Part shown: positions 1 to 64,000 of the stretch, piece by piece | Layout of the letters: every line of letters starts with the position of its first letter | Position numbering within the stretch: the stretch's first letter is position 1 | From: Marinifilum caeruleilacunae | GTDB lineage: Bacteria; Bacteroidota; Bacteroidia; Bacteroidales; Marinifilaceae | Reading direction: 5' to 3' | NCBI RefSeq assembly: GCF_013141825.1 | Contig: NZ_RZNH01000004.1 | Location: forward strand, 62,531 to 126,530 | DNA length: 64,000 nt | Notes under the pieces: model-generated | What the model was told of the DNA's origin: nothing | The model's database searches: none | Seen by the model: only the letters and a program-made list of their open reading frames with translations | Program-made: the position numbers and the translations under genes

Positions 1-1
1 A

Positions 2-427
2 ATTTGGTACAAACGCCCAGGCTTTATTTTTGGTGTTTTAGCATTACTCATTGGCTTGGTTAGTTTGTTTTCACTCAAGAAAAAACGCAATTATCATATT
101 ATAGATCATTTGCTGTTTGGGGCTACAGGTTTATTGGGTTGGGTCATTATTTTCCTTTGGTTTTTTACCGATCACCAGGCAACAGGACCAAACTGGAATA
201 TTTTATGGGCTTTGCCATTCCATTTTCCAATGGCTAATATTTTCTTATTTAAAAAATCGAAAACATCCTACTATTACTTTTTCGGATTATCCATCATGTT
301 ATTATTGATTTTGGCAAGCTGGTCAATCATTCCACAATCCTTACCAAATGCAATGCTACCCATCGTAGCTTTACTATTAATCCGATCATTATTCATCATT
401 AAAAAACTCAAAATCAAGTCGATTTAA
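2..427 (+). CDS. DUF4105-type membrane protein, C-terminal part (5' end outside window)
   Basis: The reading frame is open from the first bases of the window, so the start lies upstream and only about 141 C-terminal residues are visible. The fragment is very hydrophobic, with about four likely membrane helices. It carries the segment DHQATGPNWNILWALPFH, which resembles the conserved tail of Bacteroidota DUF4105 proteins (family knowledge: an N-terminal papain-like/Lnb-type domain followed by a membrane tail). The N-terminal domain cannot be checked here, so the family call rests on this tail alone. Its TAA overlaps the ATG of the following thioesterase by one base, which suggests co-transcription. 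A shorter internal start at TTG 56 is possible but unlikely. Confidence 0.6.
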   Translation: MWYKRPGFIFGVLALLIGLVSLFSLKKKRNYHIIDHLLFGATGLLGWVIIFLWFFTDHQATGPNWNILWALPFHFPMANIFLFKKSKTSYYYFFGLSIMLLLILASWSIIPQSLPNAMLPIVALLLIRSLFIIKKLKIKSI

Positions 428-1182
428 TGGACACATTGGAAGTGAATCAGGAAAAATTTACACAAAGCTTTAGAATTGGATCTTTCGATTCCGATTTTAA
501 AGGTCGTGTAAAACTTACATCTATTTGTAATTACCTGCAGGAAATTGCAGGCATGCATGCCGATGCCCTAAATTGGGGAATTGATAAATTGATGCAACAA
601 AACCTGTCGTGGGTGCTTACAAGATTAAAGGTAAAAGTATTGCAATATCCGAAATGGACCGAAGAAATTACAGTAGAAACCTGGCCTACAGGAATTGAAG
701 GCTTATTCGGCAACAGGGATTTTAGAATACTCGACAGCCAGGGAAATGCAATCATACTGGCCAGCTCGTCCTGGTTAATCATTAACCTGAAAAGCAAAAG
801 GCCAGCTCGTCCGCATAGCATTATCGAAAATGCAAAATTTGAGAATGCCGAAAAGGTGTTTCCTTCGCCATTGCAAAAACTTGTTACCAAGGTAAATTCG
901 CAATCCAGCCTTGAAGTAAATGTTCACTTTAGTGATATTGATATCAATCAGCATGTAAACAATGTAAAGTATATCAAATGGATTATTGATTCTTGTCCTA
1001 TCGAGAAATTACAATCGAATTGCATCGATGAGTTCATGATAAATTTTCTTCACGAAGCAAAATACAACGAACAGTTAAGCGTTTTCAATAATTGCAATGA
1101 AAACCAGGACGAATCACATTTCGAAATTAGAAACAATGCCAGCAATATTGAACATTGCCGTGCATCTATTAAATGGAAATAA
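427..1182 (+). CDS. acyl-ACP thioesterase (FatA/FatB family)
   Basis: The 251-residue product matches the acyl-ACP thioesterase family, which hydrolyses acyl-ACP to free fatty acid in the cytoplasm. Two hotdog domains are expected. The N-terminal one contains the family-like stretch LQEIAGMHADALNWG (about residues 38-52). The C-terminal one contains DINQHVNNVKYIKWI (about 172-186), whose Asn and His correspond to the catalytic pair of plant FatA/FatB. Length is normal for bacterial members. The ATG overlaps the preceding stop by one base (ATG at 427-429), and the next gene starts 11 bases downstream, so the three probably form an operon. Chain-length preference cannot be read from the sequence. 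Confidence 0.9.
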   Translation: MDTLEVNQEKFTQSFRIGSFDSDFKGRVKLTSICNYLQEIAGMHADALNWGIDKLMQQNLSWVLTRLKVKVLQYPKWTEEITVETWPTGIEGLFGNRDFRILDSQGNAIILASSSWLIINLKSKRPARPHSIIENAKFENAEKVFPSPLQKLVTKVNSQSSLEVNVHFSDIDINQHVNNVKYIKWIIDSCPIEKLQSNCIDEFMINFLHEAKYNEQLSVFNNCNENQDESHFEIRNNASNIEHCRASIKWK

Positions 1183-1193
1183 TTTACAAGTAA

Positions 1194-1757
1194 ATGCAAG
1201 ACTTTTTATCAGGCTTCGAATCAGCCTTTAGCTTACTAATATCCCTTTCATCTTTCGATCATTTTTTGTTATTGCTACTTTTTGGAATCGTTTTTCAGTT
1301 GAAAGATTGGAAGAGTTATTTTTCTCTCTTAGTAGCAATAAGCATAGGAACAATTGCTGGCTTTTTACTGGCAGCATTTAAAGTTACCTACTTTTCGGCA
1401 TCGACCATAAAGCTGGTTTCGGCCATTGCATTTTGCGCGGTTGGCATTCATCATATGGTCTCCAATAGCTTATCGGCAAATGCCTTCAGATATAACTTTT
1501 TTGCTTTAATTGGCTTGATTACTGGAACCAGCATTAGTTTGTATTACCTAAGATCTTTTGGAAGCAATTTAAAATTCTTTCACCTTTCGGGATATAGCCT
1601 GGGAGTGGTAAGCGCTTTTTTTGTGATCTCTTTTGTTGGCATTTTAATTTCCTCGCTCATGCTTGCATTGTTTAAAACAGACAGGCGTAAGTTTAACCTT
1701 GCCATTTCTGGAATTGGAGTTGGCATGGCCATCATGCTGATTTATTTGAGGTATTAA
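1194..1757 (+). CDS. HupE/UreJ-like integral membrane protein
   Basis: A 187-residue protein with about six predicted membrane helices and very little soluble sequence. An early SSFDHFLLLLLFG segment (residues 19-31) and a later GIHHM motif place histidines where HupE/UreJ-2 family proteins carry theirs. That family is annotated as possible nickel or cobalt transporters or hydrogenase/urease accessory membrane proteins, but no hydrogenase or urease gene is visible here. The gene follows the thioesterase by 11 bases and ends just before a strong bidirectional hairpin, so it closes the first operon. The family call is tentative and the substrate is unknown. Confidence 0.5.
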   Translation: MQDFLSGFESAFSLLISLSSFDHFLLLLLFGIVFQLKDWKSYFSLLVAISIGTIAGFLLAAFKVTYFSASTIKLVSAIAFCAVGIHHMVSNSLSANAFRYNFFALIGLITGTSISLYYLRSFGSNLKFFHLSGYSLGVVSAFFVISFVGILISSLMLALFKTDRRKFNLAISGIGVGMAIMLIYLRY

Positions 1758-1793
1758 AAAAAATGCGAATCATAATGATTCGCATTTTTTTTT
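1756..1793. terminator. bidirectional intrinsic terminator
   Basis: A near-perfect hairpin (ATGCGAATCAT / ATGATTCGCAT, one-base loop region) is flanked by A-runs on the left and T-runs on the right. It sits between the convergent HupE-like gene and pyruvate kinase and can terminate both. Confidence 0.9.
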
Positions 1794-1808
1794 GCTTCTA
1801 TATCTTAT

Positions 1809-3224
1809 TTACACTTTGTGTGTTAATTGGTCAACCTTACTGATCTCCATGAAAGAAACTCCTTTCGAAGGACCAAAACTTCCACCAATAATAATCACCA
1901 TATCATCGCCGGTAAAATATTTCTTTTCAATCAATGTGTACATCGATTGTTTTACATACTCATCCCTGCTCGCCAATAGTTTTCTGTAACCAGCCTCAAC
2001 ACCATAAGAAAGCGCCAACTCTCTCATTACTCTTTTTGAATAGCACAATGCATAAACCGGCGATGTTCCCCTGTAGGCCGACAAATAACGTCCAGTTCTA
2101 CCCGTAAGTGTATCGGTAACAATGGCTTTAACTGGTAACAATTGAGACGATTTTACTGCAGAACGTGCTAAAATAGCAGGCAATTCCTGGTTACTTGGCA
2201 CAAAATTCTTTCTTGTATCAGGATATAATTCCTTTTCAACCTCGATAGCCACTTCGGTCATTGTACGAACCGATTCAACCGGGTAATCGCCATAAGCTGT
2301 TTCACCACTAAGCATAATAGCATCGGTTCTGTTGTAAATTGCATTGGCAATATCACTTACTTCGGCACGTGTTGGTCTAGGATTTTTAATCATGGAATGA
2401 AGCATCTGTGTTGCAATAATCACAGGCTTTTTGCGCTCCATACATTTTCTAATGATTTTTCTTTGAATCACAGGTAATTTCTGAGCTGGAATTTCAATGG
2501 CCAAATCACCCCTTGCAACCATAACTCCATAGGCATGATCCAGAATTTCATCAATATTATCAACACCTTCCTGGTTCTCGATTTTTGCAATGATTTTCAC
2601 CTTTGAATCATACTTATCCAAAATCCTCTGAATTTCCAATACATCCTCCTTGTTGCGCACAAAAGAGTGTGCAATAAAGTCGATGTCTTGTTCAATGGCA
2701 AAACCAATAAAATCTCTGTCTTTCTTTGTTAGTGAAGGAAGTTTAATAGAAACACCAGGAACATTTACACTTTTGCGGTTTTTAATTGGTCCTTCGTTTT
2801 GTGCTTCTACCGTAAGAAATTCCTCATTCTTCTCAACAACCAATAATTCAAGTTCTCCGTCATCAATTAGGATTTTTTTGCCAACTTCCACATCGTTAAC
2901 AAAATTTGCGTAGCTAACCAACAAACAATCATCTACCTCCTCATCTTCCTGCTTTCCTTTTACCTTAAGTTGATCACCACTCTTAAGGTATAACTCTTCT
3001 TTGACATCTACTGTTCTGATCTCTGGACCTTTCGTATCCACCAGCAATGCGATTTTCTCGGAAACCTCTCTAACGTTATCAATTACCTTTTGAGCATCGG
3101 CATGCGTTTGATGTGCTGTGTTAAGCCTTACAACGTTCATGCCCTCTTCAAAAAGTTGCGTTAGAAACTCAACATCGCACTTCTTGTCAGAAATCGTTGC
3201 AATAATCTTTGTGTGCTTTTTCAT
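1809..3224 (-). CDS. pyk: pyruvate kinase
   Basis: Converts PEP and ADP to pyruvate and ATP. The 471 residues are the usual bacterial length. Visible landmarks are TKGPEIRT (64-71), KIENQEG with the catalytic Lys at about 214, VMVARGDLAIEIP, and the long ATQMLHSM...PTRAEVSDIANA...LSGETAYG stretch of the active site. The start MKKHTKIIATISD is the normal N-terminus. A TATCTTTG -7 element lies 34 bases upstream on the minus strand. The gene ends at the shared hairpin near 1775. Single-gene transcription unit. Confidence 0.97.
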   Translation of the reverse strand: MKKHTKIIATISDKKCDVEFLTQLFEEGMNVVRLNTAHQTHADAQKVIDNVREVSEKIALLVDTKGPEIRTVDVKEELYLKSGDQLKVKGKQEDEEVDDCLLVSYANFVNDVEVGKKILIDDGELELLVVEKNEEFLTVEAQNEGPIKNRKSVNVPGVSIKLPSLTKKDRDFIGFAIEQDIDFIAHSFVRNKEDVLEIQRILDKYDSKVKIIAKIENQEGVDNIDEILDHAYGVMVARGDLAIEIPAQKLPVIQRKIIRKCMERKKPVIIATQMLHSMIKNPRPTRAEVSDIANAIYNRTDAIMLSGETAYGDYPVESVRTMTEVAIEVEKELYPDTRKNFVPSNQELPAILARSAVKSSQLLPVKAIVTDTLTGRTGRYLSAYRGTSPVYALCYSKRVMRELALSYGVEAGYRKLLASRDEYVKQSMYTLIEKKYFTGDDMVIIIGGSFGPSKGVSFMEISKVDQLTHKV

Positions 3225-3257
3225 AGAAAAACTCTTTCATTATTAGTTTTGGCACAA

Positions 3258-3265
3258 CAAAGATA
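3258..3265 (-). promoter_or_regulatory. -7 promoter element of pyk (TATCTTTG)
   Basis: On the minus strand the bases read TATCTTTG, a match to the Bacteroidota TAnnTTTG element. Transcription would begin about 27 bases before the pyk ATG. No good -33 TTTG was found at the expected spacing, so this is a partial match. Confidence 0.45.
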
Positions 3266-3348
3266 GTCAATATTACAACAAGGCTACCAGCATATATTCT
3301 ATAGCATAAATTGCAAACGATGTAAAAAAATCTTTTATCACAAAAATT

Positions 3349-3780
3349 TTACCTTTTGTCCAAATGGGATAATAAAGCCTCTATCCCCAAACGATAGGAG
3401 TTCAATCCAAAGCCAGCGATGGTTCCCAAACAATCCTTACCTATCATAGTTTTTGATCTGAAAGGTTCACGTTTGTGAACATTCGATATATGTACCTCTA
3501 TTACAGGCGTATTAACAGCAGCAATCGCATCTCCAAGGGCAACAGAAGTATGTGTATAAGCACCTGCATTCAATATAATTCCATCATAATCAAAGCCTAC
3601 ACGGTGTATTTCATTTATCAATTCACCCTCTACATTCGACTGATAATATTCGAGATTAATTTTTCCATAAATCTTCTTTAATTCCTCGAAATATGTCTCG
3701 AAAGAAAGCTCTCCATATATAGATTTTTCGCGTACTCCAAGTAAATTAAGGTTAGGGCCATTTATTATCAAAAAATTCAT
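3349..3780 (-). CDS. aroQ: 3-dehydroquinate dehydratase, type II
   Basis: Third step of the shikimate pathway: trans-dehydration of 3-dehydroquinate to 3-dehydroshikimate by a cytoplasmic dodecamer. The 143-residue form begins MNFLIINGPNLNLLG, the classic type II start, followed by the catalytic Tyr in REKSIYGE and the active-site HISNVHKREPFR segment. An in-frame TTG six codons upstream (3798) could extend it, but the ATG at 3780 matches the family start. A TAATTTTG -7 element lies at 3821-3828. The gene is isolated from other aro genes and divergent from the XerC/D gene. Confidence 0.95.
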   Translation of the reverse strand: MNFLIINGPNLNLLGVREKSIYGELSFETYFEELKKIYGKINLEYYQSNVEGELINEIHRVGFDYDGIILNAGAYTHTSVALGDAIAAVNTPVIEVHISNVHKREPFRSKTMIGKDCLGTIAGFGLNSYRLGIEALLSHLDKR

Positions 3781-3820
3781 CTTATCAAAAATTATCAAGG
3801 TTAAACATAAATAGTATATG

Positions 3821-3828
3821 CAAAATTA
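3821..3828 (-). promoter_or_regulatory. -7 promoter element of aroQ (TAATTTTG)
   Basis: On the minus strand this reads TAATTTTG, matching TAnnTTTG, about 40 bases upstream of the aroQ start. The -33 element is not obvious. Confidence 0.35.
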
Positions 3829-3967
3829 GTAAGCTTACGTAATATTTTTTTAAATTGCACACAGGAATTATCATAAAGAATTCGTAACTTGAAATGACTG
3901 AGTAAATCTACGAATTATAAAGCAAATTATTTACAACTATAACTACATACTAAAAACTGGATAAAAA

Positions 3968-4873
3968 ATGAAATGGACAACAACGATTGAAAATTTTAAG
4001 ACCTACCTCACCTTGGAGAAGTCTCTCTCCAAGAACTCGGTAGATGCTTACATTAACGACATTACCAAGTTAACGACTTTCTTCAGGGAAAAAAACATTG
4101 AAGTTACTCCAGAGGAGGTTGTACTTCAGCATTTGAAGGATTTCGTTGCCTGGATTAATGATGCTGGTACAAGTCCTCGTACCCAGGCTCGTGTAATTTC
4201 CGGGATCAAAGCTTTCTTCAAATATTTATTATTAGAAGAAATTATTGAAAAGAATCCAACTGCATTATTGGAAGCTCCAAAAATTGGACGCAAACTTCCT
4301 GATACTTTAACTACTGACGAAATTGACGTTTTGGTTAAAGCAGTTGATATGAACAAATCGGAAGGTCAAAGAAACCGTGCAATCCTTGAAACTCTTTATT
4401 CTTGTGGTTTACGTGTATCTGAATTGATCGACTTGAGAGTATCGAACCTTCATTTCCGTATGGGATTCATTAAAATTCATGGAAAAGGGAATAAGGAGCG
4501 TTTAATTCCAATCGGAAAAAAAGCGAAAAAAGAAATCAAATTGTATCTTAAAAACTACCGCGGTAAATTAAATATCGATAAGGATAGTGAAGATATTTTA
4601 TTCTTGAACAGAAGAGGTCGTAAATTATCACGTGTAATGATCTTTACAATTATCAAGAATCTTTCGAAGAAAGTTGGTTTAAAGAAGAATGTTTCACCTC
4701 ACACTTTCCGTCACTCATTTGCTTCTCACCTTGTTGAAGGTGGAGCTGATTTAAGAGCTGTTCAGGAAATGTTAGGACACGAGTCAATTTTGACTACTGA
4801 AATTTATACTCATCTGGATAGAGAATATTTGAAAGAAACCATTAAAAATTTCCATCCAAGATCTAAAGACTAA
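3968..4873 (+). CDS. xerD: XerC/XerD-type tyrosine recombinase
   Basis: A 301-residue site-specific recombinase of the size of housekeeping XerC/XerD, which resolve chromosome dimers at dif with FtsK. The N-terminal SAM-like core-binding domain (FKTYLTLEKSLSKNSVDAY) is followed by the catalytic domain. That domain has Arg in CGLRVSEL (about 149), Lys in HGKGNKERLIP, His/Arg in HTFRHSFASHL, His in LGHESI and the nucleophile Tyr in EIYTHLD (about 280). No att-like repeats, cargo or composition break surrounds it, so a chromosomal role is more likely than a mobile element. XerC versus XerD cannot be decided from this sequence alone. Confidence 0.88.
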   Translation: MKWTTTIENFKTYLTLEKSLSKNSVDAYINDITKLTTFFREKNIEVTPEEVVLQHLKDFVAWINDAGTSPRTQARVISGIKAFFKYLLLEEIIEKNPTALLEAPKIGRKLPDTLTTDEIDVLVKAVDMNKSEGQRNRAILETLYSCGLRVSELIDLRVSNLHFRMGFIKIHGKGNKERLIPIGKKAKKEIKLYLKNYRGKLNIDKDSEDILFLNRRGRKLSRVMIFTIIKNLSKKVGLKKNVSPHTFRHSFASHLVEGGADLRAVQEMLGHESILTTEIYTHLDREYLKETIKNFHPRSKD

Positions 4874-4925
4874 TTGATTTTTTATTCCATTTTTGATGGA
4901 AAATTGAAATAAATGTCATTTTTAA

Positions 4926-4961
4926 GACCTCCGAGGCTGTTGCTTTGGAGGTTTTTTTTTA
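4926..4961 (+). terminator. intrinsic terminator of the recombinase gene
   Basis: ACCTCC / GGAGGT stem with a smaller inner stem, followed by a run of nine or ten T. It lies 50 bases after the recombinase stop codon. Confidence 0.85.
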
Positions 4962-5052
4962 ACTTTTATATCAGATTCTTCGTGACACTTCAACTCTCTC
5001 ATCCAAATTCCTACTTATCATATTAATAAATTATTTAGAATTACGGAATTTT

Positions 5053-5066
5053 ACGCAAACGTTTGT
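5053..5066. promoter_or_regulatory. LacI-family-like palindrome upstream of pckA
   Basis: ACGCAAACGTTTGT contains the perfect 10-bp palindrome CAAACGTTTG with a central CG, the shape of LacI/PurR-family operators. It lies 220 bases upstream of the pckA start, in a 412-base gap that otherwise holds only the upstream terminator and the pckA promoter. No regulator gene of that family is in the window, so the role is inferred. Confidence 0.3.
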
Positions 5067-5248
5067 ATTTCAAAGGAAAGGTGTAATTATTTTAAACAAA
5101 AAAAGAAGGGAAAAATGAAAAAAAGAAGCTTTTTCAAGCTCCCCAGATCAATTTTCCCCACGGTAAAAGTAGTAAAACTTACTGAGAAATAATACATTAA
5201 AAATTACAAAAAAATATATACATAGTAGGATTTATTCATATATAGTCA

Positions 5249-5256
5249 TACTTTTG
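5249..5256 (+). promoter_or_regulatory. -7 promoter element of pckA (TACTTTTG)
   Basis: TACTTTTG matches TAnnTTTG and lies 30 bases upstream of the pckA ATG, giving a leader of about 23 bases. A -33 TTTG at the expected distance is not clear. Confidence 0.45.
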
Positions 5257-5285
5257 AAGCTCCAAACCAAATATTAAATGTCACA

Positions 5286-6944
5286 ATGAACGCTATTGAA
5301 GTTAATATGATTGACGATTTAAAAGAATCATTAAAAAAGCATTCTAACATTCAAGAGAATCTTTCAAGAGAATCTCTAATTACTCAAGCAGTAGAAAACA
5401 AAGAGGCTGTTTTAACAAAGAACGGCTCACTTGCTACATGGACACCTCCTCACTCTACAGGTAGAAGTCCTAAGGATACTTACATTGTAAAAAATCCTGA
5501 AAGTGAATTAAATATAGACTGGTCTTCAGCAAATAATATTGGCATGAGTCCGCAAACGTTTTCGATGATTTATGAAGACGCTTTGAAGATGATTGACCAG
5601 AAGGAAACCATCTATATTACCGATAGAGTAATTGGTGCCGATTCGAAATATGCTTTACCGGTAAAAACAATTACTGACAAGAGTTTAAGTCAGGTTTTTA
5701 TCGACAACATGTTTAGACCAGTACCAAATGATCTTGAAAAGTCGGTTTTTGCCAATGATGAATTTCATTTAATTGCATTACCAAACAACAAATTGAACAA
5801 AGATCGCTACAAAGGCCTGGTAAGAGAACTTCCTAATGGAGAAACTTCTGATATCTGTGTTGTAGTTGATTTCGATCAAAAAATCGGTATTGTAATTGGT
5901 TCTTCGTACATGGGTGCGATGAAGAAGCTGATGTTTACAGTTATGAACTACTATTTGCCATTCAAAGGTGTACTTCCTTTACATTGTTCGGCAAATGAAG
6001 GCAAAAACGGTGACTCTGCCCTACTTCTTGGTCTTTCAGGAACAGGTAAAACGACTTTATCGGCTGATCCGAACAGAGCTCTTTTAGGAGATGATGAGCA
6101 CGGATGGAGTAATGATGGTATTTTCAATTTTGAGAATGGCTGTTATGCTAAAATGATCGATATCAAGCCTGAAAACGAGCCTGAGATTTACGAAGCGGTT
6201 ATGCACGAAGATGATTACACCAAGCATGGTGCAATTATTGAAAATGCAATGATTTATCCGAATGGAGAAATGGATTTCTTCGATGATAGATTTACACCAA
6301 ACTCAAGAGCAAGTTATCCGCTTAGTTTCTTGAAAAACATTAAAGAAAGTTCTACATCAGGAAATCCGAATACCATTTTATTCCTAACAGCTGATGCATA
6401 CGGTGTATTGCCTCCAATTTCGAAACTTACTAAAGAGCAGGCAATGCTTTGGTTCCTGATGGGATACACGTCGAAATTAGCGGGTACCGAAACCGGAGTA
6501 ACTGAGCCACAGGCTACTTTCTCTCGTTTCTTTGGTCAGCCATTTATGCCATGTAATCCTAACATTTATGCTGAAATGTTGGGTGAAAAAATGGAAGAAC
6601 ACAATACCAATGTATTCCTAATTAACACCGGTTGGAGTGGTGGTTCATATGGAACTGGTTCGCGTATTAAGCTAAAATACACAAGAGCAATGGTTGATGC
6701 TGCTTTAAACGGCAAACTTAACGATGTTGAATATACAGAAGACAGCTTATTCCATGTAAATATTCCTGCAAGTTGTGAGAATGTTCCGACTGAAATTCTT
6801 AACCCAATTAATACCTGGGAGAATAAGGAAGATTACAAGAAGACTGCTGACAAGTTAGCTCAGAAATTCTCGGTTGATTTCGACCAATCATACGGAAAGC
6901 AAAATATTCCAGCGGCCATTGTTTCACAATGTCCAGGAAAGTAA
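5286..6944 (+). CDS. pckA: phosphoenolpyruvate carboxykinase (ATP)
   Basis: Interconverts oxaloacetate plus ATP and PEP plus CO2 plus ADP in the cytoplasm. In many anaerobic Bacteroidota it runs towards oxaloacetate during fermentation. The 552 residues are near the usual 530-540, with a short N-terminal extension. The kinase-1a P-loop GLSGTGKTTLSADP is at about residues 248-261, followed by GDDEHGW (kinase 2/metal site). ATWTPPHSTGRSPKD and LPLHCSANEG are also family landmarks. An alternative ATG lies eight codons in (MIDDLKESL). It stands alone between two terminators. A second, unrelated-looking candidate PEPCK is at 51415. Confidence 0.96.
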   Translation: MNAIEVNMIDDLKESLKKHSNIQENLSRESLITQAVENKEAVLTKNGSLATWTPPHSTGRSPKDTYIVKNPESELNIDWSSANNIGMSPQTFSMIYEDALKMIDQKETIYITDRVIGADSKYALPVKTITDKSLSQVFIDNMFRPVPNDLEKSVFANDEFHLIALPNNKLNKDRYKGLVRELPNGETSDICVVVDFDQKIGIVIGSSYMGAMKKLMFTVMNYYLPFKGVLPLHCSANEGKNGDSALLLGLSGTGKTTLSADPNRALLGDDEHGWSNDGIFNFENGCYAKMIDIKPENEPEIYEAVMHEDDYTKHGAIIENAMIYPNGEMDFFDDRFTPNSRASYPLSFLKNIKESSTSGNPNTILFLTADAYGVLPPISKLTKEQAMLWFLMGYTSKLAGTETGVTEPQATFSRFFGQPFMPCNPNIYAEMLGEKMEEHNTNVFLINTGWSGGSYGTGSRIKLKYTRAMVDAALNGKLNDVEYTEDSLFHVNIPASCENVPTEILNPINTWENKEDYKKTADKLAQKFSVDFDQSYGKQNIPAAIVSQCPGK

Positions 6945-6975
6945 ATCACACTACATTTATTTTAATTTCTAATTC

Positions 6976-7008
6976 AAAAAAAGAGTCTCAAATGAGACTC
7001 TTTTTTTC
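6976..7008. terminator. bidirectional intrinsic terminator
   Basis: AGAGTCTCA / TGAGACTCT hairpin with a very short loop, A-run on the left and T-run on the right, between convergent pckA and the NRDE gene. Confidence 0.9.
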
Positions 7009-7011
7009 TTG

Positions 7012-7716
7012 CTATAAACTTTTCTGATATACTTTATCGTCCTTCAGATCTTCGTACCTCATACTCAGACCAGATTTATCGCTTACAATTTGAGTAATGC
7101 TTGTTGTTTTCACAATCTCCTTTCGGTTCATGATTAAACCATTCGTTGTATCTCCTTTACCGGCGCTTTTGTGAAAATTGAGTACTGTTGAAGGAGTAAA
7201 CGTGTTTTCTGCTTTCCAACTTTTAAACCATTTTACTCTTAAGTCCTTGGCAGCTGTATCGTATAAGGTAGATGAAGACCATATTGCAGGTATTTCATTT
7301 TGGAGTGCTTTATAGTGTATTGACTCACCATCCCACCTGATTTCTTCCAGTTTGTTGCCATCAGTATGACGAACCACAACCATGGTAAATGGTTCAATTC
7401 CTTTAAAACTATAATTCAAGACGAATTTGGTGCTATCTGTATAGTTCTCATAATCTAATACGACCTGTCCCCTGCTCTTTTTGTATGGAGGTTGATGTTT
7501 GTGTTTCACGAAAGCACCATTTAACAAGCACAAACTGTAATTTGCATTGCATAACATCCATGTTCCATTCCCACTTTGATCGAGTGGATACAGGTTCTCT
7601 AATAGTTTCGTTTTGTATATGCAAGGTGGCAATGCAATCCTTTTGGGATCTTCATCTCTATTTGTGGTAAAAATAAAGTGATCTTCACCAGTTGGTATGT
7701 AAGTTAGTGTGCACAT
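7012..7716 (-). CDS. NRDE family protein (TANGO2 homologue)
   Basis: The 234-residue protein opens MCTLTYIPTGEDHFIFTTNR and then carries the NRDE motif (residues 19-22) that names this family, homologous to eukaryotic TANGO2. The N-terminal Cys2 is preserved; in this Ntn-hydrolase-like fold it may be exposed after Met removal. Biochemical function in bacteria is not established. The start ATG overlaps the end of the DinB-like gene by 13 bases, so the two are translationally coupled. Sure of the family, not of the function. Confidence 0.85.
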   Translation of the reverse strand: MCTLTYIPTGEDHFIFTTNRDEDPKRIALPPCIYKTKLLENLYPLDQSGNGTWMLCNANYSLCLLNGAFVKHKHQPPYKKSRGQVVLDYENYTDSTKFVLNYSFKGIEPFTMVVVRHTDGNKLEEIRWDGESIHYKALQNEIPAIWSSSTLYDTAAKDLRVKWFKSWKAENTFTPSTVLNFHKSAGKGDTTNGLIMNRKEIVKTTSITQIVSDKSGLSMRYEDLKDDKVYQKSL

Positions 7717-8312
7717 AAATCATCTCTAAAACGAATTGTGGAGTATGCAATTCCAAAATTTTGATCCAGATTTACATCCTTAAATTCATTTTCAACTGCA
7801 ATTCTTATAATGGCCATATGGTGAATGGCATGCTCAATATTATAGACCAATTCACGTTCCAGACTTGAGGGAATCACAATACTGTCCTTTCCCTGTTTAT
7901 CGTAGCTTACCATTAATTTTAACTCTTTTTGATCGGGAACATTTTGCAACCAATCAGAAGCCTTCTTTAATCTTTGCTTCGCAAATTCTATATCTGTTTC
8001 TGTTTTTGTACAATGTATTCTGTGGTCGTAACTCACAATTTTATCCTCATCGCAGGCTTCTAATAAAATATCGTAAAACTCTATAATATGTCGTAAATGC
8101 TTTCCAATTGTATTTTTCGACAATAGTTCCAGAGGTGCAACATATTGCTTTGGACTGATCTTCTCACACAAATCAATAAGTTGTCTTACGATCTCGTTAG
8201 TGGTTGCTATAATTTGATTATGCATAGGTAAGATTAATGGTTTGATATACGTACAAGATATCAAATTATCAATATATTTCATAGCAATATTATTTTTTAA
8301 AAGACCATTCAT
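7704..8312 (-). CDS. DinB-like family protein
   Basis: A mostly helical protein of up to 202 residues. The spacing of histidines resembles the metal-binding four-helix DinB/YfiT fold: GKHLRHIIEFYDILLEA in one helix and ELVYNIEHAIHHMAIIRIA in a later one. The catalytic role of this broad family is variable and unknown here. The start is uncertain: ATGs at residues 1, 11 and 30 are all possible, and the last (MHNQIIATTNEIVRQL) would give a typical family length. It overlaps the downstream NRDE gene by 13 bases. Confidence 0.65.
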   Translation of the reverse strand: MNGLLKNNIAMKYIDNLISCTYIKPLILPMHNQIIATTNEIVRQLIDLCEKISPKQYVAPLELLSKNTIGKHLRHIIEFYDILLEACDEDKIVSYDHRIHCTKTETDIEFAKQRLKKASDWLQNVPDQKELKLMVSYDKQGKDSIVIPSSLERELVYNIEHAIHHMAIIRIAVENEFKDVNLDQNFGIAYSTIRFRDDLCAH

Positions 8313-8389
8313 CTAATTGCGATAAAAAGATTTGTAGTTCTTTATATTTTATTACCTTAAATGTTCGATAAACAATAACACAAAGCTGA

Positions 8390-9430
8390 ATGAAGAGAAA
8401 GTTAAAAATCCCCTTTGCACTGTCGAAATGGTTTCATTTTGAATTTTGGCCATTTTGGTTTTTTTACATTCCAATGTTCTTTTACGGATTTTACCTGGCC
8501 ATAAAAGCCAGGGCTTTCGCCTACTTTACACCAGCCAATCCTGCCATGCGCTTTGGTGGAGCTTTTGGTATGGATAAGATGGATATTTTAAGCAATCTGG
8601 ATGAAAAATATGTTCCCAAAGGATTTGTGGGTCATTCGAACCTGGATTTAACTGAAATCAAGAAATTGATGAAAGAACACCAAATTGAATTCCCCATTGT
8701 GTGCAAACCCAATGTTGGCGAAAGAGGTGTTGGGGTTGAAAAAATTGACTCGGAGGCTGATATAGCCCCCTTCATGAAAAACAAGAATGAAGAAATTTTA
8801 TTCCAGGAGTTTATTGATTATCCTATCGAATTGGGTGTGTTCTATCACCGCTATCCAATAAGCAAAAAGGATGGCATTACTTCTATTGTAAGGAAAGAAT
8901 TCCTGACCATTACCGGCAATGGAAAATTACAATTCTCAGAATTGGTAAAGGCAAATATTCGAGCAGCCAGCAGAATATCATATCTTAAAAATAAATACAA
9001 ATCGAAGTGGAACCAGGTAATTCCCAGCGGTATTAGTTACAAACTGGAACCCATTGGAAATCATAACAGGGGAACTAAATTTTTGGATGGCAATAGTTTA
9101 ATCAACCATGAACTTGTTGCAGTTTTTAGAAAAATTGCAGAACCATTGGATGGCTATTACTACGGAAGATTCGATATGAAAGTAAATAGCATCCAGGATT
9201 TGTATGAAGGCAAAAACATTAAAATTATTGAATTAAATGGCACCAATTCGGAGCCGGCACACATTTACGATCCTGATTTTCCACTGTTTAAAGCCTACAA
9301 GGTAATTATTCATCACATGAAACTGGTCTACGAAATCAGTATGGAAAATAGAAAACTGGGTGTTAAACCTGATACTTTTAAAGATATCATGAGTGCCTTG
9401 TACAAGCGTACTTTTTCAAAATCAGCATAA
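8390..9430 (+). CDS. ATP-grasp domain protein with N-terminal membrane segment
   Basis: A 346-residue protein with an aromatic-rich hydrophobic stretch at about residues 17-38 (likely one membrane helix or hairpin), then an ATP-grasp fold. VCKPNVGERGVGVEKI (about 104-119) looks like the ATP-binding lysine and glycine-rich loop. EILFQEFIDYPIELGV matches the hinge strand. IIELNGTNSEP supplies the Glu/Asn metal ligands. The arrangement is D-Ala-D-Ala ligase-like, so ATP-dependent carboxylate-amine ligation is expected, but the substrate is unknown. It is a single gene, closed by a hairpin shared with the convergent FadL gene. Confidence 0.75.
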   Translation: MKRKLKIPFALSKWFHFEFWPFWFFYIPMFFYGFYLAIKARAFAYFTPANPAMRFGGAFGMDKMDILSNLDEKYVPKGFVGHSNLDLTEIKKLMKEHQIEFPIVCKPNVGERGVGVEKIDSEADIAPFMKNKNEEILFQEFIDYPIELGVFYHRYPISKKDGITSIVRKEFLTITGNGKLQFSELVKANIRAASRISYLKNKYKSKWNQVIPSGISYKLEPIGNHNRGTKFLDGNSLINHELVAVFRKIAEPLDGYYYGRFDMKVNSIQDLYEGKNIKIIELNGTNSEPAHIYDPDFPLFKAYKVIIHHMKLVYEISMENRKLGVKPDTFKDIMSALYKRTFSKSA

Positions 9431-9432
9431 AA

Positions 9433-9466
9433 AAAGGGAGGATATTCGTAAAATCCTCCCTTTATT
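9433..9466. terminator. bidirectional intrinsic terminator
   Basis: Perfect 11-bp stem AAAGGGAGGAT / ATCCTCCCTTT with flanking A- and T-rich tracts, between the convergent ATP-grasp and FadL genes. Confidence 0.85.
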
Positions 9467-9481
9467 AGTTTTGTTTTTTGT

Positions 9482-10846
9482 TTAGAATGTGAACGCAATT
9501 TCTACTTCGAATTGCTTCATTTCCAATTCTATTGTTTGATTTGGGACCATATTTCCCTGCATTGCTTGTGCAGCATCAAAATCCATTGGGTTAAATCCTT
9601 TTACAGTTGATGCCGGAGCATAAACAACAGCCAAATGAATTGCTTTGCCTGAATCTCCTAATTCTTTCGAACAACCAAAGGTAAAATGATCTTCCATCAC
9701 ACCTGGCGCAAGTATATTAAACATGACTTCCGAGCTTGGGATAGGCTGGTCGCAGTGCGAGTAACCTGCTCTAAAAATCCATGAATCAACACCTGCATAC
9801 TCAACACCAAATTTCAAAATATCGATATCTTTCCATCCAAAACCAGCTCCTTTATCAGCGCCAAGCGGTACATGGTTTGGGTTTGGTGTGTAATCCATTG
9901 GGTTATTAGGATCGCCACCCGGATTTAAGAATGCTGGTGGCAATGCCATTGGATCCATTGGGTTCGATACAGAAGCAACATCAGAATAATTAATCTTTTT
10001 ATAGTCGGCCATAACGGTCCAATCTTCATTGATTTCGTAAGCCAAACCAATGGTCCATGTTGATGGAATATTGAAGTCGCCCTGTTCGGCAAAAAGACCT
10101 TTATATTTATCAAACTCACTCATGTACAACATGGTTTGATAGCTGGCTCCAAGGTGTAATCCTTTGGCAATTTCACCCAAATATCCAAATTTTACACCAT
10201 AACCAAATGCGTTATCATGTCCGTTTCCTGTTAAATTTGCAGCATCGCTCGACATCGGGCCAAAAGCAGACAATCCATTCGCCTCAAAATACTGGTAAGC
10301 CAATAAAGCCGTAACTCCTAAACTGTGTTTTTCGGCAATTTTTCTTGAATAGGTAAGCCCCAGAAACATTTGAGCCAAATCAACACCTGTTGTTTCTGAA
10401 CTCATATCGCCAAAAGTCATTGTAGGGTAATCGGTATTCATACCACCGTTACCAAAAATCGCAGCCGAAAAGCTACTCTTTTCATTGATCATCCAATTGG
10501 CTCCCATACTAGGCATCAGGAATAATTTTGAGTCACTCTCTACTGTTCCCGACATTAGTCCAAAAGTTCCTGGCATTCCTGAAGGTGCGCCAGTTACAGT
10601 ATATTGTCTGTCTGGACTAAAAAATCCAACACCAACCTGGTATTGTTTACCGAGGTAAACATGAGCCGCCGGGTTACCATTAATTAATGAGTTTTTATAC
10701 CAGGCAATACCTGCACCAGCCAGACCTTTGTTTTGAGCGCCATAACCAACACCAAAATATCCGTCGGTTGCCTTTGCAGTCTCGCTTGCAAATATTCCAA
10801 GGAGCAAGCTAAATGCAGCAATAATAAGTTTGAAAGTTTTTGTCAT
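9482..10846 (-). CDS. OmpP1/FadL family outer-membrane transporter
   Basis: A 454-residue beta-barrel protein. A signal peptide (about residues 1-26, ending near ETAKA) precedes the family-typical N-terminal plug region NKGLAGAGIAWYKN...NGNPAA. The C-terminus ends in Phe (EVEIAFTF), as outer-membrane barrels do. FadL proteins take up hydrophobic molecules such as long-chain fatty acids or aromatics; the substrate here is unknown. It is followed by a terminator shared with the ATP-grasp gene and stands alone, with a 333-base gap upstream. Confidence 0.88.
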   Translation of the reverse strand: MTKTFKLIIAAFSLLLGIFASETAKATDGYFGVGYGAQNKGLAGAGIAWYKNSLINGNPAAHVYLGKQYQVGVGFFSPDRQYTVTGAPSGMPGTFGLMSGTVESDSKLFLMPSMGANWMINEKSSFSAAIFGNGGMNTDYPTMTFGDMSSETTGVDLAQMFLGLTYSRKIAEKHSLGVTALLAYQYFEANGLSAFGPMSSDAANLTGNGHDNAFGYGVKFGYLGEIAKGLHLGASYQTMLYMSEFDKYKGLFAEQGDFNIPSTWTIGLAYEINEDWTVMADYKKINYSDVASVSNPMDPMALPPAFLNPGGDPNNPMDYTPNPNHVPLGADKGAGFGWKDIDILKFGVEYAGVDSWIFRAGYSHCDQPIPSSEVMFNILAPGVMEDHFTFGCSKELGDSGKAIHLAVVYAPASTVKGFNPMDFDAAQAMQGNMVPNQTIELEMKQFEVEIAFTF

Positions 10847-11123
10847 CTTCTGTAATGATTTAGTTTGATAATTAGGATTTGATCACAAAATACCAACTCC
10901 ACCAATATCCATATATGTTGTATATCATATATCTACATATCAATCCTTAAGCATTCCTAACTATCTACATTACAATACTTTATCTGAGTAATTTTTTGTA
11001 CTTTTTTACAATTTTTAATTGATGTAAATTAACTCTATATCAGCACCTTAAGCAAATCAACAAAGACATTGACCCACATCAAATTAAAAATCGATTTATA
11101 TCGATTTCTTTGGGATTTCTCAT

Positions 11124-11160
11124 AAAAAAAGCCTTCTCGAATATCATCGAAAAGGCTTAT
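11124..11160 (-). terminator. intrinsic terminator of the sulfur operon
   Basis: On the minus strand, a 12-bp stem with one mismatch (arms at 11129-11140 and 11147-11158) is followed by seven T. It lies just downstream of the rhodanese gene. The rest of the 10847-11179 gap is AT-rich, and I see only likely promoter sequence for the FadL gene in it. Confidence 0.85.
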
Positions 11161-11179
11161 TAATTTTTAATGTTTTATT

Positions 11180-11800
11180 CTAGCAACCACCCGAAACACG
11201 TTTTTTCTTCTTGCGTTTTTTGATGGTAGGTTTTGGTTTTTTAACTGTATTTGTATTTGTTAGAACAGCATTATCGCCACCCAGGGCAGCACTTGCTCCT
11301 TTTCTAAAATCATATTTTGCAATTTCATCATCTGCCATTACCGATTTTGGTGCCTGGGGATTTAAAATGGTTTCGGCCCAATAGTTTAATCCACCCTGCA
11401 TTACAAAATTGTTTTCATAGCCCAATTGTCGGGTCAACATCCACGCTTCGTTTGCCTTTAAGTTCCCATTAGAATAAAACACATTCATTTTAATTCCCTG
11501 ATCGACATACTCTTCGTATTCTTCGGAAAGAATCTGAGTTAAAGGAATGTTGATTGCTCCAGGTAAGCTATATTTTTCAAATTCTGCCTGACTTCGTACA
11601 TCAATTAACTGAAGGCTAGGATCTTTCTGAACCAGCATATCAGCAATTTCATCTGTACTTACGAATTGTGTTCCATCCTTCACTTCATCAAGCAATTGTT
11701 CAGCTGTTAATTTGAATGGCTTGGTCGTATTTTCGGGTATCGCTGCAATAATTATCCCCAAAGGAATAAATACAGAAGCTAATATTAATCTCATTTTCAT
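11180..11800 (-). CDS. rhodanese-fold protein lacking the catalytic Cys, with C-terminal Lys-rich Cys tail
   Basis: A 206-residue protein with an N-terminal hydrophobic segment (about 4-21, signal peptide or anchor), then a rhodanese domain (about 30-145). LIDVRSQAEFEKYSLPGAINIP is the normal CH2A region. Where active rhodaneses have the catalytic Cys after a VxY strand, this one reads NVFYSNGN, with Ser at 110. The only Cys in the whole protein is the final residue, Cys206, after a lysine-rich linker and SGG. The domain is therefore probably not a standard sulfurtransferase. It is the last gene of the Psr/YeeE operon, 25 bases after the preceding gene, so a sulfur-related role is inferred from context. 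Confidence 0.8.
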   Translation of the reverse strand: MKMRLILASVFIPLGIIIAAIPENTTKPFKLTAEQLLDEVKDGTQFVSTDEIADMLVQKDPSLQLIDVRSQAEFEKYSLPGAINIPLTQILSEEYEEYVDQGIKMNVFYSNGNLKANEAWMLTRQLGYENNFVMQGGLNYWAETILNPQAPKSVMADDEIAKYDFRKGASAALGGDNAVLTNTNTVKKPKPTIKKRKKKKRVSGGC

Positions 11801-11825
11801 CTCAGTGATTTTTAAAAGTTAAGAC

Positions 11826-12416
11826 CTAGTACTCTTCGCGAGGGAATTTCTTTTCTGCCCATTCGCCTACCCAGAACATAGCAAATGCCATCAGGATAAG
11901 CCCCAGTGCAAATACTCCTCTCGGAATATCCAAAAGTTCATTCATTGTTGGAGTTCCCAGGTAATTTGCCTTGTACATTTCCTCAAATAATGGATAACCT
12001 TCGGTAAAGAAAACAATACCTAAAGTTAATCCTCCAATAAATGCAAGTGCATCTAATTTACCAATTGCGAAAGCACAGAATGCAGTTCCAGGGCAAAAGC
12101 CGCCCATAATAAAACCAACACCCATCACAACTCCGCCAATTAAAGCGGAAGTTACATAGGTTGGGTTGATGAAAACGAAATCTAAATCGATCCAACCAAA
12201 AAGACTAAAAAATAACATTCCTACCATTGCCGTTATCGCAGCAGTAAAGAATACTTTTAATACTGTTGTGTCGTACCCATAAAACATTCCGGCCAACTTT
12301 CTGCTTGAAGAAAATCCGCTACCTTCCAACACAAATCCAAAACCGATTCCAATTAAAAATGCAATGAACAAATTGGTATCAGGTGAAATTATCTCATTAA
12401 CAATTAATGGTGCCAT
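11826..12416 (-). CDS. YeeE/YedE half-channel, second subunit
   Basis: A 196-residue membrane protein with about five helices, homologous to one half of YeeE/YedE (TsuA) thiosulfate-type channels. The conserved Cys motif appears as GGFCPGTAFCAF (about residues 97-108). In Gram-negative bacteria the channel may be split into two half-length proteins, as in PmpA/PmpB-like pairs, and the other half is the next gene upstream (25 bases away). The pair lies directly downstream of polysulfide reductase-like subunits, which supports import of thiosulfate or another sulfur compound. Confidence 0.85.
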   Translation of the reverse strand: MAPLIVNEIISPDTNLFIAFLIGIGFGFVLEGSGFSSSRKLAGMFYGYDTTVLKVFFTAAITAMVGMLFFSLFGWIDLDFVFINPTYVTSALIGGVVMGVGFIMGGFCPGTAFCAFAIGKLDALAFIGGLTLGIVFFTEGYPLFEEMYKANYLGTPTMNELLDIPRGVFALGLILMAFAMFWVGEWAEKKFPREEY

Positions 12417-12441
12417 AATCTATTTGTTTATACATTTTAAA

Positions 12442-12963
12442 TTAAATCCAGTTTTTTCTAAAGAAGTACGCCAACATAAAAGCTGTACCAAAAATTGCAG
12501 CCATGGTTAAAAATCCTCCAACCGAAAGTACTGCCATTCCACTTAGTGCCGATCCACTGGTGCAGCCACGACCGAGCTGGGAACCAAAACCAAAGAACAT
12601 CCCACCCAATATGGCAAAAATGATTCTTCGTTTCGATGAGATTTTAGGAGAGTGCTCCACTTTAAATTTTAATCGTTTGGCTAATGCACCCGATAAAAAC
12701 CCACCAACCAGAACACCAAGTAGTTGAAATACCAACCAGGATTTCATTGGATTTGGGTGAGTTTCGTTATACTCTTTGTAATAGGTTGCATTTTCGGCAT
12801 GCGATGGTGCAACCGTATTTACTGTAGAAACAACTGCACTTTTAATTGCTCCGCTGGCTCCTAATCCGCGTCCGGAAACAAAATTTGCAGCCAAAAGAAC
12901 AAGTCCTAACAATACTCCACCGATATACGGATTAAAGTATTTTGTTTTTTTCACTTCGCTCAT
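12442..12963 (-). CDS. YeeE/YedE half-channel, first subunit
   Basis: Membrane protein of 173 residues from the ATG at 12963 (MSEVKKTKYFNPYIGG). An upstream in-frame ATG at 13011 would overlap the NrfD gene and adds a Lys-rich stretch, so the shorter start is preferred. It carries the YeeE motif GRGCTSGSALSG with its conserved Cys, and about four helices. It pairs with the following half-channel to form a complete YeeE/YedE transporter for thiosulfate or a related sulfur compound (inferred). It is 35 bases after the PsrC-like gene. Confidence 0.85.
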   Translation of the reverse strand: MSEVKKTKYFNPYIGGVLLGLVLLAANFVSGRGLGASGAIKSAVVSTVNTVAPSHAENATYYKEYNETHPNPMKSWLVFQLLGVLVGGFLSGALAKRLKFKVEHSPKISSKRRIIFAILGGMFFGFGSQLGRGCTSGSALSGMAVLSVGGFLTMAAIFGTAFMLAYFFRKNWI

Positions 12964-12998
12964 TTTATAGTGTTTTTTTAGTTTTTTCAAATTATTGA

Positions 12999-13940
12999 CT
13001 AGTAAAGCCATCTGCTCTCCTGTCCTGCATAAGCAATGATAAATCGAAGCATTACACTTCCAAATAGTACAAGAACTACAGGGATTGCAACAGGAATTTT
13101 AAAGCCTTTCAATTCCATTCCTTCAAGTATGGCCGGAACAATCATTCCCAGGAATACAACGAAAATCCAGAAGGGTGCAGTATATTCTCCTCCTAAAAAT
13201 AAATTAGCAGCATCAATCTGTACTTGTGTGCTTGCTAAAAATCCCATAAACATATGAATAATCAGGAAGAGTTCAATTCCAATAATCATGAGATCCAATT
13301 GTGCAAACCTCTTTCTTTCTGCATGGTTTTTCGACATCCAAATTACAACTGCAGCACCTGCTGAAAGCCCTGAAGCCAGGAACAATGGACCAAGAATGGA
13401 TGTATTCCAAAGAGGGCGTGCATTGAAAGCCGAGAACAATATACCGGTGTAAATTCCTAGTATTGCCGATGAAACCAGCATAATCCACGCAAGTGTTTTC
13501 TTGTGCTTTTGGAAAAAGGCTATTAGCTCTTCGATTACATCAAATTTCCAGTTCCATTTTGGAAAGATCTCTTTGATATGCATTGCAGTCCAAATGATTG
13601 ACATTGGAGTCACAATCATTAAAGTCCATGCTCCCCAAGACATTGGCGATTCCAATCGGATGGTTGTATACAATCTCCAGAAATAGAGTTTATGATGTAA
13701 ATCCAAAAACAGAGCAACCAATCCCAAGATTAAAGCAATTGGTGCTAACATTGGAGCAATTCGAACAGCTGTTTTGTATTCATTTTCCTTATTACGAATG
13801 GTATATAAAGCTGCAAAAAACATTAAACCTGCAGCCAAACCTCCCAAAAACAGATAGGTTGGTATTTCCCAATGCCAAACATGTAATTGAGGGTCGATTA
13901 AAGGATTATTTCTTCCGCTTATAATAATTTCTTCTCTCAT
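12999..13940 (-). CDS. psrC: NrfD/PsrC family quinol-oxidising membrane subunit
   Basis: A 313-residue integral membrane protein of the NrfD/PsrC family with eight or so helices. It is the membrane anchor that exchanges electrons with menaquinone in Psr/Phs-type complexes. The segment WEIPTYLFLGGLAAGLMF is typical of the first helix. It lies 12 bases downstream of the PsrB-like gene, completing a catalytic/Fe-S/membrane trio. Menaquinone as partner is supported by the men genes in this window. The gene symbol denotes the homologous role; thiosulfate versus polysulfide as substrate is not settled. Confidence 0.9.
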   Translation of the reverse strand: MREEIIISGRNNPLIDPQLHVWHWEIPTYLFLGGLAAGLMFFAALYTIRNKENEYKTAVRIAPMLAPIALILGLVALFLDLHHKLYFWRLYTTIRLESPMSWGAWTLMIVTPMSIIWTAMHIKEIFPKWNWKFDVIEELIAFFQKHKKTLAWIMLVSSAILGIYTGILFSAFNARPLWNTSILGPLFLASGLSAGAAVVIWMSKNHAERKRFAQLDLMIIGIELFLIIHMFMGFLASTQVQIDAANLFLGGEYTAPFWIFVVFLGMIVPAILEGMELKGFKIPVAIPVVLVLFGSVMLRFIIAYAGQESRWLY

Positions 13941-13952
13941 TTTAACACGCTT

Positions 13953-14486
13953 TTAGATTAAGAAATACAAGTGAGGTTTTGTACCAGCCTCTGGGATTAA
14001 GGTTTTATATTTTCTCTTTTTCAGGATTTCCGAAACTTCACTTCTTGGATCATCAAGGTCGCCAAAATACATACACTTGGTTGGACAAACCGCTACGCAA
14101 GCTGGCTGCATTCCATTTTTTACCCTGTGAAGACAGAATGTACATTTATCAACATAACCCTCAGGATGAACAAAGCGTGCATCGTAAGGACATGAGGTAA
14201 TACAGGCGCTACACCCAATGCATTCATTTTTAGTTACCAGAACAGTTCCACCTTCCGAATAATGACTTGCTCCAGTAGGGCAACAACGTACACATGGTGA
14301 ATTCTCACAATGATTGCATCGCTCCGAGCGTAATTCCATTTCCAATTGAGGATAAGTACCATCCATTACTTCTACAACCCAATCGCGGCAATACCCGATT
14401 GGCACATCGTTTTCGGTCTGACAAGCTACTACACAGTCGCTGCAACCTACACACTTTTTAGTATCAATAGCCATTGCATATCTCAT
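13953..14486 (-). CDS. psrB: four-cluster ferredoxin subunit (PsrB/PhsB type)
   Basis: A 177-residue electron-transfer protein with four Cys groups that fit four [4Fe-4S] clusters: CVGCSDCVVACQ, CNHCENSPCVRCCP, CIGCSACITSCP, and CTFC...CVAVCP. It would carry electrons from the membrane subunit to the molybdoenzyme. The start MRYAMAIDTKKCVGC is standard and lies three bases after the PsrA stop codon, so the two are tightly coupled. Length fits PsrB/PhsB/DmsB-type subunits. It has no signal peptide; export together with the Tat-bearing PsrA is expected for this family. Confidence 0.93.
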   Translation of the reverse strand: MRYAMAIDTKKCVGCSDCVVACQTENDVPIGYCRDWVVEVMDGTYPQLEMELRSERCNHCENSPCVRCCPTGASHYSEGGTVLVTKNECIGCSACITSCPYDARFVHPEGYVDKCTFCLHRVKNGMQPACVAVCPTKCMYFGDLDDPRSEVSEILKKRKYKTLIPEAGTKPHLYFLI

Positions 14487-14489
14487 AGC

Positions 14490-16727
14490 TTACACCTCCG
14501 ATTTTTTAATATCAGTTCTAAATGTTACAAAGTTTCCTCTCATTCCTGTACCTCCCATTATCGGATCTGTCATTACATTGGTAATCATCTGGGTATCGCT
14601 AATACCTTTACCAAAGCATCGTTTCATGCGCTTATCGGTATGACCGAAACCGTGTACCATATAGATGGAATCGAACCTAATTCTTTCGGTTACTCTTACT
14701 TTTATTGGGAAGTCTGAAATGACTCCATCCTGATTTTCCAGGTAAACATACTGGCCACTGCTTAGGTCCCATTCTTTGGCAACCTTAGGATTTACCCAAC
14801 AGGTATTCTCATCCATTAAGTCGGTTAGGTTAGGATTGTTTGCAGTACGGCTAAAGGTATGCATTGGAGCTCTTCCGTAAATCAAGCGGTAAAAGCCCTC
14901 TGTGGGTTCCGGATGCGGTGTATATACTGGCAACGGATCGAACCCTTCTTCTTCCAGAGCAGTTGAATACAATTCTATTTTTCCTGTATTTGTATTGAAT
15001 TCCACATCTTCATTGTCTGCGAAGTACAAATCGTCATATTCGCGTTCCAGGCGTTTCACTCCAAGCCTTTGCATTTCTTCCAGCGAACTTCCAATTTGCT
15101 TCAATTCCCAATCAATTTCATCTTCGATGGTTTCAAATGGAAAATAATCCAGCAAATCTAATTTCTTTGCCAATTCTCTTGCCATCCAATAAGCTGGTTT
15201 GGTTTCATATAGTGGATCAACAGCTGGCATTCTTAAGGCGATACTTGGCTCTCTTCCCTGCGATATTCTAAGTGCATCATATCTTTCCAGGTAGGTACAC
15301 TCAGGCAAAACAACATCGGCATAACCTGTAATTTCCATTGGCATGGTATCCACTACAACCAATAGGTCCAATTCTTGTATTGCCTTAATGGTTTTTTGCT
15401 GATCGGGAAGTGTATTAATTAGGTTAGTTCCGTTAACAATCCAGCCTTTCACAGTATAATCAAGATCAGGACTTGGAATAGATGCATCGCAAACACCTGA
15501 GGCCAATGCCAAGTCGGCTAAATTGTATTTACCTCCCATAGCATCTCGCCAGTTTTTCTTTGGTTTCGGAAATGCCGGAAGTTTATAGTGTGGTACTTCT
15601 GCCTTTTCAGGATTGTAAAATCCGCCTCGTCTTCCCCAGCTTCCCAACAATGCATTAAGTATGGCTACGGCACGAAGTCTTTGCGTATCGTCGCCATACC
15701 AGGTAACATGGCGACCAGGATGTACAATTACTGCTGGTGCAGCATTGGCCATTTCTCTGGCAGTTTCTCTAATTTGCTGAGGTTTAATAGTGGTTACACC
15801 ATAAGCCCACTCAGGAGTATATCTTTGAACATGATCCTTCAGTTGTTCAAATCCAAAAGTATATTTTTCAACGTATTTTTTATCGTATAGCTCTTCGTTG
15901 ATGATTACATTCATCCATGCCAGCAGAAGGGCATTATCGGTGGCTGGTTTAATTGGCAACCAATGTTTTGATTTGCCAGCTACTGTTGAAAATCGAGGAT
16001 CTACAGTAATTATGCTTGCGCCTTTATCAATTGCATCCGACATTTCCTGTACCTGGCCATTGTGCATATTTTCGCCAAGGTGCGATCCAATCAAAACCAA
16101 ACATTTTGTATCTCTGATATCTGTGTTTTCGGGAGAATTAATTCCCTGACCAAAAGTTGAAATGAACGCAACTTCGCGTGGTCCACGACATTGTGCATAT
16201 GAAGGAGCAGCAATATTATTGGAACCAAAAGCTTTCAGCAATTTTCCGAAATATTTACCTCCAGAACCGTGAGTAAACAAGGCTGTACTTTCTGGTCCAT
16301 GTTCTTTTTTGATCTGTTTCATTTTTGAGGCAATGTATTCAAATGCCTCTTCCCAACTGGCTTCACGATAGGTTTGATTACCTCTGTCGCCTGTTCGAAT
16401 TAAAGGTTTTTGTAATCGATCTTCATCGTAATACATGCCGACTCCACCTGTTCCACGTGGGCAAAACCTTCCATTACAGTTAGGATCCAAATCATTTCCA
16501 ATCACTTTCTTAATTCTACCCTGTTCGTCTTTATAAACCCAACCGGCACACTTCCAAAAGCATACTTCGCAATAGGTTGGAGTACGAGTAAAATCATATG
16601 GACCTTTAAAAAATGACTTGTTATTTTCAAGCAGATTATTTGCGAGGGAATCTAAAATTCCTCCTCCAAAAATTAAACCTGCAGCACTTAAGGAGCTAAT
16701 CTTTATAAACTCTCTTCTGCTCTTCAT
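14490..16727 (-). CDS. psrA: molybdopterin oxidoreductase, polysulfide/thiosulfate reductase catalytic subunit
   Basis: A 745-residue Mo/W-bisMGD enzyme of the DMSO-reductase superfamily. A Tat signal (SRREFIKISSLSAAGL, residues 3-18) exports it folded. The N-terminal [4Fe-4S] site is C53, C56, C60 and C89. Cys180 in APSYAQCRGPRE is at the position of the Mo ligand, the Cys ligand used by the PsrA/PhsA group rather than Ser (DmsA). Length also fits PsrA/PhsA (about 760). It leads an operon psrA-psrB-psrC-yeeE-yeeE-rhodanese. The YeeE pair and rhodanese favour a sulfur substrate, but arsenate or tetrathionate reductases are not formally excluded. Confidence 0.88.
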   Translation of the reverse strand: MKSRREFIKISSLSAAGLIFGGGILDSLANNLLENNKSFFKGPYDFTRTPTYCEVCFWKCAGWVYKDEQGRIKKVIGNDLDPNCNGRFCPRGTGGVGMYYDEDRLQKPLIRTGDRGNQTYREASWEEAFEYIASKMKQIKKEHGPESTALFTHGSGGKYFGKLLKAFGSNNIAAPSYAQCRGPREVAFISTFGQGINSPENTDIRDTKCLVLIGSHLGENMHNGQVQEMSDAIDKGASIITVDPRFSTVAGKSKHWLPIKPATDNALLLAWMNVIINEELYDKKYVEKYTFGFEQLKDHVQRYTPEWAYGVTTIKPQQIRETAREMANAAPAVIVHPGRHVTWYGDDTQRLRAVAILNALLGSWGRRGGFYNPEKAEVPHYKLPAFPKPKKNWRDAMGGKYNLADLALASGVCDASIPSPDLDYTVKGWIVNGTNLINTLPDQQKTIKAIQELDLLVVVDTMPMEITGYADVVLPECTYLERYDALRISQGREPSIALRMPAVDPLYETKPAYWMARELAKKLDLLDYFPFETIEDEIDWELKQIGSSLEEMQRLGVKRLEREYDDLYFADNEDVEFNTNTGKIELYSTALEEEGFDPLPVYTPHPEPTEGFYRLIYGRAPMHTFSRTANNPNLTDLMDENTCWVNPKVAKEWDLSSGQYVYLENQDGVISDFPIKVRVTERIRFDSIYMVHGFGHTDKRMKRCFGKGISDTQMITNVMTDPIMGGTGMRGNFVTFRTDIKKSEV

Positions 16728-16812
16728 TTTGTGATATCTTTTATTTTAACACATCAACACATCTAGAAAACTACATCTGTGCATGTAAACATATATCAAA
16801 AGAGGATCACAC

Positions 16813-16832
16813 AACATGCTCTACAACATGTT
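16813..16832. repeat. short inverted and direct repeats upstream of psrA
   Basis: AACATG...CATGTT forms an inverted repeat and ACAACATG occurs twice as a direct repeat, 86-105 bases upstream of the psrA start. They could be a regulator site. The rest of the 16728-17048 gap shows no gene and no convincing FNR/CRP-like TTGAT-N4-ATCAA box. Confidence 0.25.
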
Positions 16833-17048
16833 TTTGGGATTTGTAATTGGTCTAAACAAGTTAAAATGTCGAAATGCCTTGATTTAAACACATATGCATC
16901 TATTTAGATTTCTACTAAATTACATTTGAAATTATTTTTCTGCAATAACAGACTCAAACATCCTTTATTTACAGGCAGTTTAGCCAAATAATTACAATAT
17001 ATTTTATTCGATATTGGCGAATAAATTCTTTAAAAGAAATCTATCAAA

Positions 17049-17633
17049 TTAGAGGTTTTTCAACTCATCAGGTGAGTTTACATTAGAAAGCATTCCTTCA
17101 GAATAGTAATTCAATTGATCTGATATCGGAAACTCTTTGCTTCGAAATAACTGCAGCAATTTCATCATTTTATAGTTCCCTTTTCGCAACTCCCTCTCGA
17201 TAATATCACGACAGGACGATTTGTAAATAGCAACCAGTGGCTGTTTCTTTCCAAATTCGTCGCGTGCATAAATTACATCTGCATCATGAATATTTTTCAA
17301 TAAATCGGCAAACAATTGAGAAGGAACTTTAGGTACATCGCATGAAATTACCAGATAATAGTCGGCCTGTATGGCCTTCATGCATGAATAGATTCCACCT
17401 ATTGGTCCACAATCTTTTATTTCATCAGCAATGATTTGAAGGCCAAAATCATCGTAAGAATGATTATTGGAACTGATCACAATGATATTGCAAAGCTCTT
17501 TAAAACAGCCAATTGAATATTCGATTAAAGCCTTTCCATTCCAATCTACCAAACCTTTTTCGGTTCCCATTCTGGAGCTCTTGCCTCCGGATAGTACAAT
17601 TCCAGCAATATTCTTGTTCCGATTCATACTCAA
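17049..17633 (-). CDS. mobA: molybdenum cofactor guanylyltransferase
   Basis: Transfers GMP from GTP to molybdopterin to make MGD, the cofactor needed by PsrA-type enzymes. The 194-residue protein has the nucleotidyltransferase signature VLSGGKSSRMGTEKG (about residues 13-27), the later GPIGGIYS loop and the Asp of ISCDVPKVP. ATG at 17633 or two codons later are both possible starts. It lies 321 bases upstream of psrA on the same strand, so the cofactor-finishing enzyme is placed beside its likely client. Length is normal. Confidence 0.92.
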   Translation of the reverse strand: MSMNRNKNIAGIVLSGGKSSRMGTEKGLVDWNGKALIEYSIGCFKELCNIIVISSNNHSYDDFGLQIIADEIKDCGPIGGIYSCMKAIQADYYLVISCDVPKVPSQLFADLLKNIHDADVIYARDEFGKKQPLVAIYKSSCRDIIERELRKGNYKMMKLLQLFRSKEFPISDQLNYYSEGMLSNVNSPDELKNL

Positions 17634-17679
17634 ATATAAGTAAGAATCCTTAACAGCAATAGCATACTTTAAGATCTTT

Positions 17680-17687
17680 TAACTTTG
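17680..17687 (+). promoter_or_regulatory. -7 promoter element of msrA (TAACTTTG)
   Basis: TAACTTTG matches TAnnTTTG, 60 bases upstream of msrA in the divergent mobA-msrA gap. The -33 element is not clear. Confidence 0.35.
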
Positions 17688-17746
17688 ATATCAGATATCC
17701 AAACACTATCTTTAGAATGATTATAAATAACTAAAAACCGGATAGT

Positions 17747-18364
17747 ATGAAAAAGTTAATAATAGTAGCTGCTCTTTTCATTTCCGGAGTATCATTCGGA
17801 AAAACAAGTATGAATACGGAAAATCAATCAAAAAAAATGGAAATAGCAAGCTTTGGTGCTGGTTGCTTCTGGTGTGTTGAAGCAATATTTCAGGAACTCA
17901 GTGGCGTTGAAAAAGTGGAGTCGGGATATATGGGAGGAGAAACAAAAAATCCAACCTATAAGGAAATTTGTACCGGAGAAACAGGACATGCCGAAATATG
18001 CCAAATTACATATGATGCAAATGTGATTAGCTTTGGGGATCTGCTCGAAGTGTTTTGGCAGACACATAATCCAACCACTCTTAACAGGCAAGGTGCTGAT
18101 GTTGGAACTCAATATCGATCGGCAGTATTTTATCATTCAGATGAACAAAAAGAACTTGCCATGACTTATAAAGAAAAACTAAACAATTCCGGTGCTTGGG
18201 ATGATCCTATTGTTACCGAAATTACTCCTGCTTCAAAATTTTACATTGCAGAAAACTACCATCAGGATTACTTTAATAACAATTCGAACCAGCCTTATTG
18301 TAGTTTTGTGATTAAACCAAAAATGGAAAAATTCAAAAAAGTCTTTAAAGACAAATTAAAATAG
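17747..18364 (+). CDS. msrA: peptide-methionine (S)-S-oxide reductase, exported
   Basis: Repairs oxidised methionine (S-sulfoxide) in proteins. GAGCFWCVEAIF (residues 38-49) contains the catalytic Cys40. TQYRSAVFYHS and AENYHQDYF are further family landmarks. An N-terminal signal peptide (MKKLIIVAALFISGVSFG) indicates action in the periplasm or as a lipid-free secreted form, which fits repair of envelope proteins. Its 205 residues include that signal. No MsrB domain is fused. A terminator follows directly. Confidence 0.95.
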   Translation: MKKLIIVAALFISGVSFGKTSMNTENQSKKMEIASFGAGCFWCVEAIFQELSGVEKVESGYMGGETKNPTYKEICTGETGHAEICQITYDANVISFGDLLEVFWQTHNPTTLNRQGADVGTQYRSAVFYHSDEQKELAMTYKEKLNNSGAWDDPIVTEITPASKFYIAENYHQDYFNNNSNQPYCSFVIKPKMEKFKKVFKDKLK

Positions 18365-18368
18365 AGTA

Positions 18369-18392
18369 TGCACCTTAAGGGTGCATTTTCTT
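18369..18392 (+). terminator. intrinsic terminator of msrA
   Basis: TGCACC / GGTGCA hairpin followed by TTTTCTTTT, immediately after the msrA stop codon. Confidence 0.75.
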
Positions 18393-18529
18393 TTATTCCC
18401 ACCTTCCGCAAACGTGTGCGAAACTTTAATTTTTGCTCTCAATCAAATCACATAACTTATTATCATCAGAAATATAGATGTTCAGTTCATTTCTATGTAT
18501 TTTTATAATGGACAACTAAAAATAATTCT

Positions 18530-19207
18530 ATGAATAAACTTTTACCCCTATTACTTTTTGTATTTACAACTACAACTGCTTTTTCTTCTTCTATCAAATC
18601 TGAATCTCAGTTTCCAAATTATGGAATCATGCAGTATTTTATTCCTGCTAAAAGTTCTCTTAATTGTATCAATAAACCATTGATCTATACGAATGAGAAG
18701 TTTCTACCTGGCAAAATCATCACAAAGAGCAATGAAGTGATTACGCCCAGTGGCTTGCGTTACAATATTGTTGAAGATGTAATTGAATGTCAGTTCAAAA
18801 CACAACACAGCAGAATATCAGCTCCACAAAAATTAAGCGAGGTTGAGATTGATGGCACTCATTATGTATATAAAAAATTTGTACACAAAGGTGATTCGCT
18901 TAGCGGATACCTTCAACAAATTCATTCTGGCACAAAAAACCTGTATGTTAAGCATTTATTTCAGGCTCCACACTCTCAAAACGATAATTGGAATATCAAG
19001 AAAATATTCTTTGTAGAATATGCTGGAAATTTGCCTAAAAAAGTAAATTCGTTAAAAACAGAAATTAATAGAATTTATGAAGGCAAAGAAAGTATGGCTA
19101 ATGCATTTATGAGAAAAAACAACTACAGTTGGAATGATGCTAAAGCTCTTATTAAACTGGTTTCCTATTTAGATAAATTAAGTAGTGATAATGTAGCTTC
19201 ACGCTGA
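18530..19207 (+). CDS. secreted protein of unknown function
   Basis: I do not recognise this 225-residue protein. It starts with a clear signal peptide (MNKLLPLLLFVFTTTTAFSS) and continues with a soluble, Lys-rich, beta-looking middle and a helical tail. There is a single Cys in the mature part at about residue 45 and another at about 87, which could form a disulfide in the periplasm. No lipobox is visible. Its 3' end overlaps the convergent menE gene by 43 bases. The frame is intact and has coding-like base use, so it is probably real. Confidence 0.65.
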   Translation: MNKLLPLLLFVFTTTTAFSSSIKSESQFPNYGIMQYFIPAKSSLNCINKPLIYTNEKFLPGKIITKSNEVITPSGLRYNIVEDVIECQFKTQHSRISAPQKLSEVEIDGTHYVYKKFVHKGDSLSGYLQQIHSGTKNLYVKHLFQAPHSQNDNWNIKKIFFVEYAGNLPKKVNSLKTEINRIYEGKESMANAFMRKNNYSWNDAKALIKLVSYLDKLSSDNVASR

Positions 19208-20241
19208 ATTTTGCCTGTTGAGGTTCTCTTGAACTCTTCCAGATAAAATATTTCACGAGCCTGTTCGTACTTTTCGAGCAGGCTTTTCATTTTCTGTGTC
19301 AATTCAATTTTTTGCTTTTCATCGAAATCTATCGATTCAATCAAAAGAATCAACTTCTGCCCCAAATGTTCATCGGGTATCCCAATAAGGTAAAACGGAC
19401 AGTTAATGATACTTTCAAGCTTCTTTTCAATCTGTTCTGGAAATAGCTTAATTCCTCCTGAGTTGATCACATTATCAAATCTTCCTTGCCATTTAAATTT
19501 CGACTCACTAATTAGATGTACTACATCATTGGTTAACAATGGCTCGCTGATAATGTCCGGGGCATCGATAAACAGACAGTTACGATCATCAATTGAAAAT
19601 TTTGCCTTTCCCATTGCCTGGTAATTATCCGATTTATGAATGCCATTAAGTGGACGTATGGCAACATGAGAAACTGTTTCCGTCATTCCATAACCAATAA
19701 AACAGTGGGTTGACAAAGTCTGCAAATCCTGCTCTAATTTTTGATCCACTGCTCCTCCTCCAATCAAAAGCTTTTTTACCAAATGCAATCCACTCCTACC
19801 ATTCAGTGAATTTCTAAGTTGCAAAGGAATCATAGCAGCAAAATCAATAGTTGAATTTATACTCCTTAAAGGATGACCATCAGGGCTAACAGGAATCAGG
19901 TTCAATTGCCAGGCAAATGCACGAACAATCATCATTTTACCGGCAATAAAATTGGCCGACAAACAAAACAATGCATTTTGTCCTTTTGCAAACTCAAAAA
20001 ATTCGCCAGTAAGCTTTGCCGAGTTTAGCATCTTTTGTTTAGAAAGATACATTTCTTTCGGAGTTCCAGTAGAACCTGAAGTTTTTGCCCTAACCTGATC
20101 CGAATCATTCAACCATTCTAAAATGAACCTACAATAATCGCCCTCCCACTCTTCAACAGAACCGGATATTTTATCATTACAATACTCTTTTAGAGCGATT
20201 TCATTGTAATGTATGCCGTTTATAGTAAGTTCCCTATTCAT
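19165..20241 (-). CDS. menE: o-succinylbenzoate--CoA ligase, short form
   Basis: Adenylates and thioesterifies o-succinylbenzoate to OSB-CoA in menaquinone synthesis. ANL-family motifs are visible: the Thr/Ser/Gly P-loop KTSGSTGTPKEMYLSK (about residues 54-69), FIGYGMTET (A5), and the C-terminal STGKIQR with the catalytic Lys. At 358 residues it is shorter than the 450-490 of E. coli or Bacillus MenE, as is common in Bacteroidota. It starts exactly at the last base of the menC stop region (20241), so menC and menE are coupled. The 3' end runs 43 bases into the opposite gene. Confidence 0.93.
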   Translation of the reverse strand: MNRELTINGIHYNEIALKEYCNDKISGSVEEWEGDYCRFILEWLNDSDQVRAKTSGSTGTPKEMYLSKQKMLNSAKLTGEFFEFAKGQNALFCLSANFIAGKMMIVRAFAWQLNLIPVSPDGHPLRSINSTIDFAAMIPLQLRNSLNGRSGLHLVKKLLIGGGAVDQKLEQDLQTLSTHCFIGYGMTETVSHVAIRPLNGIHKSDNYQAMGKAKFSIDDRNCLFIDAPDIISEPLLTNDVVHLISESKFKWQGRFDNVINSGGIKLFPEQIEKKLESIINCPFYLIGIPDEHLGQKLILLIESIDFDEKQKIELTQKMKSLLEKYEQAREIFYLEEFKRTSTGKIQREATLSLLNLSK

Positions 20242-21284
20242 TACACTTTATCCCAATTTAATTGACAATCATATTTTAAAAATCCATGATTGATGCATAA
20301 AGGCGATTCAATATTGTTTGTGTAAAGCTGCCCTGTTCCAAGTCCTTGCGGCATGGAATTATTCAAAGTGTAGGTCCACTGTGCAATCGCATTCAAACCG
20401 ATATTCGATTCCAGGGCAGATGTAATCCACCAGGGAATATTACGCTCATTGGCAAGATCGATCCACTCCTTACTGCCTTTGATTCCTCCCAGAAGACTCG
20501 GCTTTAAAATAATATATTGAGGTACAATTTGGTCCAATAAGTCAGCTTTCGCAGATAATGAATAAATTCCAATCAGCTCCTCATCCAGAGCAATTGGCAA
20601 GGGTGTGATTGAACACAATTCGGCCATCTGCTTGATCTGACCCTGTTTGATCGGTTGCTCAATAGAGTGTAAATCGAACTGAGCAAGATCTTTTAACTTT
20701 TGAATCGCTCCATCCACCGAAAAAGCGCCATTTGCATCTACCCGTAATTCAACTTTATCAGCACTAAAATCTTTTCTGATCGATTCCAATAATCGAAGCT
20801 CCTCATTGAATTCGATGGCACCAATCTTCATCTTTATACATTTGAAACCAGCCTCCAGCTTTTGCTCAATTTGCTCTTTCATGAAGGAAGCTTCTCCCAT
20901 CCAAACCAATCCATTAATTGGAATTTGGGCTTTTCCTTCAGTAAAATCAGAAGGAAATAAGATCTTCTTTCCTTTTGTTTTGAAATCTAAAAATGCAGTT
21001 TCCAGTCCAAAATAGATCGATGGCCACTCTTTTAAACCCTCTTCGAGGTAATACCAGAAGTCATCAATTTGACTACACACTTCCTGTATTTTATTTTCAT
21101 ATCCTTCACGATCATCCGGACTTAAACCTTTAATAATTGAGCATTCACCAATCCCCACAACATCGGGTTGATTATCGTCCCACAAGCGAATAAACCAAGA
21201 ATCCTTTTGTGTGAGAATTCCTCGAGATGTGCCACTTGGGCGTTTAAAATGCAGAGGATAATGTATATAATCAGCTTGTAGCAT
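20241..21284 (-). CDS. menC: o-succinylbenzoate synthase
   Basis: Enolase-superfamily dehydratase that makes o-succinylbenzoate from SHCHC. The catalytic lysine pair sits in IKMKIGAIEF, metal ligands in RVDANGAFS, SIEQPIKQG and ALDEELIG, and a final Lys in ILKPSLLGG. Length (347) is normal. It sits between menA (20 bases upstream) and menE (one-base overlap), forming menA-menC-menE. Confidence 0.94.
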   Translation of the reverse strand: MLQADYIHYPLHFKRPSGTSRGILTQKDSWFIRLWDDNQPDVVGIGECSIIKGLSPDDREGYENKIQEVCSQIDDFWYYLEEGLKEWPSIYFGLETAFLDFKTKGKKILFPSDFTEGKAQIPINGLVWMGEASFMKEQIEQKLEAGFKCIKMKIGAIEFNEELRLLESIRKDFSADKVELRVDANGAFSVDGAIQKLKDLAQFDLHSIEQPIKQGQIKQMAELCSITPLPIALDEELIGIYSLSAKADLLDQIVPQYIILKPSLLGGIKGSKEWIDLANERNIPWWITSALESNIGLNAIAQWTYTLNNSMPQGLGTGQLYTNNIESPLCINHGFLKYDCQLNWDKV

Positions 21285-21304
21285 TTTCTGCTTTCTTTAT
21301 TTGT

Positions 21305-22207
21305 TTATAAAACCAATCCAAATCCAAAACTTAAACTAAACAGCAAGGTTGCTAATGCCAGTTTTTTTAATTCTGGATCTAATTCCTGTGCAATTTTGTT
21401 TTTAGAAACAACCATCATATTTCTAATCAACAATGGAAAACTTATTAAAAACAACAGTTGAAACACAGAAGTCCAGTGAATAAAAATATAAGCACAAGCG
21501 GCAAGCATTGCTCCTGCAATAAGAAACAAATGGTATTTTTTTGCAAATAAGGCTCCAATTTTAACCACCAGGGTTTTTTTGCCGGTTTTAGAATCGTTTT
21601 CAATATCACGCATATTGTTCAAATTCAGAACTCCTACGCTCAAAAACCCCACCGAAATGGCTGGTAAAAGCAAACTTAAGTTTAAAGTTCCTGTATGCAA
21701 AAAGTAAGTTCCCAGAACCCCGGCCAGGCCAAAAAACAAGAACACGAATAAATCTCCAAAACCACTATATCCATATGGATTTTTACCTACTGTGTAATTA
21801 ATTGCAGCACCAATGGCCAACAAGCCAACTCCCAGCATTATTAGAGCTTGGGTATGGTTTAAAAGCTGTAATGCTTCCCATAGCAACCATAAACCCGCAG
21901 ACAACGATAACAGCACAAAAACAATTACCATACGAGTCATTTCTTTTTTAGAAATAATACCACTTTGGACAGCTCGTTCAGGGCCTATCCGATTTTCATT
22001 ATCGGCACCCGAAATTGAATCTCCAAGATCATTTGCCAGATTAGATAAAACCTGTAAAAATAAGGTGGTTAAGGTGGCCAATAGGAATATCTTAACACTA
22101 AATTTCCCATCAGAAGCAGCCAATAAACTTCCCAAAAAAATATTCGAAAGTGCAAGAGGTAGTGTTCTTAATCTGAATGCATGAATCCATGCTTTCGTTT
22201 TACTCAT
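21305..22207 (-). CDS. menA: 1,4-dihydroxy-2-naphthoate polyprenyltransferase
   Basis: Integral membrane UbiA-family prenyltransferase that attaches the polyprenyl tail to DHNA. NLANDLGDSISGAD (about residues 56-69) is the first Asp-rich diphosphate-binding motif; NMRDIENDSKTGKKT is the second. About eight or nine helices are predicted in 300 residues. It leads the menA-menC-menE block. The adjacent gene upstream is separated by a terminator, so this block has its own promoter, not identified with confidence. Confidence 0.95.
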   Translation of the reverse strand: MSKTKAWIHAFRLRTLPLALSNIFLGSLLAASDGKFSVKIFLLATLTTLFLQVLSNLANDLGDSISGADNENRIGPERAVQSGIISKKEMTRMVIVFVLLSLSAGLWLLWEALQLLNHTQALIMLGVGLLAIGAAINYTVGKNPYGYSGFGDLFVFLFFGLAGVLGTYFLHTGTLNLSLLLPAISVGFLSVGVLNLNNMRDIENDSKTGKKTLVVKIGALFAKKYHLFLIAGAMLAACAYIFIHWTSVFQLLFLISFPLLIRNMMVVSKNKIAQELDPELKKLALATLLFSLSFGFGLVL

Positions 22208-22290
22208 AAGGTATCTGAATTATATTGGAGAGTAAAGATAGGAAATTTAGCCGTTTTCGAAGGTGTTTATCACCAAGAGCACATACACAT

Positions 22291-22314
22291 AAAAAAAGCG
22301 ATGCACAGCACCGC
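22291..22314 (-). terminator. intrinsic terminator of the Tat-substrate gene
   Basis: On the minus strand, GCGGTGC / GCATCGC (one G-T pair) forms a 7-bp stem followed by seven T. It separates the small Tat-exported protein gene from menA. Confidence 0.8.
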
Positions 22315-22347
22315 CCTAATTATTGACTAAATAATTGATATGAAAGG

Positions 22348-22716
22348 TTACGATTCTAAATCAACAGTAATAACGCTGGCAAACTTCTTTGATACCTCGA
22401 TATATCTCTCTTTGAAATCATCATGTTTGATGTATTCTTTGATTTGATTTTGCCATCCATCTGCTTCTGCAGATAATTCCATGATTCGCTTTTTATTTTC
22501 GATATTGTTCTGATTGCGTTTTTCTTCCTCAACAACATCAATATATTGCTCAACCCAGTTTTCGTAACGAGAAATAAAATCATCTCTTTCTTCAGGAGTT
22601 GAATATTTATTCATATTGATATCAGCATAAGCTTCGGTTTCTATTAAGGCTGCTGCACCAATACCTAATCCTATTTTTTTAAAAAATGCTCTTCGGGAAG
22701 TATCTTGTTTTTTCAT
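22348..22716 (-). CDS. small Tat-exported protein of unknown function
   Basis: A 122-residue protein with a clear twin-arginine signal: SRRAFFKKIGLGIGAAALI (residues 7-25). The mature part is highly charged and helical (EERDDFISRYENWVEQYIDV), with no Cys or other obvious cofactor ligands. Tat export of such a small, cofactor-free domain suggests a folded partner or chaperone-like subunit of an exported enzyme. No redox enzyme gene is adjacent, and I do not recognise the family. It is a single gene with its own terminator. Confidence 0.7.
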   Translation of the reverse strand: MKKQDTSRRAFFKKIGLGIGAAALIETEAYADINMNKYSTPEERDDFISRYENWVEQYIDVVEEEKRNQNNIENKKRIMELSAEADGWQNQIKEYIKHDDFKERYIEVSKKFASVITVDLES

Positions 22717-22953
22717 AAATTTAATTTCAGACTTACAGGTCTTAAAACTACTATTTAAATTCAGTTTAAAAAAGAATAGTGGTGAAAAAATCCTCCCTTT
22801 TTTCTAAAAAACGAACAGATAATGTTCCCCTTTTTTACATGAACAGACCAACACATTGAAAATCACTATTATTTAAGCATGACAAATTAGCGCATTATCC
22901 AAACTCATATGCTTTTCATGCGTAGAATATTCGCAAACAACCATCTTTTAAAT

Positions 22954-24822
22954 ATGAAAGCTATCCAAACATTAATCTTGCTGGTATTATTTCATGTTCA
23001 AGCATTGGGATTCGGGCCAGAAAAGAACAACAAAGAATACAACGTTTTGGTCTTACACAGTTACCATCAAGGTTTGGAATGGACCGATAGTATCACCAGT
23101 GGCATATTAAGCGTTTTCGATAATCGAAGCGATATCAATCTTGTATTTGAGTATCTCGATACCAAGAGAAATTACAATGAGGAATATAAACTTGCCTTGA
23201 AAAACATTTACAAGGTGAAAGCCAAACAAATTCCATTTAAAGCAATTATTGCCTCCGATAATGCTGCTTTTGATTTTTTGATGGAATATGGCAATGAATT
23301 TTATCCCGATATCCCGGTTCTTTATTGCGGTGTAAACAACCTGGATACAAAAAAACTAAAAGATTATCCAAATTTTTATGGTTTCGGCGAGCGAGCAGAT
23401 CATTATGGAACCATTTCATCCATTCGAAAAATATTTCCCAATCGTAAAAATGTACTGATTATTAACGACAATACCCTAACAGGGCAATCCATTAAAACAG
23501 AACTGGAAAAAGTTAAACACTACTTCGACGAAGATTTAAATTTTGAGATTGTCTCGGAATTTACGCTTGAAGATATTCAAAAGAGAGTATCAACCCTGGA
23601 TGATTCCTATGTGATTTACCTATTGGTATTTAACAGGGATATGAATAACAAATTTATATCTTACCGAAACGGTATCAATAAAATTAAAGAAAATACAAAA
23701 GTGCCCATTTTTGGCTCCTGGGATTTTTATCTTGATAAAGGTTTATTTGGAGGGAAAATTACCAGTGGTTACGATCAGGGGAAACATGCTGCCACATTAG
23801 CATTGAAGGTTATTTATGGCTCTTTTACAAAAGATATTCCCCAGTTCGAATATCTCGATAACACCTACATGTTCGACTACGAGCAGATGATCGATTTTGA
23901 CATCAGCGCTATTGATCTTCCCAAAGGCAGTATGATTATCAACCAGCCGAACGACAGAGATTTAATACTGAAAATCAGCATTATTAGTGTAATCGTTTTA
24001 ACAATTATCATTTTTAGTTTGTTGATTTGGTTGAAACTGAAGCAAAACAGGGCCAAGGTTCTCACAAGGTTAGTTTCGGAAAAAACTTCGGAGCTAAATA
24101 AAACCAATACTGAATTGAAACAGGCCATTACCGATAAGGATAAATTTTTCTCGATACTGGCACACGATCTTCGGGGTTCTATTGGTGTAATTCTTGGAAT
24201 ATCCACCCTTCTAAACGATGAAGATTTTAAATCTGATCCAGAAGAAGATGAACACCTTGAAAAGGATTTATTACATGTTGCTACCCAAACCAATGCTTTA
24301 CTTGAAGATTTGTTTTATTGGGGGGTAAATCAATCAAAAGAAGGCCCAACCATCGAAAACTCGGAGTTTGATATTAATAACATTCTTCTTGATACATGCA
24401 AAACCTTTAAAATCAACCTTGGAAACATTTCATTCAAAACCAATTTAGAAGAAGATTTAATGGTTAATACAGATAAAAACATTTGCAAATTTATTCTCAG
24501 AAACATTGTGCAAAACGCCATTAAATTTAGCCATGATAATGCTACGGTTACCGTAAGTAGTTTTGCTAAAAACGATGATGTATGTATCTCTGTGCACGAT
24601 CATGGAATTGGAATGTCGCGGGAAGTAGTAGATAGCATTTATCAAAAATCGCCAATTCGAAAAGAAGGTTTATCGGGACAAAAAACAACTGGAATGGGAC
24701 TCTGCACGGTAATCGACTACTTGAAAATTATTCATGGCGATTTGCAAATTAAGAGCAAAGAAGGCGAAGGTTCAACATTTACTATTATTTTTAAAGGAAA
24801 TAATAATACTTTTCCAAAATGA
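22954..24822 (+). CDS. sensor histidine kinase with periplasmic ABC-substrate-binding-like domain
   Basis: From the ATG at 22954 a signal peptide or first helix (MKAIQTLILLVLFHVQALGF) begins the protein. An in-frame ATG at 22909 adds 15 residues that spoil it. The periplasmic region (about 30-330) resembles the ABC_sub_bind family (VLVLHSYHQGLEWTDS). It is followed by a membrane helix (about 335-360), a coiled coil, and a kinase core: phospho-acceptor His in SILAHDLRGSIGV, N box RNIVQNAIKFSH, and G boxes HDHGIGMS and TTGMGL. No response regulator is next to it; the downstream HD gene overlaps by four bases (ATGA). Confidence 0.88.
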   Translation: MKAIQTLILLVLFHVQALGFGPEKNNKEYNVLVLHSYHQGLEWTDSITSGILSVFDNRSDINLVFEYLDTKRNYNEEYKLALKNIYKVKAKQIPFKAIIASDNAAFDFLMEYGNEFYPDIPVLYCGVNNLDTKKLKDYPNFYGFGERADHYGTISSIRKIFPNRKNVLIINDNTLTGQSIKTELEKVKHYFDEDLNFEIVSEFTLEDIQKRVSTLDDSYVIYLLVFNRDMNNKFISYRNGINKIKENTKVPIFGSWDFYLDKGLFGGKITSGYDQGKHAATLALKVIYGSFTKDIPQFEYLDNTYMFDYEQMIDFDISAIDLPKGSMIINQPNDRDLILKISIISVIVLTIIIFSLLIWLKLKQNRAKVLTRLVSEKTSELNKTNTELKQAITDKDKFFSILAHDLRGSIGVILGISTLLNDEDFKSDPEEDEHLEKDLLHVATQTNALLEDLFYWGVNQSKEGPTIENSEFDINNILLDTCKTFKINLGNISFKTNLEEDLMVNTDKNICKFILRNIVQNAIKFSHDNATVTVSSFAKNDDVCISVHDHGIGMSREVVDSIYQKSPIRKEGLSGQKTTGMGLCTVIDYLKIIHGDLQIKSKEGEGSTFTIIFKGNNNTFPK

Positions 24823-25394
24823 GTAAAATTCCAAGCAGAGCAGAAGCCTTAGATTTATTAACTACATATACTAAAAGTCCGAGTTTAATTATCCATGCTA
24901 AATCTGTAGAGGCCTGCATGAGATATTATGCACGCAAACATGGCGAAGATGAAGAAAAATGGGGAATCATAGGTTTGGTCCATGATATGGATTGGGAACA
25001 ATTTCCTGAACAACACACAAAAAAAACCCGCGAAATACTTGAGGCTGCCAATTGGCCTGAAGAATACATTCGAGCTGTTGAAAGTCATGCTTATCTTACT
25101 TGTACCGATGTAGTGCCAGAATCTTTAATGGAAAAAACCATTTATGCGGTTGACGAATTAACTGGTTTGATACGAACTACTGCTTTAATTCGCCCCTCAA
25201 AATCGGTATTGGATGTAAAAGTAAAATCGGTAAAACGCAATTGGAAAAACAAACGCTTTGCTGCAGGAGTTGACAGAACGGTAATAGAACGAGGTGCCGA
25301 AATGTTGGGCATCGAAATTCCCGATTTGATTCACGATTGCATAGAAGCCATGAAAGAGGTGGCAGAGGAAATTGAGCTGAAAGGAGAATTGTAG
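24819..25394 (+). CDS. HD-domain phosphohydrolase
   Basis: A 191-residue HD-superfamily protein. His in LIIHAKSVEACMRYYA, the HD pair in GLVHDMDWEQFP, and later His in RAVESHAYL form the likely metal site. Such domains hydrolyse nucleotides or related phosphoesters; the substrate is unknown. The ATG overlaps the kinase stop codon (ATGA), so its product is made together with the sensor and may act in the same response. It ends directly against the convergent acetyltransferase gene with no gap. Confidence 0.82.
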   Translation: MSKIPSRAEALDLLTTYTKSPSLIIHAKSVEACMRYYARKHGEDEEKWGIIGLVHDMDWEQFPEQHTKKTREILEAANWPEEYIRAVESHAYLTCTDVVPESLMEKTIYAVDELTGLIRTTALIRPSKSVLDVKVKSVKRNWKNKRFAAGVDRTVIERGAEMLGIEIPDLIHDCIEAMKEVAEEIELKGEL

Positions 25395-25886
25395 TTACAC
25401 TTCTCTCCCATAGTAAACATGTGAACACCACTGCCCATCGATATTGGCAATATTAGGCAGACAAGCCCATTGTTCAAATCCATACTTTTCGAGCAATTTA
25501 ATACTGGCTGTATTGGGTTCCAGTAAAATGGCAAACAGGTGTTTGATATTGTATTTGGGTGCTTGAGTAATGGCAAAATCCATCAGTTGAGAACCAATGC
25601 CTTTCCCCTGGTGCTTGTTGTGCAGGTAGTAACTCACCTCAACTGCGGTTTGTAGCGCTCTTCTTCCTTGTCGGTATGGAGAATAACACATCCAACCAAT
25701 AATTTCATTCTCGTCTTCAGCTACAAAAACAGGATACCTTTCGGGAGTATGAGCTGCAAACCAACTTTCACGCTCCGACATTTGAATCTCCTCCAAATCT
25801 GCCGTACAAAATCGTTTGCGTACAGCCTGGTTGTATATCTCGTTAATGACTGGTAAATCTGTTTGGGTAGCTAGTCGGATATGCAT
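25395..25886 (-). CDS. GNAT N-acetyltransferase (phosphinothricin-acetyltransferase-like)
   Basis: A 163-residue GNAT enzyme. The N-terminal IRLATQTDLPVINEIYNQAV and the acetyl-CoA loop NKHQGKGIGSQLM (about residues 89-101) match the PAT/Pat-like subfamily that acetylates small amines or amino-acid analogues. The substrate cannot be predicted. A TAGCTTTG -7 element lies about 30 bases upstream (25916-25923, minus strand). It converges on the HD gene without a gap. Confidence 0.85.
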   Translation of the reverse strand: MHIRLATQTDLPVINEIYNQAVRKRFCTADLEEIQMSERESWFAAHTPERYPVFVAEDENEIIGWMCYSPYRQGRRALQTAVEVSYYLHNKHQGKGIGSQLMDFAITQAPKYNIKHLFAILLEPNTASIKLLEKYGFEQWACLPNIANIDGQWCSHVYYGREV

Positions 25887-25940
25887 GTTGAAAAGGGTTT
25901 AATCACAAAGGCAAACAAAGCTAATCGCTCGGTAACACAA

Positions 25941-25979
25941 AGAAAAACTTGCTTAGCATCTGGAAGATACCAAGCAAGT
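25941..25979 (-). terminator. intrinsic terminator of the menF-menD-menB block
   Basis: On the minus strand, an ACTTGCTT / AAGCAAGT stem with a weak inner stem is followed by TTTTTC, 32 bases after the menB stop. Confidence 0.65.
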
Positions 25980-26010
25980 CATTTATCATTAATAATTCAT
26001 CATTGAATTA

Positions 26011-26835
26011 CTATCCTGGGAATTTAGGGAACTTTTGGAATTCAGGATCGCGTTTCTCAAGGAATGCATTTTTGCCTTCCTGCGCCTCTTCCATTAGGTA
26101 ATACATCATGGTTGCATCACCTGCAAATTCCATTAATCCACGCTGACCATCTAATTCTGCGTTCAAGCCACGCTTGATCATACGAATTGCCATTGGGCTA
26201 CGCATCATAATGGTCTTACACCACTCAACCGTTTCATCTTCCAATCTTTCCAATGGAACAACAGTATTTACCATTCCCATATCTTCGGCTTCTTTTGCTG
26301 TGTATTGCTTGCAAAGGAACCAAATTTCACGCGCTTTTTTCTGACCAACGTGACGAGCCAAATAGTTCGAACCAAAACCCGCATCGAAACTACCTACTTT
26401 AGGACCAGTTTGACCGAATTTTGCATTATCTGAGGCAATGGTTAAATCACAAACTACATGAAGTACGTGACCTCCACCAATAGCATATCCATTTACCATT
26501 GCAATTACAGGCTTAGGAAGAGAACGAATTGCCTTGTGCAAATCCAATACGTTCAAACGAGGTACTCCATGCTCGTCTACATATCCACCAACACCTTTTA
26601 CATTTTGATCACCACCCGAACAGAAAGCTTTGTCTCCTGTACCGGTTAATACCACAACACCAATATCGCTGCGCTCGCGGCAAATATCCATAGCATTCAA
26701 CATATCAAAGTTAGTTTGTGGACGAAATGCATTGTACACCTCAGGACGATTGATGGTGATTTTAGCAATTCCTTCGAAAAATTCGAACTTAATATCTTCG
26801 TATTCCTTAATGGTAGTCCAGTTTCTAGTTGTCAT
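26011..26835 (-). CDS. menB: 1,4-dihydroxy-2-naphthoyl-CoA synthase
   Basis: Crotonase-fold enzyme that closes the naphthoquinol ring from OSB-CoA. The 274 residues match MenB length. Motifs include [23 protein letters not shown], the oxyanion-hole region [20 protein letters not shown] and [13 protein letters not shown]. Overlap with the end of menD (four bases) indicates coupling. Last gene of menI-like-menF-menD-menB. Confidence 0.97.
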
Positions 26836-28529
26836 ACCTTCTCTTTTATAGTTTTAAAATAATTGATTAGCACTTGATCGTTTATCGTTCTTGGCGTTTT
26901 AATTTCAAGAACGGCAGCTTTTTTGTTGGCTGCATAGAATTCTGGCAGAATATCTTCTACCTCTTTTTCGTTTTCGGCGTAAAAATAATCTAAACCGTAA
27001 GTTTCTGCCAATTTATCTGCTTTGTATTCCTGTACGGTTTCGAAATATTCTTCCAATTCCTCTACGCCCGAAGGACCCGATATGAACCTGAAGATTCCTC
27101 CTCCTCCGTTGTTTATTAATATCACTTTAAGATTTGGCCCCAGGTATTTGTTCCAAAGTCCATTAGAATCGTAAAAAAAGCTGATATCGCCCGTAATTAG
27201 CGTAGTAGTTTTGCCATTTACAAAAGCTGCTCCTGCAGCTGTTGATGTACAGCCATCTATTCCGCTGGTTCCACGATTCGAATTGTAACGCAATTGATCG
27301 GATGACTTAAAAAGTTGAGCATATCGCACCACCGATGAGTTCGCCAATTGTAAATTACCTCCAGCAGGAATGGAACTCAAAATCTTCTCAAAAGCTTTTA
27401 GATCGCTCCATTGCAGGCCATCCAAATATTGATTGTGTATGTTTCCAACTTTTGCGTTTCTCTCTTTCCATAAAGAAGAATAGCTGCTTGCTGTATGATT
27501 CAAAGCTGGCACCAACTGGCGGAAAAATGCCAATGGAGAAACATCAATATGCGAGGTCAGGTTCTTAAAGGTATCAATAAAATGATCTTCTTTGCCAACA
27601 AACCAATGTTCCTTTGGCCTATACTCTCGTAGAAATGCTTTGATCATTTTCGAAACCAATGGCCCTCCAAAATTGATCAGCAAATCGGGTTGAAAATCTT
27701 TTTTCTCCTCCTCTTTTATCGAACATACCACACGATCGATACAAGGCAGAAAATCTTCCCCATGTACATTGGAAACCGATTCTGTCATAACCACAACATT
27801 AGGCTTCTTGGCCAATTGCTGTAATAGTTCGCCTAGCTCAGCTTGCTCGTGCAGCAATCCGGCCAATATCAATATTTTCTGATTTGAATTAAAAACCTCA
27901 ACCAGTTCTTCAACACTTTCATCACTTAAATAATCAATGGCACTTACTTTTCGAATTACCCTTTCGTCCATGTCTGGATATTTCTTTACCCCATACAGTG
28001 GCTCGCGCAAAGGAAAATTGATGTGCACCGGTCCTACTCGTCCCGATTGTGCCCTTGACAATGCCTCATTCACCATACGGTTCAAATACCAGCAATCATC
28101 AGGATTATTGGCATCCAATGGCAATTGGTAACTGCCTTTTACAAAGCCTTTGAAAATATCGGGCTGTGGTATGGCCTGGCTGTCATCTTGTCCAATCCAT
28201 TCTGTTGGACGATCGGCAGAGATTACCACCAAAGGCAATCGTTGATAGTAAGCTTCGGCAACTGCTGGTCCATAATTTAACAAGGCAGTACCCGAGGTAC
28301 ATACCAAACCAACCGGCTTTCTGGTTTGTTGAGCAATTCCCAATGCAAAATAGGCAGCACTTCGCTCATCAACAATCACCAAACTTTTAATTCGTTCATC
28401 TTTCGCAAAGGAAATACTCAAAGGGGCATTTCTCGATCCTGGAGACACAATTACATACTCCATTCCTTTTGCCCAACAGATATCAATTAATTCTTTTACA
28501 CCTTTGATATCCGAGTAGTTTCGTTGCAT
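26832..28529 (-). CDS. menD: 2-succinyl-5-enolpyruvyl-6-hydroxy-3-cyclohexene-1-carboxylate synthase
   Basis: Thiamine-diphosphate enzyme that joins isochorismate and 2-oxoglutarate. From the ATG at 28529 ([16 protein letters not shown]) it has 565 residues, the family norm. In-frame ATGs at 28571 and 28622 would add 14 or 31 residues without homology, though the longest leaves only 26 bases after menF. Landmarks are [23 protein letters not shown] (with the ThDP Glu), and [13 protein letters not shown] in the ThDP-binding region. It overlaps menB by four bases. Confidence 0.94.
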
Positions 28530-28648
28530 TTGTTTTGTCTTTTCTATAGTCGAGCTAATATCTGAGTTCATATGTAAGCAATCAGCTAATTTCTGAGATC
28601 TTTCATGGCCGATCTCAATCATCTATGCCAAATTTAAAACAAATTCGC

Positions 28649-29758
28649 TTATTTAATCACATTAAGCAAAGTTTGCGCCTTAAAACATGTTTCCATCCAT
28701 TCTTTTTCGGGCAACGAATCGGCAGTAATTCCACCACCAACAAAAAGAGCCATACTGTTCTCTAAAACCTTCATACTTCTTAGGTTCACGAACAAAGACA
28801 AATCTCCATTCTCCTCAATTGGCCCAAGATATCCGGCATAATATTCCCGATCGTGATTTTCAACCCTATGTATCAAATCCAAAGCCAGATCTTTCGATAA
28901 ACCACAAACGGCAGGTGTAGGGTGCAAATCCTTTACAAAATTTGAAAGCTCTTGATTGTTAATTTCAGCCCTTGTTTTAAAAAGCGTTTTCAAATGCACA
29001 ATATTGCCTGCTGCTGCAGTACGAGGCCCATCAGTTTCAACATCTTTAAGCTGATATTTGTCGAAAACCGATTGTATGTATTCTACCACATATGCCTGTT
29101 CATCAATCTCTTTTTGTTCCCAACTTATATTTTCCAGCTTTCGCCCATCTAATTTTTGTGTTCCGGCCAATGCCATGGTTTCAAAAGTCGATTCACACTT
29201 ACGAACCAATCTTTCAGGTGTGGCTCCTATCCACAAACCAACCTTTGGAATATCTACCATAAACACAAAAGCTTTTGGATAAGTATCGCGTAAATTTAAG
29301 AAGGAGGATACAGCGTCTTTTCGACCTTTATTTTCTAACAATTCAATTCGGGAAAGAATCGCTTTTTCAAGTTTTTCCCCTTTTAGGTCTGCAAGCATGA
29401 ATTCAATCTGTGCTTGATACTCTTCCCTCGAACTGATATGCAAATCGTCGTGATTCTGGAGAGCAATATCAGCTTTGCTTTTTATCAGCTGAAGGCTTTC
29501 TTGATTTATTTTCGAGATTTCTCGTCGAATAAAATGAGATTGATACTTCTCATTGGCATGAAAAGGTGCAAACACAAAGCCTGATTTAGCAAAACACTCT
29601 TTTAGTTCATCGTATTTTTCGGTTTCTCCTTCAATTTGAGCCCCAAATTCCAGTGTATTAGAATCGGGTCTTGTGAACGCATAAAATGCAATATCCTTCC
29701 CTAAACAAACATTCAAAAAATCATGAATATCTATATCTTCCCCCTCGATAATGCTCAT
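28649..29758 (-). CDS. menF: isochorismate synthase
   Basis: Chorismate-binding enzyme of 369 residues that converts chorismate to isochorismate, the entry step of menaquinone synthesis. The C-terminal catalytic region shows LHPTPAVCGLSKDLA, GYLGPIEENGDLSLFVNLRS and LFVGGGITADSLPEKEW, typical of the MenF/EntC group. It follows the hotdog thioesterase gene by two bases and precedes menD. EntC-type siderophore function is unlikely given the men neighbours. Confidence 0.93.
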   Translation of the reverse strand: MSIIEGEDIDIHDFLNVCLGKDIAFYAFTRPDSNTLEFGAQIEGETEKYDELKECFAKSGFVFAPFHANEKYQSHFIRREISKINQESLQLIKSKADIALQNHDDLHISSREEYQAQIEFMLADLKGEKLEKAILSRIELLENKGRKDAVSSFLNLRDTYPKAFVFMVDIPKVGLWIGATPERLVRKCESTFETMALAGTQKLDGRKLENISWEQKEIDEQAYVVEYIQSVFDKYQLKDVETDGPRTAAAGNIVHLKTLFKTRAEINNQELSNFVKDLHPTPAVCGLSKDLALDLIHRVENHDREYYAGYLGPIEENGDLSLFVNLRSMKVLENSMALFVGGGITADSLPEKEWMETCFKAQTLLNVIK

Positions 29759-29760
29759 GT

Positions 29761-30177
29761 TTATTTTTTAATAATTACATTGGTTATTCGACAAACCGAA
29801 ACCAATTTTTCCTGTTCATTCAATACATTTACCTTAACAATGTGGGTCATTTTTCCTTTATGAATAAAGCTGGCTTTTGCAGTAATTTTACCCTTTCGCA
29901 AACTCCTGATATGATTGGCGTTGATTTCCATTCCTTTCACGTCATAGTTTTTTAAATCGGTATGAATTACTGATAGTGCGCTCCCAACCGATTCTGCCAA
30001 AGCCAGTGTGGCTCCTCCGTGAAGTATTTTCATTGGCTGCCAGTGATTCGATGTAACCTCCATTTCGGCCACCAAATAATCCTTACCAACTTCGGTATAA
30101 ATAATTCCCAAATGCTCCATTAAAGTTTCGGTACACATTTGGTTTAAATTTTCTAATGCTTCGGTACTATTGATCAT
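29761..30177 (-). CDS. menI: hotdog-fold thioesterase, candidate DHNA-CoA hydrolase (MenI)
   Basis: A 138-residue PaaI/YdiI-type hotdog thioesterase from the ATG at 30177 (MINSTEALENLNQ); an upstream in-frame start at 30210 is less likely. KILHGGATLALAESVGSAL (about residues 51-69) holds the active-site Glu in the HGGx(n)E arrangement of YdiI/MenI. It lies two bases upstream of menF in the men block, so hydrolysis of 1,4-dihydroxy-2-naphthoyl-CoA is the natural role. Assignment rests on fold and context. Confidence 0.78.
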   Translation of the reverse strand: MINSTEALENLNQMCTETLMEHLGIIYTEVGKDYLVAEMEVTSNHWQPMKILHGGATLALAESVGSALSVIHTDLKNYDVKGMEINANHIRSLRKGKITAKASFIHKGKMTHIVKVNVLNEQEKLVSVCRITNVIIKK

Positions 30178-30230
30178 TCTACAAAAATAATGTTTTCGTT
30201 CATACTTCATCTACTCCTTGGGTATAGAGC

Positions 30231-30263
30231 CAAAAAAAGCTCAATCTAATTGAGCTTTACTTA
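30231..30263 (-). terminator. intrinsic terminator of the cold-shock gene
   Basis: On the minus strand AAAGCTCAA / TTGAGCTTT forms a hairpin followed by a T-run. It separates the cold-shock gene from the men block. Confidence 0.85.
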
Positions 30264-30284
30264 GGAAAAATATTTTTATAAATA

Positions 30285-30476
30285 TTAGTCAATTTTTACA
30301 TTAACTGCATTTAATCCTTTTTTTCCTTCTACAACATCATAAGTTACGTTATCACCTTGGTCGATTTTGTCGATCAAACCTGTAACATGAACAAAAATGT
30401 CTTCTTGTGTTTCACTGTTTTTAATAAAACCAAAACCTTTAGTTTCATTAAAGAATTTTACTGTACCTGTAGGCAT
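30285..30476 (-). CDS. cold-shock domain protein
   Basis: A 63-residue OB-fold nucleic-acid chaperone. RNP1 (GTVKFFNETKGFGFI) and RNP2 (EDIFVHVTG) motifs are intact. It is single-domain and slightly shorter than E. coli CspA. It is divergent from the asnA leader, and a terminator follows it. Cold induction itself cannot be read from the sequence. Confidence 0.96.
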   Translation of the reverse strand: MPTGTVKFFNETKGFGFIKNSETQEDIFVHVTGLIDKIDQGDNVTYDVVEGKKGLNAVNVKID

Positions 30477-30679
30477 TACTAAAAAATTTAAAATTATTAC
30501 GTAGTAAATGTACGTAATTTGATTTAATAACTAAACAAATATCAGATTATTTTCAATTTTATTGATGAAGAATTAGCATAAAGCTTACAATTGCTGATAT
30601 TCAGAACGATATAAATAATAATTTTATATCAAAATAGCTCGATTTAATGAACAGAAAATCGGTTTCTGTAAAAATGACT

Positions 30680-30710
30680 TTTGGTGCTTTAAATATAAAT
30701 CCTACATTTG
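30680..30710 (+). promoter_or_regulatory. promoter of the asnA leader transcript
   Basis: TTTG at 30680-30683, a 19-base spacer, and TACATTTG at 30703-30710: a full match to the Bacteroidota sigma-A promoter. The transcript would start near 30716, only about 15 bases before the first leader ATG (30731). This placement makes the in-frame upstream ATG at 30647 irrelevant. Confidence 0.8.
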
Positions 30711-30730
30711 TAGGCAAGAAAGACAACAAT

Positions 30731-30805
30731 ATGATACAATCGAATAACAATAATAATCTTTTCAATAATTTGATGAATAATTCATCGAAAATGGGAAGCT
30801 TATAG
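30731..30805 (+). CDS. asparagine-rich leader peptide 1 of asnA
   Basis: A 24-codon frame beginning about 15 bases after the predicted transcription start. The peptide reads MIQSNNNNNLFNNLMNNSSK and then MGSL; 9 of 24 residues are Asn, in runs at codons 5-9, 12-13 and 16-17. Its last codons (30793-30800) form one arm of a potential antiterminator, and an intrinsic terminator starts 27 bases after the stop. This is the layout of a classical amino-acid attenuator leader: ribosomes short of Asn-tRNA stall before reaching the stop. The gene controlled, asnA, makes asparagine. Confidence 0.82.
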   Translation: MIQSNNNNNLFNNLMNNSSKMGSL

Positions 30806-30840
30806 ATGTTATCGACAAAATATATTACATGAGCCTTCCC
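30793..30840 (+). promoter_or_regulatory. antiterminator pairing of attenuator 1
   Basis: GGGAAGCT (30793-30800), inside the last codons of leader 1, can pair with AGCCTTCCC (30832-30840), the left arm of terminator 1, with one bulged C. This pairing excludes the terminator. A ribosome at the leader stop (30803) would cover the first segment; one stalled in the first Asn run would leave it free. Confidence 0.65.
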
Positions 30841-30863
30841 AATTTGGGAAGGCTTTTTTTTTT
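30832..30863 (+). terminator. attenuator terminator 1
   Basis: Perfect 9-bp stem AGCCTTCCC / GGGAAGGCT with a five-base loop, followed by a run of ten T. It lies between leader peptides 1 and 2, not after any long gene, so its role is regulatory. Confidence 0.88.
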
Positions 30864-30869
30864 GAACTA

Positions 30870-30923
30870 ATGGTACAATTTTTCAACAATAATAATAACA
30901 ATAATAATTCTCCCCCAGGGTGA
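30870..30923 (+). CDS. asparagine-rich leader peptide 2 of asnA
   Basis: A 17-codon frame seven bases after the T-run of terminator 1. The peptide is MVQFF, then eight consecutive Asn (codons at 30885-30908, a mix of AAC and AAT), then SPPG and TGA. Mixed codon use argues for selection on the amino acid, not simple triplet slippage. Its stop codon lies in the first arm of a second antiterminator, and a second terminator follows. No separate promoter is visible, so it acts in series with leader 1. Confidence 0.8.
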   Translation: MVQFFNNNNNNNNSPPG

Positions 30924-30963
30924 GGAAGTTGCATTGTTATACCATATTTCAAGCCTTTCTCAC
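30920..30963 (+). promoter_or_regulatory. antiterminator pairing of attenuator 2
   Basis: GTGAGGAAG (30920-30928, overlapping the leader 2 stop codon) can form nine base pairs, one of them G-U, with CTTTCTCAC (30955-30963), covering most of the left arm of terminator 2. The geometry repeats that of attenuator 1 with unrelated sequence, which is hard to explain by chance. Confidence 0.65.
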
Positions 30964-30983
30964 CAAACGAGAAAGGCTTTTTT
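30951..30983 (+). terminator. attenuator terminator 2
   Basis: Perfect 11-bp stem AAGCCTTTCTC / GAGAAAGGCTT, seven-base loop, followed by six T. It ends 37 bases before the asnA start codon. Confidence 0.88.
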
Positions 30984-31020
30984 ATTATCAACTTATTTCT
31001 ATTAATTAAAATTTAAAATC

Positions 31021-32058
31021 ATGAAAAACTTAATTATTCCTAAAGCTTACAAAAGTGTTTTAGATCCTGATGCAACTGAAAAAGCGATTAAATTTATTAA
31101 GGATCAGTTTCAACTTCAACTCTCTTCGGAACTTAAGCTCCGAAGAGTTACCGCACCTATGATTGTACTAAAAGGTACAGGTTTAAACGATGACCTGAAT
31201 GGTATTGAACGGCCTGTAGCCTTCCCGATTAAAGGTCTTGGCGAACAAACTGCCGAGGTGGTACACTCATTGGCAAAGTGGAAACGTTACATGCTTGGTG
31301 AGCTCCAAATTCCAATTGGTAAAGGTTTATATACCGATATGAATGCCCTACGTCCTGATGAAGATTTTACCAACCTTCATTCCATTTATGTAGATCAATG
31401 GGATTGGGAAAAATCAATTGGCAAAGAAGAAAGAAGCCTTGATTTTCTGAAAAGAACAGTAAAACAGGTTTATGCTTCGATGAAACGAACCGAGTACATT
31501 TTAAGTGAATATTATTCTGCTTTAACACCACAGTTGCCAGAAGAAATTACATTTATCCACTCTGAAGATTTATTGGAGAAATACCCCGATTTGAGTCCAA
31601 AAGAGAGAGAAACCGAAGCCGTAAAAGAGTTTGGTGCCATTTTTATTATTGGGATTGGAGCACAATTGAAAAACGGTGAACCACACGATGGCCGTGCTCC
31701 CGACTACGATGATTGGATTACTCCCTCACTAAACGGATACAAAGGCTTAAACGGTGATATTATTCTTTGGAACCCTGTTCTGGAGCAAGCTTTCGAAATT
31801 TCATCGATGGGTATCCGCGTAGACGAAAAAGCATTGCTTGAGCAGCTTGAAATTAAAGGTGAGGAAAAACGCAAAGAGTTAATGTTCCACAAAAAATTAC
31901 TGGCCGGAGAATTGCCTTATTCAATTGGTGGTGGAATTGGTCAGTCACGACTGTGCATGTTCTTGTTGCGCAAAGCTCATATTGGCGAGGTTCAGTCGAG
32001 CATTTGGCCCGATGAACTAAGAGACACATGTAAAAAAGCTGGAATTATTTTCTTATAA
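31021..32058 (+). CDS. asnA: aspartate--ammonia ligase (asparagine synthetase A)
   Basis: Makes asparagine from aspartate, ammonia and ATP in the cytoplasm. It has the class II aminoacyl-tRNA-synthetase-like fold, with 345 residues (E. coli AsnA 330). Visible family segments are APMIVLKGTGLNDDLNG, VHSLAKWKRYML, LYTDMNALRPDED, HDGRAPDYDDW and the motif-3-like GGGIGQSRLCMFLL near the C-terminus. It is preceded by two Asn-codon leader peptides and terminators, and followed by its own terminator, so it forms a transcription unit of its own controlled by asparagine supply. Confidence 0.96.
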   Translation: MKNLIIPKAYKSVLDPDATEKAIKFIKDQFQLQLSSELKLRRVTAPMIVLKGTGLNDDLNGIERPVAFPIKGLGEQTAEVVHSLAKWKRYMLGELQIPIGKGLYTDMNALRPDEDFTNLHSIYVDQWDWEKSIGKEERSLDFLKRTVKQVYASMKRTEYILSEYYSALTPQLPEEITFIHSEDLLEKYPDLSPKERETEAVKEFGAIFIIGIGAQLKNGEPHDGRAPDYDDWITPSLNGYKGLNGDIILWNPVLEQAFEISSMGIRVDEKALLEQLEIKGEEKRKELMFHKKLLAGELPYSIGGGIGQSRLCMFLLRKAHIGEVQSSIWPDELRDTCKKAGIIFL

Positions 32059-32078
32059 AATTAGATTCCCTGCTCAAC

Positions 32079-32109
32079 AAGAGTCCCTTCCCCCCAGGGA
32101 CTCTTTTTT
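32079..32109 (+). terminator. intrinsic terminator of asnA
   Basis: AAGAGTCCCT / AGGGACTCTT stem of 10 bp with a C-rich loop, followed by six T. Confidence 0.9.
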
Positions 32110-32218
32110 GATACATACCAGATCTATAAGTCTGATTTTTATTATCTTTAATGTATTGCATTTTTATGATCCGAAAAGGAGAATTACCACTTATCATTAC
32201 TAACTAAAAATCGACACA

Positions 32219-32743
32219 ATGAAAACCTTTCTTTACATTATTGGAGCAATAGTACTAATTGTTGGTGCACTGCACTTTATGGCGCCAAAAACCTACCAGG
32301 TTGACAGAAAAATTGTTGTAAACCAAGAAATTGAAACTGTGTTTAAGAGTTTATGTTCTTTGAAAGAACAACAAATTTGGTCGCCCTGGGCCGAATTAGA
32401 TCCAGAAATGAAAGTTACTTACAACGGCACCGATGGTAGTGTTGGATCTTTTACCTATTGGATTGGGAATAAGGATGTAGGCGAAGGAGAGCAAGAAATT
32501 ATCAAAATTGAACCAAATTCTTATATCGAAACCGAATTAAGATTCATGAAACCATTTGAATCGACCAGCACAGGTTACTTTGAACTAAAACCCGTTGCCG
32601 ATGGAACAGAAATTACCTGGGGACTTAAAGGCGATAGTTCATTCCCAACTACCCTTTTCATGGTATTTATGGATATGGATGAGAATGTAGGTCCCGATTT
32701 TGAAAAGGGATTAGCAAAATTTAAGGCTTATATCGAAAAATAA
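32219..32743 (+). CDS. SRPBCC family protein, membrane-anchored
   Basis: A 174-residue protein: an N-terminal hydrophobic helix (residues 3-20) followed by an SRPBCC/polyketide-cyclase-like domain beginning YQVDRKIVVNQEIETVF and continuing with QQIWSPWAELDPEMKVTYNG. This helix-grip fold binds hydrophobic ligands; the ligand is unknown. It is the first gene of a three-gene run with a second SRPBCC protein (seven bases on) and a DUF2892 protein. Confidence 0.8.
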   Translation: MKTFLYIIGAIVLIVGALHFMAPKTYQVDRKIVVNQEIETVFKSLCSLKEQQIWSPWAELDPEMKVTYNGTDGSVGSFTYWIGNKDVGEGEQEIIKIEPNSYIETELRFMKPFESTSTGYFELKPVADGTEITWGLKGDSSFPTTLFMVFMDMDENVGPDFEKGLAKFKAYIEK

Positions 32744-32750
32744 TTGACTT

Positions 32751-33305
32751 ATGAAATTCTTAAAAATATTTGGGATCATTCTTCTTGTACTAGTCTTGGG
32801 ATTCCTTTCCATTGGTTTATTTTCAGGCAAACAGGAATACCAGGCAGAAGTGAAAATCTACAAGCCCGTAGCGGAAGTATTCGCATTATTTAACGATCAG
32901 GAAAGCTTACTTAAATGGTTACCTGAAGTAAAAAGCTTTGAACCCATTAAAGAAACGCCAAATAAAGTAGGCAGCGAATACAAAATGCTAATCGATAACC
33001 AGGGACAAGTGATGGAAATGCACGAAACCCTCACAGGCTACAAAGAAAATGAAATGATCGAAATGGTTTTTGTAGCCGGATGGATGACAAAAAATAATCA
33101 TTTCACCTTCGAAAAACTAAACGAAGGAACTCTATTAAAGGCAAGTTACACGGTTGAAGGAAACAATATTTTTGCAAAATCGATGTTTGCTTTCTTTGGC
33201 AGTATGTTCAAGCAAATTGATGAAACGAATTTAAACCGCTTTAAAGATTTTGTCGAGTCGCAAACTGCCTTGCAAAATGAAGAAAAAGTAGAATCCACAA
33301 TTTAA
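32751..33305 (+). CDS. SRPBCC family protein, membrane-anchored
   Basis: A 184-residue paralogue in layout of the preceding gene. It has one N-terminal membrane helix (about residues 5-24), then an SRPBCC domain starting EYQAEVKIYKPVAEVFALF with QESLLKWLPEVKSFEPI. Sequence identity to its neighbour is low, so the duplication is old or the genes were brought together. The ligand is unknown. It is in an operon with the genes on both sides. Confidence 0.8.
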   Translation: MKFLKIFGIILLVLVLGFLSIGLFSGKQEYQAEVKIYKPVAEVFALFNDQESLLKWLPEVKSFEPIKETPNKVGSEYKMLIDNQGQVMEMHETLTGYKENEMIEMVFVAGWMTKNNHFTFEKLNEGTLLKASYTVEGNNIFAKSMFAFFGSMFKQIDETNLNRFKDFVESQTALQNEEKVESTI

Positions 33306-33322
33306 AAAGAGATAGATCTGTT

Positions 33323-33538
33323 ATGAAAAAAAATATGGGTACACTCGATCGTGTATTAAGGGTAATTGTATCAGTTACATTGGCAATTCTCTATTTTACC
33401 GATATTATTACCGGAACACTTGGGCTAATCGTATTTATTTTTGCCTGTGTAATGTTTCTTACCAGTCTTGTTGGCAATTGTCCGCCTTACACATTAATGG
33501 GAATCAATACCTGCAAAGTGAAACCAAAAGAGCAATAA
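33323..33538 (+). CDS. DUF2892 (YgaP-type) small membrane protein
   Basis: A 71-residue protein with two membrane helices. MGTLDRVLRVIVSVTLAI and the C-terminal LVGNCPPYTLMGINTCK match the DUF2892 family, which also forms the membrane tail of YgaP-like rhodaneses. The two conserved Cys lie at about residues 53 and 64. Function unknown. It is last in the SRPBCC operon and is followed by a terminator. Confidence 0.85.
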   Translation: MKKNMGTLDRVLRVIVSVTLAILYFTDIITGTLGLIVFIFACVMFLTSLVGNCPPYTLMGINTCKVKPKEQ

Positions 33539-33559
33539 AAAAATTCGTGCCAAACATCG

Positions 33560-33590
33560 TCCCCGAAGAACTTATTTTCGGGGATTTTTT
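33560..33590 (+). terminator. intrinsic terminator of the SRPBCC-DUF2892 operon
   Basis: TCCCCGAA / TTCGGGGA stem, nine-base loop, followed by six T. Confidence 0.88.
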
Positions 33591-33709
33591 GTATTGTAAA
33601 ACATCTTGAAAACTCTGATTTTCTTAATTATATTTAAACAAAACATGATGCATTCTTGCAATCAAAATCGGCATGCTTGAGTATCATAAATAACAAATCC
33701 CAGCGAGCT

Positions 33710-34081
33710 ATGAACAGAATTCAAGACAAAGATCGAATTGCCTATTGTGGAGTAAACTGCTCAACATGCCCGGCATATGTTGCCACACAAAGGCAACAGG
33801 AGAAGGTAAAGGTTAGAATTGCCAAACTGTGGTCTGATGAAGATCACCAATATGAAGCATGTGAAATTACATGCAAGGGATGTCACGAACCCTGGGGACA
33901 AAAATTTCGACATTGTGCTGAGTGTGCCGTAAGAGAATGTGCCAGAAAAAAAATGTATGGCACTTGCGCCGAATGTGATGAATATCCGTGTAATAAACTA
34001 AACGACTTACACAAAACGCTGGATAAAAAAATTGCACGCATCAATCTCGACGATTTGAGACAAAATAATAAAGCTGGTTAA
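33710..34081 (+). CDS. DUF3795 Cys-rich protein
   Basis: A 123-residue protein from the ATG at 33710; an in-frame TTG at 33656 would add 18 residues. AYCGVNCSTCPAYVATQ and later CKGCHE, CAECAVREC and CAECDEYPC give about a dozen Cys, as in DUF3795 proteins that are thought to bind zinc or an Fe-S cluster. Biochemical role unknown. It ends in a hairpin shared with the convergent ParB-like gene. Confidence 0.82.
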   Translation: MNRIQDKDRIAYCGVNCSTCPAYVATQRQQEKVKVRIAKLWSDEDHQYEACEITCKGCHEPWGQKFRHCAECAVRECARKKMYGTCAECDEYPCNKLNDLHKTLDKKIARINLDDLRQNNKAG

Positions 34082-34096
34082 TTCCAGCTTTTTTTC
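34070..34096. terminator. intrinsic terminator between convergent genes
   Basis: AAAGCTGG / CCAGCTTT stem overlapping the DUF3795 stop codon, followed by a T-run on the plus strand. Confidence 0.75.
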
Positions 34097-34097
34097 T

Positions 34098-34613
34098 TTA
34101 AAAGATAGGCAGGTTAATGGCCAGTCGCCGAATTTGAAAGGCATGCCTTAAACATTTCTCAACAGCACGATAATTCTCCATTGGCTGTAGAATTACAGCT
34201 TCCACTTTCTGATTTTTCTGATTGAAATACCAGGAACGATGATGTCCGTCGTGAACAATGTATCGTATTCTTTTCTCCTGGTACAAATCCCAAACAATGA
34301 TGGGAGGAAATTCCTCTCCTTGCTCAGCAATGTAGTCATGGGCCGCATCTACCATATGAAGTTTTTCATGCTCCAGCCTGGTTTGGCTGGCCCATAACAA
34401 GCCCGGATTCATTGTTTTGGGCGGAAGAATTTTAATGTGCTTCGGATTCAATTGAAACTGAATACTCGCCAGGTTACACAAATTGGCAGTTGTATTTCCC
34501 TTTACCCAATGTGTTCTACCCAGAAAGGCATTGTACCCTCTCTCCCTCTCCTCCTGATCGGTGGAAAGCAGCAACCTGGTAATCTCGAATGGGGATTTTA
34601 TCTGCATCATCAC
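34098..34613 (-). CDS. ParB/sulfiredoxin-superfamily domain protein
   Basis: A 171-residue protein. The C-terminal half has PPIIVWDLYQEKRIRYIVHD followed by GHHRSWYF, which resembles the ParB/Srx fold core (substrate-binding GHHR-type motif). The N-terminal half is unlike ParB and has no DNA-binding helix-turn-helix, so chromosome partitioning is unlikely. Standalone ParB-like domains can be CTPases, nucleases or sulfiredoxins; which applies here is unknown. It is a single gene convergent with DUF3795. Confidence 0.6.
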   Translation of the reverse strand: MMMQIKSPFEITRLLLSTDQEERERGYNAFLGRTHWVKGNTTANLCNLASIQFQLNPKHIKILPPKTMNPGLLWASQTRLEHEKLHMVDAAHDYIAEQGEEFPPIIVWDLYQEKRIRYIVHDGHHRSWYFNQKNQKVEAVILQPMENYRAVEKCLRHAFQIRRLAINLPIF

Positions 34614-34695
34614 CCATTCAAGTTACGAAATGAAAGGTCGGATTAAAAACTTATTCTATCAAACCGAAATTAAATAACAGAATTAGTTCTGCTCA

Positions 34696-36045
34696 CTAAA
34701 ACTGAAGAGTAAATTCGGTGAGCCTGTTTGGCTTAGAACGAACTGCAATGGTTCCACTGTGCAACCTCATAATTTGACGCGAGAGATTCAAACCAATCCC
34801 TGAACCAGCCTCTTTTGTAGTAAAAAATGGGGTAAACACATTATCAATCACCTCTTCGGGAATACCAGCTCCATTATCGCGAATAATGATAAAATTTACT
34901 GGGTTGGCCTCTCCTGTTGATATGCTCAAAGTTTTCTCATCGGAAGTTTTTAAAGCGTCTATAGAATTTCGTACAAGGTTGATGAGCACTTGTGTAATCA
35001 GCTTTTCATCGGCAATTAACTCCTGTCCCTTATCATTTACATGATATTCGAATTGGATATTCTCAGCTTTGAATTCTTCTGCAAATAGTGTCTGAATCTG
35101 CATCAGTAATTTATCCACAGAAATAAGTTCAAAGTGAGGTTTAGGCAAATGAGTCAGGTTTTTATACTCATCAACAAAAGCAATTAAACCTTTGCTTCTT
35201 TTGCGTATGGTTTTTAATCCCATTAGGGTATTCGATATCACACCCTCATCCAATAAGTCCTCATGGCTGTTTTCGCTATTCTTCTCATAAATATCAATCA
35301 AACTACCGGAAAGCATGGAAATCGGGCTTACCGAATTCATTATTTCATGGGTAAATACGCGAATTAACTTGTGCATGGCATCCATTTCTCCTTTATCAAT
35401 TGCATTTTTGATGTCCTGAAATGCTACAACTTTCAATTCTTTCTCTTCCAATTTAAAACTGGTTGCTTTTACTGCCAGTTTTAAAATCCTGTTCTTTACC
35501 AGGTAATTTCTAAGTTTCTGTTTGCCAGATTTTGTTCTTTGCAAAAAATCAGGAAACTCATTATCGATACAGCTTAATTCAGAGATATTGGTAAAATCGT
35601 TCACCAAAAAAAGTTCTTTAAAAGCCGAATTGCATAGTTTCACATTCCCTTTTCTATCGAAAGCAAGCAAGCCAATACCAACCAGCTCCAAGGTATGCTG
35701 AAAGAAAATGAAGTCCTTCTCTTTTTCAATTTTCACCTTCCCAAAAGCCTTGATGATCTGATTGAAGCTCTGGTGCAAATTTTTGAAAGCCTTGTCATTT
35801 CTCTTTTCGTTGAATACCAAAGTGGAATCCTGGTATTGAAAAGCATCGAAAAATCGCGATAGATCGTGATTGGTTTTGTTGACGTAATGAAGCAAATAGA
35901 GAATTTGTAACACCCACAAAACCACCAGGCTACCAGTTGTTACAAGCATGTACTCCTGCGAATACACATAGAAAAACAACAAGGGTGTGATCGAAATCAA
36001 TATCACCTGCAGGACTATCCCAAAATAGAATCGCTTATAAATCAT
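34696..36045 (-). CDS. NtrY-like sensor histidine kinase
   Basis: A 449-residue membrane sensor. Two helices lie near the N-terminus (about 8-30 and 34-52) with almost no periplasmic loop, then a PAS-like region (QHTLELVGIGLLAFDRKGNV). The kinase core has phospho-acceptor His in IRVFTHEIMNSVSPI, N box QVLINLVRNSIDAL and G boxes RDNGAGIPEE and GSGIGLNLSRQIM. It overlaps the 3' end of the response regulator gene by 11 bases, so it pairs with it. The signal is unknown; the divergent ABC exporter genes are its likely target. Confidence 0.92.
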   Translation of the reverse strand: MIYKRFYFGIVLQVILISITPLLFFYVYSQEYMLVTTGSLVVLWVLQILYLLHYVNKTNHDLSRFFDAFQYQDSTLVFNEKRNDKAFKNLHQSFNQIIKAFGKVKIEKEKDFIFFQHTLELVGIGLLAFDRKGNVKLCNSAFKELFLVNDFTNISELSCIDNEFPDFLQRTKSGKQKLRNYLVKNRILKLAVKATSFKLEEKELKVVAFQDIKNAIDKGEMDAMHKLIRVFTHEIMNSVSPISMLSGSLIDIYEKNSENSHEDLLDEGVISNTLMGLKTIRKRSKGLIAFVDEYKNLTHLPKPHFELISVDKLLMQIQTLFAEEFKAENIQFEYHVNDKGQELIADEKLITQVLINLVRNSIDALKTSDEKTLSISTGEANPVNFIIIRDNGAGIPEEVIDNVFTPFFTTKEAGSGIGLNLSRQIMRLHSGTIAVRSKPNRLTEFTLQF

Positions 36046-37405
36046 ACTTCTTGATTTTATCGTAAAGGGTGGAACGATTAATTCCCAACTCTTTTGCAGC
36101 CAAACTCATATTGCCACCTGTAAACTGAATGGCTTTTTCGATCAACACTTTTTCATTGTCTAAGAGATTAAAGCTATCGGGCATCAGTTCTTTTTTCTTC
36201 AAGCTTTCCCCAATCAGAATATCCTCAGCCTGTAAATTTACCGAATCATTTAAAATCACCGTTTTCTCCATTACATGTTGCAGTTCCCTGATATTCCCGG
36301 GCCATTTGTGTTTTTCCAGTTTAGTCAGAGCCGCTTTATTCAATTCCATGGCTGGTTTATCGTATTGTTTCGTGAATTTATCCAAATAGAAATTCGACAA
36401 TTCACCAATATCTTCCTGTCGTTCCATTAATGACGGAAGTTCGAGGGAAATGGTATTAATTCGGTACAGCAAATCTTCCCTGAATAATGAATCGGCAACC
36501 ATTTGATGCAAATTGCAATTGGTAGCCGCTATAATTCTCACATCAATTTCTATTGGCGTACTTCCCCCTACCGGGATAATTTCTTTGCGCTGAATTGCTG
36601 TTAGCAGTTTTGTTTGCAAGTGTAGAGGCACATTCCCAATCTCGTCCAAAAACAGTGTTCCTCCCGATGCCAGTTCGAATCGTCCCATTCTGTCTTCTTT
36701 GGCATCGGTAAAAGCTCCTTTCTTATGACCAAACAGTTCGCTTTCAAACAAGGACTCAGAAATCGCACCCAAATCGACATGTACAAAAACCTGCTCATTT
36801 CTTTTAGAGCGCAGGTGAACTTCTCTTGCGACTACTTCTTTTCCGGTGCCGTTCTCTCCGGTTATTAAAATATTGGCATCGGTACCGGCAACTTTATCAA
36901 CCGTTCGAAACACTTCCTGCATTCTTGCCGATTTTCCAATAACAAAACTCTTGTTTCGGTTGATTTCCTGGTTCAGCCTCTTTTGTTTCTTTTTTAAACT
37001 TTTGATTTCCATTTTGGAGCATCGAAGCTTGTAGGCTGATAAAAGGGTGGAAAGAATATGCTTTTCATCCCAGGATTTTTGCACAAAATCAACTGCTCCT
37101 TCCTTCATTGCCTTTACTGCCAATTCTATATCACCATAGGCAGTGATAAATACCACACAAGCATTCTTGTCGTATTCTAATATCTGGCTTAACCAATACA
37201 AGCCTTCGTTACCGGAGTTTATCCCTGCACGAAAATTCATATCAAGCATAATTACATCATATTCCTTCTCCCGAAGTTTGGACAAGAGCAAATTCGGATT
37301 GTTGATGGTATCTACCAATTCGAAGTGTGGTTTTAAGAACAGCTGAAAAGCAAACAACAACTCTTCGTTGTCGTCTACAATGAGTAGTTTCCCTTTTTTA
37401 GGCAT
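36035..37405 (-). CDS. NtrC-family sigma-54-dependent response regulator
   Basis: A 456-residue activator with three domains: receiver (Asp in YDVIMLDMNFRAG, about residue 56), AAA+ (Walker A ITGENGTGKEVVAREVH, sigma-54 contact loop GAFTDAKED, Walker B GGTLFLDEIGNV), and a Fis-type helix-turn-helix (MSLAAKELGINRSTLYDKI). The contact loop has GAFTDA instead of GAFTGA, a variant seen in other family members. It starts 181 bases from the divergent ABC ATPase gene; the gap holds two matching palindromes and a sigma-54-like promoter. Confidence 0.94.
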   Translation of the reverse strand: MPKKGKLLIVDDNEELLFAFQLFLKPHFELVDTINNPNLLLSKLREKEYDVIMLDMNFRAGINSGNEGLYWLSQILEYDKNACVVFITAYGDIELAVKAMKEGAVDFVQKSWDEKHILSTLLSAYKLRCSKMEIKSLKKKQKRLNQEINRNKSFVIGKSARMQEVFRTVDKVAGTDANILITGENGTGKEVVAREVHLRSKRNEQVFVHVDLGAISESLFESELFGHKKGAFTDAKEDRMGRFELASGGTLFLDEIGNVPLHLQTKLLTAIQRKEIIPVGGSTPIEIDVRIIAATNCNLHQMVADSLFREDLLYRINTISLELPSLMERQEDIGELSNFYLDKFTKQYDKPAMELNKAALTKLEKHKWPGNIRELQHVMEKTVILNDSVNLQAEDILIGESLKKKELMPDSFNLLDNEKVLIEKAIQFTGGNMSLAAKELGINRSTLYDKIKKYDL

Positions 37406-37447
37406 AAAAAGAAGTTTTAATAAAATTCGAACTTAAAGTTAGCATAT

Positions 37448-37464
37448 TGTTGGCATTGACAACA
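37448..37464. promoter_or_regulatory. upstream activator site 1 (candidate)
   Basis: TGTTGGCATTGACAACA, an imperfect palindrome with TGTTG/CAACA arms, between the divergent regulator and ABC transporter genes. It shares the pattern TGTTGGnATTnnCnACA with site 2. It is about 120 bases upstream of the predicted transcription start, as expected for enhancer-bound NtrC-type proteins. Confidence 0.6.
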
Positions 37465-37469
37465 GGGAG

Positions 37470-37486
37470 TGTTGGAATTTCCGACA
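37470..37486. promoter_or_regulatory. upstream activator site 2 (candidate)
   Basis: TGTTGGAATTTCCGACA, a near-perfect palindrome (one mismatched pair across arms TGTTGGAA/TTCCGACA). Its centre is 22 bases from that of site 1, two helical turns, so both dimers would bind the same DNA face. Confidence 0.62.
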
Positions 37487-37538
37487 CAATAAAAATCACT
37501 AAAAACATAACGCACTGATTATCAATCATTATTTTATT

Positions 37539-37556
37539 TGGCACATCAATTGGCAT
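37539..37556 (+). promoter_or_regulatory. sigma-54-like promoter of the ABC transporter operon
   Basis: TGGCAC, five bases, then TTGGCA. This resembles the -24/-12 consensus TGGCAC-N5-TTGCA, with an extra G in the -12 half (either a mismatch or one extra base of spacing). Transcription would start about 20 bases before the ATPase ATG at 37587. The adjacent NtrC-type activator supports it. Confidence 0.5.
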
Positions 37557-37586
37557 AAAACAGGCGAACCTTTAAAATTTAAAATA

Positions 37587-38300
37587 ATGATTGTTACACA
37601 AGATCTATGTAAGATTTTTAGAACAGAAGAAATAGAAACTTCGGCACTAAACAATGTAAACATCCACATTAAAAAAGGAGAGTTTGTAGCCATTATGGGA
37701 CCATCGGGTTGCGGTAAATCCACACTCTTAAATATTATCGGATTATTGGATAATCCCAGTAATGGAAATTACATTTTCAATGAAATTAATGTTTCTGAAA
37801 AATCGGAGAAACAAAGAACAAAATTCAGAAAAGGAAATATTGGATTTATTTTCCAGAGTTTTAACCTGATTGACGAGTTAACAGTTTTCGAAAATGTTGA
37901 GCTTCCTTTGGTTTACATGGGATTGCCGGCATCGCAAAGAAAAGCAAAAGTGAAGGAAACTTTGGAAAGAATGAACATTGCTCATCGTGCAAAACACTAT
38001 CCTCAGCAATTATCGGGTGGACAACAGCAGCGTGTAGCCATTGCCCGTGCGGTAGTCACAGAACCAAAATTGATATTGGCCGATGAGCCAACCGGTAACC
38101 TCGATTCAAGAAATGGTAGCGAAGTAATGGAGCTACTAAAGGAACTCAACCAGGCAGGAACAACCGTAATAATGGTAACTCACTCGGTGCGCGATGCAGA
38201 ATATGCCGACAGGGTAATTCACCTCTTCGACGGACAAATTGTTTCTGAAAACCTAAAGGATAGAGAAAGCATTCAAAAAGCAGTAGAGTCACTATCATAA
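37587..38300 (+). CDS. ABC transporter ATP-binding protein (MacB/LolD type)
   Basis: A 237-residue ATPase. Walker [12 protein letters not shown] (about residues 37-47), signature [14 protein letters not shown], Walker [14 protein letters not shown] and the switch His in MVTHS are all present. Sequence style ([30 protein letters not shown]) matches the MacB/LolD/FtsE group, which drives mechanotransmission-type transporters. It is the only ATPase here and is followed by three permease genes on the same strand, so it may serve all three. Likely under sigma-54 control. Confidence 0.95.
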
Positions 38301-38347
38301 ATTTTGCCTTTACAAATCATAAACTTTACTAATTTTAAGGTCTGAAT

Positions 38348-40774
38348 ATGAAAAGCAATGGAATTTACACTTTCATTCAAACCCATATCAGCCCCCAGGC
38401 ACTAAATAAATACAATATGTTTTTGTACAAACTTAAACTCGCGATAAGAAGTTTAGCCAAAGATAAGCTCAACTCTTTTATTAACATATTCGGATTGGCA
38501 GTTGGGATGGCTGCGGTAATCCTGATTTCGGTTTTTATCCAATATGAATTAAGCTATGATAAGTTCAATTCTAAATTTGATAGAACCTATCGATTGATTT
38601 CACAATTGGGAATGGAAACTGCCGATGATTACTCTATCAACCGAAGGTTAAATCATGAAAAGTTTAAAGAAAACATACCTGGTCTGGAGGAAATCACGCA
38701 GCTTCAGCGTGGTTGGCAATGTGAAATTATTAAAGAGAACAAACGCTTTTACAATTTCACTGTAAGATTTGCCGATGACAATTTCCATAAAGTTTTTGAT
38801 CTGGATTACATTCACGGTAATCCGAATACAGCACTGGTAGATATTACAAATATTGTGCTAAGTGAAAAAACGGCTAAAACCATATTTGGCCGAACTGATG
38901 TGGTGGGCGAACAGTTAATTGTTGAAGGACAAGATTGTACAATTAGTGGGGTTGCAAAAAATACTCCAGGCAACTCACAATTCGATTTTGATGTTCTAGC
39001 TCCTTTAGAAATTATGTATCCTATTGATTCCAAGTCGGGCCTGGAATTTTTTACTTATGCTGTTGTAAAAGAAGGAGTGGACACAGAAATCACGCTAAAA
39101 AATATATTATCGGAATACCGAAAAATTATTGATGGATTTCAGGAAAGTGGCTATAAAACCGGAGCCTATTTTCAGAAACTTGGTGAGGTGCATTTACATT
39201 CTAAAAAATTACACAGCATTACACCTTCAGGTAATATTGAAATGGTGTTAATGTATACATTTCTTGCTGCCTTGATATTAATTATTGCAATGATCAATTT
39301 CATTAATATCATGACCGTTCAATACGAAGGAAAAATTAAAGAAATAGGAATGCGTAAAGCAATTGGAGCTACTCGTTGGGAATTAATAAAACTCTTTGTG
39401 GGTAAATCTATTCTACTAACATCAATTGCACTAATTCTAGGGGTGGTATTGGCCGAAATATTCCTGCCACATTTCAAAAATTTGGTTCATCGCGATTTGG
39501 CTATGGATTATGCCAACAATATCTGGTTGAGTATTGGCTTGCCTGTTTTAGCAGTTCTTGTAGGTATTATTTCCGGAACCTATCCAGCTATTTTTATTTC
39601 AAAACCAACGCCATCAGCGGCATTACAAGGAGGCCTGTCAAAAACAAATGGCAGAAATGCACTTACAAAATTTTTGGTGGTTTTTCAGTTCACGGTATCA
39701 TTGGCTTTAATATCGACCCTTTACATTCTAAACAAGCAAATTAATTATATGAGAATGGCCGATTTGGGCTTCAATCCTGAAAAGGTAATTGCAATAGGAA
39801 ATATCAATTCCAAATTAAGTAAATCCTATTATGCAATTAAAGATGAGCTTTTAAAATCGCCTGTCATCCAGCATGTTTCAGCTTCGGATCATATGCCTGG
39901 TGGAGCAGCCAGTGGAGAATCATTTAGTGTTCTTGGGCAGGATGAAGATAAAGTGAAACCATTTAGTTCTTACAGGGTACAGCCCGATTATTTTAAAACC
40001 GTAGGAATAGAATTAACACAAGGTAAGTCATTTAAGGAAACAGGAAACTTCAATCAAAAAGGCATCATCATAAACGAAGCGGGAGTGAAATTTTTAAATG
40101 TCGATAATGTTATTGGATTGAATGTAGAATATCATGGAGAAGTTCAGGAAATTATTGGTGTTGTGAAAGATTTCAACTATTCCTCATTGCGTTCTAAAAT
40201 TAAACCATTAATGTTTTCGCACAACAGCTTTGAAATGGTTAACACAATTATTATTCGTTATTATGGAGATAACCTAAAGCAGGTCTTGGCCGAAACTGAT
40301 CGCATCTTCCAAAAATTCGATCCTGGTTATGCAATTTCATACACATTAATCGATGACTTTTGCAAAAGCAAATACAAAAAGGAAGAAGAATCATCTGAAC
40401 TTTTAAGCTATGCCTCATTAATCTCCTTAATCCTTGCCATTTTAGGTCTTTACGCACTATCTCTTTTTATGGTACAAAAGCGCACCAAAGAGATCGGTAT
40501 CAGGAAAGTAAATGGTGCAAGCGAATGGCAAATTACCTCACTTTTATTTTCAACCTTCTCGAAATGGCTGGGCATTGCTTTTGTGATCGCTGTTCCAATC
40601 TCCTACTTCATCATGAACAATTGGCTGCAGCAGTTTGCCTATCATATCGAAATAGGTCCATTGCCATTCATCATAGCGGGAATTGTTACTGGCTTATTTG
40701 CTCTTATAACAGTAGGCAGACAAACCTGGAAAGCAGCCAATCAAAATCCAATAGAATCATTACGATACGAATAA
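38348..40774 (+). CDS. FtsX/MacB-like ABC permease 1
   Basis: An 808-residue permease with the Bacteroidota double-unit layout: helix, large periplasmic MacB-PCD domain, three-helix FtsX bundle, helix, second periplasmic domain, second FtsX bundle. KLKLAIRSLAKDKLNSFINI begins the conserved core. The end QNPIESLRYE is shared by all three permeases here. An AAGG lies near the ATG at 38348; the ATG at 38417 would remove a 23-residue extension absent from its paralogues and is also plausible. The substrate is unknown: peptide, lipoprotein or antimicrobial export. Confidence 0.9.
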   Translation: MKSNGIYTFIQTHISPQALNKYNMFLYKLKLAIRSLAKDKLNSFINIFGLAVGMAAVILISVFIQYELSYDKFNSKFDRTYRLISQLGMETADDYSINRRLNHEKFKENIPGLEEITQLQRGWQCEIIKENKRFYNFTVRFADDNFHKVFDLDYIHGNPNTALVDITNIVLSEKTAKTIFGRTDVVGEQLIVEGQDCTISGVAKNTPGNSQFDFDVLAPLEIMYPIDSKSGLEFFTYAVVKEGVDTEITLKNILSEYRKIIDGFQESGYKTGAYFQKLGEVHLHSKKLHSITPSGNIEMVLMYTFLAALILIIAMINFINIMTVQYEGKIKEIGMRKAIGATRWELIKLFVGKSILLTSIALILGVVLAEIFLPHFKNLVHRDLAMDYANNIWLSIGLPVLAVLVGIISGTYPAIFISKPTPSAALQGGLSKTNGRNALTKFLVVFQFTVSLALISTLYILNKQINYMRMADLGFNPEKVIAIGNINSKLSKSYYAIKDELLKSPVIQHVSASDHMPGGAASGESFSVLGQDEDKVKPFSSYRVQPDYFKTVGIELTQGKSFKETGNFNQKGIIINEAGVKFLNVDNVIGLNVEYHGEVQEIIGVVKDFNYSSLRSKIKPLMFSHNSFEMVNTIIIRYYGDNLKQVLAETDRIFQKFDPGYAISYTLIDDFCKSKYKKEEESSELLSYASLISLILAILGLYALSLFMVQKRTKEIGIRKVNGASEWQITSLLFSTFSKWLGIAFVIAVPISYFIMNNWLQQFAYHIEIGPLPFIIAGIVTGLFALITVGRQTWKAANQNPIESLRYE

Positions 40775-40792
40775 GTATGTATTGACAAGTTA

Positions 40793-40834
40793 GCGCAAAC
40801 AGCCAGACTGTAAAACATGATGATTTGTTTGCGC
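40793..40834. repeat. inverted repeat between permeases 1 and 2
   Basis: GCGCAAAC (40793-40800) and GTTTGCGC (40827-40834) are a perfect 8-bp inverted repeat 26 bases apart in the 98-base gap. It could be an mRNA hairpin or a regulator site; it has no T-run and is not a terminator. Confidence 0.4.
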
Positions 40835-40872
40835 ATTACAACCCATTAACCAACAATTAAAACAACAGAATA

Positions 40873-43272
40873 ATGATCTGGAATAACCTTAAAATAGCCA
40901 TTCGAAATCTGTGGCGAGATAAAGTTTTTTCACTGATTAACATTAGTGGTTTAGCAATAGGATTAGCTTGTTGTATCATTATATTTCTATTTGTTAGTAA
41001 CGAATTAAGTTACGACAAGCACCATAAAGATTACCAGCAAATTTATAGACTTGGTATAGAAGGAAAGTTGGGTGAAACTGAGATGAAAGGACCTTTTACC
41101 GCCAATCCAATGGCACCTGCCCTGCTTCTCGAATTCCCTGAGGTAGAAGAAGCTGTGCGAATGCGTCGTGGAAATCATATCATTCAAAACCAGGAGAATA
41201 TTTTCAACGAAAACAGATTATTTTGGGTTGACTCAACCTTCTTTAACATTTTCGGGGCAGAATTCATATTCGGTAATTCCGACAAAGCACTCAGTGAATC
41301 GAGGCAAATGGTTATTACCAGGAGTATTGCAATAAAATATTTTGGTCATATTGATGTGCTTGGAAAAAGCCTGAAGTTAAATCAAAATCAAGACTATACA
41401 ATATCTGCTGTTATTGAAGACTGTCCTTCTAACACCCACTTTCATTTTGAATTTCTGCTACCTTATTTTGATCTTCCTTCTTCCAGGGATAATTTTTGGC
41501 TAAACGATGGCAAGTACACCTATGTAAAGTTAAAAAAGGGAACCAGACAAGCTGATTTTGATCAAAAGCTGCATACGCTTGTTACAAAATATGTTGCACC
41601 TGCCTTAAAAAGAGGTTTGAACATCAATTATGAGGACATGGTAAAAGATGGAAATTACTATCGTTTTTACTCTCGTCCGATAACAGATATTCATTTGCAT
41701 TCTCATTCTAATTTTGAACTGGGCAACAATGGCGACATTGTAAATGTAAGCTTGTTTACCATTATCGCCCTTATGATATTGGTAATTGCCTGTATCAATT
41801 TCACCAATTTAAGTACAGCCAAATCGAGCAAGAGAGCAAAAGAAATTGGCGTACGAAAATCCTTGGGCTCTTCTAAAGGCCGCCTGATTTCTCAATTCCT
41901 TTTTGAATCGGTATTGCTTAGCTTAATTGCCTTTACTTTTGCCATGATTATTGTAGAATTCATTCTGCCTTTCACTTCAACTTTAATTGGCAAAGAATTG
42001 ATATCCGATTATATCAGCAATCCTCAATTGTTTTTCATTTTCCTTGGAATTTCAATTATCACCGGATTGTTATCGGGAACATATGCTGCCTTTTTCCTCT
42101 CATCTTTCAAGCCAGCAAAAGTTCTTAAGGGAGATCTTTCGAAAGGAAAAAACAATTTACTGCTTCGAAAATCACTCGTTATTTTCCAATTCAGCATTTC
42201 CATTTTTCTGTTTATTGCCACATTCACTGTTTACAAGCAAATGCAATACATACAGGAAAAAAAGTTAGGCTTTAAAAAGGAAAATGTTTTGGTTTTGGAA
42301 AATGCCGATGAAATCAATGATATCGATAGTTTTAAGGAGAGGATTCAATCCTATCCAGGTGTAATCAATTCGACTTTTGCTTCAGCTATTCCTGGTGAAT
42401 TTTTGAATGGTAATATTATTGGCCGAAAAGCAGATTTAGATCCAAATCAATATAGTTTTAGAAGAATTAGTGCCGATGCAGATTATAAAAAAACACTGCA
42501 GCTTGAATTGGTCGAAGGTCGATTTTTCAAGCATGAGATTGCCTCCGATTCATCCAATGTACTCATTAATGAAGCTGGGGTCAAAGAATTGGGCTTAGTC
42601 AATCCGATTGGTGAAATCATAGCACGTGGAGTATCGCGCCCATTAACAATTATTGGTGTGGTAAAAGATATGCATGGGGATACCTTTCGAAATAGAATTC
42701 TACCTACAATTATTCTGCCCGAAAGTATGGAAAGTCAAAGTCGTCTTGCGATTCGATATCATGCCAATAGTGAAAAAGAAATCCTATCGAATATTCAAAA
42801 GGAATGGAATAATTACACAACTGGAGTCCCTTTCAAATATTACCATTTAAATCAGCTAATCCATGATTTGCACAAAGAGGAATATGCTACAATGAGAACA
42901 TTTACCGTTTTTGCTTTTCTATCCATATTTATTGCCATTCTTGGCTTACTTGGCCTGAGCTCCTACGCAACAGAACAGAGAATAAAAGAGATTGGGATCA
43001 GAAAAACTCTGGGATCATCTGTTGGAGGAATCATTAAACTAATGAACAAAGACTTTTTACAATGGATATTGATTTCCATTGCGATTACTTCGCCTATCGC
43101 CTATTATTTTATGTCGAAATGGCTGGAAAATTTTGTTTACAGGGCCAGTTTGGATGTTTGGATTTTTATTGCCTCCGGTTTGCTTTCTATAGTAATTGCA
43201 GCAATTACAATTTCCATTCAAACCTGGAAAGCTGCAAATCAAAATCCGGTAGAATCCTTACGATACGAATAA
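40873..43272 (+). CDS. FtsX/MacB-like ABC permease 2
   Basis: A 799-residue permease of the same two-unit layout as its neighbours. It begins MIWNNLKIAIRNLWRDKVFS, followed by the first membrane helix, and ends NPVESLRYE. FtsX bundles are recognisable around TNLSTAKSSKRAKEIGVRKS (coupling-helix region) and TEQRIKEIGIRKTLGSS. It is closer to permease 3 than to permease 1: the two share nearly the same first 40 bases. It sits 98 bases after permease 1 and 74 before permease 3. Confidence 0.92.
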   Translation: MIWNNLKIAIRNLWRDKVFSLINISGLAIGLACCIIIFLFVSNELSYDKHHKDYQQIYRLGIEGKLGETEMKGPFTANPMAPALLLEFPEVEEAVRMRRGNHIIQNQENIFNENRLFWVDSTFFNIFGAEFIFGNSDKALSESRQMVITRSIAIKYFGHIDVLGKSLKLNQNQDYTISAVIEDCPSNTHFHFEFLLPYFDLPSSRDNFWLNDGKYTYVKLKKGTRQADFDQKLHTLVTKYVAPALKRGLNINYEDMVKDGNYYRFYSRPITDIHLHSHSNFELGNNGDIVNVSLFTIIALMILVIACINFTNLSTAKSSKRAKEIGVRKSLGSSKGRLISQFLFESVLLSLIAFTFAMIIVEFILPFTSTLIGKELISDYISNPQLFFIFLGISIITGLLSGTYAAFFLSSFKPAKVLKGDLSKGKNNLLLRKSLVIFQFSISIFLFIATFTVYKQMQYIQEKKLGFKKENVLVLENADEINDIDSFKERIQSYPGVINSTFASAIPGEFLNGNIIGRKADLDPNQYSFRRISADADYKKTLQLELVEGRFFKHEIASDSSNVLINEAGVKELGLVNPIGEIIARGVSRPLTIIGVVKDMHGDTFRNRILPTIILPESMESQSRLAIRYHANSEKEILSNIQKEWNNYTTGVPFKYYHLNQLIHDLHKEEYATMRTFTVFAFLSIFIAILGLLGLSSYATEQRIKEIGIRKTLGSSVGGIIKLMNKDFLQWILISIAITSPIAYYFMSKWLENFVYRASLDVWIFIASGLLSIVIAAITISIQTWKAANQNPVESLRYE

Positions 43273-43346
43273 AAAACCAAACATGCTTTTAATTCCGGCA
43301 CCACACCAACAAGCCACTTTTAACCCCATTAATTAAAACGACACCC

Positions 43347-45749
43347 ATGATCTGGAATAACTTAAAAATAGCCATTAGAAATCTTTGGCGAAATAAAATA
43401 TATTCTCTTATCAACTTGTTTGGTCTTGCCATTGGTTTAGCTGGTTGTATCATTCTTTCACTTTACGTGATTGATGAGTATAGCTACGATAAACACAACA
43501 AGAATCATAGCAGAATATTCAGAATGAATACCTCTGTAAAATTTAAGGAGTTTGAATTAACCCATCCAACCTCATCGCCTGTTTTAGCTGCCACTTTAAT
43601 CGAAGATTTTCCGGAAGTGGAAGAGGCCGCCCGAATTGTTTCCAATTTTGAGTCTGTGGTTATCGAAAGCGAAACAAAAGGCTTTGTAGAGGAGCGATTT
43701 TATTGGACCGATCCAGCAATTATTAAAATTTTTGACCTTAAAATCCTGAAAGGAAATGGTACAGAAGCTTTAAAGAATCCATATCAGCTAATTATTTCGG
43801 AGAACACTGCTTTAAAATATTTTGGCAGTTTGAATGTAATTGGTAAGCAAATAAAACTCGAAGAAGAAGACAGCTATACCATTGCGGCCATAGCGAAGGA
43901 TTTACCGAAAAATTCTCATTTTCATTTCCATTATCTTACCTCGATAAAAACGCACTTTAAAAACGATGTTACCAGTTTTAACAATGATGGTGCCTACACC
44001 TATGTACTTTTAAACAAAAAAGCAGACAAGGAGGCATTTGTAAAAAAGGTTCCGGCACTTGTAAAAAAATACGTTGAACCAGATTTGAAACAAACGCTAA
44101 ACATGAGCCTGGCTGAAATGGAAGCCAATGGCGATTATTACCGTTATTTTGCCATGCCTTTGGCTGATATTCACCTTCATTCCAATTCCATTTACGAATT
44201 AGAAAGCAATGGCGATATCAATAATGTGTACATATTTCTTTTCAGTTCGATTCTTATTTTACTCATTGCCTGTATCAATTTTACCAATTTAAGTACGGCT
44301 AAATCGGCCCAACGGGCAAAGGAAGTTGGTGTAAGAAAAAGTTTGGGTTCAACTCGTCAAAGATTAATTGTTCAATTTCTAGCAGAATCAATCCTGCTAA
44401 GTTTCACTGCTCTTTTTATCGCTTTGCTAATGGTTGAAGCAAGTCTGCCTTTTGCCAGTGCACTACTCGAAAAGCAACTCGTAAGTTTATACCACAACAA
44501 TTCCTTACTTATCCTTTTCTTTTTAGGTTTGGCATTATTCACCGGTTTGTTTGCCGGTAGTTATTCAGCTTTCTATTTATCAAAGTTCGATCCTGCCAAA
44601 GTATTAAAAGGAGATTTGTTTATAAATAATGGTAAATCGACTTTAAGGAGCACACTTGTGAGCGTTCAATTTTGCATTACCATATTCTTATTTGTAAGTA
44701 CCCTAATTGCTTTCCAGCAAATGAACTTTGTGAGTCATAAAAATTTAGGATTCGATAAAAATGAACAGTTGGTGGTAAAAAATGTTCATCAGACCAAGTC
44801 GATGGAAGCATTTAAAGCAGCATTTACAAATCATACAAGTGTTAAAAATGCATCGCTTGCAAGCAACATTCCTGGTGGCTTTTACGATGGGTTCTCTATT
44901 CAAAATGCCAATGGAGATGATCAAAACAACTATTCGGTTCGTGCAACTACAGCAGATTTTGATTTTGCAGAAACCATGAGTATGAATATGCTCGAAGGTC
45001 GTTTCTTTTCGAAAGATTTTCCTTCTGATAAAGATGGCATGATTGTCAACCAGGCCCTGGTAAAAAAAATGAACCTAAGCAATCCTGTAGGCACATTGAT
45101 AAATACACCAATGGGCAAAAAAACAATTCTTGGGGTTGTAAACGACTTTCATTTTGTATCGCTACACATGAAAATTAGTCCACTCATTTTTATGCACCCC
45201 GAAGGATTGCCAAAATTGTACATGGTAATCAATTATAGAAAGGGCAAAAAGAAAGAAGTTGTAAACCTATTGCAATCAGTTTGGAAGGACCATACCCAAG
45301 GCTTTCCTCTTGAATATTTTTTCATGGACGATTACTTTGCCGAGCTACACCGAAACGACAATAACACCATGCAGCTCTTTTCAATATTTTCAATACTCTC
45401 GATATTGATAACATGTTTGGGGCTATTAGGTTTGAGTTCATTTACCACCGAACAACGCACCAAAGAAATAGGCGTTAGAAAAGTTTTAGGAGCCAGTAAC
45501 TTTAGCATTCTTCATTTGCTGAACAAAGACATGTTAAAATGGATGCTGTTTGCCATCATTATTACAAGTCCGATTGCATGGTATGTAATGAACAAATGGT
45601 TGAGCAATTTTGCATACCAAACAGAAATTCAGTGGTATATTTTCCTGATTTCAGGGATGTCTGCAATGCTTCTGGCTATTGCAACTATAAGTTGGCAAGC
45701 CTGGATTACCACTAGAAAAGATCCAATTGAATCATTACGATACGAATAA
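43347..45749 (+). CDS. FtsX/MacB-like ABC permease 3
   Basis: An 800-residue permease starting MIWNNLKIAIRNLWRNKIYS, almost identical to the start of permease 2, and ending DPIESLRYE. The coupling-helix segments AKSAQRAKEVGVRKSLGS and TEQRTKEIGVRKVLGAS are in place. The periplasmic domains have diverged from permease 2, which suggests tandem duplication followed by change of substrate specificity. Last gene of the run, closed by a strong terminator. Confidence 0.92.
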   Translation: MIWNNLKIAIRNLWRNKIYSLINLFGLAIGLAGCIILSLYVIDEYSYDKHNKNHSRIFRMNTSVKFKEFELTHPTSSPVLAATLIEDFPEVEEAARIVSNFESVVIESETKGFVEERFYWTDPAIIKIFDLKILKGNGTEALKNPYQLIISENTALKYFGSLNVIGKQIKLEEEDSYTIAAIAKDLPKNSHFHFHYLTSIKTHFKNDVTSFNNDGAYTYVLLNKKADKEAFVKKVPALVKKYVEPDLKQTLNMSLAEMEANGDYYRYFAMPLADIHLHSNSIYELESNGDINNVYIFLFSSILILLIACINFTNLSTAKSAQRAKEVGVRKSLGSTRQRLIVQFLAESILLSFTALFIALLMVEASLPFASALLEKQLVSLYHNNSLLILFFLGLALFTGLFAGSYSAFYLSKFDPAKVLKGDLFINNGKSTLRSTLVSVQFCITIFLFVSTLIAFQQMNFVSHKNLGFDKNEQLVVKNVHQTKSMEAFKAAFTNHTSVKNASLASNIPGGFYDGFSIQNANGDDQNNYSVRATTADFDFAETMSMNMLEGRFFSKDFPSDKDGMIVNQALVKKMNLSNPVGTLINTPMGKKTILGVVNDFHFVSLHMKISPLIFMHPEGLPKLYMVINYRKGKKKEVVNLLQSVWKDHTQGFPLEYFFMDDYFAELHRNDNNTMQLFSIFSILSILITCLGLLGLSSFTTEQRTKEIGVRKVLGASNFSILHLLNKDMLKWMLFAIIITSPIAWYVMNKWLSNFAYQTEIQWYIFLISGMSAMLLAIATISWQAWITTRKDPIESLRYE

Positions 45750-45756
45750 GTACAAA

Positions 45757-45792
45757 AAAATCCCCGAGCTATGTTTCCCGGGGATTTTTTTT
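45757..45792. terminator. bidirectional intrinsic terminator
   Basis: AAAATCCCCG / CGGGGATTTT stem of 10 bp with flanking A- and T-runs, between permease 3 and the convergent adenylate kinase gene. Confidence 0.9.
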
Positions 45793-45803
45793 GCTTTGGT
45801 TCT

Positions 45804-46964
45804 TTATTGAATATCATCTTTTATTTCACAAGCAATTCGTTCGAACACCTCATCGAACTCTCCTACTCCATCAATTTTTAAGACGCCATGTAATTGATTG
45901 TATTTTTCGATTACCGGAACGGTTTTCTGTTCGTGCTCTTGCAAACGCTTCACAATTTTCGAAGTTTCGGTATCGTAAGGCATACATCTATCAGTCTTGC
46001 TTCTGGCATCTAGCCTATTGATAAGTTCTAGTGTTGGAACTTCAATTTCAATAATCTTACTAATGGACGAATTGTGTTTTTTCAAGAGACCATCCAAAAT
46101 ATAGGATTGAACCAAGGTTCGCGGAAAGCCTTTAAAAATAAAACCTTTCACCCCATTCGAATTCTCTATTTTCTTTTCTATTAATTGTACCACAATCTCA
46201 TCTGGCACCAACTCTCCATTCTCATACAGCTGTATAATTCTCTTGCCTATTTCCGATCCGCTCTTAATTTCATGGTCGAGCATTTGCCCGGTTGCTACAT
46301 ATTCCAAACCATATTTCTTTGCCAGGGCAATTCCTTGCGAACCTCTTCCCGATCCTGGGTATCCAAACAGCACTACATTGTAAAGGCTCTTGGCCAATTC
46401 GGCATTTATAATTCTTTGAATTTCCAGGTTTACTTTATCGATGGACTGGTTTCCATTTACTCCATGGTAAATTCCCTTGTCCTTATAAAACTGCAGTATC
46501 GGCAATGTTTTATCGTTGTACTCTCTCAATCGGTTCCTAATTACAGCCTCATTATCGTCTGATCGTCCCGAGGTTTTTCCTCGATTCAAGAGTCTCGAAA
46601 CTGATATTTCTTCCTCAACTTCCAGGCTAATTAGGCAACTCAAAGAAGTGTTCAGTTTAATCATCAAACCTTCCAAAATATAGGTTTGGATGTAAGTACG
46701 CGGAAATCCATCGAACAAGAAGCCATTGGCATCGGGATTTTCGGTAATGGTTTTCTCTATAATCTGAACGATAATTTCGTCGGATACCAATCCACCTGAG
46801 GCAATGATACTTTGTGCCTGCAAGCCTAGTTTACTTTTCTCCTTAATCTCTTTTCTCAGCAAATCACCGGTTGAAATGTAAAACAGATTGTACTTTTTAA
46901 TTAGAAATTCGGACTGTGTTCCTTTCCCTGCTCCGGGCGGACCAAACAAGGCAATATTTAGCAT
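45804..46964 (-). CDS. tandem adenylate kinase with degenerate second domain
   Basis: A 386-residue fusion of two adenylate-kinase domains. Domain 1 (about 1-190) is intact: P-loop GPPGAGKGT (Lys14), AMP-site TGDLLR, and DGFPRT (85-90). Domain 2 (about 194-386) has a matching fold, but key residues are replaced: P-loop GYPGSGRGS (Arg207 for Lys), TGQMLD (Asp230 where the AMP-binding Arg should be), and KGFPRT (Lys278 for Asp). Domain 1 probably catalyses ATP + AMP = 2 ADP; domain 2 is probably inactive or regulatory. Usual Adk is about 190-215 residues. A single gene; whether the cell has another adk is unknown. Confidence 0.88.
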   Translation of the reverse strand: MLNIALFGPPGAGKGTQSEFLIKKYNLFYISTGDLLRKEIKEKSKLGLQAQSIIASGGLVSDEIIVQIIEKTITENPDANGFLFDGFPRTYIQTYILEGLMIKLNTSLSCLISLEVEEEISVSRLLNRGKTSGRSDDNEAVIRNRLREYNDKTLPILQFYKDKGIYHGVNGNQSIDKVNLEIQRIINAELAKSLYNVVLFGYPGSGRGSQGIALAKKYGLEYVATGQMLDHEIKSGSEIGKRIIQLYENGELVPDEIVVQLIEKKIENSNGVKGFIFKGFPRTLVQSYILDGLLKKHNSSISKIIEIEVPTLELINRLDARSKTDRCMPYDTETSKIVKRLQEHEQKTVPVIEKYNQLHGVLKIDGVGEFDEVFERIACEIKDDIQ

Positions 46965-47275
46965 AGGTATGATTTTTTATGGTTAGAATTAGCAATTGAT
47001 TATACAATGTAACACTTATCGGGCTTAAGTTCAAGTGGCTGATTACAATAATTTCCTACCCTCAATCATGCGAACATATCGGAATAGGGTCGACAATTAT
47101 CGATTTACCTGATCTAAAAAATCCCTCATGGCAGGCTAAAACTCAACAATAGCAACACATTCAGAATTTAAAAAAAACAAAAGCATCTAAACTTAGATTC
47201 CTTATAAAAAAGAGCCATAAGTGGATAATTTTCAGACTTTTCCATAAATTATTGTATCAACCAACACCCAAAGTC

Positions 47276-48781
47276 ATGAAACTTCCCAAGTCGTTTTACA
47301 ATTGGACATCTATCCTTGGTTCCAGCATCGCTATTATTGCCTTCTTCCTGATTGTATTCTTCTTTTGCGTCTCCATACTTTTCGACCAGGGAAGTTCCTA
47401 TTTAGGTTTGGTCATCTATATCGTTTTACCTGCCATCATGATTCTCGGAATGATTCTGATTCCAATGGGAATGCTGATTCAAATCAGACGAAAAAACAAA
47501 CAGATGTTTATAGGCGAGGGAATGAAATGGCCCAAAGTTGATTTGAACAATCAAAAACACAGGAATGCATTCAGTCTTTTTGTAATCATCAGTTTCCTGT
47601 TCCTGTTTCTTTCATCGGTTGGTAGTTACGAAGCTTTTGTTTATAGCGAATCTAATGAGTTTTGTGGCACTCTTTGCCATACGGTAATGGAGCCCGAATA
47701 TGCCACTTATCAGCGTTCGGCTCATGCAAGAGTTTTATGTGTGGAATGTCATGTTGGCGAAGGAGCCGATTGGTTTGTACGCTCAAAACTGAGTGGATTA
47801 TACCAGGTTTATGCAGTAACTACCAACAATTTCCCAAGACCAATTCCAACACCCATTGCCAACTTGCGCCCAGCACAAGAAACCTGCGAACATTGTCATT
47901 GGCCCGAAAAGTTCTATTCCAAGCGAACAAAGTTTCAAAGAAATTTTCTGACCGATGACCAGAACAGCGAATGGAACATCACTCAACTCATGAAAATTGG
48001 ACCCGATCATCATACACAAAAGCTTTCAGAAGGAATTCACTGGCACATTAATCCGAATGTAAAAATTGAATTTAAATCGGCCGATGAGAAAAATGAATTT
48101 ATACAGTGGGTTAAATATACCAACACTGCAACAGGAGAAGTATACATATACGAAGACCAGATGATGGAACCCGATTCTGCATTTTTTGCCGATGCCAAAC
48201 ACCGAAACATGGATTGTATGGATTGCCACAACCGACCTTCGCACGTCTACCTATCCCCACCCGATTACATCGATGAATATTTGGCTTCGGGAAAACTGGA
48301 CAAGAATCTTTCATTTATAAAAATGGCAGCCATGGAAGCCTTAAAGGATTCCTACACCACAAAAGACAGTGCCAAGTTAATGATTGCACAAAGCATTCGA
48401 GATTATTACAGCCAAAACCATCCTGAATTGGTTAAAGACAAATCCAAAGAAATTGAAACAGCTATTCTGCAGGTTCAAACTGCTTATCTTGAAAATAGCT
48501 TTCCGGAAATGAATGTAAGGTGGGATGTGTATCCAAATCATAAGGCACATTTAGAATCGAATGGGTGTTTTCGTTGCCACGATGATTACCATACAACAAA
48601 AGATGGCCGGGTAATTTCCAAGGATTGTAATTTGTGCCATTTAATTACAGAGCAAGGCAAACCCGATTCACTGGAGTTTGCTCAATTTGGCAAAAGTCTG
48701 GAATTTAAGCACCCCGTCGACATTGGTACCGATTGGAAAGATTACAATTGTGCCGATTGTCATGCTTACCTGTATCCATAA
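47276..48781 (+). CDS. multiheme NapC/NrfH-type cytochrome c
   Basis: A 501-residue membrane-bound cytochrome from the ATG at 47276 (an in-frame TTG at 47252 is less likely). Three N-terminal helices (about 12-35, 42-65, 95-115) precede a periplasmic domain with six CxxCH haem sites: CVECH, CEHCH, CMDCH, CFRCH, CNLCH and CADCH. An unusual CX3CH, CGTLCH, lies right after the third helix. The first part resembles NapC/NrfH quinol dehydrogenases; the rest is an extra haem-rich extension. It would pass electrons from menaquinol to a periplasmic reductase. No partner reductase gene is adjacent. The upstream gap 46965-47275 shows no other feature. Confidence 0.85.
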   Translation: MKLPKSFYNWTSILGSSIAIIAFFLIVFFFCVSILFDQGSSYLGLVIYIVLPAIMILGMILIPMGMLIQIRRKNKQMFIGEGMKWPKVDLNNQKHRNAFSLFVIISFLFLFLSSVGSYEAFVYSESNEFCGTLCHTVMEPEYATYQRSAHARVLCVECHVGEGADWFVRSKLSGLYQVYAVTTNNFPRPIPTPIANLRPAQETCEHCHWPEKFYSKRTKFQRNFLTDDQNSEWNITQLMKIGPDHHTQKLSEGIHWHINPNVKIEFKSADEKNEFIQWVKYTNTATGEVYIYEDQMMEPDSAFFADAKHRNMDCMDCHNRPSHVYLSPPDYIDEYLASGKLDKNLSFIKMAAMEALKDSYTTKDSAKLMIAQSIRDYYSQNHPELVKDKSKEIETAILQVQTAYLENSFPEMNVRWDVYPNHKAHLESNGCFRCHDDYHTTKDGRVISKDCNLCHLITEQGKPDSLEFAQFGKSLEFKHPVDIGTDWKDYNCADCHAYLYP

Positions 48782-48859
48782 ACCAAGGAATAAACTTATT
48801 CTATTTGGAATTGTTTTAATTAAAGAAGATATTCGCATAAGAGAATAAGAAATTGGAAT

Positions 48860-49258
48860 ATGAGTAAGAAAAGATTAACTGGAGAAGAGTTACACGAATT
48901 GGGTATTAAGTGGGTATACAAACACATTAAGAATGAATTTGAAATTCTTTCGGTAAATATTGAGTTTGATAAAAATCCTCAGATACTGGCGAGGAAAGAC
49001 GACGAAATGCACTTTATCGTTGTAAAAACCAGTACCTATCCTGATGTGGGATCACTAACTTCGGTGGCAGCAGAAGAGATTATTAAACATGCCGACAAGC
49101 ATAAGGCAAAGATTCTTTTTGCCCATGTTGGTGTTGCCAATGCCGATGCCAAAGATGAAGCAGGCATGCAATTCCCCGAAAAGGATGGACAATACTACAT
49201 CAATTTCACAGGCTTGACCATAGAGCCTAACATTCTGCTTGATCCATATAACAATTAA
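48860..49258 (+). CDS. conserved Bacteroidota protein of unknown function
   Basis: A 132-residue soluble protein (KRLTGEELHELGIKWVYKHI, then MHFIVVKTSTYP, then LFAHVGVANADAKDE). It resembles a small Bacteroidota family that is sometimes labelled as Na+-translocating NADH-quinone reductase subunit F. That label does not fit: there is no ferredoxin Cys motif, no flavin domain and the protein is far too short. The alternating pattern hints at a restriction-endonuclease-like or similar alpha/beta fold, but I cannot assign a function. It lies 10 bases before pdxH and is probably co-transcribed. Confidence 0.75.
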   Translation: MSKKRLTGEELHELGIKWVYKHIKNEFEILSVNIEFDKNPQILARKDDEMHFIVVKTSTYPDVGSLTSVAAEEIIKHADKHKAKILFAHVGVANADAKDEAGMQFPEKDGQYYINFTGLTIEPNILLDPYNN

Positions 49259-49268
49259 TCGCCTTGCT

Positions 49269-49913
49269 ATGAGTATGAAGGAAGAATTTAAACGGATCAG
49301 GCATGAGTATGGCAAAAAAACATTGTTGGAATCAGAAGCAAAAAAAAATCCGTTCGAACAATTCAAACTTTGGTTTGCCGAAGCTGTAGAAAACAATCTG
49401 CCAGACGCCAATGCCATGTGTTTATCAACTGTAGGGGCTAAGAACAGGCCATCGTCAAGAATCTTATTGCTGAAAGATTTTGACGAAAGTGGCTTCTGTT
49501 TTTTTACCAATTACAGAAGTAAAAAAGGGATCGAAATTGATAATAACCCATATGGCAGCATAGTATTCTTTTGGCCTGAACTGGAACGACAAATCAGAAT
49601 TGAAGGCAAGATTGTTAAACTGGAAGCTGAAAAGTCAGACACATATTTCAATGAAAGACCAATTGGCAGCAGAATTGCAGCAGCTGTATCACCGCAGAGT
49701 AAAGTGATTAAAAACCGGGAAGAACTGGAGCAATTGATTGATAATTTTTCAAATGAAAATACAGATCAAATCGAGAGACCTTCTTTTTGGGGTGGCTACA
49801 AATTGATTCCTGATTTATTTGAGTTCTGGCAAGGCAGGGAAAATCGATTAAACGACAGAATTGAATATATTCTGGAAGAAAATTGCTGGTCTCAAAAACG
49901 ACTTGCCCCTTAA
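49269..49913 (+). CDS. pdxH: pyridoxine/pyridoxamine 5'-phosphate oxidase
   Basis: FMN enzyme that makes pyridoxal 5'-phosphate in the last salvage/synthesis step. From the ATG at 49269 it has 214 residues, the normal length; a longer frame would overlap the previous gene. Landmarks: NAMCLSTVGAKNRPSSRILLLKDF (FMN region, split here), FCFFTNYRSKKG, RQIRIEGKIVKL, and the C-terminal WGGYKLIPDLFEFWQG with NRLNDRIEY, which includes PLP-binding Arg/His-equivalent positions. Confidence 0.95.
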   Translation: MSMKEEFKRIRHEYGKKTLLESEAKKNPFEQFKLWFAEAVENNLPDANAMCLSTVGAKNRPSSRILLLKDFDESGFCFFTNYRSKKGIEIDNNPYGSIVFFWPELERQIRIEGKIVKLEAEKSDTYFNERPIGSRIAAAVSPQSKVIKNREELEQLIDNFSNENTDQIERPSFWGGYKLIPDLFEFWQGRENRLNDRIEYILEENCWSQKRLAP

Positions 49914-50019
49914 TTTAATACTGTTGGTCACCATTATTAAACCATTGGTATAATAAAGCCAAAAAAGTAGCTTTTGCAGGGTTACCATTCATGAAATATC
50001 AGAATAAAATAGTGAGGAC

Positions 50020-50043
50020 AACTACCCCGTGGTAGTTTTCTTA
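50020..50043 (+). terminator. intrinsic terminator of pdxH
   Basis: AACTACC / GGTAGTT stem with a CCGT loop, followed by TTCTTATT. Confidence 0.7.
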
Positions 50044-50068
50044 TTCAGTAAATTGTATGTAGTAAATA

Positions 50069-50100
50069 CACCCTTCCAATGTCCAGGAAGGGTGTTTTTA
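50069..50100. terminator. terminator between pdxH and the PfkB gene
   Basis: Perfect 9-bp stem CACCCTTCC / GGAAGGGTG followed by TTTTTATTT on the plus strand; it overlaps the end of the convergent kinase gene. Confidence 0.75.
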
Positions 50101-51018
50101 TTTGTAAACTTTTACAAAGTCAGTCGAAAGAAAATTGTCATATCCCATACATACATGCTGAGAAAAAGCGATCGCGAGTTGAACCATCTTAGCAACTTTC
50201 TGCTCACTCAGATTTTGTAATATCGATTTTGAAACACCCGAAGAAATAAGAAAGTAGGCAATTGCAGCATTGAAAGTGTCACCAGCCCCAACCGTACTCA
50301 CAGGTTGAATTTGTGGCACCTCGAAGAAATATTCTTTACCGGTGAAAACCGACACCCCATTTTTATTGGCTGTATAAACCAATAAAGCAGGTGAAAATTC
50401 GGAAAGCCATTGATGAGCTCCCGTTGCATTCTCCGTTTGAGAAAGTAGTTTAAAATCCTCATCCGATCCTTTTACAATATCGGCCAAAGCCATATTCTCT
50501 CTGATATATGGAAGAACATCATTCAGCAGTGGCAGGTGTTGTGCACGGAAATTGGGATCATAAATAATAATGGCTCCCTTTTTTTTACAGGCCTTTAGAA
50601 ATGGAAGCAGATCTGTCCTGAATTCCTTCTTGATTGCCAAAAAGGAACCAAAAAGTACGATGTCATCCTGCTTCACCATGTCCGGAAAAGTAATGCATGA
50701 CTTCAACCCTTTCCTGGTTTTATAGAAAGAGTAGTCTGCATTTTTCTCCTGGTCGAGAAAAGCCAAAGCAAGATTCGAGTTCGTATCCGTAAATCGGGAA
50801 ATGTTTGAGGCATCCACCGAGTTTTCCTCCAAAAAACGGATAATTTGATTTCCAACCCTATCTACTCCCAGTTCACTGATTAATGACACAGAGACTCCTA
50901 AACGCCCGAGACTGACCGAAGAGTTAAGGAATGATCCTCCCGGCCTGGCCTCTACCGGTTTATCCCCTTCAAAAAACAAATCGAGAACACAATCTCCTAT
51001 GGTATATACTTTTCTCAT
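50098..51018 (-). CDS. PfkB family sugar kinase (fructokinase-like)
   Basis: A 306-residue ribokinase-family enzyme that phosphorylates a sugar or nucleoside with ATP. ARPGGSFLNSSVSLGRLG is the N-terminal substrate-side motif, and STVGAGDTFNAAIAYFL contains the catalytic Asp and anion hole. Overall pattern (SLISELGVDRVGNQIIRFLEENSVD) is closest to fructokinases, but substrate specificity is not certain. No sugar transporter or hydrolase lies nearby. Single gene. Confidence 0.88.
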   Translation of the reverse strand: MRKVYTIGDCVLDLFFEGDKPVEARPGGSFLNSSVSLGRLGVSVSLISELGVDRVGNQIIRFLEENSVDASNISRFTDTNSNLALAFLDQEKNADYSFYKTRKGLKSCITFPDMVKQDDIVLFGSFLAIKKEFRTDLLPFLKACKKKGAIIIYDPNFRAQHLPLLNDVLPYIRENMALADIVKGSDEDFKLLSQTENATGAHQWLSEFSPALLVYTANKNGVSVFTGKEYFFEVPQIQPVSTVGAGDTFNAAIAYFLISSGVSKSILQNLSEQKVAKMVQLAIAFSQHVCMGYDNFLSTDFVKVYK

Positions 51019-51346
51019 GTTTTCTATTACGACTAAATGATGTCGCTAAATTAGAATTTTAAATTGAAGTGTATCCAATCCATTTTTATGCCTTAAAAGT
51101 GATGAATTGAGTTTTTATTCTTGATTTTTCCATCTGAAATGAGAAAAAAATGCTCTAATTTTATAAAAACACCATTCTTGCAAACCAATTTTCTAAAAAT
51201 CTCTCAAAAATATTTAATTTAGACTCGTTCTTAATTAAAGTCAAACCATCAAGATTAAATCGTTTTCGATTCATGCAATTTTAACCCGCAAAAATTGGCA
51301 CTGTTAAATTGGAGGTATTGGAACTATAGTGTGGAATGCAGGAATT

Positions 51347-51376
51347 TTTGCCAAGAAAAAAAATAAAGTATTTTTG
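51347..51376 (+). promoter_or_regulatory. promoter of the large PEPCK-like gene
   Basis: TTTG at 51347-51350, an 18-base spacer and TATTTTTG at 51369-51376: a full match to the Bacteroidota promoter. The start would be near 51383, giving a leader of about 32 bases. The rest of the 51019-51414 gap shows no gene or RNA I can support. Confidence 0.7.
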
Positions 51377-51414
51377 ATTCCGTCATTCCCTAAGCAAACA
51401 AAAATTGGAGACAT

Positions 51415-54400
51415 ATGCAAAGTAAAAAACCAAGCGAAAATGAAAAGAAGGGTAAAGGCGCTCAAAAAGATTTGATCCGCTATATCAACCTTCAATTGGC
51501 TTCAATGGGGCAACCCATTTACCAAGGAGATTCCCAAGAGGGGAAAAAGCAATTATCTGATCCAAAATTTATTGAATTAACGGAAAGTCTAATTCAAAAC
51601 TATCGAGCTAAATCTCGTTTATTAGCGGATCATCTTTGTCCTGCCGACCAACGTATACAGAACTTTCTGAATGATTATTTAAAAGATGTAGATGGTAAAG
51701 TTGCACAACTACCTACTGATACATTTATTCTTGACCAACCTGGAATTGCAAGAGAATTAAGCTTGCCACCAAACAAGGATGAACACATTACAGAACTTCT
51801 AAGTTCGTACAGAATTAAACAAGGTGTACTTCACAATCCAAAACACGACAGAAGAACTACCAAAGGATCATTCCACATTGTAGATGGTAGCCTTCCTGTA
51901 CCTTTAGATAAAATTGAAGTGCCAAGAATCGCATTTTCACGATTCTTGAAAGCAGCTTTGAATCCACCTGTAAAAACGAAGCGTTTACCATTCACTTCGG
52001 CACAGGAAGAAAAAGCTGAGCTGATGGTTTCCCTATTACTTCGACCGATTGTATGTCCAGAAGTAAAAGATGTAATCAGCCAGAAAACAATGGAGGTAAG
52101 ATTCTTCGCTCCGGGTAGCCTTGTAAGTAACCTTGACTTTGTTGAATCAATCTTCGGAAATGCTGGTGATCCAAATATTCCTGCCAACGATGCTGGTTTA
52201 GATATCGAGCACTGGACAGGTCATACTGGATGTATTATCCTGGCTCCACACTTGACCAAATTAACCAAGAAAGAGTTAGGCTTACCTCATTACGACGATG
52301 CAACTGAGCGTCAGAAAAGAGATGGTGTTTGCTGGATTAAAGAAGACGAACTGTACAACAATGGTACTGCATTTAAATTGACTTGTCGCAGCGAAAATGG
52401 TGTGGTAGTTACTTTAATTGCTGATAACTATTTCGGATACTCGAAAAAAGAGATCAAAACACAAATCAGTTTCTCGGCCAACCTGTATGGATTAGCTGAG
52501 GAAGAGCATGCAGGTGGTGCAATTGCTTTCCCAAGAAAGAACTTGGGAGATAGCTTTAGCGGAGCTCTGTTCATGAAAAATGTTTTGAAAAAACAATACA
52601 GCTACGATGATGTAGTAAAAGAGTTTGGCGCTACAATGGATGTATATCCTGAAGGTTTTGCAACCGATAAGGAATATCCAAACATCTATTATATCAACGA
52701 AAATGCCAATATCGATCTTTACCAAAGCAAAGTAAGCTGGGAAAAAGATGGAAAAGAGCAAAGTATCAGATTGCTACCAAACCACTACTATGTGCATCCA
52801 TCAGGATACAAAATGCACATGGAGAAACATCCAACTGCACCATCGTGGAGACTGGTAAGTACTGCTTCTGAAGGAACATTCTGTCACAAGCCATGTACTG
52901 TATCGGGTGGTGGTAAGTCAGAAATTTCAAAATCGCTTTTGAATGCTATCATCTATAGCTCTTTCTATGTACAAGACATGGAGAAAGACTTTAATTTGGC
53001 TGATAAAGTAATTAATCACGATTACACAAAACGTTGGAAAGATCATCCGGACAGAACCGAACCATCAAGATCATTACTAAGCTCTGATCGTTCATTAGGA
53101 TCTGTGGTGAAGCTATTAACTCCTTCGAAATATTATACCGATGAGTACAATGCATTCCTGAATACCATTCCGGATCATGTAAAAGCATTGGTACTATTCG
53201 TGAAAAGATTCTATCGTCCGGAACGTACCGACAGCAACTGGAGAGACTATTTCTCGGTTGATGTGATCAATGGTAGAAAAGGGCACGAATTGTTATTCAA
53301 TAACCGTAAGATTGTTGCAAGTTACCTACGTGTAGGATTTGCCGATGACAATTCATGGTACCTGAACAAATTACGTCAGGACTTTATTGCAGCTGCCAAA
53401 ATTCAAATGGAGGATGATATTACAGCATCGGTTGTACTTCCTGCAAACCGTTTGAACAACCTTAACGAGGCATACGACAATAAGAGTATCAAGATTACCA
53501 CCAACTGTGAGAAGAGATTCTTCCAGCGTCCTGATGAAGCAATTCACAGAGGTTACGATAAAGAAGCAGAGGCTGACCTATCGATGAGAAACAACTTTAC
53601 ATCGAACTATGAGCCTTTGACTACTGAAGATGGAAAAGATTTAATTGCAGATGCCATTGGTTTTGATATGTATACCAAACCAATTCAGGAGGTAATTAAG
53701 CAAGGAGCCGATAGCAAGAAAACCAACTACTTCATTTCTCCTTCTCACCCAAGAATTGTAAATGGTGCGCCAACTAAAAACCCAAGATACTTGCAAATCA
53801 GACCTGATTTAGTGAACCCAATTGATGATCGTTTGGCTGATGTTGGTATCCGTTTGGCAAGAAGAATTCCTTTGAACCAGGCAGTACACCACCCGGTAAA
53901 TGCAGTTCTTCCGGGACGTAGAAACAATCCGGCAGAAAAGGAAGTGGGTATTCGTGCATTGAGTGTATACAACCCAATTCACTACCAGGAGTTGCCTGAA
54001 TTGTTCATGGACTTTATCTGTAGTTTAACTGGTAAGTCTCCATCAACAACTGGTGCAGGTACCGAGGGAGCATTAACCAAAGGTCCTTTCAATATGTTGT
54101 CGCCAACTACCGATCTAAACAATGCCTTGCTTTCTTATATCCTTACCGGATATCAAGGATTTTCATCGGCAGCAGGTCATGTAGGAAACGAAAACAGATT
54201 CGATCATGATGTTTCCTTATTGATTCCTGAATTGTGGTGTCGTTTGAAAGAAGAGAACCGCGATCCTAAATTGTTGATCAACGAAGGATCATTGGAGAAA
54301 TTAGATGATTTCGAATACGAAGGAGAAAAAATCTATGCATCTCGTCTAGGGTACCGCATTACTGAAGAGTTCCTGTTCCGTTATATGAACCGTATTTTCG

Positions 54401-54903
54401 ATGAGCCTCAGAATGTGTTCAACGAAAGAATGCTGAAGCCAGAGATCCAGGATATGGAATCATATGTTGATGGCATCAAGAACATCTGCGAGGCACAGGA
54501 AAAAGTAGCCATAAACTACTTTAACGATAACAGTGTAGATGCAGCGATTCCTCCATTGAAGATTCTTTTAAGCATTATGGCTTACGGAGAATATGAAGGA
54601 AAAGAGATTTCAGATCCTGAACTGCGCAAACAATTCGATCGCGATGTAGTAATCAATTCTGATTGGTACAAAGAAAGATTGAAGCGCAAGCAACAAATCG
54701 ATATTGATTTCTACGAAAAGCAAATTGCATATATCGAGTCGTTCATGGCTGAAAAACTGAACTCAGAATGGAGCGAAGATCTTAGCCTTGCAGACAGATA
54801 TGCTAAAGCGAAGAAAGATTTAGAGCATGTTAAAACTGCTGAATATCTTAAAAGCTTAGTTGGTACAATTGGTGCCGATCCACTTTGCAGAAGAGAAGAA
54901 TAA
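51415..54903 (+). CDS. candidate PPi-type phosphoenolpyruvate carboxykinase
   Basis: A very large soluble protein, 1162 residues. Length and sequence style match the PPi-dependent PEP carboxykinases (EC 4.1.1.38) known from Entamoeba, Propionibacterium and some Bacteroidota, which make oxaloacetate and PPi from PEP, CO2 and Pi. A PEPCK-like P-loop, TVSGGGKSEISKS, lies at about residues 495-508. Other strong segments are PSTTGAGTEGALTKGPFN and GFSSAAGHVGNENRFDHD. No transmembrane or signal sequence. Strong promoter and well-chosen codons suggest high expression. I rely on memory of the family, so the enzyme name needs a search; an alternative is an uncharacterised P-loop kinase-like protein. 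Confidence 0.65.
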   Translation: MQSKKPSENEKKGKGAQKDLIRYINLQLASMGQPIYQGDSQEGKKQLSDPKFIELTESLIQNYRAKSRLLADHLCPADQRIQNFLNDYLKDVDGKVAQLPTDTFILDQPGIARELSLPPNKDEHITELLSSYRIKQGVLHNPKHDRRTTKGSFHIVDGSLPVPLDKIEVPRIAFSRFLKAALNPPVKTKRLPFTSAQEEKAELMVSLLLRPIVCPEVKDVISQKTMEVRFFAPGSLVSNLDFVESIFGNAGDPNIPANDAGLDIEHWTGHTGCIILAPHLTKLTKKELGLPHYDDATERQKRDGVCWIKEDELYNNGTAFKLTCRSENGVVVTLIADNYFGYSKKEIKTQISFSANLYGLAEEEHAGGAIAFPRKNLGDSFSGALFMKNVLKKQYSYDDVVKEFGATMDVYPEGFATDKEYPNIYYINENANIDLYQSKVSWEKDGKEQSIRLLPNHYYVHPSGYKMHMEKHPTAPSWRLVSTASEGTFCHKPCTVSGGGKSEISKSLLNAIIYSSFYVQDMEKDFNLADKVINHDYTKRWKDHPDRTEPSRSLLSSDRSLGSVVKLLTPSKYYTDEYNAFLNTIPDHVKALVLFVKRFYRPERTDSNWRDYFSVDVINGRKGHELLFNNRKIVASYLRVGFADDNSWYLNKLRQDFIAAAKIQMEDDITASVVLPANRLNNLNEAYDNKSIKITTNCEKRFFQRPDEAIHRGYDKEAEADLSMRNNFTSNYEPLTTEDGKDLIADAIGFDMYTKPIQEVIKQGADSKKTNYFISPSHPRIVNGAPTKNPRYLQIRPDLVNPIDDRLADVGIRLARRIPLNQAVHHPVNAVLPGRRNNPAEKEVGIRALSVYNPIHYQELPELFMDFICSLTGKSPSTTGAGTEGALTKGPFNMLSPTTDLNNALLSYILTGYQGFSSAAGHVGNENRFDHDVSLLIPELWCRLKEENRDPKLLINEGSLEKLDDFEYEGEKIYASRLGYRITEEFLFRYMNRIFDEPQNVFNERMLKPEIQDMESYVDGIKNICEAQEKVAINYFNDNSVDAAIPPLKILLSIMAYGEYEGKEISDPELRKQFDRDVVINSDWYKERLKRKQQIDIDFYEKQIAYIESFMAEKLNSEWSEDLSLADRYAKAKKDLEHVKTAEYLKSLVGTIGADPLCRREE

Positions 54904-54925
54904 ATATACCTTCGATAATAAACAG

Positions 54926-54962
54926 AAAAGGGCGACTCATTTCATTATGGGTTGCCCTTTTT
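54926..54962 (+). terminator. intrinsic terminator of the PEPCK-like gene
   Basis: AAAAGGGC...ACTCAT / ATGGGT...GCCCTTTT stem with one mismatch, followed by a T-run. Confidence 0.85.
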
Positions 54963-55032
54963 AATGAATAATGTGTGATTTCGTGAATTTGTGATTGAGT
55001 AATTGAGTGAATGAGTTAGTGGGTAGCTTATG

Positions 55033-55112
55033 ACTATTGGACTTTTGGACTTTTAGACTTTTAGACTTTTAGACTTTTGGACCTTTAGACTTTTAGACTT
55101 TTAGACTTTATA
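55033..55112. repeat. 8-bp tandem repeat, ten units
   Basis: Ten consecutive units of ACTTTTAG or close variants (ACTATTGG, ACTTTTGG, ACCTTTAG, ACTTTATA). It is preceded by another low-complexity GTGA/TGAG-rich stretch (54970-55022). Noncoding, between convergent genes. Confidence 0.9.
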
Positions 55113-55148
55113 AAAAGAAAAAGCCCGTGACATAGGGGAATCACGGGC
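55112..55148 (-). terminator. intrinsic terminator on the minus strand
   Basis: Perfect 8-bp stem GCCCGTGA / TCACGGGC with a 10-base loop, followed on the minus strand by TTTTTCTTTTT. It is the second minus-strand terminator after the porin gene and is not needed by it, which hints at a separate transcript. Confidence 0.8.
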
Positions 55149-55353
55149 AACAATTCTAAAGGGTTAATTAACCTACTAACCAACCTTACGGTTGAACCTT
55201 TAACTCATTACTACCTCTCGGTAGGAATTAGACTTTAAAGATAGAAGAATTTTTCAAATTTTAACATTTTTAAACAATTAATTGAGTTTTTAAATTAATT
55301 CTACACAAAGCATAATTCTTAAACTGTGTTTTTCAACACCACACATGAACAAA
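55112..55353 (-). ncRNA. possible structured small RNA (minus strand)
   Basis: On the minus strand, a TAAGTTTG -7 element (55360-55367) would start a transcript near 55353. Three hairpins follow in the distal part (CTACC/GGTAG, AACC/GGTT inside a larger AAAGGTT-type stem, and GCCCGTGA/TCACGGGC), the last followed by TTTTTCTTTTT. No open frame of note. The upstream -33 element is poor, and the family is unrecognised, so this is a suggestion only. Confidence 0.25.
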
Positions 55354-55416
55354 CTCATACAAACTTATGAGTCAACATAATACCAATTTATTTGCAAAAT
55401 GATTCAAATTTATTCT

Positions 55417-55445
55417 AAAAAAAACCCCAGGCAAAATGCCCGGGG
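55417..55445 (-). terminator. intrinsic terminator of the porin gene
   Basis: On the minus strand CCCC-GGGCA / TGCC-GGGG forms a hairpin with one mismatch, followed by eight T. Confidence 0.85.
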
Positions 55446-55532
55446 CCAAGTAAAAAATGTCACTAGTATGTTTTACTAGCTAAACGTACAAAAAATGAAA
55501 ACAGGCTTTCCTTAGTCTATTTTTATTTAATT

Positions 55533-56765
55533 TTAGAAAGAGTATTTTAAGTGTACCATCAAACGGGTACTTCCAACTTCTGACGAATCTGATACTTTCC
55601 CATCTATTTGGGTTGTACCATATGCAGCAGCAGTATATAATGCCTGGGTACCAATCATGAATTTACCCGAATGCCATTCTACTCTCGGGCCAAACTGGTA
55701 TACGTAATCGATGTTTGAACCACGGCTATACAAACCTACAAAACCATTTGCATCGGTAGCTAAATCGTCGCCTGCCCCAAGGTTTTTAGTATAACCTGCA
55801 AACAAACCATAGCGAACATTACCTGTTGTAGTATACAAATCGGACCAAACAGATTGTGTGGTAATATTGGTGTATTCGTAATCGCCATTTGCTTTCACGT
55901 TTTTCACACCATAACCACCCAACATTACAAAGTTGTACATGTTCTGTCCATAAATGGTATGAAGGTTCCAAACTACTTTATCAGATTTTACGGTCATCCA
56001 TGCATTCATTTGAACGCTTGATAACATTTCGTCGGTTTTTGCACCCAATGGATTTTCGATCATCGGACGCAAGAATTTAACACCTGCTGTTGCTCCCAAA
56101 GTAAAACCTTTTGCAAAATCGTATTTTACCTGTGCCGATAACTCAGGAACACTTGCCTGCTGCACATATTTTACGTTTGCACCATCGGGACCCGGCGATT
56201 TAAAATCCAATTCAGACAAAGCAGCAATAAATGCATATCCCTTATCGAACTTACGGGTGTAACGGAACTGAGGAGCTCTACCCAATACATTGAATGGAAT
56301 ACCTCCACCCCAGTGCTGTACTTTAGGGAAACAAGAAGTAACAAACATTGGGTGCCAGTATTTACCAACCAATAATTCGTCCTTACCCCAATCCAGCTTT
56401 ACAAAAGCATGTCTTAATCGGAATAAGCCAGATTTATCGTTAGAAGTTCCAACAAAGTCACCTTGAATGGTTGCAGAACCTTTTGCACCAAATGCCTGAA
56501 AACCGGTAACACCAACATTTAATCGGGAGTGGATAGAAGTCATAAACAATTCCGAACGATCGTTTAAATCTTCGCCATTAATATCATATGATTTTGCCGC
56601 AGGGTAAAGAATTACTTCACCTTCACGTGCATTTACTGTTTTTCTGGTATCGAAAATTGCTTCCGCAGATACAAATCCGCCTAGCGTTACTTTAATATCG
56701 TCTTTTTTCTGAGCAAATGATGCCAAAGGCAACAAGCTCAATGCTATTGCAAATAATTTTTTCAT
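55533..56765 (-). CDS. outer-membrane porin-like protein (DcaP-like)
   Basis: A 410-residue beta-barrel. A signal peptide (MKKLFAIALSLLPLASFAQ) is followed by VTLGGFVSAEAIFDTRKTVN, typical of Bacteroidota porin-like proteins of the DcaP-like group, and the C-terminus ends in Phe (HLKYSF). It lies 112 bases downstream of the lactate dehydrogenase-like gene on the same strand. Uptake of lactate or another small acid is inferred from that position only. Alternating hydrophobic strands fill the length, as in trimeric porins. Confidence 0.82.
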   Translation of the reverse strand: MKKLFAIALSLLPLASFAQKKDDIKVTLGGFVSAEAIFDTRKTVNAREGEVILYPAAKSYDINGEDLNDRSELFMTSIHSRLNVGVTGFQAFGAKGSATIQGDFVGTSNDKSGLFRLRHAFVKLDWGKDELLVGKYWHPMFVTSCFPKVQHWGGGIPFNVLGRAPQFRYTRKFDKGYAFIAALSELDFKSPGPDGANVKYVQQASVPELSAQVKYDFAKGFTLGATAGVKFLRPMIENPLGAKTDEMLSSVQMNAWMTVKSDKVVWNLHTIYGQNMYNFVMLGGYGVKNVKANGDYEYTNITTQSVWSDLYTTTGNVRYGLFAGYTKNLGAGDDLATDANGFVGLYSRGSNIDYVYQFGPRVEWHSGKFMIGTQALYTAAAYGTTQIDGKVSDSSEVGSTRLMVHLKYSF

Positions 56766-56786
56766 AGTAATATTAGATTAGATCAT

Positions 56787-56849
56787 GAAACAGGACGTAC
56801 CCCGATTCGGCATGCAAGTTAATATCTTATAGTGGAATACGTCTGTTTC
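56787..56849 (-). repeat. inverted repeat in the porin leader
   Basis: GAAACAGGACGTA and TACGTCTGTTTC are complementary apart from one bulged base and are separated by 38 bases, just upstream of the porin start. It may form a leader hairpin in the mRNA. It lacks a T-run, so it is not a terminator. Confidence 0.4.
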
Positions 56850-56877
56850 AATCTCAAAATTCGTAATTGGGTTATTT

Positions 56878-59700
56878 TTATTTGGCTGTGGTTGCACGAT
56901 CAACAAGGTAGATGATAGATTGGTAGGAAACCCCACTATTCATAGTAAGTCCAATCTCACAAGTTCTACTTGTTGAATATCCACGTTTCACCTCAGTTGG
57001 ATGTTGAATTTTCAGGTCACGTAATCCATGATCGTTCAATTCCGGATGAGTAAATCCGCGGTCGCCAGCAAAACCACAACAGTTGGTATCTGGTTTAACC
57101 ACATTCTTCGCACATTTCTGTGCCAGGTCAAGCAATTTACCATCAACCCCTAGTTTCTTTGCAGAACAAACTGCAAATACAGAAACGGTTTCATCAAGCG
57201 GGGTAAAATCCAAATGATCAGCCAAATGATCAGTAATAAATTCAATAGGTTCGTATAGTTTTAATGTAGGCTCCATGTTTTCTTTCATGGTATACAAGCA
57301 AGGACTCATATCGCAAAGAACAGGATACTTGCCATTATCACTTGCTTTAAGAAGCGCTGCTTCCAGGGCATTCGACTTCTTCATACCAGCCTCCTTAAAA
57401 CCTTTACTCAAGAAAGCCATACCACAACAATGGTTGTTCAAATCTTCTGGGTAGATGATTTCGTATCCTGCCTTCTTAATTAGTTCTTCTGTTTTCTTTG
57501 TTAGGGCTACTTTCTCATCGTAATCTTTAGATGTACCCATACTACGGTTGATACAGGATGGGAAATAAACCACTTTCTTTGGATTGGATGCATCCACTGC
57601 AGGAGGAACAATTTTAGGAGCTCCCTTAGGGAATGCTTTGTTCCAACGAGGAATAGCATTACCCGATATGGTGCGCATACCGCCTGCAATTCCGCCCATT
57701 AATCCCGATCCTAATATCGAGTGGAAGAAGTTAACAGTATTTAAACCGGTTTTGGCGTATGATTGAACCTTGTCCATATTATCGGCACACCACATGGCAT
57801 ACTTCTTCGCTTTAGGCGATGCATCATCGGCACGAAGATCCTTCACCAATTTACCAGTATCAATTTTTACCGGACAACCAAGGGCACATAAACTATCGGT
57901 AGCACAAAGCTGCAAGGCTTCATAATCAAAATCTTTAATTAGGGTAGCCAACTCGTGTGGTTTTTCCCCACTGGCTTTTAATCGGCTAATTTCACGATAG
58001 GTTGCAATTCTTTGGCGCGGACTCAAAGTCAGGTTATGCGATACACATGATGGCTCACAGAATCCACATTCCATACACTTGTCTACTTTTTCATGTGCCG
58101 GTGGAAGCGGTTTTAAATCCTTCAGGTGAGCTTGTTTATCTGCATTTAAAATTACACCTGGGTTGATCAAGTATCTTGGGTCGAAAATCTCTTTAATTTC
58201 CTTCATTAGCTTGTAGGCATCGCTTCCCCACTCCATTTCAACGTAAGGAGCCATATTACGACCTGTTCCGTGCTCAGCTTTTAGTGCACCATCGTATCGT
58301 TCTACCACCAAAACAGCCAATTCATCCATAAACTCGGCATAACGGTCTATTTCTTTCTGTGTACCGAAGTCCTGGGTAAATACAAAGTGTAAGTTTCCTT
58401 CCAATGCATGACCGAAAATTACTGCTTCAGAATAATCATATTTCTTAAATAAGTCCTGAAGATCCAATGTTGCTTCGGCCAATACAGGCACAGGGAAACA
58501 AACATCCTCGATAATAACAGTAGTACCTGTTTTACGCATACCACCAACTGTTGGCAATAATCCTTTACGGATTTTCCAAAGCATGGCGAACTCGGCAGGA
58601 ACATCGGTAAATTCAATCGGAATCTCAACAGGAATCTCTTTAATCGAATTCTTAATAATATCGATTTGCTTGTATAAAACATCATTACTTTCGGCTCTGG
58701 TTTCAACCAATACTGCCGAAGCACCTTCCGATAAACCTTTCAGGTATGATGGAACACCTTCATCGTCTTCTACCGATCGTAAGGCAGCACGATCCATAAG
58801 TTCAACCGCTGCAACCGGCTCCGATTTCAAAGTAGAAACTGCACGACATGCTTTCTCGATATCAGGGAAAATCATTAAAGAAGAAGCTTTGAATTTATGC
58901 TCCACTACAGTTTTGTACACAATCTCTGATATAAAACCTAAGGTACCTTCCGAACCAATCATGATGTGTGCCAAAATATCGAATGGATCAGTATAATCGA
59001 TCAAAGCATTCAAACTGTACCCGGTGGTGTTCTTCATTTTAAACTTATCGCGAATACGGTTGTGCAAAGTCTCATTTGCCTGCACATCTTTCGCCAGTTT
59101 CTCCAGATCGTGCAACAAAGTAGCATGAGTGATTCTGAAAGAAGCTTTGCTCTCTTCGCTTGAAGTATCGAGAATGGTTCCATCGTTTAGAACTACACGA
59201 ATGGAATCTAAAGTTTTGTATGAATTTTCGGAAGTACCACAACACATACCCGATGCATTGTTAGCAGCAATACCACCAATCATGGCAGCATTAATAGAAG
59301 CAGGATCGGGACCAATTTTTTTCCCGTAAGGTGCAAGAATCGCATTGGCACGTGCACCGGTAATACCTGGTTGCAAACGAATGGCAGCACCATCGTTCAG
59401 AATGCTGTGCTTTTTCCACTGATCGCCTGCTACAACCAATACAGAATCGCTAATGGCCTGCCCAGATAAACTGGTACCTGCTGCACGATAAGTAACCGGA
59501 ATATCCAAATCGTTACATTCGCGCATAATCAGGCTTACCTCTTCTTCGTTTTTCGATTTGATGACCAATTTTGGGATCAAACGATAAAAACTCGCGTCGG
59601 TTCCCCATGCCAATGTATGCAATGGATCATGAAACATTCGTTTCTTATCAATGTTTTTAACTAATCTGTCGTAAAGTGTTTTATATTCTCCTGTTAACAT
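56878..59700 (-). CDS. FAD/Fe-S oxidoreductase, D-lactate dehydrogenase-like
   Basis: A 940-residue fusion. The N-terminal FAD-binding domain (about 20-250) shows GTSLSGQAISDS and PASINAAMIGGIAANNASG, and FAD-oxidase C domain follows (about 260-530, with HALEGNLHFVF). A 4Fe-4S domain carries CMECGFCEPSCVS and CATDSLCALGCP, and the C-terminus has CCG-type motifs (PSCINRSMG, NHCCGMAF, NCCGFAGDRG). The layout fits quinone-linked D-lactate (Dld-II type) or related 2-hydroxyacid dehydrogenases. The lactate permease and LutAB neighbours favour lactate. It is the second oxidoreductase of the cluster, 417 bases after lctP. Confidence 0.88.
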   Translation of the reverse strand: MLTGEYKTLYDRLVKNIDKKRMFHDPLHTLAWGTDASFYRLIPKLVIKSKNEEEVSLIMRECNDLDIPVTYRAAGTSLSGQAISDSVLVVAGDQWKKHSILNDGAAIRLQPGITGARANAILAPYGKKIGPDPASINAAMIGGIAANNASGMCCGTSENSYKTLDSIRVVLNDGTILDTSSEESKASFRITHATLLHDLEKLAKDVQANETLHNRIRDKFKMKNTTGYSLNALIDYTDPFDILAHIMIGSEGTLGFISEIVYKTVVEHKFKASSLMIFPDIEKACRAVSTLKSEPVAAVELMDRAALRSVEDDEGVPSYLKGLSEGASAVLVETRAESNDVLYKQIDIIKNSIKEIPVEIPIEFTDVPAEFAMLWKIRKGLLPTVGGMRKTGTTVIIEDVCFPVPVLAEATLDLQDLFKKYDYSEAVIFGHALEGNLHFVFTQDFGTQKEIDRYAEFMDELAVLVVERYDGALKAEHGTGRNMAPYVEMEWGSDAYKLMKEIKEIFDPRYLINPGVILNADKQAHLKDLKPLPPAHEKVDKCMECGFCEPSCVSHNLTLSPRQRIATYREISRLKASGEKPHELATLIKDFDYEALQLCATDSLCALGCPVKIDTGKLVKDLRADDASPKAKKYAMWCADNMDKVQSYAKTGLNTVNFFHSILGSGLMGGIAGGMRTISGNAIPRWNKAFPKGAPKIVPPAVDASNPKKVVYFPSCINRSMGTSKDYDEKVALTKKTEELIKKAGYEIIYPEDLNNHCCGMAFLSKGFKEAGMKKSNALEAALLKASDNGKYPVLCDMSPCLYTMKENMEPTLKLYEPIEFITDHLADHLDFTPLDETVSVFAVCSAKKLGVDGKLLDLAQKCAKNVVKPDTNCCGFAGDRGFTHPELNDHGLRDLKIQHPTEVKRGYSTSRTCEIGLTMNSGVSYQSIIYLVDRATTAK

Positions 59701-59944
59701 TTTTTCTAAGTTTTTTACTTTTGCTACTGATTTAGTATGTTAGCTGCTTCTAGAGTTTTTTAAGATTTTCCAATATATCCTTTCCAATATCTCATTTCAA
59801 TTGATATGCTTCGGCATTTTATGTCATCGAGAGATCCTATTCACCACTTTATTTTCCCTCGCTTTTACACCTATTAGGCTTTCGCCTAGTGCATAGCTTA
59901 TTGATTCATGATTTATTCAAATTGATAATTGGTAACTTGTATGA

Positions 59945-59952
59945 CAAATGTA
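59945..59952 (-). promoter_or_regulatory. -7 promoter element of the D-lactate dehydrogenase-like gene (TACATTTG)
   Basis: On the minus strand this reads TACATTTG, the same octamer as in the asnA promoter. The start would be near 59938, giving a leader of about 240 bases that includes a small TAGGC/GCCTA hairpin (59873-59888). The -33 element is not clear. Confidence 0.45.
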
Positions 59953-59963
59953 CGTTTTTTTCT

Positions 59964-60118
59964 TAATTCAGTAATTGAGCTTATCCAAAAAGTTTAACCA
60001 TCCTTTCCCGTCATGATGATGAAGCTTATGAACCCTAACCACGAAACAACAAACACTTCGGGCTTCCTCAGCATGATTTTTCAACCCTAAAACCACTCTT
60101 TGGATAAGCTCTGAATTA
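59964..60118. repeat. 155-bp element with terminal inverted repeats
   Basis: GAGCTTATCCAAA (59977-59989) and its exact reverse complement (60099-60111) are flanked by TAATTCA outer arms (59964-59970 and 60112-60118), the left with six extra bases. The interior is itself partly palindromic, and the minus strand includes ATCATGCTGAGGAAGC, resembling a GTCATGCTGAG-type repeat seen scattered in many bacterial genomes. It abuts the lctP stop codon. Likely a MITE- or REP-like dispersed element. Confidence 0.55.
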
Positions 60119-61777
60119 CTACAATGGCAATGGATTAAAACCTGTAGAAATTAGTACTACAACCACTATCATTACCAATAAATAGTATACAAATGCAGGA
60201 ATTGCGTTACGTCTGATAATTGTACCTTCTGCACCAATACATCCTACTGTTGCACAAACTGCTACCACATTGTTTACACAAATCATGTTACCCAGTGCAG
60301 CACCAATAGTTTGAACTGCTACAATTAATACCTGAGGGATACCCAAAATTGTAGCCGTTTCGAATTGCAGGGAAGCAAACAACAAATTGGATACAGTCGC
60401 TGAACCCGACATAAAAGAACCTAATACCCCTACAATTGGTGCAATAACCGGATAAGCATTTCCTGATAAATCGGCGATAGCAGTTGCCATTGTCGTAAGC
60501 ATACTGTCTAATCCTGCTCCGTTTGTACCTGATTTTAACATTAACTGAACCATTGCAACACCTGCAAGTAATGCTATAGCGGCACCACTTAATTGTTTAA
60601 AAGTAGTTTTCCACGATGCTACAATCTGTTTCTTATTCATTCCGTGCATTACATTGGTAATTAATGCTACCAGGATGAATGGAATGGTACCAGGAAGGTA
60701 AGCCCACTTTAATACATAAGTTAAACCTTCGATACCCAATACGTTTGAAAGTGTGATGGTTTGCGCTGCCAACCATCCTTTTAACCCAAGCGATGGAATA
60801 CGCGTAACAACCAATATAATTGCGATTAATACATAAGGCATCCAAGCTTTTACCAAGCCCATTTTAGCCTCTCCAGTATCACCTGCATTATCGTTCGATA
60901 ACCAACTCTTATCCCACTCCGATTTTGGAGGGAAATCCCATGTTTTCTTAGGAACTAGGAAACCTTTTTTCGCTGCAAATACAACAATACCCAAGCCAAT
61001 AAATGCTCCCAATAGTGAAGGAAGATCAGGACCTAAAGTAGATGCAATTAATACATAAGGAATACCAAATGCCAAACCTGCGAAAATTGCGAAAGGTGCA
61101 GCAGCCAAAGCAGGCTTAATAGATCTTTCCTTACCAAAGAACTTGGTCATAATGGCAATACCCAAAAGTGGAATAAAAATACCTACCAATGCATTTGGAA
61201 TAGCAATCCACTTGGTTAAGGCCATTTTAAAAATTTCAGGGTTTGCAGCAACATCGGCCAGGTTTTGCTCAAGGGTTACCATAGCACCACCACTAATTGG
61301 CGTACCTACCGCACCATAAGGAACCGGAACCGAGTTAAAAATAAGGGCAACCATTGCAGCAGCCAAAGGCGGGAAGCCTAGTCCTACCATAAGCGGACCC
61401 GCCAAAGCGGCTGGAGTACCAAAACCGGCAGCACCTTCGATAAAAGCACCGAACATGAAACCGATAATAATTGCCTGAATACGTCTATCGTTTGTAATTC
61501 CATTAAAACCGTTGTTGATGGTGGTCATTGCCCCCGACAGTTTCATGGTATTCAAAATTAATATCGCTCCGAAAATAATAATCAGGATATCGAAAGCTTT
61601 AAGGAAGCCAAATACCGAATATCCAAGAATGTGGTGAATATCAATTTTCCACACTCCAAACGCCACCACTATTGCCACAAGTAAAGAAAGTGGCAAAGCC
61701 TTCTTGGCTCCCCAGTTAAAGCCAACCATTAACACAATGGTTAAAAGAATTGGCGAAAAAGCTAATAATGCATTCAT
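60119..61777 (-). CDS. lctP: L-lactate permease
   Basis: A 552-residue lactate:proton symporter of the LctP/LldP family with about 12-14 membrane helices. Landmarks: [34 protein letters not shown] and, near the end, [16 protein letters not shown]. Length is normal. It lies between the fused LutAB gene and the D-lactate dehydrogenase-like gene on the same strand. A strong hairpin at 61837-61877 sits 60 bases upstream, so it may have its own promoter as well as readthrough. Confidence 0.95.
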
Positions 61778-61836
61778 AATAAAATAATTTAGGTTTTAAT
61801 CTGTCGTATAAGAATGTTTTGGTTTTCAATTTCATT

Positions 61837-61877
61837 GTTTTAAAAAGCAACCTGCCTAAGCAGGCGCTTTTTAAAAC
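61837..61877. terminator. strong hairpin upstream of lctP
   Basis: GTTTTAAAAAGC / GCTTTTTAAAAC forms a 12-bp outer stem with an inner CCTGC / GCAGG stem. It ends in the T-rich arm itself on both strands. It would limit readthrough from the Lut gene into lctP. Confidence 0.65.
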
Positions 61878-61936
61878 TTTGATAGTTACGTCACTGAAAC
61901 TGCTATTTATAAATGACTTTTATTGATGTTGTATTC

Positions 61937-62140
61937 TTACAGACATTGGTTCGTACTAGATTTATTATTCTTTGTAGTAAATGGGTTAGATCTACTATAT
62001 TTATTCAATATTGCATCGCGATTCCGAGATGGATCTCCAACAATAGAGGTGTTATGCATTAACACATCCAGTGCAACCAACTTTTGTCTCAGATCTGTTA
62101 AACTCTCTTGTAGGTAAATTCTATTATTCTTGAAATCCAT
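61937..62140 (-). CDS. possible small protein between Lut and lctP genes
   Basis: A 67-codon frame starting 22 bases after the Lut stop codon on the same strand. The N-terminal half (YLQESLTDLRQKLVALDVLM) could form an amphipathic helix; the rest is Asn/Ser-rich and looks unstructured. I recognise no family. Position in the lactate cluster supports it; its composition and the opposite frame of equal length weaken it. It may be noncoding. Confidence 0.3.
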   Translation of the reverse strand: MDFKNNRIYLQESLTDLRQKLVALDVLMHNTSIVGDPSRNRDAILNKYSRSNPFTTKNNKSSTNQCL

Positions 62141-62162
62141 ATCCTGATGATTTAAAAAATGA

Positions 62163-64000
62163 TTATAAAAGTTCCAGATGGTTCTCGATAAATTCAGTCA
62201 GGTGAAGTACTTTCACCGGAACTTCCTGTTTCATTAAACCACCATTAATTTGCATCACACAACCAGGGCAATCGGTTACCAATATCTCGGCTTCGCTGGC
62301 CTCGATATTTTCAATTTTCTTGTTTAAAATCCCATTGGAAATGCTTGCAAAATCCAGAGAATAAGTACCACCAAATCCGCAACACACATTGCTATCGGTA
62401 AGTGGAACAAATTGTTTTCCTATTAGATTTGAAAGGAATGATTCTGCCGAATAATCTAATGATCGAGAATCGTGACAAGGCGTATGATAAGTTACCTTCT
62501 TGTTTCCTTTCACTTTAAATTTGATATTGTTTTCTTCTAAGAACTTACCAATTGGGGTTACCATATCGCCCAACATGGAAGCTTTCTTATATCGGTTTGG
62601 ATCTTCCTTCGAGAAATCGAGGAATTCGTGCTTGATGGCTCCACCACAAGTAGGACACAATACCAGTAGTGCTTCGTAATCTTTTGGTCCTTGCAGGTTG
62701 TCAAGCGTATTAAAAATCATGCTTTTAGCATTATCCGGATCGCCCGAAGCAATGGCAGGAATACCACAACATGCTGCCTTTTTAGGAATATCTACCTGTA
62801 TGCCACTTTTTTGCAATAGTTTTACCATGGCCAATCCCATTTCCGGATAGAAATACTCTACCGCACATCCAGGGTAAAAGAATACTTTACGTTCCGATGT
62901 AAACTGGTCGTAACCATCCTTGTAAAATCTTTTGCTAAAAGTTTTAGAAGCCAAAGCCGGGAATTTTCTGAAATCCATTTCTTTCGGCAACATTGGAACC
63001 GTACCAATAATCTTTTCGTTATTGGTTTTGCATGTTTTTGTTAATGGAAATTGGAAATTTGCCCCCATCGAAAGTACAGACTTCATTCTATCCGGCTTAG
63101 CTACCAAACTTTTAAATACTTTCTTCTTAACAGGATTAATTCCATACTTCTTCCCTACTACCAATTTCAGATCAGAAATCAGGCTTTGCAAATCGATACC
63201 CGACGGACAGTTGAATGAACAAGCTCTACAGCCAATACACATTTTTAGAATGTCTTTAGCAGCCTGGTCGCCCTGGTAAAGTGCTGTTAGTATCAATCCG
63301 ATTGAACCAATGTAACGGTCGCCATATACATGCCCACCTACCATTTCGTAAGCCGGACAAATGTTGGCACAACTACCACAACGAACACATTTTAGTGCTT
63401 CCTTAAATTTTGGATGCTCGAAAAATGCCAAACGTCCGTTATCCAGGAATACGTAATGTGTTTCCTTAATTCCTTCTTCGTTTTTATATGATGGAGTTCT
63501 TCCTTTAATCCATGTTGTATACGAGGTAATGGTTTGTCCGGTAGCACTTTTTGGCAGTACACGAACAATATCCAATGCCTGGTTAAAATCGTCGCACAAT
63601 TTTTCATATCCAACCAAAACAATATGAACCGGTGGTACGGTCGACGATAAGCGTGCATTTCCTTCGTTGGTAACCAAACCAATGGTACCTGTACTGGCAA
63701 CTGCAACATTAGCCCCAGTCATTCCTACGCCCGATTTAAAATACGATTCGCGCAAGAAACGGCGAGCAATCTCAACCATTGCCTTGATATCATCCGGATC
63801 GACATCTTCCCCAGTATAATCGGCAAAGATCTTCGCCACCTGCTGACGGGTTTTATGAATGGCTGGCATTACCATATGCGATGGATGCTCGTTGGCCAAC
63901 TGTAGGATCCATTCTCCCAAATCGGTCTCGATGGGTTGTAATCCTTCCTTTTCCAGATAATGGTTCAATTGAATTTCTTCTGAAGTCATCGATTTTGACT
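62163..64000 (-). CDS. fused LutB/LutA-type lactate-utilisation iron-sulfur protein (5' end outside window)
   Basis: At least 611 residues are visible. The frame stays open past the ATG at 63989 to the window edge with Ser-Lys-Ser codons, and KSMTSEEIQLN matches the interior of LutB proteins, so the true start lies outside. Layout: LUD domain (ETDLGEWILQLANEHPSHMV... TNEGNARL), two ferredoxin sites (CVRCGSCANICP, CIGCRACSFNCP), then LutA/LldE-type CCG domains (PGCAVEYFYPE, ACCGIPA; TPCHDS, NVCCGFGG). The complex oxidises L-lactate to pyruvate. Separate lutA and lutB are the rule in Bacillus; here they are one gene. Confidence 0.88.
   Translation of the reverse strand, partial: SKSMTSEEIQLNHYLEKEGLQPIETDLGEWILQLANEHPSHMVMPAIHKTRQQVAKIFADYTGEDVDPDDIKAMVEIARRFLRESYFKSGVGMTGANVAVASTGTIGLVTNEGNARLSSTVPPVHIVLVGYEKLCDDFNQALDIVRVLPKSATGQTITSYTTWIKGRTPSYKNEEGIKETHYVFLDNGRLAFFEHPKFKEALKCVRCGSCANICPAYEMVGGHVYGDRYIGSIGLILTALYQGDQAAKDILKMCIGCRACSFNCPSGIDLQSLISDLKLVVGKKYGINPVKKKVFKSLVAKPDRMKSVLSMGANFQFPLTKTCKTNNEKIIGTVPMLPKEMDFRKFPALASKTFSKRFYKDGYDQFTSERKVFFYPGCAVEYFYPEMGLAMVKLLQKSGIQVDIPKKAACCGIPAIASGDPDNAKSMIFNTLDNLQGPKDYEALLVLCPTCGGAIKHEFLDFSKEDPNRYKKASMLGDMVTPIGKFLEENNIKFKVKGNKKVTYHTPCHDSRSLDYSAESFLSNLIGKQFVPLTDSNVCCGFGGTYSLDFASISNGILNKKIENIEASEAEILVTDCPGCVMQINGGLMKQEVPVKVLHLTEFIENHLELL

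Follow-up and report, generated by a model that had tools for sequence, protein, structure and literature searches.

A putative two-stage asparagine attenuator in the leader of asnA in Marinifilum and related Bacteroidota

Why would one biosynthetic gene be preceded by two short asparagine-rich reading frames, each with its own transcription terminator? The question is raised by asnA of Marinifilum caeruleilacunae, which lies in the stretch of 64,000 nucleotides analysed in this work (the window). Our reading of the sequence, to which we give a probability of somewhat under nine in ten, is that the leader region forms a two-stage, same-signal, ribosome-mediated transcription attenuator that would sense charged tRNA-Asn and control asnA.

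Anatomy of the asnA leader region

A preliminary description had reported two leaders, each followed by a terminator, and then asnA in the region 30680 to 31020, and all of these elements were found again (Table 1). T1 has a perfect core of 9 bp (AGCCTTCCC/GGGAAGGCT) followed by ten T, and the terminator scan gives it 11 pairs. To judge from the sequence, the asnA unit looks monocistronic. Conservation in close relatives had been proposed as a check, and both leaders and both terminators are indeed kept in 22 of 22 loci of the clade to which the window belongs (the window clade: six genera, asnA at least 78% identical). An in-frame ATG at 30674 was rejected as the start of leader 1: its position is 5' of the promoter, and nine of 14 clade loci lack the longer frame.

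Table 1. Features of the asnA leader region, in window coordinates
Feature	Position	Strand	Basis and details
Candidate Bacteroidota-type promoter, TTTG-N19-TACATTTG	30680..30710	+	exact pattern match
Leader peptide 1 ORF	30731..30805	+	ATG 30731 to stop 30805; 24 aa, 9 Asn; MIQSNNNNNLFNNLMNNSSKMGSL
Attenuator 1 segment 1, predicted protector CTTTTC	30758..30763	+	minimum-energy fold 30731-30866; pairs GGGAAG of segment 2
Attenuator 1 segment 2, predicted antiterminator strand	30792..30803	+	inside leader ORF end; pairs 30829-30841, including T1 5' arm
Intrinsic terminator T1 (segments 3, 4), then T run	30831..30855	+	fold 30816-30866: -18.3 kcal/mol, z -4.56
Leader peptide 2 ORF	30870..30923	+	17 aa, 8 consecutive Asn; MVQFFNNNNNNNNSPPG
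Attenuator 2 segment 1, predicted protector	30908..30914	+	fold 30870-30985; pairs 30919-30920 and 30922-30926
Attenuator 2 segment 2, predicted antiterminator strand	30919..30928	+	contains leader stop codon; pairs 30955-30964
Intrinsic terminator T2	30951..30979	+	11 bp, six T; fold 30934-30985: -16.1 kcal/mol, z -6.89
asnA, aspartate--ammonia ligase, putative controlled gene	31021..32058	+	TIGR00669 equivalog, 417.7 bits, cut-off 292.8, E 3.4e-125
Terminator-like site after asnA	32079..32105	+	terminator scan

The description had also claimed a full promoter. The pattern is present, as an exact match to what we take to be the Bacteroidota promoter consensus, but the pattern alone is not significant (6 matches in the window against 4.4 expected). 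What makes the promoter credible is its context: a -7-like TAnnTTnG lies 16-22 nt 5' of the leader-1 ATG in all 22 clade loci, and no -7-like element was found between T1 and asnA in any of them. The leader 2 ATG follows the T1 stem by 12-26 nt in these loci. Given the lack of a second promoter-like element, the two stages appear to stand in series on one transcript, as far as can be judged from the DNA. A palindrome over the -7 box (CCTACATTTGTAGG, 30701-30714) was considered as an operator and rejected as a chance match, being intact in only two of the 22 clade loci (L001, L006).

Upstream of the asnA leader, divergent and on the minus strand, the window encodes a 63-aa cold-shock-domain-like protein (30285-30476; E 9.5e-16 to the CspE model, under that model's curated cut-off). 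Further along the same strand lies isochorismate synthase (28649-29758, TIGR00543).

Could the Asn runs be AT-rich low complexity and the hairpins ordinary terminators, with no attenuation involved? AAT/AAC repeats are cheap in AT-rich intergenic DNA, and about eight Asn-dense short ORFs are expected by themselves on each resampled strand. The full unit of ORF plus terminator is rarer. One script found three such units on the plus strand of the window and none on the minus strand; two are leaders 1 and 2, and the remaining one (19094) belongs to the end of a longer frame. Among 20 composition-matched resampled windows (one strand each), only one carried one such unit, and the unit is absent from 197 of 248 asnA upstream regions. 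AAY x 5 occurs at only five separate places in the 5.27-Mb genome, of which two are leaders 1 and 2.

The leaders also differ between relatives in a manner that argues against mere low complexity: within the clade, AAT/AAC exchanges are synonymous and keep the frame. As counted pairwise across 21 clade loci (L031 left out), among related sequences and hence not as independent events, 608 of 1267 single-base codon differences in leader 1 are synonymous (48%), against 276/1404 (20%) and 219/1177 (19%) in the other frames. The same counts for leader 2 are 380/898 (42%), against 96/850 (11%) and 200/902 (22%). The start codon of leader 1 is invariant in the 20-row alignment A1 (alignments A1-A4 were built without L029 and L031). 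Together with antiterminators that are matched to their own terminator arms (see below), this makes an origin in low complexity very improbable.

Alternative structures and a model of ribosome stalling

Each window leader contains alternative structures that were absent from the preliminary description, namely an antiterminator strand and a predicted protector. Each unit thus has segments 1-4 of the textbook attenuator layout, with the protectors assigned by modelling. In attenuator 1 the antiterminator fold (30792-30844) reaches -14.8 kcal/mol (z -3.70, 1/200 shuffles as good) and the duplex of segment 2 with the T1 5' arm gives p 0.01. The protector strand is present in the clade as LF, AF, FF or SF codons. 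In attenuator 2 the antiterminator fold (30919-30965) reaches -17.7 kcal/mol (z -4.90, 0/200 shuffles as good); the arm-only duplex test gives p 0.114, and it is the loop-including fold that does reach significance. The place of its protector reads TTCTC or TTTTC in most rows of alignment A2. When the whole leaders are folded without a ribosome, protector and terminator form in both attenuators.

These structures suggest the following course of events. Transcription from one promoter would yield an RNA that carries two complete attenuators, one after the other. With plentiful Asn-tRNA, the ribosome would reach the leader stop codon and cover the antiterminator, the terminator would form and the polymerase would stop. 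With scarce Asn-tRNA, the ribosome would stall on the Asn codons with its front edge just short of the antiterminator strand, and the freed antiterminator would pair with the terminator 5' arm and let the polymerase read on. A polymerase past T1 would then face the same kind of test again, in a copy of different construction, and asnA would be transcribed only if both stages were passed. Read-through would therefore be the product of two probabilities, giving a lower leak and a steeper response than either stage. We infer the stalling, the Asn dependence and the multiplication of the two stages, and with them the sharper repression and the reduced leak, from this anatomy.

The geometry fits the model. 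The ribosome footprint extends about 12-15 nt from the P site (PMC3641672). If the last Asn codon occupies the A site, the ribosome edge would lie some 6-9 nt beyond that codon, just short of the antiterminator. In 70 of the 86 attenuators found by script across loci, pairing of the antiterminator begins 9-14 nt beyond the last Asn codon; for second units with the last Asn less than 34 nt from the terminator (L027, L149, L165) an earlier Asn served as reference when present. A ribosome at the stop codon would cover the antiterminator strand in the window. As in attenuators of the trp/his type, the predicted antiterminators are exclusive with the terminators, would be freed by a stall and would be covered by a ribosome at the stop codon. 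A stall at the earliest Asn codons of either leader could leave segment 1 free and favour termination. An equilibrium fold of the region that a stalled ribosome leaves free favours the terminator form in both stages (-19.2 and -19.8 kcal/mol), which means that the antiterminator would have to prevail during synthesis of the RNA.

The match between antiterminators and terminators is not peculiar to the window. Over the same 86 attenuators, a set that includes one false member (the first 'leader' of L156, the tail of an upstream frame), the pairing of the post-Asn segment with its own terminator arm was compared with dinucleotide shuffles: 58 reach p<0.05 and 10 reach p<0.01, with a mean z of -2.45, and 28 miss p<0.05, window attenuator 2 among them. 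For 43 attenuators from 27 hand-picked loci, the mean energy of own segment-arm pairing is -11.6 kcal/mol; random reassignment of the segments brings it to -8.38 (sd 0.33), and none of 20000 permutations is as good as the real pairing. The result is the same (0 of 20000 each) when the 27 first-or-only units and the 16 second units are permuted apart. At tandem loci the own partners pair better than the swapped ones in 15 of 16 cases, the exception being L013. Matched antiterminators and predicted protectors in both copies support the earlier proposal of ribosome-mediated attenuation by Asn leaders, and each stage very probably works, on this anatomy, by classical attenuation.

The two leaders are built differently. 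Leader 1 carries its Asn codons in spaced clusters (5+2+2), and leader 2 has one unbroken Asn run followed by Pro codons (SPPG, CPP), a pattern that recurs in other families. This might mean that the stages differ in sensitivity or in signal, leader 2 for instance also responding to Pro-tRNA or translation rate, with a graded in place of a sharpened response as the outcome. We hold this reading only tentatively: Asn dominates both leaders, both precede an Asn biosynthetic gene, and an overlap with the predicted protector strand can account for the conservation of the leader 2 Pro codons.

One-stage and two-stage loci in relatives

The preliminary description had predicted one or two Asn leaders with terminators upstream of asnA in related genomes, and such leaders do precede part of the more distant asnA genes. 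An asnA match is present in 30 of 57 family genomes. The order-wide search covered 393 genomes, of which 158 had a match, and part of the matches were read. The 248 asnA upstream regions passed through one script include three places entered twice; 51 have at least one Asn leader with terminator, 35 have two, and the others, in which the script found none, belong mostly to a commoner asnA clade. Among these others, the upstream regions of L045, L107 and L162 were too short to judge. L039, a 31-residue match, was excluded throughout.

Inspection of the 35 script tandems removed L156 as false and added L155, which gives 35 again. Among the matches listed, these are the 22 loci of the window clade and 13 with divergent asnA in the order, eight families in all for the 35 (L027, L148, L149, L151, L155, L160, L161, L164, L165, L168, L231, L234, L235). 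L166 is a probable tandem: it has a second Asn-containing frame, but the hairpin that follows is imperfect (-10.1 kcal/mol), and it was left out of the tandem count. The class-wide search covered 395 genomes, 24 of them with a match, and the 12 loci read include tandem units in L270 and L275, both outside the order, and single units in L268, L269 and L277.

Two stages are not obligatory, as shown by single-leader loci of two kinds among the matches listed. In family f33, the sole leader at five loci (L152, L153, L154, L157, L159) is of the distal type, reading NNNNNNCPP, NNNNNCPP or NNNNNNSPP; no terminator was found for the distal-type leader of L152. Twelve loci have one other leader (L024, L025, L026, L037, L038, L150, L156, L158, L217, L230, L233 and L236). 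The leader of L025 was spotted by eye, and no ATG start was found for it.

The existence of single-stage versions, both the distal-type and the other, raises the question of whether one stage only is a working Asn sensor at the tandem loci, the other being a relic or a constitutive partial terminator. The leader 2 antiterminators of genus g17 (L013, L014, L034-L036) would fit this, since their duplex scores are weak, with p 0.18-0.44 in four of five loci and 0.07 in L034. A relic is hard to reconcile with the retention of both frames and both terminators in every locus of six genera, or with the 16 second-stage segments, which never paired as well when reassigned among second-stage arms, and we consider it unlikely.

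We built covariance models from window-clade leaders only, R1 from the proximal and R2 from the distal ones. With a unit under the cut-off counted as lower, R1 gives the proximal unit the better score in 15 of 16 divergent tandem loci (L166 included; exception L275), and R2 gives it to the distal unit in 13 of 16 (exceptions L027, L149 and L166). In 54 family genomes the best 24 R1 matches and the best 26 R2 matches all lie at asnA. Of the single other leaders at L024, L025, L026, L037, L038, L217, L230, L233 and L236, eight match R1 and L026 does not. Because R1 and R2 mostly separate proximal from distal units across families, the two stages look old and distinct. A recent duplication of the leaders, which the preliminary description had already discounted, is rejected on the same grounds: the sequences of the two leaders differ, and each type is mostly recognisable in other families.

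A quick asnA tree, poorly resolved, places 21 of 24 non-attenuated asnA in one group. It was built from 55 of 172 rows, with the long or unstable L114, L150, L155, L164 and L167 left out among others, and on it the AU test does not reject the grouping of every attenuated asnA in a single clade (p 0.506). An earlier FastTree run, which used 41 of 121 non-attenuated proteins, placed the window clade with non-attenuated asnA. Proteins under 280 aa were excluded. The attenuator may have been gained once or on two separate occasions.

We lean slightly towards the more specific view that these are two non-identical leader attenuators in series reading the same tRNA, that the separate stage types predate the divergence of several Bacteroidota families, and that together they would act as a multiplicative, AND-like filter. 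If true, asnA would hardly be expressed when Asn is in excess, and its induction would be steep when Asn runs short. One-stage and two-stage versions occur naturally upstream of the same gene in related bacteria, and the value of the second stage is therefore directly testable.

Some loci depart from the window layout. In family f25 (L027, L165, L166) the leader 2 frames run into or past the T2 region with no stop before it, and the position of the ribosome at the end of translation must therefore differ there. In L037, which has a single leader, about 280 partly repetitive bases separate the terminator from asnA; the distance from T2 to asnA is 38-58 in the window clade.

Relation to known leader elements

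In Firmicutes, asn genes are controlled by T-boxes. A T-box or another tRNA- or metabolite-binding RNA element could in principle control asnA here too. Rfam models gave no match at gathering score in the whole window, T-box included, and none in the leader regions of 11 related loci. The matches above gathering score near these 11 loci, a tRNA (L234) and Acido-Lenti-1 (L027), both lie outside the leaders. We therefore hold such an element to be barely credible. The Phe_leader model (RF01859) reaches at best 36.8 bits in L013 and 30.6 in L001, against a gathering threshold of 55.

Enterobacteria are known to use leader-peptide attenuation in the control of several amino acids. In their his, trp, thr and phe attenuators the leader contains codons of the end product, the protector, antiterminator and terminator structures are mutually exclusive, and a T run follows the terminator. 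To our knowledge these classical attenuators are single, and none reads asparagine. The asnA region resembles them in that, as read from the DNA, both leaders are short ORFs rich in the end product, the intrinsic terminators T1 and T2 lie between leader and structural gene, and the downstream gene makes the amino acid presumably sensed (TIGR00669). It differs from them in having two attenuators in series and in being found in Bacteroidota.

Our searches of the open literature yielded neither an Asn leader peptide nor an attenuated asnA, nor any case in which two leader-peptide attenuators read the same amino acid; an earlier in-silico mention is possible. An Asn leader and tandem attenuators for the same amino acid thus look undescribed, as our searches found none, each stage being of a known kind.

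The nearest known system, from what its description provides, is mgtCBR of Salmonella, whose single transcript carries two short leader ORFs one after the other (mgtM, mgtP), of which one, codon-rich, senses charged proline tRNA (PMC3641672). Two leader ORFs in series are likewise present in all 22 loci of the window clade. Unlike asnA, mgtCBR senses ATP and proline and acts additively, through stem-loops unlike intrinsic terminators (PMC3641672). The differing signals and the lack of intrinsic terminators are not found at asnA, where both stages are Asn-rich, both have intrinsic terminators and the target makes Asn. The metE leader of B. clausii combines two complete tandem riboswitches with two predicted terminators; unlike the asnA leaders, these riboswitches respond to two ligands, as metabolites sensed directly by the RNA (PMC3641672). 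Tandem terminators, with a potential antiterminator at the upstream one, are described for the rimP-leader as at asnA, though not as amino-acid leader peptides (PMC2965389).

Single attenuators have been discussed as reaching low basal read-through through the design of one leader (PMC1183508). If it works as its anatomy suggests, cascaded attenuation would give a steep response with low leak at the price of slightly more RNA.

Within the same phylum, the map of Flavobacterium psychrophilum gives strong clues to leader-peptide attenuation upstream of amino-acid biosynthesis operons, and its main text, as far as available, makes no mention of asparagine (PMC9723704). The map of B. thetaiotaomicron describes sORFs reminiscent of leader peptides. 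The Bacteroid-trp RNA (RF01692), which we take to be a Trp-operon leader, differs from the asnA elements in concerning Trp and in being single, and has no Rfam match in the window. It is listed as a structured element for Bacteroidetes (PMC2864571). The asnA leaders add a comparative case for ribosome-coupled control in Bacteroidota.

Other leader attenuators were met in the family through the weaker model matches. Of 16 that were read, most resemble gene ends with terminators and six are Thr or aromatic leader peptides; the weaker R1 matches include such leaders as single attenuators. In L315 and L316 (relatives G059 and G060) a long ORF, read as 671 and 644 aa respectively, looks by eye like an aspartokinase-type gene. 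Directly before it stands a Thr/Ile-rich leader (MKKMNFTLTTTTIITMGSIITMPRSSCGIT in L315) followed by a terminator, and each locus appears by eye to have a single thr-type attenuator. In L317, L323, L324 and L330 (relatives G060, G021, G058 and G022) the leader is aromatic-rich (MTVLNSYFWFYFYFIK or a similar sequence) and has a terminator behind it, and the ORF downstream resembles prephenate dehydratase by eye; by the same inspection each would be a single phe/tyr-type attenuator in the same family.
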